Shown here piece by piece: positions 1 to 64,000 of a stretch of 64,000 nucleotides of DNA. Source of the stretch: Ustilago trichophora. Taxonomy: Eukaryota; Basidiomycota; Ustilaginomycetes; Ustilaginales; Ustilaginaceae. The position numbers and the translations under genes were made by a program. The DNA lies in the NCBI GenBank assembly GCA_900323505.1, contig OOIN01000001.1, positions 124,001-188,000 of the forward strand, written 5' to 3'. The number at the start of each line of letters is the position of its first letter. The stretch's first letter is position 1. Under the pieces are notes generated by a model. That model worked only from the letters and a program-made list of their open reading frames with translations, was not told the origin of the DNA and did no database searches.

Positions 1-25
1 CAAGGAGGAGAAGCCCAAGGCTTGA
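1..25 (+). CDS. possible C-terminal tail of a gene entering from the left
   Basis: Reading from base 2, the frame gives seven residues (KEEKPKA) and then TGA at 23-25. Such a charged, lysine/glutamate-rich tail is common at protein ends, and the position would be convergent with the next minus-strand gene. Too little is present to name it, and a chance reading frame is quite possible. Confidence 0.25.
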
Positions 26-80
26 TGTGCATTATCAATTGTTTTGCATTTTGCATTTCGTGGTTCGCAGTTGCTTTATC

Positions 81-944
81 TTATTCCTCATCCTCGCTCT
101 CCTCCTCTTCATTGTCATCGTCGTCAAGCTGGAGTAGACCAAATCCAGATCGAACGGCGCTCTGCTTTGCGGTGGCCGCACGCTTCTTCTCTGCCTCTGC
201 AGCTGCGGTTTGTAGCTTCTTCTCTTCCTTTTTACGTTCTCGCTTCGCCTTTCGTAATGCCTCTACGTCGATAGCCAGATGCTGTTCCGTGTCGTCGAGG
301 ATCCAGTTGAGCATTGCGTTTTCGACCTCGGATGAGGCAGCGGCGATAGAGTCGCGTGTCGTTTCGTCTGCCGACTGTGCGATGGTGTGAAACAGCGAGC
401 CGAGGACAAGGGCGCTAGGCGGGGCGCTGAAGGGTGCAGGGCAGAGCAGGAGGGATTGTGCGAGTTGGTAGGCCGAGTGGAGGGTGAGTTGGATGCTCGA
501 TTGCAGATGGATATCTCTCGTTGCCGGTTCCAGGCTGAGCGGATCTGGGTAGGAAAGATTCTTGGGGACTGAAGTAAGGCTAGGGTCTGCTTTGAGCGTT
601 TCGTGAATCTTGTACGCCAGAAAACCCGACGCGACAGCGGCGTGAAGTTGCTTGAGCGACCAGTTGAATCGAACACTTGATTCTCCGAGCCTGTGCTGCT
701 CCTTGACGATCAAATACCGCAGTACAAGACAGAGAGGATACATGGGTTCCGGAATACTTGTCTTGAACAGCGCTTCGGTACGCTTCTCGTCACTTCCCAA
801 GAAATACGCATACATCTTGAGACGAGACGCAACTGGTTCATCGAGCAACCCGACGAGTGCCTCTGCGTGTGCGGTGGTGAGCAGTTCATCAACGCCAGAA
901 TCTGCGGTGGGGTCAAGATTGAACGGTGGTTCGGCTGCGAGCAT
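81..944 (-). CDS. hypothetical protein with coiled, acidic C-terminus
   Basis: An open frame of 287 codons that I cannot assign with confidence. Residues 1-190 are predicted helical and hydrophobic in patches (PMYPLCLVLRYLIVKE near residue 70). Residues 215-255 form a strongly charged helix rich in K/E/A, likely a coiled coil, and the end is an acidic tail of D and E. The ATG at 944 is preceded on the minus strand by TTTCATTTCAG, which looks like a 3' splice site. The ATG may therefore follow a 5'UTR intron, or a further coding exon may lie upstream. The 'asteroid' type of XPG-like nuclease came to mind for the middle region, but no XPG catalytic motif is present, so I do not propose it. Compositional bias and a clean stop support a real gene. 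Confidence 0.6.
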   Translation of the reverse strand: MLAAEPPFNLDPTADSGVDELLTTAHAEALVGLLDEPVASRLKMYAYFLGSDEKRTEALFKTSIPEPMYPLCLVLRYLIVKEQHRLGESSVRFNWSLKQLHAAVASGFLAYKIHETLKADPSLTSVPKNLSYPDPLSLEPATRDIHLQSSIQLTLHSAYQLAQSLLLCPAPFSAPPSALVLGSLFHTIAQSADETTRDSIAAASSEVENAMLNWILDDTEQHLAIDVEALRKAKRERKKEEKKLQTAAAEAEKKRAATAKQSAVRSGFGLLQLDDDDNEEEESEDEE

Positions 945-1232
945 GTTTGCTGAAATGAAAGTTTGGCTCTCTTAAGGGGGGTTGATGGTGGTGAGATGAG
1001 AAAAGTCGAGATTTGCGCTCAGACATGAAAAAGTGGAGGGAAGAAAAAAAATAAAAATAAAAAGAGCAAAAATCGGACATTTTGGCCTGATTTGACGTTT
1101 ACGTCAAATTTTGATAGCACACCTCTTCCTTCGACATCTCCGTCGAATCTGTCACATTCTGAAACATTTGGGATAGCATTCGTTCGTAATTAGATGGAAA
1201 CCAGTGCTTCAAAAAAGGGTCTAAAGAATGAG

Positions 1233-3032
1233 TTAAGTCTGTCTAGGTGTAGCTGGGGATAGCAGATCAGAAGCCACTGCTGTAGGACCAGCTGAAAGAG
1301 TCCGATGCAACAGCCGCTTGACGGACGCCAACCTGCGCAGGCTGATCGTTCGTGCATCCTGCCAGGCCTCGAAAACTACCGAGCTTGGGTCGAGCTTGAT
1401 GATCGCCGTTAGAGCTATAATGTCCTTGAGTAGGTCTCGGAAGCGCTTGAATGATTCTTGATGCAAAGTGCGCCATTGAGCTCGGGATTCTCGGAGTGGA
1501 GCTGCCTGTTGAAGTAGGCAGTGTGCGACGGATCGGAGGGATGTCAGAAGTTGGTAGGGTGGGAAATGGAAGAGCGGATCACATCGTCGGACCATCTGCA
1601 AGGCGTGCTTGAGGAATTCGCGAAGGTGCTGGGTGCTGTATGTTGCGTATGCCGGAAGGACGGGGATCCTTGCTTCCGCTTGAGCTGTGGCAATGTCTTC
1701 TGTGGTGATCACAATCGACGGTATGGCTGGGGCAGTAACCACAATCGAAGGCACCTCTGTTGGAGCGTTGGCAACGATCGAAGGCACCTCTGTTGGAGCG
1801 TCGACAACGATCGAAGGCACCTCTAGTACCGCCGCGACGATTGCAGGGACAGGAGGAGCCGCCTCAACCCTTGCATCCGCATGGATCGGTCTGCGCTGGT
1901 ACCTCCTCGCTGCCCGGACAAACCGCCTCACAGCAGTCCGAGCCTTTACCGACACCTTCTTGCCTTGCCCAAGTCTCAACTGAAGTATCTTCAAAATGAA
2001 GCTCTGCCGAGAAGCACACACAGCAACAGCGCAGCGACCACGTCGGAGGCTGCCTCTTTTCACACGCATACTTGAGCCCGTCGTACGGCGACGGTCACGG
2101 CGGAAAGAGTGGCGCTTGTGGCCGTACAGGACACGACAAATGTGCATACTGTGCTTTCGGCATTCAGGACGAAGGAACAAGCTGGCTCGCAGCTGACGAT
2201 TCAACTTCGGCTGGGCACGTGTTAAAGGTTCGTTTCTCTTCTGACCAAGAAGTGTCAAGCCAGGTTGCTGGCTAGTCTCAGGGTCGGGCATGGTTGCCTT
2301 GACATAGAGACGCTCGATAGGCATCTGAGGAACCGCTAGGATATCTTCGGACAGGTTTAGAGGGATGGGTTCGTTCTTGACCATGCCAACAAGGAAGTTG
2401 CTGCTGCTGGCCGCGACGACCTCACCATCACTCTCTGCCACGTCCTCCAAAATGATATCCAACGAAGTGTCTTCCATCTTGACCCTGACAAGTTCTCCGT
2501 CTGCTTCCTCGTTGGAGAAGAGGGACGGATGTCTCGGAGTCGACGGGGCATCGGTGAATTTGCCCGTGAACAGCACGTCGTCGCTGAACCTGACCCTTCT
2601 TTCGCCGCCGCCAAGATTTTCCCTCGGCTGGCGGAGATTCGACGTGGAATTCTTGAGGATCCCGCGAGGAATGGCAGAACTGGACATGGGGAAATTCTGG
2701 CTCTGTAGCTGCGCAGGCGCGTCCGAGACGGAATTCTCAAACTCGGGCTCTGGACTCATCCAGATGTCCCTTTGTTCGTGATCCACGTTGCGCACCGTGA
2801 GAATGGCTGATGACAGGGCCAATTGGAGAAATGGTTTGGGCCTGTTCATCGATTCTGACGTTCGTGGCGCTCGGAAGGTGAGCGGTTCACTCCCGCAGGC
2901 TGTGAGGGGTACGCCGTCGTCGACGTTGCCGCTTTTTGTTTGAAGGCGCAAGAGAGGCATTGCTGCGCTCGCTCCCCCGGAGGTGTGAAGATTTCGTTCA
3001 GGTCTTGTGGGGTGAGCGATACGCAGCGGCAA
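1233..3032 (-). CDS. hypothetical protein with 11-residue repeats, possible distant relative of the next two genes
   Basis: A 599-codon frame with no domain I recognise. The N-terminal half is low-complexity and acidic (around residues 100-210). The middle, about residues 290-390, is very rich in Arg/Lys and may bind nucleic acid. Residues 400-440 contain tandem 11-residue units of the type EVPSIVVDAPT, seen on the DNA as repeated 33-base units around 1738-1850. The C-terminal part begins Y-S-T-x-x-L and contains A-L-Q-M-V-R-R-C, which resembles the start of the C-terminal domain shared by the two genes to the right (Y-T-x-G-L ... A-I-R-R-C-Q). This suggests a diverged third copy lacking their cysteine cluster. 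The start is uncertain: a second Met lies at residue 24. Confidence 0.6.
   Translation of the reverse strand: MPLRIAHPTRPERNLHTSGGASAAMPLLRLQTKSGNVDDGVPLTACGSEPLTFRAPRTSESMNRPKPFLQLALSSAILTVRNVDHEQRDIWMSPEPEFENSVSDAPAQLQSQNFPMSSSAIPRGILKNSTSNLRQPRENLGGGERRVRFSDDVLFTGKFTDAPSTPRHPSLFSNEEADGELVRVKMEDTSLDIILEDVAESDGEVVAASSSNFLVGMVKNEPIPLNLSEDILAVPQMPIERLYVKATMPDPETSQQPGLTLLGQKRNEPLTRAQPKLNRQLRASLFLRPECRKHSMHICRVLYGHKRHSFRRDRRRTTGSSMRVKRGSLRRGRCAVAVCASRQSFILKILQLRLGQGKKVSVKARTAVRRFVRAARRYQRRPIHADARVEAAPPVPAIVAAVLEVPSIVVDAPTEVPSIVANAPTEVPSIVVTAPAIPSIVITTEDIATAQAEARIPVLPAYATYSTQHLREFLKHALQMVRRCDPLFHFPPYQLLTSLRSVAHCLLQQAAPLRESRAQWRTLHQESFKRFRDLLKDIIALTAIIKLDPSSVVFEAWQDARTISLRRLASVKRLLHRTLSAGPTAVASDLLSPATPRQT
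1738..1850 (-). repeat. tandem 33-bp coding repeats
   Basis: About three imperfect head-to-tail units of 33 bases encode the 11-residue EVPSIV-type repeat inside the 599-residue protein. The two inner units are nearly identical at the base level, as expected from recent slippage or unequal exchange. Confidence 0.8.
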
Positions 3033-3468
3033 GCGTTGGAGCTAGCTTTCGATAGGGATCCGGCTCGAGCAAAGACAGCAGAACCAGACTGAGCGGGGAG
3101 GAACGTGACCCAAGGTGAGGGCGGAGAGGGTAAGGATTTGGGATCGATGAAAGGAAGGAACCCGCTCCATCAGAGCAACCAGACTTTATACCCTACCGAC
3201 CATGACTAGACTGAGTTACACGGAGCATCCCACCACACTCTTCTATCTCTGGCAATGAAGCTCTTTCAACGGTCAACTGCACTTCCTATTGCAGCATTTT
3301 CAAGCTAAAGGGACTTTCAAAGCTCGAGCCTCCGTTATGCACCAAAGTGGGTCCGAACATGCATTTATTGTTCTCGTCACACTTGTACAAAGGGCATCTG
3401 CAGTAGGTCTGACAGAGTTGCGTTCGTCACTTATGGCAGAGTGGATACATTCGTGGGCTTAATGGGCC
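3033..3468. other. intergenic, upstream region of the 599-residue gene
   Basis: No gene is seen. It contains the 5' flank of the gene at 1233-3032 and the 3' flank of the gene at 3469-5259. There is a weak TATA-like stretch (ATAAAGTC on the minus strand near 3186-3193). Confidence 0.4.
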
Positions 3469-5259
3469 TTAATGTGGCGCAGTCAACCTCGAGCTCTCCT
3501 CTACATGCATCGAGATTAGCGTGAGGCACCGTTCAAAAGGCAAGTCGCTTCCAAAGATTGCGGCTGCTCGCCTGGCCTGGGTTTCGGCACCGTTCTGCTG
3601 ACCGTCGGTTGCCTCTCTTGCCAGCTGACACTCGCTTCTGATGCCTTCCAAATACTCAGCAAGCTGAGGTACAATCCAGTGGGTCGGATTGCTCCCATCA
3701 AGGTCGCTTGTCAAAAGCTTACTCAGATCAGCCAGAAGTACTGTCACAGTATTCTCCAGCAAGAGAAGCCCAGCTTCTTCTGGCATCTTCTCCATGCGCG
3801 ACTGACACCTCCGGATTGCATTTGCGATGTCCTTGATCAGCCCCGTGGTATACCTCTCCAGGCGCATCTTGACAGCCTGTGACGGATTCACTTCAGGCTT
3901 CAGAGGCTGCTTGACACAGGTAGAGTCGGAGTTCTGCTGAGCATTCGTGCTGGCCTCCATTCCCTGCACGTCCGAGGCTCTCTCTCGAGGATTGCGCACC
4001 TTTGACGCTGCGGATTCGGACTGCTCTGAAGCAGACACCTCGGTCAAGCTCGGAGCTGCTTGGTCCTCACAGTCTGAGGACGGAGCAGATGAGATGGACG
4101 AAGAGTCGGGCACGTCCTTTTCCTGCTCCCGTGGCGGTGGTGATGACGGCTTGTCGCGGCGCTCTCTTTTGCTCAGCTTGGACTCAGCCCTGAGATTCCG
4201 AGACTGGCTTTGTGATCCGGAGGATGCAGTCAAGATGACTGGAGCTTGCTGCGAAGCAACGGTTTGACGTCGGCTTTTGCGGCGTACCGAAGATGCCTTC
4301 TGAGTAGTCCTGCGCTTTCTAAGCTTGGGCTTGATCTCCGTTTGCGTCTGATTTTGTGCGACGTTGATGCCATCGACAATGCATAATCGGTGATGCTCGA
4401 CGCATTCTTCACAGCGTTTGGTCTCCAGATTACTTCCAGCTGCTGTGTAGCAGCGTAGGCCTTTCTGGTCACAGCGCTTGCATGCGTCAACCCAGTCAAC
4501 ATCCGACTTGTATTTCTTTGCGTCCTTGAGTGGGCCAGAAGTCTTGGCTACAAGTGGTGAGTCAAATCGGACCTCGTCGTGCTCTTCCAGCTTTACGTTT
4601 GGATGAACAGTATTCCCAGAGGCATCCTTGGCTTGTGCATCACTGACAGTACCTTCTAGAGCTCCATCGACATTGAAAGGCAATGATGGGGACCTTTTGA
4701 GTTTTCGATCACGTAAAGTGAGTTCAAGGGGCGCATCACTGTCAGCAGAGTCGGACGACTCATGGCCTTGTTCTACCGGAAGAGATGTCCTGTGGCTTTG
4801 TCGCACATCGTGGTGAAGAGCAAGCGTTTGTGGATCTTCGGCTGGGCCTTGCGTTCGTGCGGCGTCTTCAGATGCAGTGGTATCTACAACGGTGCTGACT
4901 GGAGGGGCGCCTCGACTTTCTCCGATGGTGGTACTGATGCTAGTGGGATGACCGAATTGTGGTGCTGATGTTAGATGAAAGAGCTGACCTTGGGCATAGG
5001 GAGAGCCTGCTTGTCGATTATGATGTCTGAAAGCCATATGCGAACTGGCAAACATGCCTACAGCGCGACTGACGCCAGATTCCTGCGAATCGCGCAGCAG
5101 CTCGCCCTCGTCTAGAGAGGAGGTGGAGCCAGTTGAGCGATGCTGCATCCTATCCAACAGAGGGTATTTGGAGGTGTCGGTGGAGGGATGACGGCGACTT
5201 GCAATGGCAAAAGGCACGCTGCTGCCAGAAATCCAAAAGGAAAGTGAACTGCTGAGCAT
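3469..5259 (-). CDS. Zn2Cys6-like cysteine-cluster protein, paralogue 1
   Basis: A 596-codon frame. Around residues 257-295 the cysteines are spaced C-x2-C-x6-C-x12-C-x2-C-x6-C, the spacing of fungal binuclear zinc-cluster DNA-binding domains. The usual basic run after the second cysteine is reduced (CKRCDQKGLRC). A strongly basic segment follows (about residues 310-370, with several KRR/RRK motifs), which could be a nuclear localisation or DNA-contact region. Residues 380-460 are Ser/Glu-rich disorder. The last ~130 residues form a helical domain beginning Y-T-T-G-L and ending F-E-R-C-L-T-L, shared with the gene at 5831-7057. A transcription regulator is the natural inference but is not shown. 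The start could also be an internal Met (residue 38). Confidence 0.65.
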   Translation of the reverse strand: MLSSSLSFWISGSSVPFAIASRRHPSTDTSKYPLLDRMQHRSTGSTSSLDEGELLRDSQESGVSRAVGMFASSHMAFRHHNRQAGSPYAQGQLFHLTSAPQFGHPTSISTTIGESRGAPPVSTVVDTTASEDAARTQGPAEDPQTLALHHDVRQSHRTSLPVEQGHESSDSADSDAPLELTLRDRKLKRSPSLPFNVDGALEGTVSDAQAKDASGNTVHPNVKLEEHDEVRFDSPLVAKTSGPLKDAKKYKSDVDWVDACKRCDQKGLRCYTAAGSNLETKRCEECVEHHRLCIVDGINVAQNQTQTEIKPKLRKRRTTQKASSVRRKSRRQTVASQQAPVILTASSGSQSQSRNLRAESKLSKRERRDKPSSPPPREQEKDVPDSSSISSAPSSDCEDQAAPSLTEVSASEQSESAASKVRNPRERASDVQGMEASTNAQQNSDSTCVKQPLKPEVNPSQAVKMRLERYTTGLIKDIANAIRRCQSRMEKMPEEAGLLLLENTVTVLLADLSKLLTSDLDGSNPTHWIVPQLAEYLEGIRSECQLAREATDGQQNGAETQARRAAAIFGSDLPFERCLTLISMHVEESSRLTAPH

Positions 5260-5830
5260 TGTGCCAACTGGCTAATCAAAGGGACCTGGCGCATGCAAAT
5301 GCACGATTTTAGGTAGCCTTTCACCTCAGTCCCATTCGGCCTGTGTATCAAGCTGCAACCAACTTCGAAGGCTTTGTCTGCCCCACATGCCATGCAAACA
5401 CTGCCATCTCTTGCCGCACCGCAAAGGGTTCGAGTCAAGGCTCAAATTTGCACGAGGGCACAAGAGCGACGCAGGTCTTCGCACAAAGGAATTTCCGATG
5501 CCCCGCCTGACGCACTTTTATTGACGCCGCTGCTGACACAAAGATGCAGTCAAGGCTCTGCCCGAGCCCATCTTTGATGTGCTGCCTCGCCCGGCAACAG
5601 GCTTAGATCTTTCATTTCCAGTCCATGTCAGTCCTTGCCTTGTCTGGAATACCGACGAAGAAGCAGCGAATCCCCGGGTATTGCAACACATTTTCCTCTG
5701 TGCTCGCGACAATTACAACCAATCTCCTCAGCCGCCGTCTTGAACATTGCTTGAATTTTCAGACGACATTCGTTTGCAATAGTTGTCGACATGGCTACGT
5801 CGACCTGCGTCAAAGCTTTACGCTGCCAGC
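5260..5830. other. intergenic between the two cysteine-cluster genes
   Basis: No convincing coding sequence or RNA gene is seen. This is the 5' flank of the 596-residue gene and the 3' flank of the 408-residue gene, which are in the same orientation. Confidence 0.4.
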
Positions 5831-7057
5831 CTAAGGAGTGCCATCGCCCACAAGCGTTTCTGTGAGCGTTAGGCATCGATCAAACAGCGTCTTTGCCAGG
5901 AGGAGCCGCTCGCTCTGCTTGACCTCGTCGCTCCTGAGGGATGCAGCCTGGGAAGGAATACAATCGTGGCTGATGCGTCGCATGTAGGCTACAACCTTGC
6001 CTAAGGTCGGAGAACAAGCACAGTCAGGCGTCTCCGTAAGTTCCTCGGCCAGGAGCGTCAGAGTGGGTCTCATCGCTCGAAGGCTGGAGGGGTCTGCAAG
6101 AAGGAATTGGCACCGGCGAATAGCTTGCTTAGTGTCGATGAGCAGACCCTTGGTATAGGTAGATAGGGCTGCCTGATGCGCTGTCGATGCTGGCACCGAT
6201 GCTGCTGCTGGTACTAGTGACGGTGCTGATGTCAGTGCTGACGACGGAGATGACGCTACTGTTTCTCTGAAGCGCGGGGATGACTGCGCCACGACTGTAC
6301 TATTCTGAACGGATCTCTCTCCGACATCTAATGTAGTGCCAGTTTTGCGCTTCCGTGAAGAAAGAGAGCTGTCCAGATTACGACTCGACCATCCTACAGC
6401 TTGGCCAGCCTTCTTTTGCTTCTTTGGTTTCACCTTTCTCCGAATCTTGAAGGCTACGTCAGGTGAACAGACCCCAATACCATTGATGGTGCATTTGGTG
6501 TGTGAAAGCTGACAGTTTCGACATGCTTTTGCGGAAGACATTGAACTTGTGATGAGACACTCGAGTTCCAGCTTCAGACATCGATCGCAGGTCTCGACCC
6601 AATCTCCTTCCTGTCGCCTCGCTTTTTGCTTGCCTTTGGTAGGCGCGGCCGTGGGAGTCGGGACATGAGGGGAACTGCCCTCATCGAGAGCACCAATCAA
6701 ATCTTCCAACAGGTCGTCCGGGAAGGTTGATATGGACATGGGCGAGCTGTGCCTTGTCGAGGATCGTGTCGGAGAGTCACCACCAGAGGAGGAGCTCGCG
6801 GGTAGGCCATCTTTGCTCGAAATGAACCGACCTCGACCATATTGCAATTCGACTTCGGATGAGGGCTCTGTCGAAACTTCAGTCCTCCTTGCTGCACTTC
6901 CAGGAGGTGATGTGTGGGTGGAGAGCCAGTCAAAGATGGCTTGCTCGCCTCCAGCGGGTGAGCCTGATGTGGATGGTGTATAGTCTGGCAAGCTTGTGCG
7001 CATGCTTTTCTTGATCTTCTTTGCACGTGGCGAGCTTCTCAGGCTTGAGCTCGACAT
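5831..7057 (-). CDS. Zn2Cys6-like cysteine-cluster protein, paralogue 2
   Basis: A 408-codon frame with the same layout as its right-to-left neighbour at 3469-5259. It has a serine-rich N-terminus with a basic patch (PRAKKIKK near residue 10). A cysteine cluster at about residues 155-188 is spaced C-x2-C-x6-C-x11-C-x2-C-x6-C and preceded by D-W-V-E-T, matching D-W-V-D-A in the paralogue. A basic segment follows (KIRRKVKPKKQKK). The C-terminal helical domain starts Y-T-K-G-L, contains A-I-R-R-C-Q and ends F-D-R-C-L-T-L. The two genes lie head to tail and most simply arose by tandem duplication. The zinc-cluster spacing is visible in the sequence. DNA binding is inference, since the canonical Arg/Lys-rich loop is weak. 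Confidence 0.7.
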   Translation of the reverse strand: MSSSSLRSSPRAKKIKKSMRTSLPDYTPSTSGSPAGGEQAIFDWLSTHTSPPGSAARRTEVSTEPSSEVELQYGRGRFISSKDGLPASSSSGGDSPTRSSTRHSSPMSISTFPDDLLEDLIGALDEGSSPHVPTPTAAPTKGKQKARRQEGDWVETCDRCLKLELECLITSSMSSAKACRNCQLSHTKCTINGIGVCSPDVAFKIRRKVKPKKQKKAGQAVGWSSRNLDSSLSSRKRKTGTTLDVGERSVQNSTVVAQSSPRFRETVASSPSSALTSAPSLVPAAASVPASTAHQAALSTYTKGLLIDTKQAIRRCQFLLADPSSLRAMRPTLTLLAEELTETPDCACSPTLGKVVAYMRRISHDCIPSQAASLRSDEVKQSERLLLAKTLFDRCLTLTETLVGDGTP

Positions 7058-7887
7058 CGTTGCGAGGCGCCAAAGTGCGACGGAAGGGCGGCGTAGGTAC
7101 AGCCGTCACAAGAGGCTCGGATGAGTAGCTTAAGGGCTGGGAGCTATCAGAAGCATGTGATGTCGTGTGGTAAGGACAAGCATCAGAAGAAAAGATGCAA
7201 AGCCGGCGCTCTGTTTGCGCAGCTCAGTGTGGGTGGCTACGAGGCGCGGCAATTGAACAGATTCGATCCACCGTTGACCCGTCAGAGCTGCATATGCTTT
7301 CATGCGACGTGATTTTAGAGCTGTGGTGGGACCGCACATGGACCCCACTCGCGTGGAACCCGGTGTGTGATTATTTGTTAGAAATTCAATTTGTTCGTAC
7401 GACTTATGTTTCTTGGTTGACAATAGTGCGTCGGCCAAATGCTCTCTTAGTGTCATGTGAACCGTCCAAGAACTGGGTGGTCACATGAGAGAGTTTTTAC
7501 TTCACTTTTTTGCTCTGTAGACAAAGACTATAGCGTAGCGCTTAAGCTATAAAGGGCCGTACCCAGGTTCACAATCATGTACTTAGTTTCTCCCATCCAC
7601 TAACGCAACAAAGAACCTGTCGAGGTCGCCAGTCTTTTTGTGAAGTACGCTGATTACATTGATGTGTCACTGCACCAGAACAGCAAAAGGTTAACAATCT
7701 TTTATTATTTGCGGGCTGCAACCACACATTCCCAGCAGCGCACGGATCCCCCACTGGCTTTTGTAATCATGCACAATCAATCCCTTTCAGACTGAGATCA
7801 TCAAAGCATTGACATTCAAGTCAAAGCGAAAGAATAGTGATTGCTTCTAGCGCTATAGGATCTACAAAAAAGAGATGTGCTGGAAGT
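7058..7887. other. intergenic, no gene recognised
   Basis: Moderately AT-rich DNA. It contains a candidate TATA-type stretch (GCTATAAAGGG near 7547), but no reading frame that follows it looks real. No tRNA or repeat is recognised. Confidence 0.4.
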
Positions 7888-9159
7888 CTACAAAGCATTG
7901 CTCCATGTCTTTGCCATGGATCTAGCGATGGCAAAGGGAGGACCAAGCACGATCGCCTGCGCAACGCTAGGTGCATAGCCTGATTCAGCTTGAGACGACC
8001 AAACGGCCAAGATTGTGGACATCATGTTGGCAAAAAAGAAGAGGGGACCACCCCTCAACTCCCTGATATTTGGGGCAGCCCACTCCCACTGGCCGGCCAA
8101 GAACAAGGTGATGATCGGAGAGATGCTTTTGTTATGGCTGCCGTAAATTGCTTCGTCCGTGACGGCGGGTTTAATGAACAAAGCGGCAATCCCGGTCCAC
8201 CAGATCAGCGTCAAAAGCCAACTGACAGCTTGGAATAGGCGGACCACCAGGCGCACTCCTGCTGCTTGCTCTTTGTAAGGTGCAACGTGACTGCTTGGGG
8301 AGACACCCAACGTCAGAGGACTGATGAGAAGGGCAAGCAAGAGACCAAGAGGGAAGACCTGGTCAAGCGAAGTTACAAAACAACCCAGAGTCAGCAATCG
8401 AGATCCCTCAAGTGCCTAGGACCATCTAGACTTACCTGGAATAGGCTATTTGCCGGAATGTACACAGCATCATTCTCAGTAGGCGTCAAAAGCAGAGCAA
8501 CAAACGCCGGAGATGTGATACTGAGGACGACAAAAATCCACAGAACGTACTGCCTGGAAACGAAGTCTCTAGGTCGTTTGGACAGGTAGGCCAAATTTCT
8601 CGAAGATTTGGCGGGATCACGCACCGCAGGTACATGGGTTGGCAAGTAAAAGAGCGCCGTGGTCATGCTGAAAGTGATGGCTTGGCCAAGTGCTGCAAAC
8701 AAGAAGACTCAGAAGACCTGAGCGCTCGTCCTTGCCCTCCAAAGCTGATTCAGAATGATGGGCAGAATAAGGGCGAGGAAGAGTAGAGCAGACTGTCGTT
8801 GCCAAACGCAGAACAAGATGTGTGAGTCAAGTCAGTTCTCATCCCATACATGTAAAACCCTTCTCTCCACAGCGTGGATGTAATGCCCATCGAGCAAAAC
8901 TTACAGCCCTTCCAACTGGATACATGAGGATCTCTCTGAAAACCCCAAGCAGTACGCAAAAGGAGATGTCGGCAAGCAGAATGCCCCCACATCCGAAGCG
9001 GTCAAAGAGAGGGCCTTTCAAATACACCAAGCACTGTTTGACCAATTTGCGAGGGACTCTGCCACCTTCTGCAGCGAATCCTAGTATGATCAAGGCAATT
9101 GCGAGTGGCCTGAGCCACAACGCTTCGTTGCTTGCTGTTGACGAGACGTTTGTGGACAT
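7888..9159 (-). pseudogene. multi-pass membrane protein gene interrupted by an in-frame TGA
   Basis: Three exons fit by splice motifs and phase: 8905-9159, 8436-8792 and 7888-8358. Donors are GTAAGT at both introns, and both junctions are phase 0. Joined, they give 360 codons of a strongly hydrophobic protein with roughly nine membrane spans, ending in TAG. Exon 2 carries TGA at 8709-8711 (codon 113), between two copies of GTCTTC, with the same hydrophobic frame continuing on both sides. No intron of workable size removes it: the good acceptor TTTGCAG just downstream is out of phase with every donor I could find, and the only nearby GT would make a 25-base intron. I do not recognise the family. 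It is either a recently disabled gene or a sequencing error; readthrough or an unusual splice is less likely. An in-frame upstream Met at 9204 is possible. Confidence 0.6.
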
Positions 9160-9666
9160 GTTGTGGTCGTGAATGCAGAGATGGTGGACGAGACAAAAGT
9201 CCAACTTGTGGGTTTAGCCTTTATAGTTGTCGACAAGACCTGCAAATGCGCTGTGTCCCAGAGCTGCAGGAAGAAGCTGAGCAAGGCCTTTGACTTGATA
9301 TTGCTAGTCAAGCTTGTTCCACTACCTGAGTCTGCACAAACTGTCATAGGTGACAATGGACACATATGCTTCACAAGGGAGGACCTTGTCAGGGGTCGTG
9401 TGCCTGAGCTCAGATATCTAGCACTGAAGCTTCCTCGAGATGAGATTGAATTCGAGAATGAACCTATGGTGATTCTTGAAGTGAGACTTAGGCATGTGCC
9501 TCGCGTTGCCCGATCTCACCCACTTCGAGGACACTCGACTCCGAGAATGAGATTGGTGTTTTCTTGATGTCACTACGACTTCGAGAAAGGCCCTACTGAG
9601 ATCTTCGAGCTCAACTAACTCCTGTGAACACTCCGTTCAGAGGCGATACGGCACGATGGGCTTAGC
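9160..9666. other. upstream flank of the membrane protein gene
   Basis: A plus-strand open frame exists here (9163-9567), but it has no recognisable domain, overlaps the membrane gene's 5' end, and includes the TCGAG/GAATTC-rich motifs that recur at 10243-10294. I do not call it a gene. Confidence 0.35.
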
Positions 9667-9972
9667 TGTTGGAGTAAAGCTATATAACTGGCCACTAGGA
9701 TCAAGCACGAGTGTTCTTGATGCTCTCCAGTGGTCTTAGCCGTGGAGCGGCCTTGCTGTATATGGACTGGTTGAGGTTCCAGGCCCCGGTTGAGGTTCCG
9801 GCTGTGATTGAGGTGTCGCAGCGTCAGTGTAGGTGCTGACGATGTATAAAGACAGGCTCTCCTATACTGAGGACGAGCAGGGACTGTGAAAGGATTGCAA
9901 AGCGCTGCTATTGCAATCAGTACAACTGAGAGTGCTTACAAAGCGCAACTGAGAGGTATTCTTGATATAACA
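9667..9972 (+). mobile_element. candidate solo LTR, copia-like
   Basis: A 306-base stretch begins TGTTGGAGTAAAG and ends GATATAACA, the TG...CA pattern with TGTT/AACA ends seen in many Ty1/copia LTRs. Internally it carries a TATAAAGA promoter-like box near 9846, followed by a region of short repeats. No internal retrotransposon coding region adjoins it, and the flanking five bases do not match each other, so a target-site duplication is not confirmed. A chance match is possible. Confidence 0.3.
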
Positions 9973-11034
9973 AAAGTAAAGAGTAGAGTGGATGAGCCCT
10001 GCTCATCCCACTGCGAGTGAAGAATGAGTATATATAACCGTTCGGCCCAAGCTGAGTGCACTCAACCTGCGTGTGTACCAAGCTCGGGCCTCCTGCCAGC
10101 ATGCAACTCGCACATGCGGCTCTCCTATCGAACCATCAGGCCTGCTCGCCATCACAGATGGTGTCGAGCACCATGCCCTTTGATACCACCGAGTTGCCCT
10201 ACTCGAGACCAGTCGATCCGTGCTTTCCCGGTATCGCTTCCTGAGTTCGAGAATCCGACATACTGAATTCTCGAACTCAATTTGAGTTCGAGAGCCGAGT
10301 ACGCGTCTTTCTCGAACTGGGACTTGTGTCCTGTAACAGACCTTTGACAAGCGAGGAAAGCAATCCAGACAGCGGTGACTTTATTGCAATTGAAAATCAG
10401 TCTTTTTGGCTGACATATCTCCGATGATGGGGCGGTAACCAACCCGTCAGGGTCTGCAGGTGGTCACCTTCAACAGGTCGCTTTAAATACCCCACACTTC
10501 CACGTGTGCCATTGCCCCTTCACCGCACACTCACACTAAGATTTCCTGCAAGATTGCTGGTACCACCATATCTTATTATCTGTCTACGGGTTCCTTTCTT
10601 TACACAGAGCGAAGTGGTTCCGGTCCGATGGCTCCCTTGTGCAAGGGTCTTCATGCTTCAAACGAGTCAAAAACCTCGTCCTGTTACGTCTCTTGAGACT
10701 GCGGCACCCACAACATCTGCGTGTGGATCACTTTCCTGAACACCCTTGGTCGCCACTGTTGAAATCTTCTTATACTTCACTGCCGCCAGCTGTGATATCC
10801 AACAATGGTGTAGCTGCTTGTCATGGCGGGACCCATAGTGTAGGACTCAACAAGGTCCTCCTCATAAATAAAGTCGTTGCCTCTTTGCTGAACAGGTAGT
10901 CTAGCCACATACAGCCTCATTACCATCCTTTTGCTATGACTAAACCAGTGAGTTGTTGCGTTCCACACGTTACCAAACGGCACTGAAAGCAAGGCAGCAG
11001 AACTGATAAATTGATGTGTATTATTTAACGATGG
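9973..11034. other. intergenic, repeat-like, no gene recognised
   Basis: It contains the palindrome cluster at 10243-10294 and a TATATA stretch near 10029. Short frames on both strands lack domains and codon support. Upstream exons of the small membrane protein at 11035 could lie in the right-hand part, but none could be defined. Confidence 0.35.
10243..10294. repeat. nested inverted repeats GAGTTCGAGAAT
   Basis: GAGTTCGAGAAT (10243-10254) is followed after 12 bases by its exact complement (10267-10278), and a third copy, GAGTTCGAGAG, at 10284-10294 again faces the second. This makes two overlapping hairpins or palindromes. Related TCGAGAATGA motifs occur near 9450 and 9545, and TTCTCGAACT near 10311. 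Confidence 0.7.
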
Positions 11035-11328
11035 ATGACACAGATTCCATACAGAGCCCCCACACTGACTCTAGTTGCCAGCTTGGCCGCCATTGGGACA
11101 TGGTACTTTGCGCGTGACATTCCAGAATTCAACAACCTATTCGGTGGACCCTCTGCACTCCGGTCGCTTACTAGTGTGCTTGTCAAGATTCACCTGGCCG
11201 AGGGTGTCGCCATGCTGCTCTATTCCCTCTACAGAGGCACAGACCTCATCACAGCTGCTAAGTGGGGCGTAACCAACTTTATTGCAGGGTTCCCAACCTA
11301 CTTCAAATTCAGGAAGGTGAACGGCTAA
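11035..11328 (+). CDS. small membrane protein, DUF4499/TMEM254-like
   Basis: A 97-residue protein with hydrophobic segments near residues 8-25, 46-65 and 72-88. The pattern K-I-H-L-A-E-G-V-x(3)-Y-S-L-Y followed by A-A-K-W-G-V-T-N-F-I-x-G-F-P resembles the DUF4499 (TMEM254) family of small membrane proteins of unknown role. The ATG at 11035 lies four bases after an out-of-frame ATG that stops after nine codons, so either leaky scanning or an upstream spliced leader exon is needed. The family match is from memory of the conserved His/Trp/Gly pattern and was not searched. Confidence 0.55.
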   Translation: MTQIPYRAPTLTLVASLAAIGTWYFARDIPEFNNLFGGPSALRSLTSVLVKIHLAEGVAMLLYSLYRGTDLITAAKWGVTNFIAGFPTYFKFRKVNG

Positions 11329-11567
11329 AACCCACCTTTCACTTCCAGACTGTTGTTCAGAGTATAGAATACAGTAACTCAGTCAAGGTCGTCATCACCA
11401 GTAAATTTGATTTCTGCACAAACATCGCTTGTACTTTTTCCGCTTGTACTGTGTAGCGTGGAAGATCGATGCCAGACCTGTTTGCTTCAGGTGGCGAGCA
11501 ACCCGCCTGAGCGTGATACGAGCGTGTATGTACACAAGTTTTGTCTTCGCACGGACCGGAGAGTTAA

Positions 11568-11671
11568 GGCAAGATGGCCGAGTGGTCTAAGGCGTAGCAT
11601 TAAGGAAGATATCCTGAGCAATCAGGAAAACCTGCTATCTTCGGGCGTGGGTTCGAATCCCACTCTTGTCA
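11568..11671 (+). tRNA. tRNA-Leu(AAG) with a 26-base intron
   Basis: All arms can be drawn. The acceptor is GGCAAGA with TCTTGTC (one G-U). The D-arm is GCC/GGC with the GAGTGGTCTAA loop. The anticodon stem is TAGCA (11595-11599) with TGCTA (11633-11637), and anticodon AAG is at 11602-11604. A long class-II variable arm follows, then a T-arm GTGGG/CCCAC with TTCGAAT. The intron, 11606-11631, sits after the base 3' of the anticodon as in nuclear tRNAs. The B-box GGTTCGAATCC is intact. The discriminator is A. A genomic CCA happens to follow, then a T-rich pol III terminator. Confidence 0.95.
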
Positions 11672-12729
11672 CCATTTCTTTTTTTTTTCTTCCTTCTCCT
11701 TGAGAAGCTTTTTGAGCCGATTCTTCTGCTCGACAACCACGACGTCTCAGGACCGGTCTGTAGAAGAGTTTTGCGGATCTAAGACAATGCTTCATTGAGT
11801 GGGCAAGCTAGGATTATAATCATGCACGAAATGAAATGCACAGGCCGAAGATTTGAAGAAAAAAAGAAAAAAAAGAAAAAAACAGCTGCCGTAATGGCTC
11901 ATCTTGGTGGCAGCACAAGAGCTGCCCCGAAAGACACGAGGGTTCATTCACGTAGTCTCCGCAGCTCGCCTTCGCAGCAGCCTCAATTGCCTATAAATTG
12001 CTGAGCCAAATGTGCCACCGTAATAGTCCAAGGAACAATCTTGCTTCCGTTGAGAAGGGTTTAAGACAAATTGTGCCGTCGTTTCGAGCTTTCTCTAACG
12101 AGCGGCAACCCTGCTTCCGATTCTGTGGTTCCCGATAGAATAGCGCCCAGTCCCAAATCAGTGGAAGCGAGCAGGTTTAACCGCTGTCAACGCGTTAAGC
12201 GGTCGCTGTCACTTTTCGCGCCCCGCCTGAACCCTACGCCGAAACAAAAATACCACACGAAACCACATCACTCCCTCCCTTCGAAACGTGGTGTCTTGCT
12301 CAATCTTTAAGAAGCTGCAACCTTGGTATGTGCTGTGATCTTCGAGGTAGCCACAGGTAGTGCTGACCTACTATAGCTTCGCAGTCGATGGTGCGAACTG
12401 AACTGAGCTGCCGCCTTTTTGACCCTAGTATTTTTTTTCTTGCTCCCATTGTCTTACCAATCGCCCTGGCTGTCGACTCACAGACAATCGGTGGCACTCG
12501 ATATAGTGGAGCTTCACAACCAAGCCATAAGAACGGGGGGATCAGATGAATTTAATAAAAGATAAATTCGTGGCGAAGCTAGAAGTTAAAATAAGGACAT
12601 GAAAAGATCTGCGATGGTAGCGGCAGACACGGTTCTGCCAATGGGACTCTCTCGACCTTGCTGGACTCACACCTCGAGCACATTCGGATTTCAAGAGAGG
12701 GTCATGTCATGCAAGGTTTAGAAGGAGCC
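11672..12729. other. intergenic, no gene recognised
   Basis: Apart from the terminator at its left edge and an A-rich stretch near 11860-11882, I see no gene, RNA or repeat. The right end is the 3' flank of the secreted-protein gene. Confidence 0.4.
11676..11692 (+). terminator. pol III terminator of tRNA-Leu
   Basis: A T run (TTTCTTTTTTTTT) begins a few bases after the tRNA 3' end, the normal RNA polymerase III stop signal. Confidence 0.8.
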
Positions 12730-13648
12730 TCACCAGTCACGGTAGTGCTGCTCGGGGTCCTTGGGAGTGAACCCAATGTCGGTGACATGCCAAGTGATAC
12801 CATCCTCGCTCTTGGCCGTGGGATGGTTGTAAGTGGTCCCGTCGTCGTAAGCACAGAGCCAGCCTTTGGTGAAACTGAAGTCGGGCTGGTCGAGCTTGAT
12901 GGTAGCTTTGCCCCACTGAGCTGGGACATGGGCCGAGAAAGTGATCACCTTCATGCCCTTGGCAGGGGCATCGAACTTTTGCTGTAAGCGTACGTCAAGG
13001 GATGATCAAGTTGAGGAGTTGTAAGCTTTTATTCACTATGAGAAGAGGCTGATCCAATGCTAGCGTGTGGTATCCTTTCGAACCTACGTGAGCGCATGTT
13101 CCAGGAACAGAAGCTTTCCAGTGCTGGAGAGACGGAGCGAGACTGGCGCGGAAGGTGACGGGCTCATCCATGGCAACATTAACCGCCGTACTGTGGATGT
13201 CACTGAATTGGTTGTACTGGTGTGACACCTGAGCACAGCTAGTACCGTACTGATAGGAAGCTTGTTTGTCCTTGCAAATACGACCATTGGCCTTAGCGAC
13301 CGTTTTGCTGCATTCGGACCCGTGGTGAGTGAATTTGACGTAGTGATCCGCCTGGTCAATCTTCTCGTAATACTTGGCTGGAAAGCATTTTTTTGAGAGC
13401 AGCGATGCTGTCAGTGCGCGTCTTTACTTGCCGAGTACATAGCTTTGTAATTACTCACGAGTCAAAGTAACGCTGGCCTGATCCCAAGGACCAGCGAACT
13501 TCTTCTGAGAGCCCAAGCCTCCGAAAGACTGAAGCTCGACGTGCTCAATGTTGGCTTTGTAGGTTGACATGACACACTGCATTCGTCCCAAGGCGCTGGG
13601 AAGGAGAAAAGCGGCAGCAACTACAGCGGTCGAGATTTTAATGAGCAT
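12730..13648 (-). CDS. secreted six-cysteine protein, copy A (candidate effector)
   Basis: Three exons: 13459-13648, 13088-13377 and 12730-12981. Intron 1 has a GTGAGT donor in phase 1. Intron 2 has a GTAGGT donor in phase 0. Acceptors are CCAG and ACAG. The spliced product is 243 residues. Residues 1-21 are a signal peptide (MLIKISTAVVAAAFLLPSA then LG). Six cysteines follow, in contexts MQC, SEC, RIC, TSC, GTC and WLC, all aligned with copy B, suggesting three disulfides. Conserved blocks include L-x-P-S-L-Q-x-W, P-G-T-C-A-H, D-A-P-x-x-G-M-K-V and I-K-L-D-Q-P-D. There is no catalytic motif and no family I recognise. Secretion, small size, tandem copies and a smut-like genome make an apoplastic effector or cell-wall protein plausible. 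That role is inference. Confidence 0.8.
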
Positions 13649-14685
13649 CGTGAAGAAAACAGAAGTTTGGTGTAGAAGCAAAAGAGAAGTCTGAAGATGG
13701 GACAGTGTATGGGGAATAGAGTGTGAGCAGGGTACAGATTGTAGAGAGATGCGAAGGGCTTCAGATGATGCGATACCAGTCTATATGCCACCGGCGTGAT
13801 GAAGGGCCACTGACACTTCAGTCTGCTCAGTCGCAATGAAAACTTCCATGTTGCTGGTGAGCCGTGTCACAGCCACAGACCTGCTCAGGGGTAGCCTTCG
13901 GTGGGGCTTCTTATGTGTGCATGGTTCGGAGGTCCGTGACAATGTCGAATTTACCCACACAAAGTGGGTTGTGTGGGGCTATTCACCAGGGAGTGGCTCA
14001 CGTAGTTACCGAATCAGAGATGCTGGTCTGACGTGATGGCTTGGTTGTGACTGCGGTGTTCTCGAGCGACTGTCCCACAGATGTGTAAAAAGCCTCTGGT
14101 ACCTTGCAGGCCGTGGGTCCAGCTGCGCTACCTCGGATTTCCGATCCGGTGAGCCCACAGGTCTACGGAGGCCTGATGAGACGGTCGAAGAGCCGACATC
14201 GTCAAGAGTTCCATTCAAATCCACCCACACTGAGTCCTCTGCACCCTTTGTGCACTAGGAAAACTTTGTGCAAAACACTTCTTGCAACTATTGAACAGCG
14301 TGAAGAAGTGCCTGGAGTGGTGTTTCTTCTTTATCAATGGCCGATGGTGGACAAAGCCCGCTTCTCAACGTTGTATTTGATCACTCTCCAATAGGCACAG
14401 TCACAAATCACATCTCACTTCAGAGAAAGTCTGAGGGGAACGATGTGGATTGATGGAAAAATGAAATGATGAGAGGGACAAGGAGGCATGAGAGGAGGAC
14501 ATTGAAATACGAGAAAGAAGACAAAGGAACAAGAATGAGCGCCACTGAGCTGAAGCGCATTGCGCAACGAGCAACTGTAACTGCACGTCTTACAACTGTT
14601 GACAAAGTACGAGCACACCTATACATCCGTTACTAGGCCATATGGGTAGCTAGGAAGCGATAAGCGGTCGCTCACGCAAACGCTG
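13649..14685. other. intergenic between the tandem secreted-protein genes
   Basis: No further copy, complete or broken, of the secreted family is seen. The left part is the promoter of copy A. ACTGGTA occurs upstream of both copies (near 13778 here and near 15677 for copy B). The right part is the 3' flank of copy B. Confidence 0.4.
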
Positions 14686-15605
14686 CTAGGACGAGGGGTT
14701 ATTGGCGTAGAGAATGTAATCGAAGCGAATGTTGGAGAAAGTGAAGGTCTGCTGATCCTCAGTGTGGACTGAGAGCTGCGATGGTGCGGAGAGATCGTCG
14801 CTCTGTATGCAGCTCCAGGTCGTCGGGAACTCAGGGTCGGGCTGATCGAGCTTGACCGTGACACTAGGCCACCCGTGTCCGTATTCAGACGCGATTTTCA
14901 TAACCTTCATACCATTGTCTGGAGCATCAACGACTTGCTGTTGGGGCAGTTCAAGAATTCGAAACGAAAGTGGTTGATGTCAGTAAGCGTCACTACACGA
15001 ACTCGTCACTTCCGACCTTGAGTAGGGACTCACATGGGCGCAAGTGCCGGGAATACCGGTCCTCCAGTTCTGCAGGGAAGGCGAAAGCTTTGCGCGGAAA
15101 TGAACAGCCGAATTGGGGGCGGAGGCCGAAATGTCAAGTGACTTGCCCGTGCCCGGGCCATATCGGTACGTCCTGTGAGTCACTTGAGCACAGGTGTTGC
15201 CCAGCTGATCATCGAAGTCCGGCCCATTGCAGATGCTGTGATCAGACACGCTGACATCGCGGCAGTCATGGCCGTAGTGTCGCATGGTGATGTCGTGCTG
15301 GGCGCGGTAGTCGTTCCGTTCTAGTCAAGTCAAATGCATCGGTGATGGAGAAAAAAGTGAGCATTTTGCTGTTTTTTTCGGCAGTCATAAAGGCAAATAG
15401 GTCACTTACCCTGAATAGAAACCGTAGCCCAACGCTGATCGGCGGGGTTCTGGCTGGGCGATACGGTAGCCAGATCATGGGCCGAGAAGGCGTTAACTTC
15501 GATGATTTGGGAGTCCGTGGTTGACAGCGTGCATTCCATGGAGGCGTGTGCGCTGGACAACAGGGCGGCGGCAATGACAAGAGCCGAGGTGATCTTGATC
15601 AACAT
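14686..15605 (-). CDS. secreted six-cysteine protein, copy B (candidate effector)
   Basis: Three exons: 15410-15605, 15034-15320 and 14686-14937. Intron 1 is phase 1 (GTAAGT) and intron 2 is phase 0 (GTGAGT), at the same protein positions as in copy A. Exon 3 has exactly the same length (252 bases). The product is 244 residues with a signal peptide beginning MLIKITSALVIAAALL. Six cysteines align with copy A (contexts MEC, HDC, SIC, NTC, GTC, WSC). Shared blocks are T-C-A-Q-V-x-H, L-S-P-S-L-Q-N-W, P-G-T-C-A-H, D-A-P-x-N-G-M-K-V and V-K-L-D-Q-P-D. The two copies are head to tail and well diverged, so the duplication is not recent. Function unknown; a secreted effector is the leading inference. 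Confidence 0.8.
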
Positions 15606-16305
15606 TGTTTGCAGTGAGAATGGAGTAGAGAGATAAGAGAATTGGTGAATGATTGGTGTTGTTGGAGCAGAGGGGTTACCAGTAAAGACTGGTATTTATC
15701 CTTTTCTTGTGCACACGATGAATGGAGATTCAGCGCCTGTCATACTTGCTATCGAGGAACCTATTGGCTGTCACCACCATAGTAGGGTCACCATTGAAAC
15801 CGCCGTGTGACCAAAAGCCACCGAAATTGGTGGGTCTCTAGGGACGAAAGCGGCCCCGGCACTTGTCGGCCGTGGTATTTCTCTTCACCACGGAGGGTTT
15901 TTCGGAATGAAGTGCGACTTTGCCAGCGACAGTCTCAGACAGTCCGTCCCGCCAGAGCCACCCTCATCTCAACCCACGAGCATTTTGTGGAGCGCTGAGC
16001 GAGGCAACCCACACAAGGCTGTGCTCGTCACCGCACTCAGTCACTCGTACGTACAAAGCGTCTCAGTCGTGGTAAAAGCAGTGGCAACGGTGGGAATGTG
16101 GGATGTGATAGTAGAATACAAGGTGGCAACAGGAACAGGGTTTGCAAAACAAGGGATGATTACGTTGTAACAGCCTGCATGTCCCCACTGTGTTAGCGGG
16201 AGCTCAGGCAGGTTCTCTTTTGGGGGAAGTGGTTGTCCGAGTGAGAATGCAACTTGTGGTCGGCACTGCAGTGCGTGAACGAGCATCGATTGGTTGGCTC
16301 TGCTT
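15606..16305. other. intergenic, promoter of secreted copy B and 3' flank of the FKBP gene
   Basis: A TATA-like GATAAATA lies about 90 bases upstream of the copy B start (minus strand, near 15695). No other gene is recognised. Confidence 0.4.
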
Positions 16306-17442
16306 TTACTTGATCTCGACAAGCTTGACGTCAAAGATAAGAGTCGAGTTGGCGGGGATGCCGGGGAGCTTTTGGTTACCGTATGCAAGCTTGGCGGGGC
16401 AAGTGAGACGACGCTCAGCACCGACCTTCATGCCCTTGACACCCTCATCCCAGCCCTTGATGACCTCACCCTTGCCGAGCTTGAAGTAGAAAGGCTTGCC
16501 GCTGGTGCACTGGTCAAAGACCTTGCCGTTGGTGAGCTTTCCGACGTAGCGCATGCCGACCTTCTGGCCAGCCTTGCAAGCGGGACCGTTACCCTGGCTC
16601 TTCTCCTCAATGACGAGACCGGAGGGGAGCTTCGTGGTGGTCATCTTGGAAGAGGGCTTCTCGGCTGTCTTCTTCTCTACGGTCTCAGTCTTGGGCTTGG
16701 CCTCCTTGGGACTCTTGGTCTGCTTCTCGGTCTTGGTCTCGGCGACCTTGGTGGGGGTAGAGGTAGCGGAGGCGGAGGCGGCTTCCGCCTTGACCTTCTT
16801 AACAGGGGTCTCCTTGGCGGGCTTCTCGGCGGCGCGCTTCTTGGACTCAACAACGGGAGCCTGAATGGCCTTCTTGGGCTTGGAGGCCGAAGATTCGACG
16901 AGCTCCTCGAAGCGATCGGGATCCTCCTCCATGTCCTCATCGTCTTCATCGTCCTCGTCATCGAACTCGTCTGAGTCGAGGCCGTACATGTTGTCCTCGT
17001 CATCCTCGTCGTCAGAGTAAATCTCGTCGTCCGAGGGGTCCTGGTCAAAGTAGTCGGGAGGAGCGACGTAGTTGCCGACGAGGTCGACGGGAGCGTCGCC
17101 GGTGATGGAGAAACCGATGAGCTCCTCCTGGCAGAACTGGAGATCTACGACGGCGTGGTCCTTGTTGCTGGCATTGAGGCTGCAGAGGGTGTAGACCTTC
17201 TCCTCGACCTCATCCTCATCTGCGGCCTCCTTGGACTCCTCGTCCTCGTCCTCGTCCTCGTCGTACTCATCCTCGAAGCCGGGGACGTGGGTGTAGTGGA
17301 TCTTGACGAGGGTCTTGGTACCGGACTTGGGCTGCTCGGCGTAAGAGACGTTGGTGATCTTGAAATCTCGGGAGACGTCCATCCTGTGGACCTTGCCCGG
17401 AACGAGCTTGAGGCCGAAGAAACCGATAGGAGTGGCAGCCAT
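16306..17442 (-). CDS. FPR4: nucleolar FKBP-type peptidyl-prolyl isomerase (FPR3/FPR4 type)
   Basis: A 378-residue protein from the ATG at 17442; an in-frame Met 32 codons upstream would add an unlikely extension. It catalyses cis-trans isomerisation of prolyl bonds. In yeast the FPR3/FPR4 proteins act in the nucleolus and on chromatin as histone chaperones and on histone H3 prolines. Residues 1-100 are the nucleoplasmin-like N-terminal domain (begins [10 protein letters not shown] with V-P-G-K) interrupted by an acidic run. Residues 150-200 are a long Asp/Glu tract, residues 205-265 are Lys/Ala/Pro-rich and basic, and the last ~105 residues are the FKBP domain with [25 protein letters not shown] and [11 protein letters not shown]. 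Domain order and length match the family. No intron is needed. Confidence 0.93.
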
Positions 17443-18591
17443 CTTGACAATACAGCAGAAGTGACGATCGAGTGATGGTGTATGGATGAGGTCAGGTGGA
17501 AGATGAGGCAAGCTGAGGGCAAAAAAAGTCTGTGCCACTCATGTTCGTGTGGAATTTTTCTTCGGGTTTGACCTGCATTTCTGGAATTTTTTTTGGTGGA
17601 AGTTGGACTACTCTTCGGATCGCGGGAGTGTTCACATCGGGCGAAAATAGATCGGCGATGCCAAGACAACTCGAGATGTGAAAGCTTGGTTCCTACACAC
17701 CATCCGACTTTGGCCAAGTCGGCAGCGACATCCAACAATGGTGGCTTCTGGGAAGATTGGTTGTTACTTGATTGTGACGATTGAGGTATGAATGGTGGCA
17801 TGCGAATCAGGCGACAAATAGAGCTCTCTCATGAGATCACGAATCTAGGTGAACCGAGTTGAGAACCTTGAACCATTGAGCAGGCACGGGTATCTGGCGT
17901 GGTTCTTGCCCAGTTCGATCCTGGACGACACTTACATCTCGGACGGGTCGCATTGGCCACGATTGCCAAGGGAGTGGTTGGCGATGATAAGCGAACGTAC
18001 TGCAACGTCGCACTTCCGATGCATCGCACGTCAGAGGGTGCACGATTTTTTTTCAACAACAACTTTGGGAAGGTGGCCGCTGCAACGTAACTGCAGGGAT
18101 AATTCGCGTGTACGAAACAACTGCACACGCTGTTTGCTATCTTTGGCTATGGTTTGCACTGCAAGCGTGCAGCTCCAAAGAACACCAGTCAGAGTCAAGG
18201 CGAGACTTGAGAGAGGCAGCGCGTGCTCGGTCGTGTAAGCGATGCTCTCAGGACAATACCGACCTCGCCAAAGTAAATGCAGGTTTCGGACATCGGATCG
18301 CCTACAAACTTTTCGGTCTCGACAAGTTCCTCTGATTACACAGGCAGCTATCATCGCTTGTCTTTGGCACCTACCATCCGTCGGACGGGTGATGGGTCAG
18401 GTAAGCCGGTAGCAGGGATCACAAGAGAGCGCAAGTGTTGCTTCAAGTGTCGAACCCGACAAAACTGTATGCGACGCCGGAGAGGAAAAAGGACAAAAGA
18501 AAAAGATGACGGCGATCAAAGTGGTCAAATGGCAAAGAAAGGCACACATGAACCCTACGACATGGATCGACGATGCCGGCGTCCAAAAAGC

Positions 18592-18592
<1 letters not shown>

Positions 18593-18628
<36 letters not shown>
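18593..18628 (+). repeat. poly(A) tract, 36 bases
   Basis: An uninterrupted run of A read directly from the sequence. It may be the relic of a retroposed poly(A) tail or a plain homopolymer expansion. Confidence 0.9.
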
Positions 18629-18632
<4 letters not shown>

Positions 18633-19311
18633 CCCTTCTTTCCCACGGCACTGCACCAAGATACATAACATGTGGCCGTGAGAGTGTGGATCAAATCAAC
18701 TCCGACGAGGCACGAACCCGGATAACAGGTGGCAACCTGTGTACGTCGCCCATTGTGTGCCCGGTTGCTAAGGCTTCATGACGCCTCGACCCCGGGATCT
18801 TGCAGCCTTTACAAGCGCCCGCTCTCTCACGGATAGTCGGATCGCGTGCTGGAAGGCTAGTATGGGCAGTTATGGTGGGAGAATGACCTTCGGTAATGGG
18901 CGAAGCGGATGGCGTATCGTTACACAAAAAGAAAGAAAAAAAAGAAAGTCGCAAGTGTGCAATTGCGAAGTCGAGGGCGCAAACGCCAAATTGCTCGCTA
19001 GTCTTGCCGCCAATTTGCCCACGAGACGAGATCCGCATGCCACGGAAAGAGGCATGTGAGAGGGTCCGGCCAAGGTAAAAAGGGAAGTGTCGATCTGTGC
19101 CTTAGCGTAGCACGGCAGGGCACAGCAAGAACGCCGTTATCAAAAACTGATCAGGCATCCCACCCAATCTGTATGCAGCTAGCGGTAAGGCTACATGAGC
19201 TCGCCTCTGCAATGCCCAAACAGACAGACGCACCTTGATGCACTGCACCGCTTTCCTTTTTTTCATCTCCCACTGCACCCTGTCCACTTACACTAGTTCA
19301 TGTTTGTGTAT

Positions 19312-19332
19312 CTGCTGCTGCTGCTGCTGCTG
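19312..19332 (+). repeat. (CTG)7 microsatellite
   Basis: Seven perfect CTG units followed by a CT-rich stretch in the intergenic region. Confidence 0.9.
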
Positions 19333-20160
19333 CTCTCTCCCTCTCTCTTTTGACATGCTACAGTATCCGACCTCGCTCGCTCAAACATATCCGGTTCGCT
19401 TCGAGATGTGTGTTTCAGATGATCCAAAAATTTCCTTCAGACAGCCGAAGCTGCGTCGCCTTGACAGCCAGCCACGTCCAGTCGCTCTCCTTTTGGCCCC
19501 TCTTTTGAACGCCTCATTCCTTGCTGAACGAGATCGAGCCAGACTCTGGATGAGGGCTTCCCGTTGGCGCTGGGCTGCACACAAATCTCTGGCGGATGCA
19601 TCCGCCTGCCGTCAGTCACTAAATTAAACAACATGGGCCCTATGGGCGCCGCATTGAATCCTAATCTTACTCGCCAGCATCCAGTCCTCGGACCCTAGGC
19701 AGCTATCTTTGTGTATCGTTCCCGGTATGCCTGGTTCGACCTGCAGCATCGGCTGCAAACATCTGTCCCAAGCTGTTCTGCTATCTGAGCCTTAAGATCG
19801 TCGGCTGACTGAGGTCCCTGCACCCCTTTTCAATTTCCGTTGGATTGAGTTGCAGGTTCCTGTCGGACTGATGTATATGATTCCCTCCATCTCAACCTCA
19901 TCCCTCATCCCCCATCTTCACCCTCTCGTCTTTGCCATCACCACCACTATAGCATCTGAAGAGAACAGCATCGTATACCTCACTACCGTACAAGCTACAC
20001 GACATCAACGACCCGTTGCAGCTGTCAGTTATCCTTTTATCCTCACTCTACATAGCCCTTATCAACAAGTGCTCAGATATCAAGAAAGCTCTTCGACAAA
20101 ACCAAACACGCTTCCGTTCCCTGCCTATTGATCACAATCCATCTTCAGCTAGACAGCATA

Positions 20161-21555
20161 ATGTCGTCCACATATGCTCGCCCACACCCATATTCCATCT
20201 TCACCCATTCCGTTGGCGCCAACATCGCTGGTCATTCGCTACTCTCCAAGCTCCGTGCCGTAGCCGAAGCCGGATTCGATGGCATCGAGCTCTTCCAGGA
20301 TGATCTCGACGCCTTCGCTACCTCGGAAGAGTTTCGCCGCATCCAGGAGCTGGGTAATGCCATCACTGTACCCCAGCACCAACAGAATCTAGTTTCGCTC
20401 ACTCCCCCCGACTCGCCCATGAACCTCAACAGGCGCTTTTCAGAGTCTTCCACTGCCAGCAACTCGTCCTCCAGCACTAGTGCGACGTCGTATACTACCG
20501 GCAACGCAGTAGGTGCAGGCAAGCCCCACTTTGTTGTGGCTGGTCTCGATGATGATCTCCTGGTGCGAAACGACAAGGGTGAGCTCGTCATCGGCTTAGA
20601 CGGCCTGCCGATGACATATAACGCCTGGGGTACCTGTACGGCCACCGTGTATAGGCAGGAGCTGGCTGCTGCATCGTATATTGCTTCGTTCTGCGACTCG
20701 CTTGGTCTTCGCATCTATAGCCTCCAGCCCTTGAGAGACTTTGAGGGCTGGGCCAAGCCTGAAGACCAGCTCCTTGCGCTGCGTCGTGCTCGCTCTCGTT
20801 TTGAGATCATGCGTGCCCTCGGCGCCGACTTGCTGCTCATCTGCTCCAACAACCAGCATGCACCTGCCACAGTTGGCGATCTCGAGAGGATCGGTAACGA
20901 CCTGGCCCAGTTGGCTCAATTTGCTGACCACTTTGGTCCTGTCCTGGCACCTCATCGCACCAACACCGACGGATCTGTGGAGCGTCAAGCCAAACTGATC
21001 AGGATCGGCTACGAAGCTCTTTCGTGGGGAGCACACGTCGATGTTTGGTCTCGCGCCTGGCAGGCCGTCAAACATGCCGACAAGTGCAACGTCGGTCTCA
21101 TTCTCGATTCGTTCAACACACTGGCACGGGAATATGCTGACCCCTGCACTGCCACTGGCATTACGGACAAGTACGAAGACCCCTACGCGGAGGTCATGAA
21201 GTCAATCAATGCGCTTGTCACTGTGCCTGCCGACAAGATCTTCTTCCTCCAGATTGGAGATGCTCGCAAGATGCAGACGCCTCTGTTACCATCTCCGAAT
21301 GCAGACGAGCCAAGACCGGCGAGGATGATCTGGTCTCGTGGGAACAGGCTCTTCCCCTGCGAGTACAAGGAAGGCGCGTTCCTGCCCACGAGGGAATTCG
21401 TCAAGGCGGCTGTTAGGGACGCAGGTTACAAGGGACCGTGGAGCATCGAGGTTTTCAACAGCAGTCTCTCGGACGAAGGTGAAGCGGTTCCTGTTTTGCA
21501 CGCCTGTCGTGCTCGGGCTGGACTCGATCGTCTTTTTGAAGAGGTCTATGCTTAG
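20161..21555 (+). CDS. 3-dehydroshikimate dehydratase (QA-4/QutC type)
   Basis: Uninterrupted frame of 464 residues from the ATG at 20161; an in-frame codon 33 bases upstream is not ATG. The enzyme converts 3-dehydroshikimate to protocatechuate in quinate/shikimate catabolism. It is a metal-dependent xylose-isomerase-like TIM barrel acting in the cytosol. The N-terminus has A-G-H-S-L-L-S-K-L and G-F-D-G-I-E-L-F-x-D-D-L, as in QA-4. The C-terminal half carries Y-E-A-L-S-W-G-x-H-V-D-x-W, L-I-L-D-S-F-N, Y-A-D-P, K-I-F-F-L-Q-I-G-D-A, M-I-W-S-R-G-N-R-L-F and S-I-E-V-F-N, which follow the fungal enzyme block by block. A serine-rich insertion with a following segment (residues ~85-165) lengthens the first third compared with QA-4. 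No other quinate-pathway gene adjoins it, so it is not in a qa/qut-type cluster here. Confidence 0.85.
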   Translation: MSSTYARPHPYSIFTHSVGANIAGHSLLSKLRAVAEAGFDGIELFQDDLDAFATSEEFRRIQELGNAITVPQHQQNLVSLTPPDSPMNLNRRFSESSTASNSSSSTSATSYTTGNAVGAGKPHFVVAGLDDDLLVRNDKGELVIGLDGLPMTYNAWGTCTATVYRQELAAASYIASFCDSLGLRIYSLQPLRDFEGWAKPEDQLLALRRARSRFEIMRALGADLLLICSNNQHAPATVGDLERIGNDLAQLAQFADHFGPVLAPHRTNTDGSVERQAKLIRIGYEALSWGAHVDVWSRAWQAVKHADKCNVGLILDSFNTLAREYADPCTATGITDKYEDPYAEVMKSINALVTVPADKIFFLQIGDARKMQTPLLPSPNADEPRPARMIWSRGNRLFPCEYKEGAFLPTREFVKAAVRDAGYKGPWSIEVFNSSLSDEGEAVPVLHACRARAGLDRLFEEVYA

Positions 21556-21827
21556 ACCACTCGCCTCCCTTCCACCCTACATTCTTTTACCTGGCTCGTC
21601 TAGTCTTTGTATCTTCCTTCTGGTTTGCTCTGCATCTGCGTCTGAACATCGGACAGCCATTGGTGGCTGTCTGGCAACATACCCTTTTCACACTCTTTGT
21701 AACTATATGCATCGTCTCTGTTCTCGCACTCGTTTCTGTTCGTTCTGGGTTTCGGTTTGGTTTTGGCCCTGTTGGTCGGGCTCTATTCAATGGACATTGT
21801 TCTTCATCCGCCCCAGTGTGTATGTGA

Positions 21828-24290
21828 TTATGCGCGGTTCTTGAGTAGGAGGTGCATGCCTTCTCCAACTGCTCTTGTGGATGCAAGGGTGTTTCTTGCT
21901 GCCAGCTGACCTATTTCGACGGCAGTGTTGATGATTTCGTACCACTGCGTGCCGTGCTTCTCGACAGGCGATGCATTGTTTTGTGAAAGGAGATGGGACA
22001 GCGTAGCCGTGAATGCGCCGGCAAAGCTGTCTCCGCATCCTGTTGTGTTGACCACCTCAACTTGGCCTGCCGGGATTGGGTGGTGCTGAACGCTCGTCGC
22101 ATCTATCGTGACGACGCCGTGGCGACCGACTTTGAGTAGCACTGTGGAGAAGATTTTGGCATCTACCAAAGCTTTGGCTTTCACCAGTGTTGAGGGCTCG
22201 ACAATGTTCGAAGGTATATTCGAGACAGAATCTTGGGGGGTTTTAGTTGAGTGCAGAAGGAGATCGAGATCGACACACGTCGCATGGATCTGTTCGAGCT
22301 CGACGGCGTTTGGCGTAGCAAAGGTTATCGGTTGTCTGCTAGCGTTGCTTTTGGTGGATTCGGCAAAGTGCGAAAGGATAATGGTAGATTTGGTGACGCT
22401 GGTGGGTTCGAACAGCGTTAAAATCCTCTTTCGCTCGGTGCTGTTGTAGGTTTCGCAAGCGGTGAGAAGCTCGCCTGCCTGCTGGGCGCCAATGTTGCCG
22501 TCGAAGACAATCATTTCCGGTGCTTCCTCCTCTAGCAATGCTGCCAGGTTAATATGCGAGCAAGTGGAATACAAAGCAGCTTGGCCAATATCCATATCAG
22601 CCACACCCGAGATGAGATCTCCTGAATCGTCGAGCATCAACGAGCAGACTGCCGTCCTTTCTCCGTCATCAGCAGGGGTGAATAGGCCATCTGTTCGCAT
22701 ACCTGCTTGTTGCATGCCCGTTCTTAGGAGCAGTCCAAAGTCGTCGTTTCCGTGAGGAGAGATGAGTTTGACTGGTGATGATGTGGGGCTCGGATGATGG
22801 AAGGATAGGACACGGGTCGCTGTTTCGGCCATGTTCCGTGCCACACCTCCGAGAGTGACTGATACGCGGCCGGGATATGTGGTGGCAGCGAGCTGGGAGG
22901 TGTTGCCAGCAGAGCGTGTTTGCGAGGTAATGTCGACTGCTGCTGCTCCGAAGATCAGGATTCTCGCTTTGTCTGATGATGGCTGAGTAGGGCACGAGGA
23001 AGAGAGGGATCGGTTTCAGCACTACATTTCAGGCATAGAAAGAAGTCCAAAAGGTTGAGAGTGGTTGCTTATGCGCCTTGGCTACAGGCTTTTGTGTATA
23101 TACATGTGGAAGATGGCGAGGGAGGAAGAAGGAGAGCTTAACTCACAGTCGACTGCACACCACCAAGAGCGTACGTGTTGCCAGCTTGCTGAACCTCATT
23201 TTCGATCCTATCGAGCTCGACCGCGATCTTTGCGGCTTTCTTTGCGTTGTTCACCACGAGCGCCCTGTTGCTCTTCTTGCTGTCTGGAATGAGCTCTGCG
23301 AGCCTCTTGAGCAGCCATGGGGTGACCTCCTTGCCCTTTTTGTCGATGCCTTGTTCGATGGATTCGCGCACCGCCTGCTCTACGCAGGCCTGGATCTTGG
23401 CACCGACCTCGTTCCACTCGGAGGGGATGGGGTTGGCAAAAACCTGTCCGCTCTGAAGGCCGAGTTGAGCATTGGCAAAGATGGCGGAGGCAGCTTGGGC
23501 GTCGCTGCCAGCATAGGGGACGTAGAGGCCCGAGTTAGAGGTGTAGAAGGCAGGGAACTCGCCGGTGGAGTTGAAGGTGGTGACGGAGACGCCGAACGTT
23601 TCGAGCACTTCGAGGGTGCGTGGGATGTCGAGGATAGATTTGGGACCAGAGCAGAAGACGGCGACAGGGGTGCGGCCAAGTTCTGTCAAGTCAGCAGAGA
23701 TGTCCATTGCTGAGTGAGCCAAGGAGAAGCAGGAGTGTCAGCTTTTTCATAGTCGCTCTACAACAACTGGGAGATAGAGAGGTGGTAGGGAAGGACTTAC
23801 TTGACTCAGCACCGCGGTGCACTCCACCAATACCACCCGTAGCAAAGATTGGGATGCCAGCCATGTGCGCCAGCACCATGGTGCCGCTGACTGTGGTACC
23901 ACCGACAGTACCTTTTCCTTTGGCGAGCACATGTGCGATATCCCTACGACTTGCCTTGATAGCCTGGTTCTTACTGGGATCAATGGCGCACTGAGCCAAC
24001 CTCTCTAGCTGCTGCTGATCCAACCCGACCAACGGCTTGCCGTCCAGCAAAGCGATTGTGGCTGGAACAGCGCCATTGTCGACCACGGTCTGCTCGAGCT
24101 CCTGTGCTACCTCGAGGTTGAGTGGGTAGGGCAAGCCGTGTGTGATGATGGTCGATTCGAGCGCTACGACAGGAGCCCTTGTGCTGGGGGTCAACGCCGA
24201 TCGAACAGCTGGTGAGAGCGAGAGCGTAGGGTGAGGCGTGCGTTTGAGCGCCTGCGCTGCTTGGCGCAGCATCCGTGTGGATCGAACCAT
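21828..24290 (-). CDS. bifunctional pseudouridine-5'-phosphate glycosidase / pseudouridine kinase
   Basis: Three exons: 23801-24290, 23147-23709 and 21828-22982. Intron 1 is phase 1 (GTAAGT) and intron 2 is phase 0 (GTGAGT). The frame joins to 735 residues. The N-terminal half is the PsuG (YeiN) glycosidase, which splits pseudouridine 5'-phosphate to uracil and ribose 5-phosphate. Motifs are [47 protein letters not shown], spanning intron 1, and [10 protein letters not shown]. The C-terminal half is a PfkB-family kinase that makes the substrate: [10 protein letters not shown] at its start and [12 protein letters not shown] with the catalytic Asp near the end. Bacteria encode these as separate genes; fungi such as S. 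pombe also carry the fusion. A possible mitochondrial-type presequence (R-rich, residues 1-30) precedes the first domain. Confidence 0.92.
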
Positions 24291-24861
24291 TTTGAGGATG
24301 AAGAAGGGTGAAGAAGGGAGGAGAGATGCGATTTCTGATCCCCTCGCCAAGCCCCCTTATATGCTCCTTGCTGATGAGAAATGGTGAAGTGGCTTGTTCG
24401 GGAAGGAAGAAGGATTCTATGAGCCGTCGATCCGACCTTCCCCACGTCCACAAAAAGAAGCTCAACCGTTGGTCTGGGATAGCGGAAAGGAGCAATAACG
24501 GCACCTCGGTCCTGTTCCCTTTTTTTGGACTCTCGAAACAAATTCGCCGAACATTCAAACAACACGCGTGGAAGGAAGATCGGAAGCTCGGTTCACCATA
24601 CAGCAAGAGGCCGCGATTGGCTTGCAGTCTCTCTTTTACCGGAACATGGCAGCAAGTTCCCCACGTCTGGTCTCTAACTCGGTGCTCTGCAGGGTAGCTT
24701 ATCGCTGATCGGACACGATACGATGCACACACTTTGGCTCAATTGGGCTGATTGTGGCAAAAAGCTTCTATTGCAAGTGAGCCGATGGGAGCCTTGAATG
24801 AAACAAAAGAGGGTTTGGCTCGGCTCTTCTACCGGACGACGGACGTCGATGCGAGAGAAGC

Positions 24862-26283
24862 TCAAAGCTCTTCATGTCCAGCAGCGGCGTGCTCGGTTCC
24901 TGCAGCTGTACGGCCAGAGACGGATTCGAGAACTGTTCGTGGAGCAAAAAGCAATTTCTTGTCAGCATCTTCTCCTATTACTTTCCAGATACCAGCCTTT
25001 CAGTAAACTTACCGTTCTGCAATGCCGGATCGACCGTTTCAGGCAAGACGACCTGCCATTCGAGATAGAGCTTACCAAAGAGCATGTCGCGTCCAGCGCG
25101 GGTGACTTCTTCGGCTGCTTCGGACAGCATCGTTCCGTGTACCGGCATTCCCTCGTCGTCGACGACAGAGACAAAACCGGGTTGGGTGACTCCATCACGC
25201 TTGACGGTGACTGTACGGCCGTCCATGTGTGTGAGGTTACGTTCAAAGCCGAGAAGTGCTTCAGAGAGGGTGATGGGTAGGGTCTTGTATAGCGATGTGC
25301 CTCCGCGTCGAAACTGGCCTTTGGAGCGTCTTGCGCTGTAGACGTGCGAATAGGAATGCGGGAGCGCACGGGTGTGAGCTTCTTAATGTCCTCAGCATGA
25401 AACACGTCCAAGAGTCTAAGCGGAAAGGGGGTAGAGCTACATACCTGATTTTGACAATCACGTCTCCAGCTTCATAGTCTGGCGCTTCATCCGCCTCTCC
25501 TTCGATCACCACTTCCACACCTTCTTCAGCTCCACGTTCGAGATCTACATCGATCGATGCTACTTCCTGGACAATCTTCTGACCGTGGCACTTGGAGCAT
25601 TTGTGTGCGATGACCGAACCTGCACCACCACATCTGTCGCAGGTCATCTGTGCATTCGTAATGAAGCCTGGCATAATCTGCTGCCTGACAATCCTGATAC
25701 CTCGACCATCGCATGCATCGCACGTGTGAATGTCACCCGACGATTCGGCACCGCTTCCATCGCAGTGCGAGCAGACTACATTCCTCTGGTATTCCAGCGT
25801 GAACGTCTTGCCTTTGTAAAAGTCTTCGATATCCACTTCGACGTTGAATGCCTTGTTTGGGCCCTTTCGCACTCCACCTCCGCCTCCTCCACCGCCAAAG
25901 AAGCGGCTGAAGATGTCGAATGGATCCTGTGCATGCTGATGTGGGTTGTCCTTCCTAGCCTGATGCTTTTTGACTCCGTCCACGCCGTATCGGTCGTAGA
26001 TCTTGCGCGTCTCTGCATCGCTGAGGGTTTGGTAGGCATCGCTGAGTTCGAGGAATTCGGCATGCTTGTCGGGATGTTTGTCAGGGTGGATCTTTTGCGC
26101 CCGTTTGCGGTAGGCTCGTTTGATGTCTCGTTCCGATGCTGACTTGTCGACGCCAAGCACCTTGTAGTAGTCCTTGGCTGCTGCCACGAAAGCGGCCATC
26201 CAGATCGAGAGGACGATGGAGAGTAACAGCAGCCAAGAAAGCCCGCGACGGCCTTGCTTGGGTCCTGATATCAACGGCTTCAT
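24862..26283 (-). CDS. SCJ1: ER-lumenal DnaJ co-chaperone (Scj1 type) with C-terminal HEEL
   Basis: Three exons: 25445-26283, 25013-25335 and 24862-24932. The donors are GTATGT (phase 2) and GTAAGT (phase 1), giving 410 residues. It stimulates BiP/Kar2 in folding and degradation of ER proteins. Residues 15-36 are a hydrophobic signal sequence after a basic start. The J domain follows at once (D-Y-Y-K-V-L-G-V, then H-P-D near residue 66), then a G/F-like linker with eight glycines. Four zinc-finger repeats follow (CSHCDGSG, CDACDGRG, CDRCGGAG, CSKCHGQK), then the substrate-binding C-terminal domains. The short last exon encodes 22 residues ending H-E-E-L, a KDEL/HDEL-type retention signal. Without splicing of that exon the signal would be lost, since reading into the intron ends at a stop after LVSGK. 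Only that last intron decides ER retention. Confidence 0.92.
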
Positions 26284-26894
26284 CTTGTATGACTGCCCGT
26301 GTGCGATTCACCAGCTGAATCGATCTCGAATTGCTCGCTCTCTGGTGCGGTAGCCTTGCGTTAGCCTCTGAGCCGTACAAATCTGAGTCGAGATGTGCTC
26401 GAGGTAGATGCCCAGTCAGCCCAAAATGCCCAAAATGACTCCTGCAGCACTTTAAGTGTAAAGTGCGAGAGACAGTGACAGAGTTGTTGCCCCTGATATT
26501 GTTGCTGTGGAAGTGGATAAGGAAGAGATGTCAACCAAAGGGTCAAGGTGGGGTCCAGGTGTCACACGAAGCCCCGAGCGTGAAATCTAATCTCGGCTTT
26601 CGGCAAAGATGAGCTGGAAGGTTGCATTTCCCTGGCAATTCTTCTCACGCCCCGCCGGCCAGCCGTTTCTTTTTTTTTTTTTTTTTTTTTTTTTTTCCCT
26701 GTCGTGCGACAGGCCACAATCAACCGGATGTCTTCAACCTTTGCTCACCAAGCTCATCCAGATCCGAACAACATCGCCATGGTGCAATTTGTGACAAGAT
26801 CGGGGCGCATTACTCAAGACTGACGAAGGGTATCAATACATTTTGGATCCTCAGAGCGATTCCATAATACAAAGGAGGCCCAAGAAGCGAGCCT
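26284..26894. other. intergenic with poly(T) tract
   Basis: Promoter side of the DnaJ gene and 3' side of the transcription factor gene. Contains 27 T at 26670-26696. No gene is seen. Confidence 0.5.
26670..26696 (+). repeat. poly(T) tract, 27 bases
   Basis: An uninterrupted T run read directly; on the minus strand it is a poly(A). Confidence 0.9.
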
Positions 26895-29376
26895 TCAAAA
26901 GGCCCAATTGAAGCAACCTACACTTTTGAGGAAGAGCCCCCAGTCGGTAGGTGTCAATCCACTGTCAACCAAGCTCCAAAGATGCTCGTTGAGTTTCTCC
27001 ATGCGGTCCAAGTCGAACTTGTAGTAGGGTCTCAGCTCGTGAAACATGAGACGAATACGATCTCGGTCCTGTGGTCCAGCGGAGAAGGCTGCGAACGAGA
27101 GCGGCAGTAACAATCTGGAGATCGCAATGGCGTGAATGCATGCGAGACCAAGAGCATAGGGTCAGTAGGTGGAATTTAAGTCGAACGTGAGCGATCGAAA
27201 CTTACCCTTTCGTGATGCCTGCTTGGATAGCTTCTTCTGTGCGATTGAGTACGACAGCTGTAGGTTCGGCAAAGCATGGATGGTCTGCGGGTTTGGAGAA
27301 GATGACCGAGTGGATATAGAGCTCGGCAGCAGCAACGTAAAGGTGATTCATGATGACCGGCAGCAACGTCTGAAGCGTCCTCGTCGCCTCAGCCGGGAAG
27401 GGCATTTTGGCCCAGATGGGGATCTCTGCCACCAAAGCTCGCGCTGTCGACTCGAGCCACAGGCGGGTCTCCTCGTACTCTGGTGGCAGGGCAGCCGGCG
27501 ATCCACCTCCGATGGCCTCGGAGAGAATGATGGTGACGCTGGTGCGCTCTTGAAGCTCTCGTCGGGTCGCTTCTACCCGCGTCATTCTTGCCAACATATC
27601 AATCATACCGCGATGCAAGCCAAATGTTTGCAGAACGCTGTCCTCCTTGATGCTACGCGGCGAGTCCATCAAGGCGTACCACCAATCATCCCACGGCTGT
27701 AGAAAGAGCGTATAGTCGTCTGAAGTGAGCGAGCTGAGCGCATCGAAGCAGGCGATCTGCTCGATAAGGAAGAGACTCGAGGGATCCGATTGGTCCACAA
27801 AAGCCGCCGGACCACCAAGCTCTGCAATGGCCCTGGATGCGATGTGTAGCGCGTCCTGCCAATCTTGTTGTGCAGCCAGCCTATCGCGCGTAGCGAGGCC
27901 AAGGACAGTGGCAAGCATGATGGCAGCATTGCTTCGGTCGAGCGGTGCCCGCCTTTCCTTGAGCGTGGTTCGCAACAAGCGAAGACTTTCGTTACGCCGA
28001 AGGTTGCTCAACTCGAGCAAAACGTTGGACATGATGCTTTTTGTGTCGCCCACGCCTTCCATACCGGAAGTCGTACCGTATGCGTTGACAGGATGTGACG
28101 CGGAACCCTGCGGGGAAGGACCGGACATGCTCTTGGCACCGTCGCCAAAATTGTCCGAGGTTGGTGACGAATCCTGAGGCCGAGCTGCAACAGCAGGAAA
28201 GAGGTCCGGGATGGGTGCTTGCGAAAGCTTGTGGCCGATGTCGAGGCTTGCCATGCTGAGAAGTGCAGAACGAAGAGCATCTTCATAACCATTGGTACCA
28301 TGGGGATGCCTGACCGCAAAGGTAGCATGGTACCGGATCCATCGGTTATCCGAGAGCGGTATTCTCATGACGCAAAGCTGTGGCGCAACCTCGAGAATGT
28401 AGTGCCGGAAGAGGCATTGCTGCTCATAGGTCGGAAAGTAAGCATCGAGGTGTTCAAAGCCAAGTCCTGATGGCAACTCGGGAAGTTTGACTTTAGAAAT
28501 ATCGATCGAGGATGAGGCGAACGAGCCCGAGTAAATATGCGAATGTATCCGTGGTCTGTGGTGGTCGTAATCCGAGCTTTCTCGCTGCGCTATTCGGGAG
28601 GTAGGCTCGGTATCTTTGTGGGCACGATAGCGGTCGTGATGAGTGCTGGTGGATGTTCGAGCTCGACCGTTGCGGTGGAGGAAGGGTGCGTGCGCATCTG
28701 GTCCATCAAATGGCGACTGAGGTGAAGTAGACGAGAAACCGCGTGTATACTGTGAGGAAGGTGCCAGGCCGACGCCTTCGAGTGGTGAAAAGTGAGAAGA
28801 GCCACTGCTTGGTGCGTTTATCGGTTCGGCTGGCTGAGTGGGATGGATAAGTGATGAGACCTGAATGCCTGGTAACGTCGGAGGGCTGGCGCTGAGTGGC
28901 GGAACCTCGGCCATCGCTTCTTGTGTTGGAGCAGAGCCATTGGGATCCAATGATGTAGAAGCCTCTGCATAGACACATTCGCGGTCTCCACATGCACATC
29001 TGCGGCATACTGGCTTGCCTTCGTCGCACTTTACTCGACGCTTTCGACAGGTGAGGCAGCCAGCGAGCGATCTTTCATGATAGCGTTTTACACGGTTGGG
29101 GATGTATTTTGCTTTGCCTTTGGTACCCTTTGACGGCCCTGGTCGCTCATTGATAGAGTTGGAGGCGGACGCCAGGGTGTCGGATCGCGGTCGCTTGGAG
29201 GGGCCCGCAGTGGGTGAAGCAGCCACTGTTTCACGATTGTCGTTGGTGCCAGCGGCTGAACGCGGCGAGTCAAGCTGATGACTGTTCGGAAGTTCCAGCT
29301 GCGACGGTGAAGTGGACGGCGAGTCAGTCTGTTTGGGTGGGGTGGATATGGACGTTTTTCTGGGAACCGTCGACAT
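26895..29376 (-). CDS. Zn2Cys6 fungal transcription factor
   Basis: Two exons, 27206-29376 and 26895-27114, joined in phase 2 across a GTAAGT/CCAG intron, give 796 residues from the ATG at 29376. An in-frame Met 49 codons upstream is less likely. The binuclear zinc cluster lies near residues 108-136: C-L-T-C-R-K-R-R-V-K-C-D, then C-R-R-C and a final C, the canonical C-x2-C-x6-C-x6-C-x2-C-x6-C. A basic run precedes it. The long middle is Ser/Pro-rich. From about residue 310 the fungal-specific regulatory domain begins (L-G-F-E-H-L-D-A-Y-F-P-T-Y-E-Q-Q-C-L-F-R-H-Y), with S-L-D-I-G-H and L-G-L-A-T-R-D-R-L further on. Target genes are unknown. The very end is uncertain, because a GTAGGT near the stop could be a further donor. 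Confidence 0.88.
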
Positions 29377-29857
29377 GTCGGCTAGGGCTATGTCAACATT
29401 CCTGAAAGGGGATCCGTGTCCAAGACTGCAATCTTGTGACCGGGTGTTGAGGATCGATCTGCGTGGGCGTCGAAATAGGACGAGGCCAAGATCAATATGC
29501 TGAATGGTGAAAGAAAGAGCCAAGGTACGATGATAGAACCGTAGGCCAAGGTCACGATTACTGCAAACCGAGAAGCCAAATAGTTCAAGCTGGCTTGCAA
29601 GTACGTAGGATCCGCTGGAAAAAGAAGGACGAATCGGGGAGGAAGAAGATTCGAGATCAGATGAAGGGTGGAAAGAAAGATGCGAGTAAGAATCTAAGAA
29701 TCGGCGTAGTCGGCAATGGTAGAAGCACTAGAAGACAGTCAAAGGAGATAGCGCGGAGTTGGCTCTCGCGGTGCAAAATCGACGCGGGGTTGAGGGCTCA
29801 GTGTACACACACAAGGAAGAGAGATAGAAGCGATAAGTTTGTGTCTCCTTGATGATA
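29377..29857. other. upstream flank of the transcription factor gene
   Basis: Probable promoter and leader. An in-frame open stretch continues to 29523, but I place the start at 29376. No separate gene is recognised. Confidence 0.4.
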
Positions 29858-29960
29858 CAGTCGCGTCCAATACTGCCCCGTATCTGACCAAATTTGAGTT
29901 GCAAATTCTGAAAATTTCCAACAGCACAGCACACAATTAGCTCTGAAACACCACATCACA

Positions 29961-30058
29961 CAAGAATGATCACCACCTTAATGTCAATATTTTACTAGCT
30001 CATATCTAAAACCTGGATGTGATAGATGCTATCCATAGCTACAACTTACTCACCAACA
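29961..30058 (+). repeat. left arm of 98-bp internal inverted repeat
   Basis: Pairs with 30463-30560 on the opposite strand, with four mismatches. It includes the words ATATCTAAAACC and GATAGATGCTATCC. An RNA across the element would form a long hairpin with a loop of about 400 bases. Confidence 0.9.
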
Positions 30059-30462
30059 GAAAAAATAGTTTGGTCTTAGTTATTGTGCTGTAGCAGAATT
30101 GGCTCTCTTTTTTTGGAAATCTGAGTCCAAAATTTGCGCATTTGTGCACTTTATCAGTCTCTGGAATTTTCAATTCGAAAATTTGAAGATACCCTTCCTT
30201 ATACTGCCTTTTTCTCCTCAATGTCAGCAGACACTTGCCTATATGTTGGTGAGAAAGTTGTAGCTATACATACCAGCTACGCACACCATGATTGGTGCAA
30301 GTGAGCAGCAACATTGATCATAGTGTGATTTCCATTCTTGTGAAGGGGGGTGTTTTTTCGCAATACTGCGCTGTACAGTTGAATTTCACAAAATTTTTGA
30401 CCCCAATTTAAGGCTATCTTGATGCTGTTCCCGTTCAATAACCAAGACTGAACTATTTTTTT

Positions 30463-30560
30463 TGTTGGTGAGGAAGTTGTAGCTATGGATAGCATCTATC
30501 ACATCCAGGTTTTAGATATGAGCTAGGAAAATATCGACATTATGGTGGTGATCATTCTTG
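30463..30560 (-). repeat. right arm of 98-bp internal inverted repeat
   Basis: Inverted copy of 29961-30058. Beyond it towards the centre, weaker complementarity continues (AAAAAATAGTT followed by a GTCTTxGTTATTG word on both arms), so the original palindrome was longer. Confidence 0.9.
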
Positions 30561-30652
30561 TGAGGAGGCTTAGATTTGTAAAAATGACTGGTGTGGAGCC
30601 TCATTGATATTCAGCTCAGAACAAAATTATGGGACAGTTTTGGACGCGACTG

Positions 30653-31737
30653 TAAGTGGTGACTTTCTTTAAAGCGGCTCCAATCACTTTTGTTTTTCTT
30701 TTCTCTTTTTCCATTTTGCATAGGCAGACTACACTGACTGCCACGGCGTAAAAGCCGCAACTTTCGCTCAACCCCGCGCGATTTTGCTCCCAATCAAATG
30801 CGTGCGCTCAAATCAAACGAGCTTGACGAGCTGGACCCTATTTTCATTCTGACTATGTAGTCGGCTGTTGTGCTCTCTTTTCATCTCAGCCATGTCTACT
30901 TTGCAGCGGCGAATGGTAGTCGAATGTGAAGTGGGCAGCTACAAATCGGCAAACTGACCACATGGCCATGGCAATGCACGCTGAAGCGATCTGAGCCACT
31001 CAAAAGACACTACTGTAGCTGACAAGCACAACGGCAGGCCAAGCAAACCGAACCAAATCAAATCGCGCCATTGTGATTTCCACGTGTGACTGAGTGGCGT
31101 TTCAGCGCGAGACCTTCTTATCTCTGCAGTCACAGCAGGTCACATTCAGGAAGCGTCCAGCTGCGGCGACAAGCCCTCTGCTAAACATCTGATGCTTCTC
31201 ACATCTCAAGATCCCTCATACGGCGTGCCCGCAGAGACGAGAGGGTTTCAGCGGGAGACTCTTGTCCTAGCCATCTCTTCCAAGGTTGCCGTACGAGAGG
31301 TTCACCTCGTTAAGCCAAAAATTACCGGACTTCTTTTTCTGTTAGCTGCCGGAGCCAAGAAAAAAGCACAGCAGCCACTTCGGCACGAGCAACGGCCAAG
31401 CAAGGTCGGCTTTCTTGACCAAAGCCATTGACTGCGTTCAGGGTCCTCGCACGGATCCACCCTAGTCAAATGACGGCCACTTTTCATGCAAACACAGCTT
31501 TCTGCCGTCACCATCATGTATACGCCATGTCGCACCAAGAGGCGATCAGAATCGTGTTTTAGCTTGCTTGCCTGCAACCATCTGCCTCGTCTCCTCATAG
31601 AGCCACCGTCTGCCCACAAATCGTTGATCACGACACATCCGACACGACCGAATTGTTGCTGACTCCGGCTTCCTGATCATCATCACCTGCCTCCAAGCCG
31701 AAGCGCAAAGCTTTTGCCACGCTCAAAATCAGTCAGC
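30653..31737. other. intergenic, no gene recognised
   Basis: No domain-bearing frame, RNA gene or repeat is recognised between the foldback element and the hypothetical gene at 31738. The right end is the probable leader of that gene. Confidence 0.4.
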
Positions 31738-32598
31738 ATGGGCCTCAAGGCCAACTTTGAAGAGACTCCAACCCTTCTCGCCCCGCCATCTTACCTCGAC
31801 AGCACAACCGCCGACGATACTAAGACATCAGCTGACGGGAACGGCCCACACACCAACATTGCTCCACACTATACCGCATGGAAGCTCATCCTTGCATCTT
31901 TCCTTGCATCTGCGCAGACTGGTGGCCTTGATGACATCGACCGAGAAGAAGAGCAGGCCACTGCCCTTTTAGAGGTCTTGTGCAATCTCAGACTGGTATC
32001 CCGGCTCCTATACTCGGTATCCATGTCAGTACTACGCCCAATGTACTTTCCAGAGTACTTGGAAGCCATTCAGGCCACCGTTTATTCAACCAACCTGACC
32101 CAACAATCGCTCGATCAGCCATGTCGTGAAACGCGCGTTCTCGACCACTACATCTCGTACCGCATCAACCGGCGCCATCTCGCATCCCGATCATCCCTCC
32201 TTCTCAACAACGACGATCTCGAATCGGACCACCGACAAGTGTCGCAAGACCTCTTCAAGTGGTTGCAGCCTCAGACATACATGGAGGACGAGATCGGCAA
32301 AACGCTTAGTACCTCAGCTGCCCCATCCGACGGTGTACGCTTTCAAGATCTGCTGGTCAGGTTCCGCTTCACAAGAGCCTCCATCACCTTGCCATTCCTC
32401 GTAGACTCGACCTCCGTGCGGTCCGCGACCTCTGCGCCGACGATTGTCAGGAAAGAATGTGTTACGGTCGACAGAGCGTCCAGCGAGCCGGTCTTTGTGA
32501 CGACACACAAGCTGCTTGATCTGTTGAACCAGCTTGTCTTTGTTAGAAAGACACATGGTAAGCAAGCGTGGTACGAGCTGGTAGGACAGACTGGCTGA
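31738..32598 (+). CDS. hypothetical protein
   Basis: A 286-residue frame from the ATG at 31738 in a pyrimidine-rich leader context. I recognise no domain. The N-terminal 50 residues look disordered. Residues 50-120 are helical and hydrophobic in part (W-K-L-I-L-A-S-F-L-A-S, then L-L-E-V-L-C-N-L-R-L-V-S-R-L-L-Y) and the rest is mixed with no signal peptide or clear membrane span. It is convergent with the SDR gene, about 135 bases away. Codon use looks normal for the window, so it is probably a lineage-specific gene. Confidence 0.65.
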   Translation: MGLKANFEETPTLLAPPSYLDSTTADDTKTSADGNGPHTNIAPHYTAWKLILASFLASAQTGGLDDIDREEEQATALLEVLCNLRLVSRLLYSVSMSVLRPMYFPEYLEAIQATVYSTNLTQQSLDQPCRETRVLDHYISYRINRRHLASRSSLLLNNDDLESDHRQVSQDLFKWLQPQTYMEDEIGKTLSTSAAPSDGVRFQDLLVRFRFTRASITLPFLVDSTSVRSATSAPTIVRKECVTVDRASSEPVFVTTHKLLDLLNQLVFVRKTHGKQAWYELVGQTG

Positions 32599-32733
32599 AC
32601 AGCCATTGCGATCCATTCAATCCCTCACTCTGCATTCACATTTAGCATCTCAGAATCGACATCTTTCAACCTAGGACCCATACATTTCTTTATCTCCATG
32701 TCATGAAAGAGGTAACCCTTGGAGTCAAGGGTG

Positions 32734-33986
32734 TCAGTTTTGCTTTTGACGAGCCTTGTTCATGTCGTCCATGCTGGTATTTGAGCCTAGCAACCAATGG
32801 GCAAAATCCGTGGCCCAACTCGGGAACAGGGCAAACACTTCTGACCAATTTGCATACCATGGCATCGCGATAATTCCTCCGCGCCGTTGCTGTACTGCCG
32901 ATACGACTCGCTTGGCTACTGCATCGGGCCCGACCGAAGGACCTAGAAAGCGGGCTATCAAGTTGCCGTGAAAGCCATCGAACAGCTGCGTCTTGACATG
33001 ACCGAGCACAAGCAGCGTTGTACGGATCTGGGGAGAACGATGGCAATAGTCGAGCTCGTACCTCAATGCCTTATGCAGGCCAACTACGCCGTGCTTCGAA
33101 GCGCAGTAGTCGATCATCTGCGATACACCTGTGTGGCCCATGACAGAAGCAGTGGATACGATATGACCCGGCTTGCCTTCTGTCTTGGCGCGCTGAATCA
33201 TGCTCGGCAGCAAATGCTGGAGCATCCATAGATGCGACGTAAGATTCACGTTGATGAGGCGCGAGAGTTGCGAGGTGGAGAGCAGGGTGATGGGCTGCGA
33301 ATGGGTGAAGCCTGCATTGTTGATGACCACGGTGGGGATGCCATGGATGGCCAGGATCGACTTGAGCACTTTGGAGAGTGCATCTTCGGATGCGAGATCG
33401 CAGATGTATGCCGAGATGTTGGGTCTTGCCAGGGCCTCTATTGAGGTCGAAGGAGATGAACTTGGTTGTAGAGCAGGCAATTTTTGAATGTCGATGACGA
33501 CCACCTTGGCTCCCTTTGCGGCGAAGCGGACTGCCGTTCTATATCCAATGCCTGAAGCACCACCAGTGATGACGATGAGCTCGTGCTTCCATTCATTCTT
33601 GCCAATAGCGGGAAGATAGACGCGATTGTACCACAGATGTGAGGACAGAACGAGCCACCATCCCAACAGTATTGTGAGCGCCGCCGCGGCTATCGACCAT
33701 CTCTGCTGTAGTTCAGTGGGTAGATGATCTTGCGAGAGTTGGATCGCTTGTCGCAACCATTGGTTGGACGTCGTGCAGCCGACAGTATCGCAGCCCAGGG
33801 CTAGGAGATATACAACGCTCAGCAGCGGATCTGAGCCGACAGATCGGATGCGATGTGGGTCAAGATGATGAGAAGAAGTTAGCTGTGATATGCGCTTTCG
33901 AGAAGAGATCCAACGAGAGCTTGCGACTTACTGAAGATGGTCCACTTGAACAAGGTAACGACGGTGTCGACGCTAAAGATCGACAT
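32734..33986 (-). CDS. membrane-anchored short-chain dehydrogenase (SDR16C/RDH10-like)
   Basis: Two exons, 33932-33986 (18 codons plus one base, start ATG at 33986) and 32734-33830, joined in phase 1 with a GTAAGT donor, give 383 residues. NAD(P)-dependent oxidoreductase acting on a lipid, retinoid or steroid-like alcohol or ketone is the family role; the substrate here is unknown. The N-terminus has two hydrophobic stretches (about residues 18-32 and 58-78), so it is probably anchored in the ER or lipid droplet. The Rossmann fold starts I-V-I-T-G-G-A-S-G-I-G. N-N-A-G lies in the middle, S-T-A-S-V-M-G-H-T-G follows, and the catalytic Y-C-A-S-K is complete. The C-terminus is basic and polar. 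Confidence 0.88.
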
Positions 33987-34376
33987 GGTCGCACTGGTGT
34001 TGGTCAATACGGTGACGTCGTCCACCTTGTGAGAGTAGCTCTTCGACGGCGACCGAGGCGAGAAGAAACGGAGACGGTGTCACACGGTCTTGGCAGATTG
34101 CGTATACCTCAACCGGCACGAGAAGAAGTGAAGTAAAGCGAGGTTGAAATCTGGTCCCGACTTCCGTTTCCGAAACGGCATGCACGAAAAGCGATTCAAA
34201 ATGCAAACGCCATCGTCCCGCCAATTCATGTGGAGGCTCGGAGGGCAGAAAAACGGGAAAGGCGGGCTAAAGAAGAAGAAACTTTGTTTTGGCAAGCCAA
34301 GAAATGCCGTGGCCGTCGACGAGCCTTGGCCTGGCTTGGCTTGAGGAAAAGCACAAAAAAGCTCAAGGTGTATGTA

Positions 34377-34396
34377 AGAGAGAGAGAGAGAGAGAG
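34377..34396 (+). repeat. (AG)10 microsatellite
   Basis: Ten AG units in non-coding DNA. Confidence 0.85.
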
Positions 34397-34838
34397 CGCC
34401 CACATCATGACGCACCCTACTGACATACTGTTCGACTGGCGTCTGTGACTATAGACGGTGATTGGGTTGTCGTCGCCCACCGCCACAATTCATATCGATG
34501 CCGAGCAGCCACACATTGTGGAAGTAGCATCTTGGAATAGCCGAAAGCCTCCTGAGAGGCTCAGGGGACGGGACAGGCACCGACAACACAAGCAGCTCCG
34601 CCGGACTTGTTGACAGAAGCGAAGGCACAGCCGTTGCAACGCTGAAGTGAAAGGTCGACGTCCAACGGTCGAGTGGAGAGAAGACTTTCCTTTTGGACAT
34701 TCGGGAAGGATCAGCCGATACAGCACAGCAAATAGCATCGCATTGCATCGCATCGCAGTGATTGGAAATGCTGTGTTCAGTGTCAGCACAGCATTCGGCA
34801 TGTTCCCGACTCTGTCTCGAAGGCGAGACGCGAGCACC

Positions 34839-34866
34839 AAAAAAAAAAAAAAAAAAAAAAAAAAAA
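34839..34866 (+). repeat. poly(A) tract, 28 bases
   Basis: An uninterrupted A run, the third long A/T homopolymer in the window. Confidence 0.9.
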
Positions 34867-35241
34867 GAAGAGAGAAGAACCCTTTTTAGGCTCAAAATCC
34901 AAGCTTAAGCGGAAATGCAGAGCAAGATTTTCCAAGTTTGGTCACTTTTTTAGTGGTTGTGGTCTATGCGTGTGGAGTGTTGGAATGACGTCGATATACA
35001 CGAGCTGAGTGTTCCGCCCTCTCACCCTCGCGACACGCCCGTGCTCTCTCTCTGTTCTCTCTGCGCTCAGGAGTCAAGGGCCTGCTTGTCGCAACGTCAC
35101 AACAGTCATGCCAGAGTCTAACCTGGCGCGTACAGCGTCACTCTCCTTTCCAAAGCCCTTGGTGTGTGGGTCCATCGCTTGGCCCGTTTGTCTCATGTTC
35201 CGCTCCCATTTTTTTTCAACGTGGTCACGTTCCCCGCCCTA

Positions 35242-35247
35242 TATAAA
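35242..35247 (+). promoter_or_regulatory. TATA box of the PMP3 gene
   Basis: CTATATAAACA about 105 bases upstream of the PMP3 ATG, in a C-rich context. Such a strong TATA box fits a stress-induced, highly expressed gene. Confidence 0.6.
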
Positions 35248-35346
35248 CACACCTTTTCAGATTGAGACCTCCATCTAGGCCACCTGTCAACATACCTTCC
35301 ATCAGCCTTCGAATTTCTGTCAACACATCACAATCAATCGCCCACA

Positions 35347-35698
35347 ATGCCTTTCACTTGCAGCGACATCGTCAAGATTATTCTTGCCATCTTCCTCCCA
35401 CCTCTTGGTGTCTTCCTTGAGCGCGGTTGCGGAGCGTACGTATTCGGTGCTTCCACCCTCCATCCAGCGCCAAATCAGTATAAGAATCCGGTCGCTGCTT
35501 GACCTCTGGAGCTTAGAATTCATCACTTACTGACTTTGCTTTCTTTCTCCTTTTGTCTTTGATCTTCTCGAACCGCCTTCTCAATCCCTTCAAATGCTCG
35601 GCAACCCCAACAGTGACTTCTGGATCAACGTCCTCTTGACCATTCTTGGTTACCTTCCCGGTATCATCCACGCTCTCTACATCATCTTCAAGTATTGA
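35347..35698 (+). CDS. PMP3: PMP3 plasma-membrane proteolipid (UPF0057)
   Basis: Two exons, 35347-35435 and 35614-35698, joined in phase 2 (donor GTACGT, acceptor AACAG), encode 57 residues. PMP3 proteins are two-span plasma-membrane peptides that affect membrane potential and salt tolerance and are induced by stress. The family pattern is complete: I-I-L-A-I-F-L-P-P-L-G-V-F-L-E-R-G-C-G in the first half, then the short loop A-D-F-W-I-N-V and L-L-T-I-L-G-Y-L-P-G-I-I-H-A-L-Y-I-I in the second. The intron falls in the loop between the two spans. Length agrees with yeast Pmp3 (55 residues). Confidence 0.96.
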
Positions 35699-36270
35699 GC
35701 AATCGAATCAGCAGCTCGTCATACCCACTTCCCCTCACCCCATACACCATCACCGATCAGGCGAAATAACTCAGTCGATGAACAAAACACTCGAAACATG
35801 GCAGCTTCCTAGCTCGATACTCCCGAGTAGCCTGTCCACCGCTTCTGGAGGCCTTGCACCTGACTCACGACCGCATTCACGACACGGCGCTGTATCTCTT
35901 TCTTTGATAATCTCCGCATTCAGCAATTGATACCATGACTTTCTCCAGCTGATGATATTTGGACCCGGTTTCATAGACTGCTTTGAAGCACGGCTCGTGC
36001 CTGAAGGCTGTTGGTCAAGCGAAGTTCGCCTGGGCAGACCCAGACGGCGGCTGCCATTTGCAGAAGCAGTGTTGACCTCAGCCTTGAAACATTCGAACTT
36101 GCCTTTTGCACGGAAGGTGATTGTACACAGACTGTAAGCATCATTCTATTGAAGCGATGTACGTCGACAGAAGATGTGTGCATTAAAGTCGTACCACGAG
36201 AAGGTTCTTTACCGTCTCTAGACCCTTGATGTGTATACCTCGCATCTGTCGGGAACGTTCTTGACCCAGA
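35699..36270. other. intergenic, convergent gap
   Basis: 3' flanks of PMP3 and of the acetyltransferase gene. No gene is recognised. Confidence 0.5.
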
Positions 36271-37116
36271 CTAGATTGCCCCCTGAGTACCGTCTCCAGC
36301 CTGTGTTGGAAGAGGATTCGGCTCAGCCGAACTGGCATCTTGCACCGTTCCCGTGAAATCCTTGAAGATGATATAGGCATCCGTGAGCTCTTCGCTGCCG
36401 TCCTCCGTCTTGAGCGCGCCCGCCATGGGCAGCCTTCCGACAATTGTGAATCCTAGCTTCTGCCAAATCTTGACACTCGCCATGTTGTTCACGTAGACCA
36501 AGTTGAATACGGATCCCTTGTAACCCGCCTTGGGACCATAGTGAAGGAACGATCGGCCGAGCACACCGCCCAATCCCAACCCACGAGCTGTGGGAGGCAC
36601 CACAAATCCGGCATTGCACAAATGCGATGATCGACCAGGATAGTTGGGTTTGATATAGTAGTATCCAGCGACCTCGGTGGCGTAGTTGAGAGACGACAGA
36701 TCGGGCAACACTGAAACGTCATCCACTTGCAGCCCATCTTGTGGAATCGAAGCCGCCCTCGAGAAACTACCCAGCTGTTGGGCCGAAAGGAAGAATCCAA
36801 CTAGCAAGTCGTATCCCAAAAAGTAGCCTTCGAATTCTGCCAATTCCATAGGTCCCCGTTGGGGGTATGTGACTCCACGCTCCAGTTCAGCGTTGAATAC
36901 CTCGGCGAGGTATTGGATCAGCGCCTTTGGCGGTAGGAGCGTTTTTCCGCCAACACTGCTGGCATATGCGGTCTGTTCGACGCCTTCAGCGTTGAAAGGA
37001 ACGATGACTACGGCTTGACGATCGGCAGTCTGTGCACGTTGCGGAAGTGCATAGAGACGAGGTCGAAGGGTGCTTGGATCCGACCCGGCCGGTCGTGGAA
37101 CGTGTCCGTAAGCCAT
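36271..37116 (-). CDS. GNAT-family N-acetyltransferase
   Basis: A 281-residue intronless gene starting at the ATG at 37116. The C-terminal half is a GNAT fold: Y-Y-Y-I-K-P-N-Y-P-G-R (beta strand 4), then G-F-V-V-P-P-T-A-R-G-L-G-L-G-G-V-L-G, which is motif A with the R-G-x-G-L-G pyrophosphate loop for acetyl-CoA. F-N-L-V-Y-V-N-N-M-A-S-V-K-I-W-Q-K-L-G-F-T-I-V-G-R-L-P follows, the motif B region typical of transferases acting on small molecules or protein N-termini. Similar fungal proteins of this size are annotated only as acetyltransferases. The substrate is unknown. No targeting signal is seen. Confidence 0.85.
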   Translation of the reverse strand: MAYGHVPRPAGSDPSTLRPRLYALPQRAQTADRQAVVIVPFNAEGVEQTAYASSVGGKTLLPPKALIQYLAEVFNAELERGVTYPQRGPMELAEFEGYFLGYDLLVGFFLSAQQLGSFSRAASIPQDGLQVDDVSVLPDLSSLNYATEVAGYYYIKPNYPGRSSHLCNAGFVVPPTARGLGLGGVLGRSFLHYGPKAGYKGSVFNLVYVNNMASVKIWQKLGFTIVGRLPMAGALKTEDGSEELTDAYIIFKDFTGTVQDASSAEPNPLPTQAGDGTQGAI

Positions 37117-38050
37117 CTTGTGCTGTATCGGAAGAGAAGTGCTTTGCAGTGTATGATTCGTGAGTTGGTCTGAGTTGCTCTAGCTTTATACTCTTCTGCT
37201 CGGAGAATAGGCATGCCAAGACAAGATGCTGTAGTTAAGGGCCTGTGATGTTGGATCGGCCAGGTGGAAAGAGGTAGAAACTCGCTCGGTGTTTTGAACG
37301 GTGCCTCGGGGCAATCCTTGGCCTAGAGATCCCGATAGGTCTTGACTTACACCCGATCCAGATCAATCACGGGTGACGCGCGCACATGGCAAAATCAATT
37401 TGGCCTGTCACTTGTTCAGGTCGACAACCGTCACGTCATCAAAACCCAAACCCCGAAAGCCTACACTTGATCTTCCAACGCCTTCTTCAACGTCGGTGAC
37501 ACACCCAACCATCAAACTTATCACAACTGTTCGTACCCATATTCTCGTCTTCAAGGATCACCTCTTTGTAGCAGGAATGACAAGTGTCGGTCTGGACTTA
37601 AGGGATGCTAAGGCAGGGGCAACCGCCAAGAAGGAAGAATTGAATCAATCAAGAGGCTCGAGCGCCCAGTAGCAAATTTATGCACAGCTCGGCAATACAA
37701 AAATGAAAAAGTTCGTTCTATTTCGACGGTAGCACACAGCTCGAAAGTTGTGACCGGTGTGGCACACACGTAGGTGCTACACGTGAGTTGAGCCACACAG
37801 CAAATGTCGATCCGGGCCAGCGAGCTGCTCAGAAGCCGGGCAGGGCTGTGTGTCTGTGTCTAATCTTGTGCCGATCCCTGTCCCGCACTGCTGTATGATG
37901 TAAAGAATCCAGAAGAAAGTGTTTGTTCCACACATCTTAAGTCCGAGATTCGTGAGCTTGCAATCCTGACCCATCCTATATATAGCTCTTCTCCGTCAGA
38001 GCAGAAACTGGATTACTATACATCCCTATACCCCCACACACACAGCAATC
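37117..38050. other. intergenic between divergent acetyltransferase and OYE genes
   Basis: Divergent promoter region. The OYE side has a TATATATA box. No gene is recognised. Confidence 0.5.
37977..37984 (+). promoter_or_regulatory. TATA box of the OYE gene
   Basis: TATATATA 67 bases upstream of the ATG, followed by a CA-rich leader (CCCCCACACACACAGCAATC). Confidence 0.6.
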
Positions 38051-39313
38051 ATGTCGCATCTCGAAGTTCTCAAGAAGCCCGTCGTCTTCTCCAACGGCCT
38101 TTCTGCGCCCAACGCCACTCTCAAGAGTGCCATGACCGAGCGTCTCTGCACTTGGTCCGACGACGATTTCAAGAAGCGTGGCTGGCCTACCCGCGAGTAC
38201 ATCCAGCTCTACAAGACTTGGGGTGAGGGTGAGATCGGCACCATCATTCTCGGCAACATTCCTTGCGATGCACGATACCCTGAAGCCAAGAAGAATGCCT
38301 GTATTGATCCCGAGATTGCATCGCACGACGAGTACGTCAAGGCTTACAAGCCTGTCATTGACGCTGCTAAGGCTCACGGCTCGCTCGTAATTGCTCAGGT
38401 CACCCACGCCGGTCGACAGACTTCGGCTGAGGTTGCTCCCACTCCTGTCTCGTCGTCCGACGTCCAGTGCCCTCCCGGTATGGGCATGACCTTCGGCAAG
38501 CCTCGTCCTTTGACCGTCGACGAGATCCACGACATTGCTCGTCGATTCGGTTTCGCCGCCAAGGTTCTCTACGATGCTCAATGCAACGGTATCGAGCTGC
38601 ACGCTGCCCACGGATACCTTCTCTCGCAGTTCCTCTCCCCCCGTGTCAACCGACGAACCGACCAGTACGGTGGTGACCTCGAAGGACGATCCCGCATTGT
38701 CTTTGAGATCATCGAGAGCATCCGCAAGGCCGTTCCCGATCCCAAGTTCATCGTTTCCATCAAGATCAACTCGGCCGATTTCGCCGATGGAGGATTCGAC
38801 GCCGAAGAGTCCTTCACCATGTCCAAGAAGCTCGAAGCTGCCGGTGTCGACCTCATCGAGCTCTCCGGTGGTACTTATGAGAGCTCGGGATTCGAGCACA
38901 AGAAGGAGTCCACCAAAGCTCGTGAATCCTTCTTCATCGAATTTGCCGAGCGCATCCGTCCTCACTTGACCACTGCCAAGCTCGCCGTCACTGGTGGATT
39001 CCGTTCGTCAAAGGCCATGGCAAAGGCAGTTGAGGAGAAGTCGTGCGACATTGTCGGTCTCGCACGCCCCCTCTGCGGTGAACCTTATCTGTGCAAGGAG
39101 CTTCTCAACGGTCAGAAGGACAAGGCAAGGGAAGTCCACCCCGACTTGCCCAAGCAGATCGAAATCGCTGCTTGCGTCGTTCAGATCAACCAGGTCGGCC
39201 ACGGCGCCACCCCTTGCGACACTTCGACTGCCGAAGGTGCCAAATTCGCTACCGACGCCGTCATGCAGCGCAAGGAGCCCGAGCACGGCGGTGAAAAGGA
39301 CCAGAAGCTGTAA
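38051..39313 (+). CDS. old yellow enzyme / NADH:flavin oxidoreductase
   Basis: An intronless 420-residue FMN TIM-barrel protein. The family reduces activated C=C bonds of enones and related compounds with NAD(P)H; the natural substrate here is unknown. Motifs visible: L-K-S-A-M-T-E-R at the N-terminus, Q-V-T-H-A-G-R-Q near residue 117, then the family block I-E-L-H-A-A-H-G-Y-L-L-S-Q-F-L-S-P (residues ~180-197) with N-x-R-T-D-Q-Y-G-G just after, and late V-T-G-G-F-R with D-I-V-G-L-A-R-P, the phosphate-binding end of the barrel. It resembles the YqjM-like class more than yeast Oye2. A strong TATA box, CA-rich leader and a very biased, C-ending codon set suggest high expression. Confidence 0.92.
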   Translation: MSHLEVLKKPVVFSNGLSAPNATLKSAMTERLCTWSDDDFKKRGWPTREYIQLYKTWGEGEIGTIILGNIPCDARYPEAKKNACIDPEIASHDEYVKAYKPVIDAAKAHGSLVIAQVTHAGRQTSAEVAPTPVSSSDVQCPPGMGMTFGKPRPLTVDEIHDIARRFGFAAKVLYDAQCNGIELHAAHGYLLSQFLSPRVNRRTDQYGGDLEGRSRIVFEIIESIRKAVPDPKFIVSIKINSADFADGGFDAEESFTMSKKLEAAGVDLIELSGGTYESSGFEHKKESTKARESFFIEFAERIRPHLTTAKLAVTGGFRSSKAMAKAVEEKSCDIVGLARPLCGEPYLCKELLNGQKDKAREVHPDLPKQIEIAACVVQINQVGHGATPCDTSTAEGAKFATDAVMQRKEPEHGGEKDQKL

Positions 39314-39518
39314 ATGATCTTCTCTCGAGATTCCAAACTTTCAGCCTGCAGCATGTAGACAATTAGAAAATCGTAGACAGGAAGTAATCATACCATATTG
39401 TTGAAAGATACAGTACGCCAGTCTGCGACAGGATGGCATGCTACAAAACAAGTGTTGGTGTGTGCTGAGCAGAACGAAGCTGAGCGTGATGCTTGTCTTG
39501 AGTAGCTGTGACTAATAT

Positions 39519-40970
39519 CTATGGCTCACCTACCTTCTTGATATGCTTCAGTGGAAGGTTGATACGCTCATTCCTACGCCAAAAGTCGATCAAAATCCTT
39601 GCCGTGCGATCAGGTGCATCCTCATGCAACGAGTGACCCACATCGGCAATCACTTCGAGCTGATACTTGCCCTGCATCTGTCCAATCATCAACTCCCTAT
39701 CCAGCCTATCCGTACCCGCAAGTAGCAACAGGCGTGCAGTTTTGACACTGAGAAAGCGCGAGGAGAGACCTTCGAACCAGCTCCTCCAATACGGTTCGGT
39801 GGCGAGCAAGTCTGCTTTCCAACGGTAGGCGTGTTGTCGCGCATCTGTAGTCTCGCTGGAAACCTCGTCGAGCACTTCTTGTGGTTCGTCGTTTTCAGAT
39901 GGGTTGGCGGATGGAGCGGAGGCAGAGGGGAAGAAGTTGGGGTTTTTCTCGATGAGGGGTGGGACGCTGATTCGTGCGCTGTCGAGGTTGGCGATGGTCT
40001 TGCTGTCTACATGCCATCTGATTGCGTCCTCGACAGAGGAGAAGCCAGAAGGGTGGCTGAGGACTACGCTTCGCATGACACTAAGCGCATCCATTGCGGT
40101 TCCTTCCACTACATCCAGCACCGCCACTCCAGAGATTCGTGTAAAGCCTTTTGCAGAAAGTGCGTGGGCAGCAGAGACGACGACCGACCCGCCCATGGAA
40201 TGCCCGACAAGCACGAGTGAAGGCATCTCTTCCGCATTCGGGAACATCGTTGAGAGCAGCGTTGTGAGATCGGATGAGAGAACGTCGATAGACATGTCGA
40301 GCGGATCCGTCTGAGTACCGTTCAACCTCGTTCGGCCATGACCACGACAGTCGTAGGCCAACACACCAACTTCTCCGCCGCTCATCTTTGTGATTTCAGC
40401 AGCTGTGAGTGCATACGACAGCGCACTGAACCCCGCACCATGGTGAAACACAAATAGCGTTCCCGGATTAGACGGCGGAGCTGCTTTTGCTGATGAGCTC
40501 TGATGCGCTTCGTCCTCGTCCTCGTCCTCGTCATCGCCGTCGTCCGTCGGTAGCCCGACACCCGGTCGGAGTGTTGGCAAAGAGGGAGAATTGATGTTGA
40601 CATTCACATCGTGAAGCGAGGCGGAAGCTGCCTGTCCCGACCTGAACGGAGTGCGAGATGCTGATGGGGCGGTCTGTTTCGGGCGCGGCGGAGTGTAGTA
40701 TACGCGAAATGATGCAGATCCGCTACTGAGTGCGACATCCACTTCAAGAGCTTGTTCGAAAAATTCTTCTGCTGTTCTGGGAGCAAAGTCTTTCGCTTGG
40801 TGTCGGCGCTTGGTCAAGTGAGGTATCGCAAGTGACGAGGTACTCGAAGAGGCACCGAACACATCACCGGATTCCTGTTCTGCCTGTTCCTCATCTGCTT
40901 CCGAGAACGGTGGGACGGGCGGAAGCTTGCTCAGCTTGCTCTTCAGGAACGAGCGCTGAAGGTCGGACAT
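39519..40970 (-). CDS. PPE1: protein phosphatase methylesterase 1
   Basis: A 483-residue frame from the ATG at 40970; a Met 15 codons upstream is in frame but the MSDLQRSF start is the better match to the family. It removes the methyl ester from the C-terminal Leu of the PP2A catalytic subunit. The alpha/beta-hydrolase core shows F-V-F-H-H-G-A-G-F-S-A (oxyanion region), D-C-R-G-H-G-R-T, the nucleophile elbow L-V-G-H-S-M-G-G-S, V-L-D-V-V-E-G-T-A, and the late D-V-G-H-S-L-H-E-D with the catalytic His. Lineage-typical additions are an acidic Asp/Glu run around residues 145-155 and a Ser/Asn/Glu insertion around residues 350-375. Confidence 0.92.
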   Translation of the reverse strand: MSDLQRSFLKSKLSKLPPVPPFSEADEEQAEQESGDVFGASSSTSSLAIPHLTKRRHQAKDFAPRTAEEFFEQALEVDVALSSGSASFRVYYTPPRPKQTAPSASRTPFRSGQAASASLHDVNVNINSPSLPTLRPGVGLPTDDGDDEDEDEDEAHQSSSAKAAPPSNPGTLFVFHHGAGFSALSYALTAAEITKMSGGEVGVLAYDCRGHGRTRLNGTQTDPLDMSIDVLSSDLTTLLSTMFPNAEEMPSLVLVGHSMGGSVVVSAAHALSAKGFTRISGVAVLDVVEGTAMDALSVMRSVVLSHPSGFSSVEDAIRWHVDSKTIANLDSARISVPPLIEKNPNFFPSASAPSANPSENDEPQEVLDEVSSETTDARQHAYRWKADLLATEPYWRSWFEGLSSRFLSVKTARLLLLAGTDRLDRELMIGQMQGKYQLEVIADVGHSLHEDAPDRTARILIDFWRRNERINLPLKHIKKVGEP

Positions 40971-41418
40971 GATTTCCTGTGGTCGCCGAGATTTTCTGTA
41001 CTTCTTCTGAAACAAAGTAATCTTGTGACGATGTTGTGTTCAACATCAAGAATAGTCGAGCGGGGGTTGAAGGTAAGGTCGAGCAGCTCGCATAGGCCGA
41101 TGCGCAGTGGAAGCTGTGGAGGTGAAAGCGGAAAGAGCAACACTTTCAAGAAGAACTCATATAAAAATACGTGAAATATGCGCAGCTGTCATAATTGGCG
41201 GAATTGGCACCGAAGTTGCGAGACGCGCCCATTTTGCAAACCAGTTCTCAAGTTAGGTGCCAACGCTACCACTCAGACCTCACGCACACTTAACGCACAC
41301 ACTGTCACACACCGCAGTGAGTCAACCAGCAGAGACAGCACGATGATTCCAGTACAGAAGCAATGTAGGTGCATAGAATAAGAGTGTCAACTATCTAACA
41401 ATACATCGGGCTGCACAA
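40971..41418. other. intergenic between PPE1 and the ACS permease gene
   Basis: 5' flank of PPE1 and 3' flank of the permease. No gene is seen. Confidence 0.5.
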
Positions 41419-42939
41419 TCAGATGTGGTATCTCCAGTCAAGACGGCGGTCTCCCAGTCGCTTACGTTCGTCGACTGTCTCCTCGGATTCTTTCTCGTGC
41501 TGGCTACTTGCCTGGACTGCGTCCCTGCGGTGGTTCTCCCTGCTCAAGAGGAACCACAGTGTCGAAGCAGCTGCAATGCCAAAGGCAAGCCAGACGATGC
41601 TCAACCCGTGACTGATGTGGAAGTTGGCATTTTTCAACCCACCCAACGACCTCCTGTACAGCTGAACACCTACGATACTGCCCATGTTTCCAAACATGAT
41701 CTGCATCGCCAATGCCGTCGCCCTCTTGGTCTGGCCCGAGACGTTCTCTGACGGCAGTGAGAGCAGCAGCGCATTCCCAGCGTACACACCTGGAGTGGTG
41801 ATGAAGATAGCCACGTATCGTCCAGCCACGGTCGGAGAGGTGATCTGAACAATGTAGCCTACGATGGAAAGCAGCGCGCAGCCGATAATGAAGATCAGCC
41901 TGCGGTTGACGACGAACGAGATGTGGGCGATCGTCATGGTGAAGATGAAGGCGAGGAAGTAAGGAGGTACGGTCAGGAGCTGTGCGTTGGCTGCGGTGTA
42001 GCCCAGGTCGGCGATGATGGTGGGCATAAAGAGCGAGATGGTGTAGAGTGCGAATGCGAAGCCGTGGAAGAGAAGGCCGTAGAGGTATACATAAGGATCG
42101 GTGAAAGCTTGCTTGACGCCATCCCAGGAGAAAGTTTCCTCGTCGAGAGAGTCTCGATCGGCTTGCATGCGGGCGGCGATGATCGACTTCTCGCGGTCGG
42201 TAAAAGAGCGCGATTTCATGGGATAGTGCGGGACGAGCCAATAGGCAAAGACTGCGACGACGATGGTCAGCAGACCTTCGATGATCAGGATCCATGACCA
42301 GCCGTTCTTTCCCCCTACTCCGCGCATATATCCAATACCAAATGCCAAAATACCACCGAAAGCACCGGAGAAGGCAGCGCCAGACAGCAAGAGAGCGACT
42401 CGGTAGTGTCGTTCTCGACGAGGGTAGAACATGCTGAACACGAAAACGCTGCCGGGGAAGAGACCACTTTCACTCAGACCCAAGAAGAAGCGAACGGCAA
42501 ACAGGCCAGCCTGATTATGAACCAGACCCTGCACCACGGAGATGATACCCCAAACGAGCGTCAAGGTGGGCAACCATACCGGTGGGGACGTCTTCTTGAG
42601 CACGAGATTTGCGGGGACTTCACCGATCACGTAGCCGACGAAGAAGAGCGTGAGGGCGGTGGAGTAGTCTCGAAGGTTGATGTCCTTGACCAGGCCGTCG
42701 AGCTTTGCATTGCCGATATTACTCCTGTCTAAGAAGGAGAGGAGGTATAGAACGAGGAGGATAGGTACGACGACGAAATCGATCTTGCGGACAAGGCGGC
42801 GTTCTTCTTGGCGTGTGTATTGGACGACGCCGTGAGAGGCAGTGTTGACGGTGACAAGGGCGGTCTGTGCTTCATGCGCTTCTGAAAGGGAAGCTTCTTT
42901 GCCCGAAGGTGGGGTGGAGGTGGGGGTGACCTCGTTCAT
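41419..42939 (-). CDS. MFS permease, anion:cation symporter (Dal5-like) family
   Basis: 506 residues from the ATG at 42939, chosen because longer in-frame starts lie upstream of, or overlap, the probable TATA box. Twelve hydrophobic segments can be counted. The N-terminus has the family start E-R-R-L-V-R-K-I-D-F-V-V-V-P-I-L, then Y-L-L-S-F-L-D-R-S-N-I-G-N-A-K, then G-Y-V-I-G-E-V-P-A-N-L-V-L-K-K and R-F-F-L-G-L-S-E-S-G-L-F-P-G, the signatures of the allantoate/nicotinate permease group. Substrates in this family are organic acid anions and vitamins; which one applies here cannot be read from the sequence. A second, different member lies at 55119-56883. Confidence 0.9.
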   Translation of the reverse strand: MNEVTPTSTPPSGKEASLSEAHEAQTALVTVNTASHGVVQYTRQEERRLVRKIDFVVVPILLVLYLLSFLDRSNIGNAKLDGLVKDINLRDYSTALTLFFVGYVIGEVPANLVLKKTSPPVWLPTLTLVWGIISVVQGLVHNQAGLFAVRFFLGLSESGLFPGSVFVFSMFYPRRERHYRVALLLSGAAFSGAFGGILAFGIGYMRGVGGKNGWSWILIIEGLLTIVVAVFAYWLVPHYPMKSRSFTDREKSIIAARMQADRDSLDEETFSWDGVKQAFTDPYVYLYGLLFHGFAFALYTISLFMPTIIADLGYTAANAQLLTVPPYFLAFIFTMTIAHISFVVNRRLIFIIGCALLSIVGYIVQITSPTVAGRYVAIFITTPGVYAGNALLLSLPSENVSGQTKRATALAMQIMFGNMGSIVGVQLYRRSLGGLKNANFHISHGLSIVWLAFGIAAASTLWFLLSRENHRRDAVQASSQHEKESEETVDERKRLGDRRLDWRYHI

Positions 42940-43007
42940 GGCTGACGAGAGAAGGGGATGAATGAAGGTGGGCATAAACGTAAAGTGAGACTTTTGGGCA
43001 AGCTTGA

Positions 43008-43013
43008 TATATA
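43008..43013 (-). promoter_or_regulatory. TATA box of the ACS permease gene
   Basis: TATATA about 70 bases upstream of the ATG at 42939, reading on the minus strand. Confidence 0.5.
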
Positions 43014-44853
43014 GCAAGTCTGTTCTCAATCAGCGATGCCTTGCGTCTTAGGCTCAGGCCGTTTCACACGACGAGACCCCGAACAGTCCTCGTGGACATT
43101 GATGGGATGAGGTGATTGCACGATACTTCTGCGTTAGTCAGGGCAGTAGAACCCACTTGCATTGCCGAATCTGCCTCGTGGTCGAACGGCCCGAACCCAA
43201 TGTAGCAAGTGTGCAGACAATACGGGCATAGTGGATCAGACAGATTGATTCTGACTGATTGGTAGCCGTTGTGAGCTTCAGAGCAAAGCCGGAACGGGAG
43301 GTGGAGGACTCCGCATCCTGTTGCATGGTCGCCATCGCCATCTGAGCAGTAGAACACAGTTGCAGCTCACTTCATCAGCAATCAATGCAAACCGGCGTAG
43401 ATTGACAGCAGGCCGTTAGCTACCAAACACCGGAACCGGTGGCTCGGAGCTTGGAAATCATGAGGAGATTGGTGTCAAGGCGTATCTTTGGCCCACCTTT
43501 TGGGAACGATCACGCAAGGAATGACTGACGACGGATAGGTGACAGCCGAGAGGTCTCTGATAGCTCTCACTCTGCGTGTGTGTATCATGAAGGCGGAGGG
43601 TTGCGTGCTTCGCTTGACATGAGCTTCTTTGGACCAAAAGCAAGAGTTGTGGAGAAGGGCACTGATGGACAGTTGCCCACCATTTGTACGTATCAGCACG
43701 CCATTCTCGGTAGCTGCAAGCGAGAGAAGCTTTGGGATAGTGAAGCCTCTTGACCCGATCTCGATCTGAATCTTACACGTCGAAAGGATTTTTGGTTCCA
43801 GGTTAGGTCGTGTATAGCTTAACAGTGTAAGACTAAAAAATGCAACAGGTCGGCTGTCTGAGCAGTGACGCTGCGAGCCTCGCTTAGGCGCCAAGCCAAA
43901 GCAGCTGTGTTTCAACGACCATGCTGGACTTCCCCCGCACTTTTGATCGTTTGTGACGTCTCAGTAGATTCAAGAGACTTTCTTGGTTTGGGAAGCCTTG
44001 AACGGAAGCCTTGCATTCAAATATCATCGACGAAAAGCATGCCGCAATGTCAGCCTCGATGACGGGACATCCTCGGTAGGATTGAACTTTTATCGATGGT
44101 GAGAAGGCCTTGCTTACAGTACAGTACTGTACGCGGTCGAGAGAGAACAAGACCCTACTTGCATAAGACTGCCTTGAGCACACTGCCGCCCAAAAAATAG
44201 AGGCAGAAGCAAGAGAGTTGGGAGTCTAGATGTGGCACTCTCACACCAAAGAGGGCAGCCAAGCGAAGCGAGCGAATAGAAAATTGCTCCGCGGCCAAAC
44301 AGGAGCGGCCCAAGATGGATTTTCAGAAAAGGGCAGTCAAGCCAAGTTCGGATTTTGACTGGCTATGGGCCGATTTGGGAAATGCAAATATTTATTTCCC
44401 TTTCAGCTGAGGAAAAAAAAGCAGGGTCCCATTTTTTGAACGCTAGGACCCGACATGCCGACCAATGCCGTCTGAGCACTGCAGCTGTGTTTTGGCAACC
44501 CCAATCGACCACGTTTTGGCTAAACGTATTCTTTGCTGGAAAAGGCCGGGCTGCACTCTCGCGTAAAAAGCTCTGATGCTGTGTTGTTATCAATCAGGCT
44601 TCATGGCCAACGTTATGACAAAATTGACCGCCTCGCCTCGGCAGCTGATTCCCGCCGTGTGACTCTGAGTCTATTTTTTTTTTCGCTGTTTTCCTCAGCT
44701 TGTGGCAAAAGATCCTTATCAGCGGCGGTTCGCCACCGCCGCGCTTTTGCCCAAGGCTTAGGCTGAGGCTTGAGCTCTTTTTTTACCTTTTCTCACGCTC
44801 TGGACTTTTTCCCCCGCAGAGCTGAGTAGAGTTAGGACTCGCAAACGTGTACG

Positions 44854-44874
44854 AGTGTGTGTGTGTGTGTGTGT
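44854..44874 (+). repeat. (GT)10 microsatellite
   Basis: About ten GT units in the intergenic region. Confidence 0.85.
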
Positions 44875-45309
44875 ATGCTTGTACAACCCTGTGTGCATAC
44901 CAGCACTTTTGGGATTGCCGGTCCGCGCGCTTCTCATCGATTGCTGCTCTCCCACGCATGCCTCTCTCTCTCTCTCTTCTCTAAACCGACTTCATGGATT
45001 GACCTCCTCCCCGCATCTCTTGCTAGAGAATGCCAATCTCCCACCGCCTCGTACTCTTCTACAGCTTAGCTTAGCTCTACGTTCTCCATCTTTCGCATTG
45101 ATCTTCACCACCATCCATTTGCACCTTCCTGCATCCACAACACATCTCGTAGCATCTCGACAAGCGTTCATTGCGCCTCTTTGCTGTCCTCTTTGCTGCA
45201 TTGCCGATTGACTAGATCACCGGCGATCACGACTGCATACCTCGACTAGCATCGTTCACTCGAGCATCTTCACCGTCCAACTCAGCCAGTCAGGCCACTC
45301 AGACCAGCG

Positions 45310-46368
45310 ATGATTGACGTCGCCTCCAATGGAATAGTTGCCGAGCGTCCAGCACCGATGCACCGCACCGTTTCCTCCACTTCGACTGCACCGACCAGCG
45401 CTGGCTCTTCGCCATCCATGGCTGCATCTGCGCTAGCCTCCGATATGGGCACTGACGCCATGGATGAAGAGATCGTCTCGATGCCTGCTACGCCGCCCGA
45501 TGTTGCCGACATGGCACGCGTTCATGTCGTTCAAGATGCCGCCAATGCTTCTGGTGCCGCTTCAATCAACACTGCTCATCCTATCAAGAAGCCCGAGCTC
45601 TTCCTCTCCGTCACACGTGCCAACCGTCCAAAGCTCGTGCTCTCTCCTATCGACAAGGTGCGATTTTCGGAGCACATCGAGGAGAGCAAGAAGAAGTTCG
45701 CCAACGACACGGCCTATCTGCCCAAGTCGACCAACATGGGTCTCAGCGACGTCGATGCCGCCGCGCTGCTCTCGGTAAATCCTTTCAACTTTGCGCGCCC
45801 CAACGCTCTCGGCTGGGAAGACGACGACGTTGACGTTGACCATGGACGTGCACGCGCAGCAGCCAAGCCAGGCAAGACGGTCTTCATGAATGCATTTCCT
45901 TGCATCTTTGTCTCGAACCTTACCAACTCCGTTGCCTTTTACCAGAAGCTCATTGGCTTTTCGCCGGTTGGAAAGCCTGCCAGTCACCAGGCCGTGATGC
46001 GACGAGGTCCTGCCGCTCGTCCACCGCGATCCTCGCACCAACAGTACTCCGCCATCCCATCGGCAGCAGAGGAGCAAGGCGTGCGAATCGTGCTTCGCTA
46101 TCTTCCTGCCGAGTGGGGCGAGCTCAAGGGTGATGGCACTGGCCCGCCTCAGCTTCTCATCGTCGTTAGCAACGTCGACGAACTCTTCCAGGAGATCGTT
46201 GCCAAGCAGCAGCAGTTCAAACCCAACAGTCTCGAGTACTTCCCCGAAGTTTTCCTCGGCAAGGCTAAAGTGCTTGGCAAGCCGCAGAACAAGCCTTGGG
46301 GCACGCGCGAGTTGCATGTCCTCGACCCAGACGCCAACAAGATCGTATTTTACCACGAGCTCAACTGA
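45310..46368 (+). CDS. glyoxalase/VOC-superfamily domain protein
   Basis: A 352-residue intronless gene. The first ~185 residues have no domain I know: Ser/Ala-rich, then L-F-L-S-V-T-R-A-N-R-P and D-K-V-R-F-S-E-H-I-E-E-S. The last ~160 residues are a vicinal-oxygen-chelate fold: F-P-C-I-F-V-S-N-L-T-N-S-V-A-F-Y-Q-K-L-I-G-F at its start, a variable loop, L-L-I-V-V-S-N-V-D-E-L-F, and the end W-G-T-R-E-L-H-V-L-D-P-D-A-N-K-I-V-F-Y. The C-terminal E-L-H-V-x-D-P block is the usual metal-ligand strand. Which of the VOC activities (isomerase, dioxygenase, thiol transferase or binding protein) it has cannot be told. Confidence 0.8.
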   Translation: MIDVASNGIVAERPAPMHRTVSSTSTAPTSAGSSPSMAASALASDMGTDAMDEEIVSMPATPPDVADMARVHVVQDAANASGAASINTAHPIKKPELFLSVTRANRPKLVLSPIDKVRFSEHIEESKKKFANDTAYLPKSTNMGLSDVDAAALLSVNPFNFARPNALGWEDDDVDVDHGRARAAAKPGKTVFMNAFPCIFVSNLTNSVAFYQKLIGFSPVGKPASHQAVMRRGPAARPPRSSHQQYSAIPSAAEEQGVRIVLRYLPAEWGELKGDGTGPPQLLIVVSNVDELFQEIVAKQQQFKPNSLEYFPEVFLGKAKVLGKPQNKPWGTRELHVLDPDANKIVFYHELN

Positions 46369-46661
46369 GCACTCCAACTACCATTGCTGTTCGCATTGAT
46401 ATACCCTCTCTTTCTCTCATGTTGCGGTTCATCTAGACCGTTCGCTTGTACTACTACTACTACCACCACCTCTCGCTTCTTTGCTGTCTCTTCTTTTATC
46501 GTGTCGTTGCAACTTTTTGTACTTGTATCGTTCTGTAACAGTAGCTCATCCATTGGTTTGGTTTCGAAATCATACACCACCCCCACTCTGGTCTCGCTTC
46601 TCAGCTCGTTCATGTGTGTGATTTTTCATGTTGCGATTGCGATGCGATCGTGTAGGCGTGA

Positions 46662-48408
46662 TTAGTACTCGGGTGGCGCCTCTCCAGCGGTGCTTGCAGT
46701 CTCGGCGTACTGTCTAGATCCCATCTCTGTGAGACGCGAGATGACACGGGCAAAGGCGAAGAGCTCTTCGTCACCGGTAAAGATGGGCGAACCTCCAATG
46801 TCGTCCATCGTCAGACCCTGAATCGAATCAAACACACAACATCGACGTGTCAGTTTTCTTCTGCTCTTGAACAATCCCTCTACATCGGGAAAAAGGTTTG
46901 AAACTTACCAAGTCATCCATCAGCGCACGCATCTGATCCGCCGTAGGTTTAGCCTTGCCCGCATCGCCACTGAAGATCTGCAGGATGGGCACCTCGCTAC
47001 TGGCCAACAGCTTCGTCTTGCTCTCGTACGCCGCATCGATAAATGTGATGAATCTCCTCGCCAGATCTCTCTGATTCAAGCCCATCTTGGGTACAGCGTC
47101 GACAAAGATGGTGGTGAAGTTGTTGCAAATCTCGATGTAGTCTGCTGCCGATCGTGGCCGACCGCAGAGTTCGTCAAATGTGAATCGAGCTACCTTTTGC
47201 GTCGATTGGGGGACGTGCAAGGTTCGACCCCAGATCTTGAGCGGTCGATTTTCGACGACGGGATCGTGAGGGTTGGTCGAAGTCATGGCTTCAAAGAGCT
47301 TGTCAAATTCTCGCGTGTTGGCGTCGTCGAGGGGGGAGAAATAGACTTTGGAGAGGGCTCGTGGCACTTTTCGATAGTCTGTGCCCGAGTTGAGGTCGGT
47401 GACGGAGAATTGAGATTTGAGAAGGTCGATGCAAGGAAGGAAACTTTGTCGTTGAATACCGTTCTTGTACAGCTCGTCGGGATGACGGTTGGAAGTCATG
47501 ACCATAACAACGCCGTATGCGAGCATGCGTTCGAGGAGGCCACGGAGAATCATGGCATCGGCGATATCGGTGACTTGGAACTCGTCAAAGCATAGAACCG
47601 AGTGGTTGCGGGCCATCTCTCGAGCCACAGCTTCAATCGCATCGCTCTCCTCCCCTGCCGATGCACCTGAGGAGGAGGACGCAGATGCAGAAGAAGAAGA
47701 AGAGGACGAGGAAGAAGCGGAGGACGACATCATCATGACGATACCAGACGGCTTGTGCGTCTTGGACTTGTAGAAATGCGCCCGTTTATGAGCCTCGATC
47801 ATGAATTGGTGAAAGTGGATCCTTCGCTTCGCCGTGATGTTGCTTGGCAAAGTATCGTAGAAGAGATCCATGAGCATGCTCTTTCCCGTTCCAACGTCTC
47901 CATACAGGTAGAGTCCCTTGGGGATATCTTCCGAGATGGGTGGGATCTCCTGCGCATTGGACTTGTTTCCGAACGGCAGCCAGGAGAACAACCCTTTCGA
48001 AGCTTGCAAATGCTCTTCTGGATCCGGCACCTCGGACTGTTTATATCCCTTCAGACGGTCATGCAGACCTTGAAGCGTTTTGACGATAGTCCGCTGGTGA
48101 GCGTCATCTCGCAGGACGCCGGTCGCGACCAGCTCCTCATAGCGTTCGGTTGGGGTGGAAGCCTTGGTTTTCCCGCTCTTGGCGGCAGAGCTGGATGAAG
48201 CTGAGCCGGAGATGTGGCGCCGCGCAAGGGTAAATGAAGGTTTGAGCGATGATGGTGATGAAGATGCGATAGATGAATGCGGACGGCGCGCCATTTGGCG
48301 GGGGATGAAAGGTCTGGCGAGCGCCAGGCGGCGACCTCCTATGTGGCGTGCTGGAAGGATCAGTTGCGATGGCTGAAGCGCCCGCATAGTGCGAGGTAGA
48401 GTACTCAT
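46662..48408 (-). CDS. AFG1: AFG1-family mitochondrial AAA ATPase
   Basis: Two exons, 46909-48408 and 46662-46817, joined in phase 0 (donor GTAAGT, acceptor TTCAG), give 551 residues. AFG1/LACE1 is a mitochondrial inner-membrane ATPase linked to turnover of respiratory-chain subunits. The N-terminus is Arg/Ser-rich without acids, a typical presequence. Walker A is G-D-V-G-T-G-K-S, followed by M-D-L-F-Y. Walker B is V-L-C-F-D-E-F-Q-V-T-D-I-A-D-A-M-I-L, and sensor-type M-T-S-N-R-H-P-D-E-L-Y follows, all as in the family. Between Walker A and B sits a lineage insertion of about 35 Ser/Ala residues. The short last exon supplies the usual C-terminus (D-E-E-L-F-A-F-A-R-V-I-S-R-L-T-E-M), so the intron is needed. 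Confidence 0.93.
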
Positions 48409-49450
48409 CGTGTCTATGTTGGCCAGATGAAGGAGCTCTATGTGGATGTTGGGAGGGTTGTGGATGATGATGGGAAGAAAAGGTGGGATGGCGGTGTGAG
48501 CGAGTCAAACCAACACACAGATACACAGACACCTTAAAATCGCCCGTGCGGAAATAGGACTCGGACTCGGTCGCTGCTTCCACGGCCCGTCCGCATTCTT
48601 CCGCTTCTTCCGACCCAGCGGTACCATGTGTTGTACAGAGCGTTCTTTACCCCGCACTTGTCCTCCCTCTCTCATTACGAATCAAGGAGGCTCTATTGGC
48701 CACCACTCTCCAAGAGTTGCCATCCAACTCCAGCACGGAAACGGAGCGCAGAAGAAACGAACGAGGCTGATAGGGTTGTGCTTCATCGAATAACACGCCT
48801 CTTCAAAGGCGAGGGGAAGAGTGAATCATCTTTCCGAGCCGCCTTTCCGATGGTCGCTCGAACTGCCCGATGGATCGGTGATTTTTTTGTCCAACTTGAA
48901 ATTCATCGTGTTCCTGAAGAGATACGCGAGATTTCGCGATGAACACCGTTGTATGATGCGACCTTTCTGTTTTTTGCAAAGCCGAGGGAGCGCCAGAAAA
49001 CGAGGGTGAGAGGTGAGAGAACTCGGTTGTAGAGGCGGTCAGGAGAAAAGAGAAAGGAGAGCCTCACGAGAGCAGGAAAGTGACAGGCGATACAGTACGA
49101 GTGGAGTCTGAAATCTGGCCATGCAACGTTCTAAATTTGGCTTTTGGATCGACGATGCTGCTGCTCGATACTGTACACGAAGTGGGGAGTGGAAGAGAGA
49201 GCGCATTCACATTGTTTCATCTACTTTTTCTGCTTGCCGTTCCGCTGCTTCCTTTCGTGACGCACATTGTTTCTTTCTCCGATACAATACGCATCCATCC
49301 ATCGATTCATTCATCAGGAGTTGTGGTAGTTGTTGGCTTTCACCTTCACTCAACCATCCAACCCTACCAACTACCATCTCTTTCGATCCAGGACGGGATC
49401 GCATGGATCCATAGAGCAACGAATCGACGCTCAAGAGTGCTCCTTTCAAG
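48409..49450. other. intergenic between divergent AFG1 and Golgi membrane protein genes
   Basis: Divergent promoters. The right 200 bases, CT-rich with CCATC repeats, look like the leader of the next gene. No gene is recognised. Confidence 0.5.
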
Positions 49451-51385
49451 ATGAGCGTCTCGCCTTTCCCACCAGGTCAAGGGCGTCCTTTTGCTGCCGA
49501 GCCAGAGATGCATCAGACGCCCTACGCTGCTGCTCCTGCTGTTTCGTTTAGCGGCCACAATGCTCCCTCTTCCGCCCACCATACGCCCACTCGAAGCGGG
49601 GATGAACCGTTCTCCTCAGCGGCCGCATATAGGAGCACGGTTTCACCCGTCACTTCACCTCCGCCTCGTACGACTTCGTCCATCTCGCATACCACGCCGA
49701 GCCATGGCAACTACGAGCGGGCTTCTCCAATGAAGAGTCCCCCTCCTGCGTCTTCGCTCGCGATTCAGGAACCTTCGGCTTCATCCTCGCCCTCCCCAGC
49801 GCCGAATGGAGCAGCACCATCCATGACGACAACGACCGCCGCTGGCGGCCACGACGGTCGCTCCGCAAGATCCTACAGCAAGCGTGATGGCACCGCATCC
49901 ATCTCCAAATCTGCTCGCAGCAGTGCGACTTCTTGGCTCTACGGTAGCCCGGATTCGTTCATCCGCATTCCCTCCCGTAACGCGTTGGCATACATCCTCG
50001 TTAGCACCGTCGAAGCGATCATCGTCATCACCCTCGTCGGCTTCATCTTTGGCCGCATCGTCGCGGAAGTCGACAACTTCACGCAGAACCTCAAGACGGT
50101 CTCTGTCTACCTAGCCGTGTTTGTGTTCGGATGCGTCTTCCAGGTGCTCATGGCTTGGGATGCCGTGCGGCTCAAGAATACCATGCAACTGATCGGCGTG
50201 TTGATCTTCAACATTGCCCTTACCATCACGGCCGCGATCGAGATAAGGCAGGTCAGGGATGCGCTCAACGCCCAGGACCAGATCGCGGGAGGCATTCCTT
50301 GTCCCGATAATCCGGATCAGCTGTGCCGTGCTCGAGCGCTTTTCCCCTCGGTCGAGAGGTATCTGATCGTGGTCACGGCGGTCTGCTTCGTCGCCGAGAT
50401 TCTGATGGCGTGGCTCAGCTTCAGGCTGTGGAAGGAATTCGGTTGGGTCATCTACCAAAAGATCGGTGCCGATCTCAAGGTGCGCAACATGTTCTTCTGG
50501 TATCAACTCTTTATCGTCTTCCTCAAGTTTGCTTTCTTCTTTGGCGTCGGATTTACGGTCATCTACCTGATCCTGGTGGCCGAGACTACAGATTGGGAGT
50601 ACGGTGTCACCATCGCTGCAGTGCCCATTGCTGTGGTTTCACTGTTTGCTGCTGGATTCGCGGTCAGAAGGGAATGGTCGAGCTTGATGGTCCTTTCGCT
50701 ATTCCTCATGATCGCTGGGTTGGTATACTTTGCATACAAGCTGACGCAGGTGTGGCTGCCCGCGACGAGGGATCAGTATACCTACGTGCATACCACCATC
50801 ACCTTCATCTCGGGTTTCGCCATCCTCTCGCTAGGATTGACGCTGATCAACGGCTTTATCTGCCTGTTGAACTTCCACAAGGGTCTCAAACCGGCCCACG
50901 ACGCTATTGGCACTTTTGGCGGTGTCCATCGCCATCGTCCACGTGGAGAGACGGAGGGGAATACGGTGGATTTGGAACCTAATGCTGAACCGAAGGATCA
51001 GGAGGATGCGTACCTTGCCCAAGCGCATCGTGGTAGCGTAGTTGACCCAAGGAGAGGTAGCGCTGCAGGGATATACAGTCCCGTATATGCCAATGGAGGA
51101 GCGGAAATGGCCAACGGAAACGCCATGGTGGATAGAAGAGCATCCGCACAGGCATACGGTGTGCCATCAACAGCTGCAACACTAGGCAATGCTCCCGTAC
51201 ACGCCCCTCAGCCAGTCCCCGCCGCTCTTCAGCCCAGCGGATTCCTCGGCTCCCCCCAATCCCAACAGCAGGTCCATCACCAGCAACCGCACCAACACGC
51301 ACAACTTCAACCTCCTCCTCCAACACAGGCTTATCTAGATGCTCACCAGCCAAGACCTTCGCCCTCGAGAATCTCGCTCGATTAA
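49451..51385 (+). CDS. UPF0658 Golgi apparatus membrane protein
   Basis: A 644-residue intronless gene. Residues 1-170 are Ser/Pro-rich and disordered. At about residue 178 the conserved region starts with R-I-P-S-R-N-A-L-A-Y-I-L-V-S-T-V-E-A, then seven or eight membrane spans to about residue 475. Family-like blocks are F-G-C-V-F-Q-V-L-M-A-W-D-A-V-R-L-K-N-T-M-Q, F-G-W-V-I-Y-Q-K-I-G-A-D and R-D-Q-Y-T-Y-V-H-T-T-I-T. After the last span comes L-L-N-F-H-K-G-L-K and a long Gln/His/Pro-rich cytosolic tail. S. pombe members (C1952.10c type) localise to the Golgi. The molecular function is unknown. Confidence 0.85.
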   Translation: MSVSPFPPGQGRPFAAEPEMHQTPYAAAPAVSFSGHNAPSSAHHTPTRSGDEPFSSAAAYRSTVSPVTSPPPRTTSSISHTTPSHGNYERASPMKSPPPASSLAIQEPSASSSPSPAPNGAAPSMTTTTAAGGHDGRSARSYSKRDGTASISKSARSSATSWLYGSPDSFIRIPSRNALAYILVSTVEAIIVITLVGFIFGRIVAEVDNFTQNLKTVSVYLAVFVFGCVFQVLMAWDAVRLKNTMQLIGVLIFNIALTITAAIEIRQVRDALNAQDQIAGGIPCPDNPDQLCRARALFPSVERYLIVVTAVCFVAEILMAWLSFRLWKEFGWVIYQKIGADLKVRNMFFWYQLFIVFLKFAFFFGVGFTVIYLILVAETTDWEYGVTIAAVPIAVVSLFAAGFAVRREWSSLMVLSLFLMIAGLVYFAYKLTQVWLPATRDQYTYVHTTITFISGFAILSLGLTLINGFICLLNFHKGLKPAHDAIGTFGGVHRHRPRGETEGNTVDLEPNAEPKDQEDAYLAQAHRGSVVDPRRGSAAGIYSPVYANGGAEMANGNAMVDRRASAQAYGVPSTAATLGNAPVHAPQPVPAALQPSGFLGSPQSQQQVHHQQPHQHAQLQPPPPTQAYLDAHQPRPSPSRISLD

Positions 51386-52115
51386 AGAAAAAATGTCGCA
51401 CACGACTTTGCTCCCGTCTTTTATACCCTTTCCCTTTTGATAATGCCTTGACACTTGACGATTGATTTGCTAGTTTTACGCTTGCTCGTTATTGTCACGA
51501 AATCACGATAATGACATGCGCTGTATTGACACTTCGATTGGCTTGTGTGTGAATAATGCGTGTAGGCTTTCGGAAGAAACCGAACAGCCCCGAAAACAGT
51601 CGTCACAGTGTTTTTAGCATCTCACACTATGCCGTTCGGCCAAAACAAACCGTTTCCCGCTTTTGCACATTTGCTTGCACTCAATCGCCAGCGCTTCCAA
51701 AAGAATCGCTCACATAGCGAACCACAGCCCTGATCAATCTTGTGTTCGGACAAGGTGTGTACGCGAGCCAATGTATTAGACGAAAGCCAAAAACAGAGAA
51801 AAAGTAAAAGTGAAGACCTTTAAATAATGAAAAGATGCGAGCATGCGATGATGAAGAGACCAAAATATGCAGTGAGGCGTGTCTATGGAATGCTTCAAGA
51901 TGTGTGTATGTGTACGGTGACCGGGAAGAGAAAAGAAAAAAAAGGGATATGCGAAGAAGGAAAGAAAGGTCCATATGTGCGAGAAGAAAAATAAATGTAG
52001 TTGAGGTTGAGACGGTGCAATGTGTCGACTCGAGAATCTGATGCAAGAGATGAGAACGGGTGACCCTTGACGAGAGAGAGTTTAAGGAGCAGATGCAAAG
52101 CAAGCAAGAGGGTTA
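51386..52115. other. intergenic, convergent gap
   Basis: 3' flanks of the Golgi membrane protein and phosphodiesterase genes. No gene is recognised. Confidence 0.5.
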
Positions 52116-53348
52116 TCATGCGGCGGCATTGACAGGGATGCCCGCATGTGGCAAGGCGGAAGCGAGGCCGCTCTTTTCCGAGATGCTCGCTGCGCCAATG
52201 GTGGACGCTGGGAGCGAAGGTGTGGCAGTGACACCGGCAGCAGAAGCAGCAGCATCGACTTCACGGAACGGCGACCCAGCGCGTTTTTCGATGTTCGCCA
52301 GCCACACGCTCTGAAGTACGAACTGAGGCAAAGCGTAATACCTCCAAGTAGCCCAGCGGAAGAACATGCCGACTTCGACTTGACGTGTCGAGGCAAAGTC
52401 TTGGGTCATGTCTTTCCTAAGGTCCTGGAAGAGGGCGGTCTTGTCGGTGAGAACGGCCTTGACACCCCATCTTGTGGCCTCGATCATTTCGTCCTTTCGG
52501 TTGACGGTCCAGACATAGATGTCTTTTCCGGCTTTCTGGGCATCAGCGATGAACTGCTGGCCATCGGCACCGACCAAGCAGGCAAAGTACATGGAGAAGC
52601 CAGTGCAGTCCTTCCAGAAGTACTTGCGCGCGGCTCGGGGAGAGGCGCCAATGTGGATCCGCTTCATCGAAGGCACATTGAGCAAGGCCGACTCGAGGAA
52701 CTTGGGATGCCACAAACCGAGGATGAGACGAGGTGCAAGATCGGTCTCAAAGTTGGGATACGACTCGATGACCTTGCGCATGAGTGGGAATAGGCGGTCG
52801 GGGTTGTTGTCGGGTTTGATATCGAGGTTCAACTTGACGTGCTTGCAGTCGGGGCGCATGAGAAGATCGCACACCTGGACAAAAGTGGGGATCTGCTGTG
52901 CGGGCTGCTTGAGGGTGCGAAGGTGCTCGATACCGTCTTGGCCAAAGTAAGGGCGCTCGTAGATGAGACCCTTACCGTTGGTGGTTCGTTCCAATGTTGG
53001 GTCGTGGAACATGACGATGACATCGTCAGTGGTGATGTGAACGTCGGTCTCGAGACCTTCCGAGCCGTCAAGGATGGCCTTTTCGAAGCTGGCGATGGTG
53101 TTCTCGGGGAAGGTGGCCGAAGCGCCACGGTGGCCCCAGCACTCGGGCATGTCGGGTCGAATGTTCATCTTGGCAGATCTGGTGATGGGACGCATGGTGA
53201 TGGATGCGACGCGGTGCGACGGTGACGGTGGAGTTTGGAGGGAAGAGGAAAGGTGGTGGTAGACCAGATAGATGGAAGCTGCGATTAGTACCACGTTGGC
53301 AATAAGGAGTCTCTCACCAGACGAGCAGGTGAGAGAGAGAGAGAGCAA
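52116..53348 (-). CDS. glycerophosphodiester phosphodiesterase (PGC1-like)
   Basis: A 410-residue intronless gene. Residues 12-32 are a single N-terminal membrane span. The GDPD catalytic barrel starts W-G-H-R-G-A-S-A-T-F-P-E-N-T with the first catalytic His, then G-L-E-T-D-V-H-I-T-T-D-D-V-I-V-M-F-H-D-P, holding the metal-binding Glu/Asp and second His. Later L-N-L-D-I-K-P-D-N and Y-V-W-T-V-N-R complete the pattern. Yeast Pgc1 degrades phosphatidylglycerol at lipid droplets and mitochondria. The single anchor and the sequence around F-P-L-M-R-K-V-I-E-S-Y fit that subgroup better than the cytosolic Gde1. The C-terminal ~60 residues are Ala/Ser-rich. Confidence 0.88.
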   Translation of the reverse strand: MLSLSLTCSSGERLLIANVVLIAASIYLVYHHLSSSLQTPPSPSHRVASITMRPITRSAKMNIRPDMPECWGHRGASATFPENTIASFEKAILDGSEGLETDVHITTDDVIVMFHDPTLERTTNGKGLIYERPYFGQDGIEHLRTLKQPAQQIPTFVQVCDLLMRPDCKHVKLNLDIKPDNNPDRLFPLMRKVIESYPNFETDLAPRLILGLWHPKFLESALLNVPSMKRIHIGASPRAARKYFWKDCTGFSMYFACLVGADGQQFIADAQKAGKDIYVWTVNRKDEMIEATRWGVKAVLTDKTALFQDLRKDMTQDFASTRQVEVGMFFRWATWRYYALPQFVLQSVWLANIEKRAGSPFREVDAAASAAGVTATPSLPASTIGAASISEKSGLASALPHAGIPVNAAA

Positions 53349-55118
53349 GCAGAGGTCACGAGACAGAAGCGCAAAAGCTAAAGAGCGTGGTGCTAAGGGT
53401 GGGTCGTAGATAGGCTAAAGCGTTTGCCGCTTGCTGGGTCTAAGCAAGTGTGCAGCTAGTCACAAGAGCGCGTGAGGTGAAGGTCTGTGGGTTGTGAAGG
53501 AAGCGAAGCGTCGGATGCTTACCAAGTGTGTGTGTGTGCGGTGGGTGAGGATGCAAGACTACAAGACCAGAGCTGATCTGAGCCAAAACAAAGAAGAGAT
53601 GGGGGATGGGATAGGAGAATAGGGTCAGGAGTCAAGTGCAGGAAAGGGTGAGGTGTTCATATCTCGGAGGGAACGTGACAAGCTCGCCACGGAACGTGCT
53701 CACCGCCTTGGACAAAGTTGACACTCTGTGCAACGGCTACGCGCTTTCTTCTCCACCCGCCGGTGCTCCTCTGCTGCTTTCAATGCCCACTCTGTTCGGC
53801 TGTTTCGAAAATTTTCGAGTGAGGCTTTTCCGCTCGTCATTCTCAAATTGCACACGAGCCAACTTGTACAACATTGACTGACTCGTCTTTTGCCTTGATG
53901 CACAGCATGTTGTTGTGGTGTGACAAGTGTGCTGTGTAATTCGACCCACACCAGACGAACTCTCATCTCACCAGCACGGCACTGACATGCAAATGATCTT
54001 GTGATCCTGTGTTGACATCCGCATGCTGTCCAAGTCCCACACGCCGTGGCGACGTGAGTTGGGGCGGCGGCAACACTTTGCGAGCTGCACATTTGGCGGC
54101 CCGACCGGCTTCTATTGACTCGTTTTGCAAAGGAACCCCGCGTTTGGCATGCCCAGCAAAGCAAAGTTTTGATCTACATTCGTCTTGTCCTAACGAGCAA
54201 AGGCGGTTGATGAGGTACAAAATATCGCGCCCACTCTAGGTTTAGCTCGAGCTTGGCAGTCTAGCCCTCTGCACGAAAGGGACCGAGGGAAGATGCGGCT
54301 TGATTCTGTGCCACTTCTCAGTGACACTGCAGCGACTGGACATTGCGGCCATGACTTCTAGCACTGCTACCACCGCTGTCTCCACTGTGTGGCAAACGAG
54401 GCATGCCATGGCTCGTGTCAAACTTGCAGCTGCACCTGTGACGCGGACCATGAATTTTCAATAGCTGGACCCCTTTTGCATGAACCACAGGCACTGAAGC
54501 TGTGTAAGAGGCGGAACACTCGAATTTCTTCTGCAGATCCCGGCAAGGTACCGATGAACCACCGAAGCGCTTTAACCTATTGAGCCAGTCCAGCTCTGCC
54601 AGAACAAGCAGCAGTGTAACACGACCCGAAATTTCAACGTTTACCCTACTTGCATCACGCCCTGCCCCACCGAAATGAGGAAAACGAGGCACTACATCAG
54701 TGTGACACTCTCTCGACGCCTTTCTTCCAGCCAATCTGGCACGAATTTGCTTAGCTCCAGTCCGGCTGGGACCCTTAGGGAAATCACACCAGCCGTGACG
54801 TAGTGCCTGTCCACGTTCTTTTTCTTGGCTGCGACACTTTCAGCCTCGGCCCGGCCACAACGTGCTTCTTCCCATTTTCGCCGGCTTCTCTCATGTTAGA
54901 CCGTCAAGTCTTAATTTCACGCCCTCAATTCCTGTCGTGGCCGTCGATATCCGTAACAACACCAACACAGAGGGTTTTTCTATATCCATGTCGGGCATCA
55001 TATTCGCGTATAAGAAGCCTGGGGTCGCTTCCTTCACTCCGTCGATCCCACAGCGGTGAGTGAGCTCGGAAACGCTAATGTGTTCGTGTGCCTGCTTCCT
55101 TCTGATACAATGACGAGT
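53349..55118. other. intergenic, no gene recognised
   Basis: The left 300 bases hold the promoter of the phosphodiesterase gene and a short GA run next to its ATG. The remaining 1.4 kb gives no convincing frame, RNA or repeat. Confidence 0.4.
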
Positions 55119-56883
55119 CTACCAGTTGTACAAGAAGTAGATATTCTTGTTGTCGGTCATCTGTGTGGCATATTCAAGCCAAGAAGGTTTCAAGTCAGTA
55201 AACTGAGCCACAAGGCAGGTTCTGAAAGGGCTTTCTTTGTCACTTACATCAAGTTCACCATTGATCTTGTTCTTGAGTAGCCTTTCTTCTTCGCTGACGC
55301 CCATGTTGGCCAGCACCTTTCTTCGCCTCCTGTTCTCGGCAACCAGATAGAGCAGCCAACAGACGCAGAGCACAAACACGAGTGCCAGCATCGATGCTAC
55401 CACAATCAATCCACGAATGTAGCGAGGCGCATCCGAGGCGCGGAACACTTGGGGCCCGATCATGTTCTGTTTGGCATCACGAGGCAAAAAAGAAAAACGT
55501 CTTGTCAGGATCCACCCAAAATCACATCAGTCTAGTGCCTTGCGGTATACTTACACCGATACAGTAGCCCATGAAGCAGAGTGTTGCGACCACCGTCTTC
55601 TTGGTCCTTCCACCGACAATACTTGGCATCAGTGCCCACATGAGGAAGCTCTGCAGCGCGTACAGGATGCTCATCAGATAAACGCCGTATCTGGTCCATC
55701 TGTATTGCGGCTTGTTGGGCAGCGTACCCGCCGTCATGACCGCCACGAATGCAGGAATGACGGTGAAGCACATGAAGAAGAATCGCAGCTTCGGGAACTT
55801 GTGAATCATGAATGCTGCGAAAAGAATCCAGCAGAACGACATGGCGAACGACGGCAGCTGGTATAAGATCGTCTCGAGCGGCGTAAAGGAGAATGACTGG
55901 TAGATAAGAGACTGGAATGTGGTGATGCCTCCGTTCGGAATGCAGCATGACACGTTGATGAAGAAGATGAACCAGGTGTTGGGGTCGGCGACTGCGTCCT
56001 TGACCTGGTCCCATTTCCAAGCGTGAACTTCGCCTGTGCCGGTACCATTATCAATGATGCGTGCATGAGCGAGCTTCTTCTCGTCCTCTTTGAGCCACCA
56101 GGCGGTCTTTGGAAGTCGCAGGAAGACGCTCGTCACGATTCCGGTGAAGACCGTCAGCCCGCCGAGGAAGAAGTTGATGACCCTCCAGCCCGAGATGCCA
56201 CCGTCGTCGTGAGCCCTCTTGGCAATAAAGTAGATCAGCACTGACACCCACAACGAGAATCCAGTGTTCATGGCAAAGTACAGCAGCTGTCTAGAGTTCT
56301 GCTCCGATCTCTTGTACCAACTTGCCACGATCAAAGCAAAAGCCGGGGTCACCACACCCTCCAGCGCGCCTAGGATGAAACGCACCGCCATGAGTTGCGC
56401 AAACGTATTGCACAATCCCAGCGTGATCAATACGACACCCCAAACAATCACCATGGCCGACACAACATACGCCGCATCCACCCGCTGCATACCATAGTTC
56501 ATGGCAGGCTGGAAGATGAAGTATCCAAGATAGTAGATCGTGGTCAGCCACGAGTATTCTTGTCCTTTGAGATGCGTGTCTTGCTTCAATCCAAAGAGAA
56601 CACCGTTGGCGAGTGACACTTTGTCCGCATACTGTAGGCCGTAGATGGCGAGTAGACACGGCACCGTGTATCGATCGATCTTGCGACGGAGTCGTCGATT
56701 GTCTTCCTCGGAAAGCTCGTTCTCGGCTTCAATCACCTCTTCGATCTTGGTGAGCTTGTTGACGTTGGTGTTGTCGTCAAGCTCGGTAACGGCGTATGAC
56801 TGGAGGTTGTCTTTCTCGCTAGCCGCTTTGATGCTCTCGTCGCCATGATGTTGAGATGTGATGGAAGCTTTGCTGCTCCCCAT
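55119..56883 (-). CDS. MFS permease, anion:cation symporter (Dal5-like) family, second member
   Basis: Three exons: 55555-56883, 55248-55466 and 55119-55160. Both introns are phase 0 with GTAAGT donors, giving 529 residues. The hydrophilic N-terminus ends N-R-R-L-R-R-K-I-D-R-Y-T-V-P-C-L-L, then Y-A-D-K-V-S-L-A-N-G-V-L-F-G and R-F-I-L-G-A-L-E-G-V-V-T-P-A, as in allantoate/pantothenate-type permeases. The last exon is only 13 residues plus stop (M-T-D-N-K-N-I-Y-F-L-Y-N-W) and replaces a readable but family-unlike frame through the intron. The family commonly ends in a D-x-x-N-x-x-F-x-Y motif, and a CTGAC branch-point word lies in that intron. The substrate is unknown. Confidence 0.88.
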
Positions 56884-58569
56884 GGTGGTCAAGAGTTGAA
56901 ACTTCGCCTGCGATGAAGGAGCGACGGGGTCAGGGCAGTTGGACGAAGGAGGTAAAGAAGAAGGTGAGTGGCGAGTGTTGCCAAGCGTGGAACGGTTGTC
57001 TCAAGGCGACGTTCGAAGAGCTACGTACATATATCTCCTGTAAGCTCAAACCACGAGCTCTTCGGTATCTGCAGGGACCACTTTTACCCCACACATAAAG
57101 GGACGACATCCCAAGATCAAACGTCGGTAACTAGCCCGTGCCGACCGCGAGGCACGGTAGCCGTCATCAGAGCGCCCCACTTACGGATCCACAGGACTGT
57201 ATCAGGGCGAACTTTGCGTCGCAACCTTATCACTGTAATCTCTGACGCCACATCGAGCAAGCTCGCAGCGAAGGAGGGGAAACTTGCAAGAACTTGACTG
57301 TATGTAAGAATGCAAGGTTCGACAAGCCATGCGTCCGTTCGCATCTGCTTATCCTTAGCCGAGGTGGTGAGAGGAAGAAAGCGAGCGACCACTGATCCGA
57401 GGGTTGGGGCGAGGTATCGGTATCGCGGCAAAACCAGTCTTAGTTCGCTTGAACGGTCGCTGGCAGCGAGGCCTCATACTTTCTGCACTTGAAGCTCATG
57501 TAGGTACCGCGTGGTCCATCAAAGATGATACCTGACATTCATTGATGCATCTAAAAGCAAGCGCAGTAGATAAGCAGCCTGTGTAACAGGACACTTCGTT
57601 TGTCACACGGCAAAGGCGGAGGTGGAAGCAAGGCCTGCAATCACGTCGAAATCACAATGCATCACATGACATCTAGAAGCCTCCTCTACACAAATAGCGA
57701 TGGAGCTCTCCGCGCGAACGACAGGCGGAAAGGCGGACGGAGAAGGACAAGCGTTTAGGCGGCACTGGCACTGGCACTGGCGCTCTTTGCCACACGACAG
57801 CGGTACCGGTCAAATTCACGGTGAATTTGATAACGTGGGGAGACACGGCTATTCCATGACCCGCCCACCACATAGAGTTCTAATTCCGACAGCGACAGGA
57901 AAAGGCGGCATGGCATGGAAGCGGGTCAGATTCCGTTCTCGCCTTTCCGTAGCTCATCCCAGAACACTGCGTTTGCCGTGTTGGAGTGATGGAGGACCAC
58001 AGTGACATGCTATACAAACAGGTCAGGTGATGAGATTGAGAGGTTGTGATGCGGAGAAAGGTGGGGAGTGAAAACCACGTTCGTAGGAAACTTTTTAGAT
58101 GAGAACTCTGTTATCGCGGAGCACTCGCCGACTTATCCGCCCTGCTAACCGCCTTTGCCGTCGGTGGTCCCAATGAGTCTACTCTCAAGAAGTTTAGGTA
58201 TCGTATTGGCGCTCAGTTGATAGGCGTCGGATGGACGGATAACCGTATCTCAACTGAAACCTCGCTATCGCTGCACGTGGTAGCTATCTGTGTATATACC
58301 AGTACCGATAAATACTGTCGAGAGTTCATTCGGCTTTCCTTGTCAAGGAAGCTTCTGCCAAGACTCGGTAGTACCGCAAGGTCATGCTGAAGGTGTTTGA
58401 ATATCTGACCCATGGAATGTCGTGTGTATGCTTCTCATGCTTATCGCATGCTCACGCCAAGTAGATCATCGACAATGTGAACTGGCTCATCGCACAGGTA
58501 TGCAAGCTTCTGTAGTGTTCATACACCTGACCATATTCGACACTTCAATTGCATTGCTTCCTTGCGCTA
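56884..58569. other. intergenic, no gene recognised
   Basis: The left part is the permease promoter. A short (CTGGCA) repeat lies near 57760-57782. No domain-bearing frame or RNA gene is seen. Confidence 0.4.
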
Positions 58570-59625
58570 TCACAAGTTCTTGTCAATAGGTACGCCTTCG
58601 CTCTCCCTCGAAGCCCAACCCATCCAACTCTCGTCGTAGATGCTGCTCTGTACGCCAATTTCCTGCAGCGCCAACCAGATGGCGGCCGCCGTCATACCCG
58701 AGCCACATGTGTTGGTAGCGGCGAGCTCTCCACCGCTCGAAGCCTGTCGAAGCTTGTCCAGCGCCTCTGTGCCTCCCACCGCGTCGCTGAGGGTTCTCCA
58801 GAGCTCAATTTGATCTTTGAGCACAGTGTACTGCTTTCCGTCCTTTCCGGTCTCGGATTTGAGCAGAGTCGGGAAGGGGAGGGAAAGGCTGTGCGGGATA
58901 TGGCCGGAGGAGAGACCTGGTCTTGGCTCTGGGTCGGTGCCGTCAAACCTTCCTTGAGAGCGTGCGTCGAACACGGTTTGACCACGAGCGCCCATCTTGG
59001 CGTTGGCAACCATCTCATCAAAGGATCGGATGATGCCATCTTGCAACACTGGCTCTGGGTATGAAGTCCTGGAGACAGATGTTGGCTCGCCCGTCTCGGT
59101 GGGAAGACCTTGATTGATCCAAGCTGGCAGTCCACCGTTGAGGACAGACACGTTCGAGTGACCAAAGGCCTTGAAGGTGAACGCAGTTCGTGGGGCGGAA
59201 AAGACACCGTGTGTGTCATACACAACGACGTGGGTTTCTGGCTCGATGCCATGCTCCGATGCGGCCTCGGCAAAAGTGGCTGGAGAAGGCATCATATGCG
59301 GCAAGTTGCGAACGCTCTCGCCAGTAGTTGCAACCTTGTCGACATTCCAAAAGAGCGCTTTGGGCAGTCGAGGACCCGCCTTGAACTCCTCAAGTGGATT
59401 GCGCGGAGGGTTGGTGTTGGGCATGAACCATGTCGCATCCAGAATACGCAGCTTGTTGTTGTTGTTGTTGTCCTTGTTCTTCTCGATTAGAGATGCGAGT
59501 GCCTTTGGCGCGATGACCAAAGGCACTGTTGCTGGTCGAACTGTTGTGCTCATTGCTCGTGCACTGCCGCCGATCCGAGAAAGCAAGCTTGAAGATCCCA
59601 GAGTTGCCGTGCGAGCTGGCAGCAT
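58570..59625 (-). CDS. TUM1: 3-mercaptopyruvate / thiosulfate sulfurtransferase (tandem rhodanese)
   Basis: A 351-residue intronless gene with two rhodanese domains. It moves sulfur from 3-mercaptopyruvate or thiosulfate to acceptors; yeast Tum1 feeds tRNA thiolation and Moco sulfur. The first, inactive domain has L-R-I-L-D-A-T-W-F-M-P, then V-V-Y-D-T-H-G-V-F-S-A-P-R and V-L-N-G-G-L-P-A-W. The second has V-F-D-A-R-S-x-G-R-F-D-G, G-H-I-P-H-S and the active-site loop C-G-S-G-M-T-A with the catalytic Cys at residue 307. C-G-S-G-x-T is the mercaptopyruvate-type loop. The C-terminus has the usual D-E-S-W-x-x-W. The basic N-terminus with a second Met at residue 25 suggests mitochondrial and cytosolic forms from two starts. 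Confidence 0.92.
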   Translation of the reverse strand: MLPARTATLGSSSLLSRIGGSARAMSTTVRPATVPLVIAPKALASLIEKNKDNNNNNKLRILDATWFMPNTNPPRNPLEEFKAGPRLPKALFWNVDKVATTGESVRNLPHMMPSPATFAEAASEHGIEPETHVVVYDTHGVFSAPRTAFTFKAFGHSNVSVLNGGLPAWINQGLPTETGEPTSVSRTSYPEPVLQDGIIRSFDEMVANAKMGARGQTVFDARSQGRFDGTDPEPRPGLSSGHIPHSLSLPFPTLLKSETGKDGKQYTVLKDQIELWRTLSDAVGGTEALDKLRQASSGGELAATNTCGSGMTAAAIWLALQEIGVQSSIYDESWMGWASRESEGVPIDKNL

Positions 59626-62224
59626 TGTTGTCGTGTGTCGAGCAGATGTGAGAAGCTATATGTAGCGATAGCAGTGAAGGTCAGTTGGGAGCTTTGCGGT
59701 GATCTCGAGGCACGGTTACTTCTTCTTGTTCTCGCCACGGGAACTTTCGTGCATGCTTGGCCTAAGCACGCTATGGAAAGTGGAGGAGAAGCTCACTTTC
59801 GCGCGAGTGAAAATCATGGCCATTCAATGTTAGACCGCATCTTGTCAAGGCAGACGAACGAGAATATCTGCCGTTCGCCTGAAGAACCATTCGATGAAGC
59901 TCATATACGGCGGTGATTTCAAATTCACACAGCGTAGATGGAAGCAATAGAAGCAATAAAGAATGCAATGTCCATGCACGTCACACCGATGGTCACTGCC
60001 TAGAGTAGCACGCCAAGAGGAAGGCGCTTGGCGAGCCGTAGACGCGTGGTCATACGGTCCGGAGAGAAGCAAATCGTCAGTGTCGATTCGGCCATCTCGG
60101 TTCCCCGCGGGGTACCATTCATGCTCCTCTACAAGCGCAGTCAAGCGCTTCACGACGGCCCTGGCCGGAAGTTAGAGCAGTAGGCTGATCATGGACAATG
60201 CGATTCTCCTCATGGTCGAGAGAAGCAAGCTGGTTTCTTACTCCGCGTCCGGGGTACCCGGACTTCTCCGCAAGATGTGACATCCGAGCGGGGTCTCCAG
60301 ATCTTGACCAAGTGGTCGGCAGTCGCTGCGGTACGTCTCGAGACATCTGCGGAGAATCAAAGCTGAGATGGTGGGGGATGGAGAGGGTGGTGTTCCCCGC
60401 GGGGACTGTGGAAACAAGGCAAGGAGGATCTCTCCCCGCGGGGATGCAGAAGAACGAGGCACATTCAGGGCAGGACTGCAAAAAAGTCCGAACACACATG
60501 CATCAAGCTAGTTTAATACGTCCGGTTGAACTTGCATAGGATGCTCCAGGACAGTATCCACCTCTGACAGGAATGGTGCTGAATTGGACGATCAAGAAAC
60601 AAGGCGAGGCAGAAGGAAGAGGGGGATGCCAAGAGGGGGGTGCCAATAGTTTCCATGTCCGACCCGGACTGACTCGAAGGAGAGATCTGCCGAGATACTG
60701 GAATACAGATTACCGGTCCGTTGTGATACGCAAAGAGCCGGTTATGTCAAATAGCTAGCCTTATAGAAGCAAGAAAACATGGGGGTGCCAAGACCATGAT
60801 TGAGCGTGGGGAAACGGAAAGAAACAGAAGAGTGGTAGCTCGCACCGACTCTTCCGCAGGGCCCGCGGGGACAGCCTCGTCCAATTGAGGCACCGATGCA
60901 ACACTTGATGTGTGGCGAGCAGCACTTGCATGCGTTCCATTCGTAGCCGAGAGAGAAAAAGAAAGGAAAAAAAAAAAAAAAAGAAAAAAAGAAAAAAGAA
61001 AAAGTGGCTACAGTAAATGGCCGAAAACAATGTGGCTTGAGTCGTACAACGCCCAATCTGCCCGAGCAAGACCGGCAAGTGAACACCTCGCACACAGAAT
61101 CTTGTTTGCACGAAACCTGTTGCGTTGCAGAGTGCAATGTTGAGAGCGATCCCGACTCATCCGAACGCTGAAAAAGTACACGCCGATCACATGCTCATAG
61201 CAGCATCGTAGGTTTGGGTATACGAGACACTAACGAGCTCGATTGTTGTGTGGCAACACGAAACCCACGCTAAAAGAAACTGCACAAAAATTTGATGTGG
61301 TGGGAAGCACAGGGTTCGATAAGGGCCTTTCATTTCATCAACCTTCGGTTTGCCAACCTCAACAGGTGGTTCTCCGCTCTCCAAATGCATGCAAGTCTCA
61401 GACGCAGTTCCAAAATTTGACTTGGTCCGTCTGCCTCTGGCTCAACCCAGTGATTCGGACTTGTCCTCCAATCACTTTGTGCCAAAAGAATGCTCATTTC
61501 AGCCGTCAAAAAAGGTGTCGCATGATCGTTAAGCCTTCGCTACAGAACCATGTACACTCGCTCGTTGCCTGAAGATGCATTTTGATCCTAGCGAATCTGG
61601 AGTCCCCGCCAAAACCGTTTTGTACCTCGCAGCTGCCCTTGTCCTCCTCGTCAGCCGCTGCCCTCCTCTTTTCTTGTCCAATCGTATCGAGACCGGTCCT
61701 GCTTCCGTGCTTAGCAATCATCTCGAACCCATTCATCTCTTCCTCGATTCTCCCTCCCCCCACCACGATCCCGGATCCCTTTCCATACGCCTATTGAGTT
61801 GCTTCCCTTGCCATCCCCACCGTACCCCCTCTCGTGGTGGCAACATCGTGTTTGCATTTCACCGGAGTCACTCCTGCCAGCGAATCTGCCCCGCACTTTT
61901 GGGTTAGGTTGTTGCACGTCACACCTCTTCACCGCAACACACCCGGCTCTCCCTGCGCCCGGCTTTCGTTTCAGTGCTTTCATCTACCACAAGCTCCTCG
62001 TCATCTCATCTCGCTTTGTGGCACAGCTCTCCGCACCCCACTACTGCACCCCACTACTGCACCCCACATTGTGGTTCTTGCCTCGCCTTTATCCGAACGT
62101 TCCCTCGAAAAGGTACAAGAAGGACCTTCTCTTCTCCACGTTTTCTCATCCTTCCCCATCCATCTCTCCACTCAATCACTACCTCCATCCTCCCCTTCTC
62201 GACCTTAGATCTCGCCTGAGCATC
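59626..62224. other. long intergenic region with GC palindromes
   Basis: 2.6 kb without a recognised gene. Three exact copies of CCCCGCGGGG lie at 60103-60112, 60395-60404 and 60434-60443, with a near copy at 60861-60870. An A-rich tract lies near 60966-61003. The right 600 bases are CT-rich and probably promoter and leader of the sugar-porter gene, with an ACTGCACCCC direct repeat near 62042-62066. Confidence 0.5.
60103..60443. repeat. cluster of CCCCGCGGGG palindromes
   Basis: Three perfect 10-base palindromes within 341 bases; two are preceded by TTCC and followed by GA or GT. A fourth, GCCCGCGGGG, lies at 60861-60870. A short fold-back around CCGGGGTACCCGG (60250-60262) sits between them. 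Confidence 0.75.
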
Positions 62225-64000
62225 ATGGTTCGCTCCAACACCGAGGGGTCCATAACCCCCTCCAAGCAGGAGGACAACTTTGCCACCTCCACCCATGCCG
62301 CCACCGCCGACACGTCTTCCAAGATCCGATATGGCCCCGCCGCCATCATGGAGGATCTCCGCGAGCACTGGCGCGTCTACATCCTCGGTATCTGCGCTTC
62401 GTTCGGTGGTCTCCTTTTCGGTTGGGTAAGTCAAATTCGCATGCATGGCAACAATGGCAGCCATTTTCTAAAATGGCTCCGACGTCAATGAAAAAAGAGG
62501 GCCCCTGCCCTGACGCGGACCTTGACACCTATTTTGTTTTCTCATATCAGGATACCGGCTTGATCGGAGGTGTGCTCAACATGCCTGCCTTCCAGAAGGA
62601 CTTTGGTCTCGAGAACAACCCCTCAAAGCTCGCGGCATTGAAGGGCAACATCGTCTCAGTTCTTCAGGCCGGCTGCTTCTTTGGCGCCGCCGCCAGTTTC
62701 TACCTGCCCCACCGCTTCGGTCGTAGGATGGCCATGTTCATCTCGGCCTTTGTCTTCCTCATCGGTTCCGTGATCCAGACCGTCTGCCGCCTTAACGGAC
62801 AGAGCGCCACCTCTGCTCTCAACCAACTCTACGTCGGCCGTGTTATCGGTGGATTTGGTGTCGGTCTCGCCTCTTCCGTCGTGCCCACCTACCTATCCGA
62901 ATGCGCTCCTCGCTCCATCCGTGGTCGACTGGCCGGCATGTACCAGCTTCTCATCGTCACCGGTATCTGTCTCGCCTACTTTGTCAACTACGGAATGGTC
63001 CAGAACTACCCCGACAAGAAGTCGAGCGCCATGTGGCAGATTCCCTTTGCCCTTCAGTGCCTTCCTGGCGTTCTTTTTGTGGTCACCCTCTTCTTCCAGC
63101 CCGAGTCCCCCCGATGGCTCGTCGAGCAGCAGAGGAACGCCGAAGCTCAGCAGGCCCTGGCCCGCATCAACCGCGCTTCCCTGAACGACCCCATCGTTGT
63201 TGGTATCCTCACAGAAATCGAAGACGACCTCAAGGGCAAGGAGGGCCTCTCCATCAAACAGCAACTCAAGATGGCTTTCTCCGATCGTATCACTACCTAT
63301 CGAGTTTTCATTGGTGCACTGTTGATGTTCTTCCAGCAATGGACTGGGACAAATTCGATCAACTATTACTCACCCCAAATCTTCAAGAGTCTTGGCATCA
63401 CGGGACAGTCGAGCGGCTTGCTTGCCACGGGTGTATATGGGATTGTCAAGATCATCACCACTGCTTTGTTCATGGCGGTTGCCATTGAGCAACTCGGTCG
63501 CAAGTGGTGCCTAATCGTCGGCGGTCTTGTACAGGTGTTTGCGCTCTTCTGGATCGGTATCTACCAAGCTGTCCGTCCTTCCGGTGCTCCAGTTGACGGT
63601 GTTGGCTACGTTACCATTGCGATGATCTACATCTTTGTGGTTGGTTATGGTCTTGGTTGGTCGTCCGTCACGTGGGCAGTTAGTGCAGAGGTTGCGCCTA
63701 ACCAGCTTCGTGCTCTTGCCATGTCGGCAGCTACCATGAGCCAGTGGTTCTTCAACTTTGTCATTGCGCTCATCACCCCGCGTGCGCTCGAGCACATCAA
63801 GTACGGTACCTTTATTCTCTTTGGTGTCGTCACGTCGGTCGCGGTGCTCTGGGCCGCCTTCTTCCTGCCCGAATCGAGCGGCATCACCCTCGAGCACATG
63901 CACAGGATCTTTGAGGGCAACATCATCGCTCGATCCACCCAGGATCTGTCGCCTAAGAAGAGGAAGATCTTCCGCGCCAGGCTCATGGCCGAGGTTGGTG
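62225..64000 (+). CDS. sugar-porter family MFS transporter (3' end cut by window)
   Basis: Exon 1 is 62225-62425 and exon 2 begins at 62551, phase 0, donor GTAAGT, acceptor ATCAG. About 550 residues are visible and the frame is still open at 64000. Sugar-porter signatures are complete: G-G-L-L-F-G-W-D-T-G-L-I-G-G-V across the intron, H-R-F-G-R-R, G-R-V-I-G-G-F-G-V-G, P-T-Y-L-S-E-C-A-P-R-S-I-R-G, the P-E-S-P-R-W-L motif ending the first half, F-Q-Q-W-T-G-T-N-S-I-N-Y-Y-S-P and late F-L-P-E-S-S-G. Twelve membrane spans fit. Hexoses are the usual substrates; the quinate-permease branch is also in this family and cannot be excluded. Confidence 0.92.

Follow-up and report, generated by a model that had tools for sequence, protein, structure and literature searches.

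The window that we analyzed, a 64,000-nucleotide stretch of an Ustilago trichophora contig (hereafter C1), contains two intact minus-strand genes in head-to-tail order. Gene A (UTRI_00065_B, positions 12730-13648) encodes 243 amino acids and gene B (UTRI_00066_B, positions 14686-15605) encodes 244, leader peptide included. Each is built of three exons. The first (13459-13648 in A, 15410-15605 in B) encodes the putative leader peptide and the first cysteine and ends in phase 1; the second (13088-13377 and 15034-15320) encodes cysteines 2-5 and ends in phase 0 after the residues GTCAH; the third (12730-12981 and 14686-14937) comprises 252 nt including the stop codon and encodes the block DAPAKGMKV in A or DAPDNGMKV in B, followed in both by KLDQPD and by cysteine 6. 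The introns, of 81 and 106 nt in A and of 89 and 96 nt in B, all run from GT to AG and interrupt the two genes in the same phases (phase 1 for the first intron, phase 0 for the second). An earlier note, made from the sequence alone, had proposed a shared exon plan with equal intron positions and phases and last exons of equal length, and exon mapping bears it out. The two deposited U. trichophora proteins that correspond to the genes, P0001 for A and P0003 for B, follow the proposed exons: the exon translations of A occur in order within P0001 and those of B within P0003, with only the residue of the split codon left uncovered.

Both products begin with a putative 22-residue leader peptide, in which a hydrophobic stretch of 15 residues starting at residue 2 has a mean hydrophobicity of 2.23 in A and 2.31 in B; past residue 22 the maximum is 0.57 and 0.95, respectively. 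The mature part has 221 residues in A and 222 in B, close to the 222 or so given in the earlier note. That note had also placed six cysteines at equivalent positions, and these are indeed present in both proteins (residues 25, 86, 98, 111, 158 and 203 in A; 25, 85, 96, 109, 159 and 204 in B) and align with one another. The blocks PGTCAH, DAPxxGMKV and KLDQPD are found in A and B alike. The description of the genes as a paralogous yet diverged tandem pair likewise agrees with our comparison, in which the two proteins share 36% identity over 236 columns (BLASTP E 1.9e-41), a similarity far beyond chance.

We could not confirm the 'region with repeats' reported previously. A scan of positions 7000-16500 for repeats of at least 20 bases returned one direct repeat, whose two copies lie in the third exon of A and the first exon of B, and a single, imperfect inverted repeat of 37 nt. 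Three adjoining hydrophobic frames of 105-175 amino acids lie at 7888-9213 on the minus strand; they may represent one intron-bearing membrane-protein gene or a broken gene, and are possibly the interrupted gene mentioned in the earlier note. A tRNA gene of 104 bases at 11568-11671 on the plus strand (48.7 bits to Rfam RF00005) was missed by ARAGORN; its size suggests an intron. When TGA-N4-TGA was searched for as a site of a mating-type regulator, 56 occurrences were counted where 52 were expected; the spacing in this pattern is probably wrong, and the result was not used.

The entire window (1-64000) has a second collinear copy on another contig (C2:138169-203768), with 73-86% DNA identity in the aligned pieces. 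The assembly amounts to 38.8 Mb, and the domains of the second-largest RNA polymerase subunit give five matches in it. The doubled region looks like the result of hybridization between species, or of a culture in which two species were mixed; among the literature titles listed, none concerned such an origin. Next to B, at 16309-17538 on the minus strand, lies a gene for an FKBP-type peptidyl-prolyl isomerase with a nucleoplasmin-like domain, and the order is the same on C2. Between the tRNA gene and the tandem pair, C2 carries two extra frames (C2:148371-152911, compared with window positions 11687-12558), one of 370 amino acids that resembles short-chain dehydrogenases by eye and one of 269 amino acids; when each of these frames was searched against the whole genome, C1 yielded no match at E 1e-20 and 1e-10. 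Upstream of A, about 780 bases (13656-14436) fail to align between C1 and C2 at E 1e-20, whereas the region upstream of B aligns.

The earlier note knew of no family signature in the pair. We find that A and B are members of Llp1 (lectin-like protein 1), a known smut family with a crystal structure from U. maydis (UMAG_00027, PDB 9H9S). In phmmer searches both proteins match chain 9h9s_A over nearly the whole mature protein, A with an E value of 3.4e-35 and B with 6.5e-52; identity to U. maydis Llp1 is 35.8% for A and 41.5% for B. A profile was built from A, from B in pieces, from pieces of both C2 copies and from one further relative. MAFFT had misplaced the pieces of the first exon in B and in its C2 copy; these were dropped beforehand, and the exon 2 and exon 3 pieces of these two genes were shortened at the start. 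Searched against the PDB, this profile retrieved one chain, again 9h9s_A (E 6.6e-58), and against proteins it found 11 sequences at E up to 10, with U. maydis Llp1 among them. Narrower queries were less productive. Llp1 appeared with the profile and the whole proteins, while approximate exon 2 of A alone gave no match in the PDB. Protein searches with the exon 2 frame of A or with A alone returned only A itself and, for A alone, one relative. In Pfam, neither six pieces that approximate the exons (E up to 1) nor whole A (E up to 10) matched any family. For whole P0002, one of the relatives, the only match at E up to 10 was a sub-threshold one to AXH (E 0.12), which was disregarded.

Llp1 has been reported from smuts only, in line with the lineage-specific character previously assigned to the pair, and is described as having a 22-residue leader, six conserved cysteines and a concanavalin-like beta-sandwich with three disulfides (PMC11857070). 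A and B resemble it in length, putative leader peptide, the six aligned cysteines and predicted fold. They differ in that the tagged Llp1 construct contains two N-glycosylation sequons and P0001 and P0003 none; across the relatives, P0004 also has none, P0002 three and P0006 two. A further difference lies in copy number: no similar high-identity relative of Llp1 is reported for U. maydis (PMC11857070), whereas here two diverged tandem genes occur on each chromosome copy. Membership of the Mig1 family of smut effectors was our first guess and was given up once the Llp1 match appeared. Like our pair, Mig1 proteins of U. maydis combine tandem duplication, conserved disulfide-forming cysteines and strong sequence divergence; however, going by the published description, four cysteines are conserved in 13 members (PMC12503489), against six here.

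By sequence, the genome holds four clear genes of the family, namely A and B on C1 and a copy of each on C2. All four retain the exon plan and the six cysteines, which are also present in the Llp1 construct. One further, weak match to exon 2 (E 0.39, 31% identity) is located at C2:1861967-1862215. Trees built separately for exon 2 (eight rows) and exon 3 (nine rows), both without P0010, separate a clade around A from one around B that includes U. maydis Llp1, with support of 100/100 for exon 2 and 100/99 for exon 3. These trees are rooted at the midpoint only, most of their other forks are poorly supported, and the exon 2 tree includes one very long row. Should the midpoint root hold, the duplication is older than the split of U. 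maydis, and type A was lost from that species. Consistently, our profile search of proteins (E up to 10) returned no relative of gene A from U. maydis. This absence proves little, because the same search also lacked any S. reilianum protein despite the homologue named for that species (PMC11857070).

The tandem arrangement may extend to other members. P0002 (A type) and P0006 (B type) both come from contigs of 7,984 bases, and P0007 and P0008 (A type) together with P0009 and P0011 (B type) all come from contigs of 7,296 bases. Judging from this equality of size, the two types are probably side by side there as well, on two contigs in all. P0002 and P0006 start inside the protein, and in both the residues of exons 2 and 3 are unbroken, which suggests that intron 2 is absent from these genes. 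P0006 keeps cysteines 2-6. P0002 lacks the second and the fifth, so that at the sequence level the six-cysteine plan is not kept throughout the family; the joint loss of these two residues would fit a disulfide between them.

Structure comparison points to Llp1 as well: the predicted models of both proteins rank 9H9S first. The models thus predict for A and B the two-sheet beta-sandwich of 9H9S. Mean pLDDT is 62.8 for the model of A, a modest confidence, and 40-52 for the other four models; P0008, P0009, P0010 and P0011 were left out of the alignment used for folding A, and P0008, P0009 and P0010 out of that used for B. After Llp1, the best solved folds for the model of B are glutamic peptidases; for the model of A they come next too, tied with a chain that contains a GH16 domain. 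The predicted resemblance to neprosin (PDB 7ZVC, 9QR8) and to the eqolisins (2IFR, 1S2B) lies in the double-sheet sandwich, and structural alignments with A and B show 6-13% identity.

These neighbors raise the question of whether the proteins might be secreted enzymes that cut proteins or glucans with a sandwich like that of glutamic peptidases or GH16 glucanases. We hold this to be highly improbable. GH16 glucanases carry the catalytic motif ExDxE or ExDxxE, which is absent from all 11 proteins, some of them partial. Judged by alignment columns, no invariant glutamate occurs in any column of the family alignment with at least six rows, and a conserved catalytic dyad therefore seems absent from the family. 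The catalytic glutamate is reported as the only active-site residue common to neprosin and the eqolisins (PMC9343461). The Peptidase_A4 and Neprosin profiles returned nothing from this genome at E up to 1, a weak result because on controls they recovered only 2 of 14 (both below the cut-off of Peptidase_A4) and 0 of 14, respectively. Concanavalin-A-like lectins and galectins differ from the family as well: two galectin-type patterns are missing from the 11 proteins, partial sequences included. No ConA lectin is found among the 50 matches listed for each model, an absence that excludes nothing. One could combine fold and phylogeny and regard A as the founder of a second, so far undescribed Llp clade, created by a tandem duplication that predates the split of several smut lineages and lost from U. 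maydis, with the whole family a derived, catalytically dead glutamic-peptidase-type sandwich that would bind a peptide or protein instead of the sugar that binding tests failed to reveal. We consider this combined proposal rather doubtful.

We also compared the C1 and C2 copies, leaders excluded. The A copies are identical at 161 of 219 residues (73.5%; dS 0.58, dN/dS 0.31) and the B copies at 108 of 221 (48.9%; dS 0.81, dN/dS 0.49). For reference, we took 23 neighboring open reading frames of at least 250 codons that match C2 with an E value of at most 1e-20, after removal of weaker overlapping frames; their medians are 89.4% identity, dS 0.40 and dN/dS 0.12. All 23 exceed B in identity and 22 have a lower dN/dS. 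A is less unusual, with three neighbors less conserved and four higher in dN/dS. One member of this set (23983-24738), with a dN/dS of 1.31 across 192 codons, is perhaps a poor frame. Because the alignments come from MAFFT, run on each exon, for the pair and from tblastn for the neighbors, the two sets are not fully comparable, and the rates are whole-gene Nei-Gojobori values, silent on single sites. A and B evolve faster than most of the 23 neighbors, under net constraint.

Our preferred reading, to which we give a probability of about three in four, is that A and B are secreted three-disulfide beta-sandwiches of the Llp1 family and most likely coat the hyphal surface without any catalytic activity. 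What we observe in U. trichophora itself is the family membership, the gene structure, the arrangement of the cysteines, the predicted fold and the tandem pair in two chromosome sets. By analogy with U. maydis, where wall decoration, in planta expression, three disulfides and the lack of a virulence phenotype are reported (PMC11857070), we infer that the U. trichophora proteins behave like Llp1. They would be exported through the secretory pathway and oxidized there to form three disulfides. An open face of the sandwich might then retain them on the fungal cell wall, where they may mask or organize it while the fungus grows in planta, the two copies overlapping in function. In U. maydis, UMAG_00027 is one of six secreted proteins whose mobility changes when the disulfide isomerase Pdi1 is mutated, and belongs to the four of these six that are also changed in the gls1 mutant (PMC6881057). 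Against a wall-coat function stands that, for U. maydis Llp1, thermophoresis is reported to have found no sugar or metal ligand and that deletion left virulence, mating and stress tests unaffected (PMC11857070); the modest confidence of the model of A and the two cysteines missing from P0002 also count against our reading.

The earlier note also suggested an effector role. U. maydis Llp1 is induced during infection, with a transcript among the most abundant 4 days after infection, and meets many effector criteria according to its authors; however, it was seen coating hyphae, on an artificial surface and in planta, while plant tissue showed none, and mutants without it were as virulent as before (PMC11857070). 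True host-directed effectors, apoplastic or taken up and binding a plant protein, would owe their divergence to an arms race. The exceptional divergence of B would fit, as do the secreted type, the smut-only distribution and the high expression of U. maydis Llp1 during infection; but dN/dS stays below 1 in both pairs and A stands out less. We judge such a role quite improbable, and for this pair it is unproven. Slightly less improbable, though still unlikely, is a general use of these wall proteins outside plant infection, for instance in defense against rival microbes or in the filamentous growth linked to mating. The silent deletion phenotype favors it, the Llp1 authors themselves raise contact with other organisms (PMC11857070), and um00027 is one of 11 genes induced by the b-complex independently of Rbf1, the only one of the 11 that has no b-binding motif (PMC2916880). 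The abundance of the U. maydis transcript in infected plants argues against it.

Our analysis adds the tandem pair, a second clade and a ranking of folds; the family itself was already known, and A and B extend it. Two otherwise uncharacterized smut proteins thereby gain a family and a structural template. The ranking of solved folds puts the 'lectin' label in question. Llp1, investigated as a single gene in U. maydis, is suggested to be one half of a pair that stands in tandem elsewhere, which bears on why deletion of Llp1 alone shows nothing, and U. trichophora would allow the two halves to be deleted at once.
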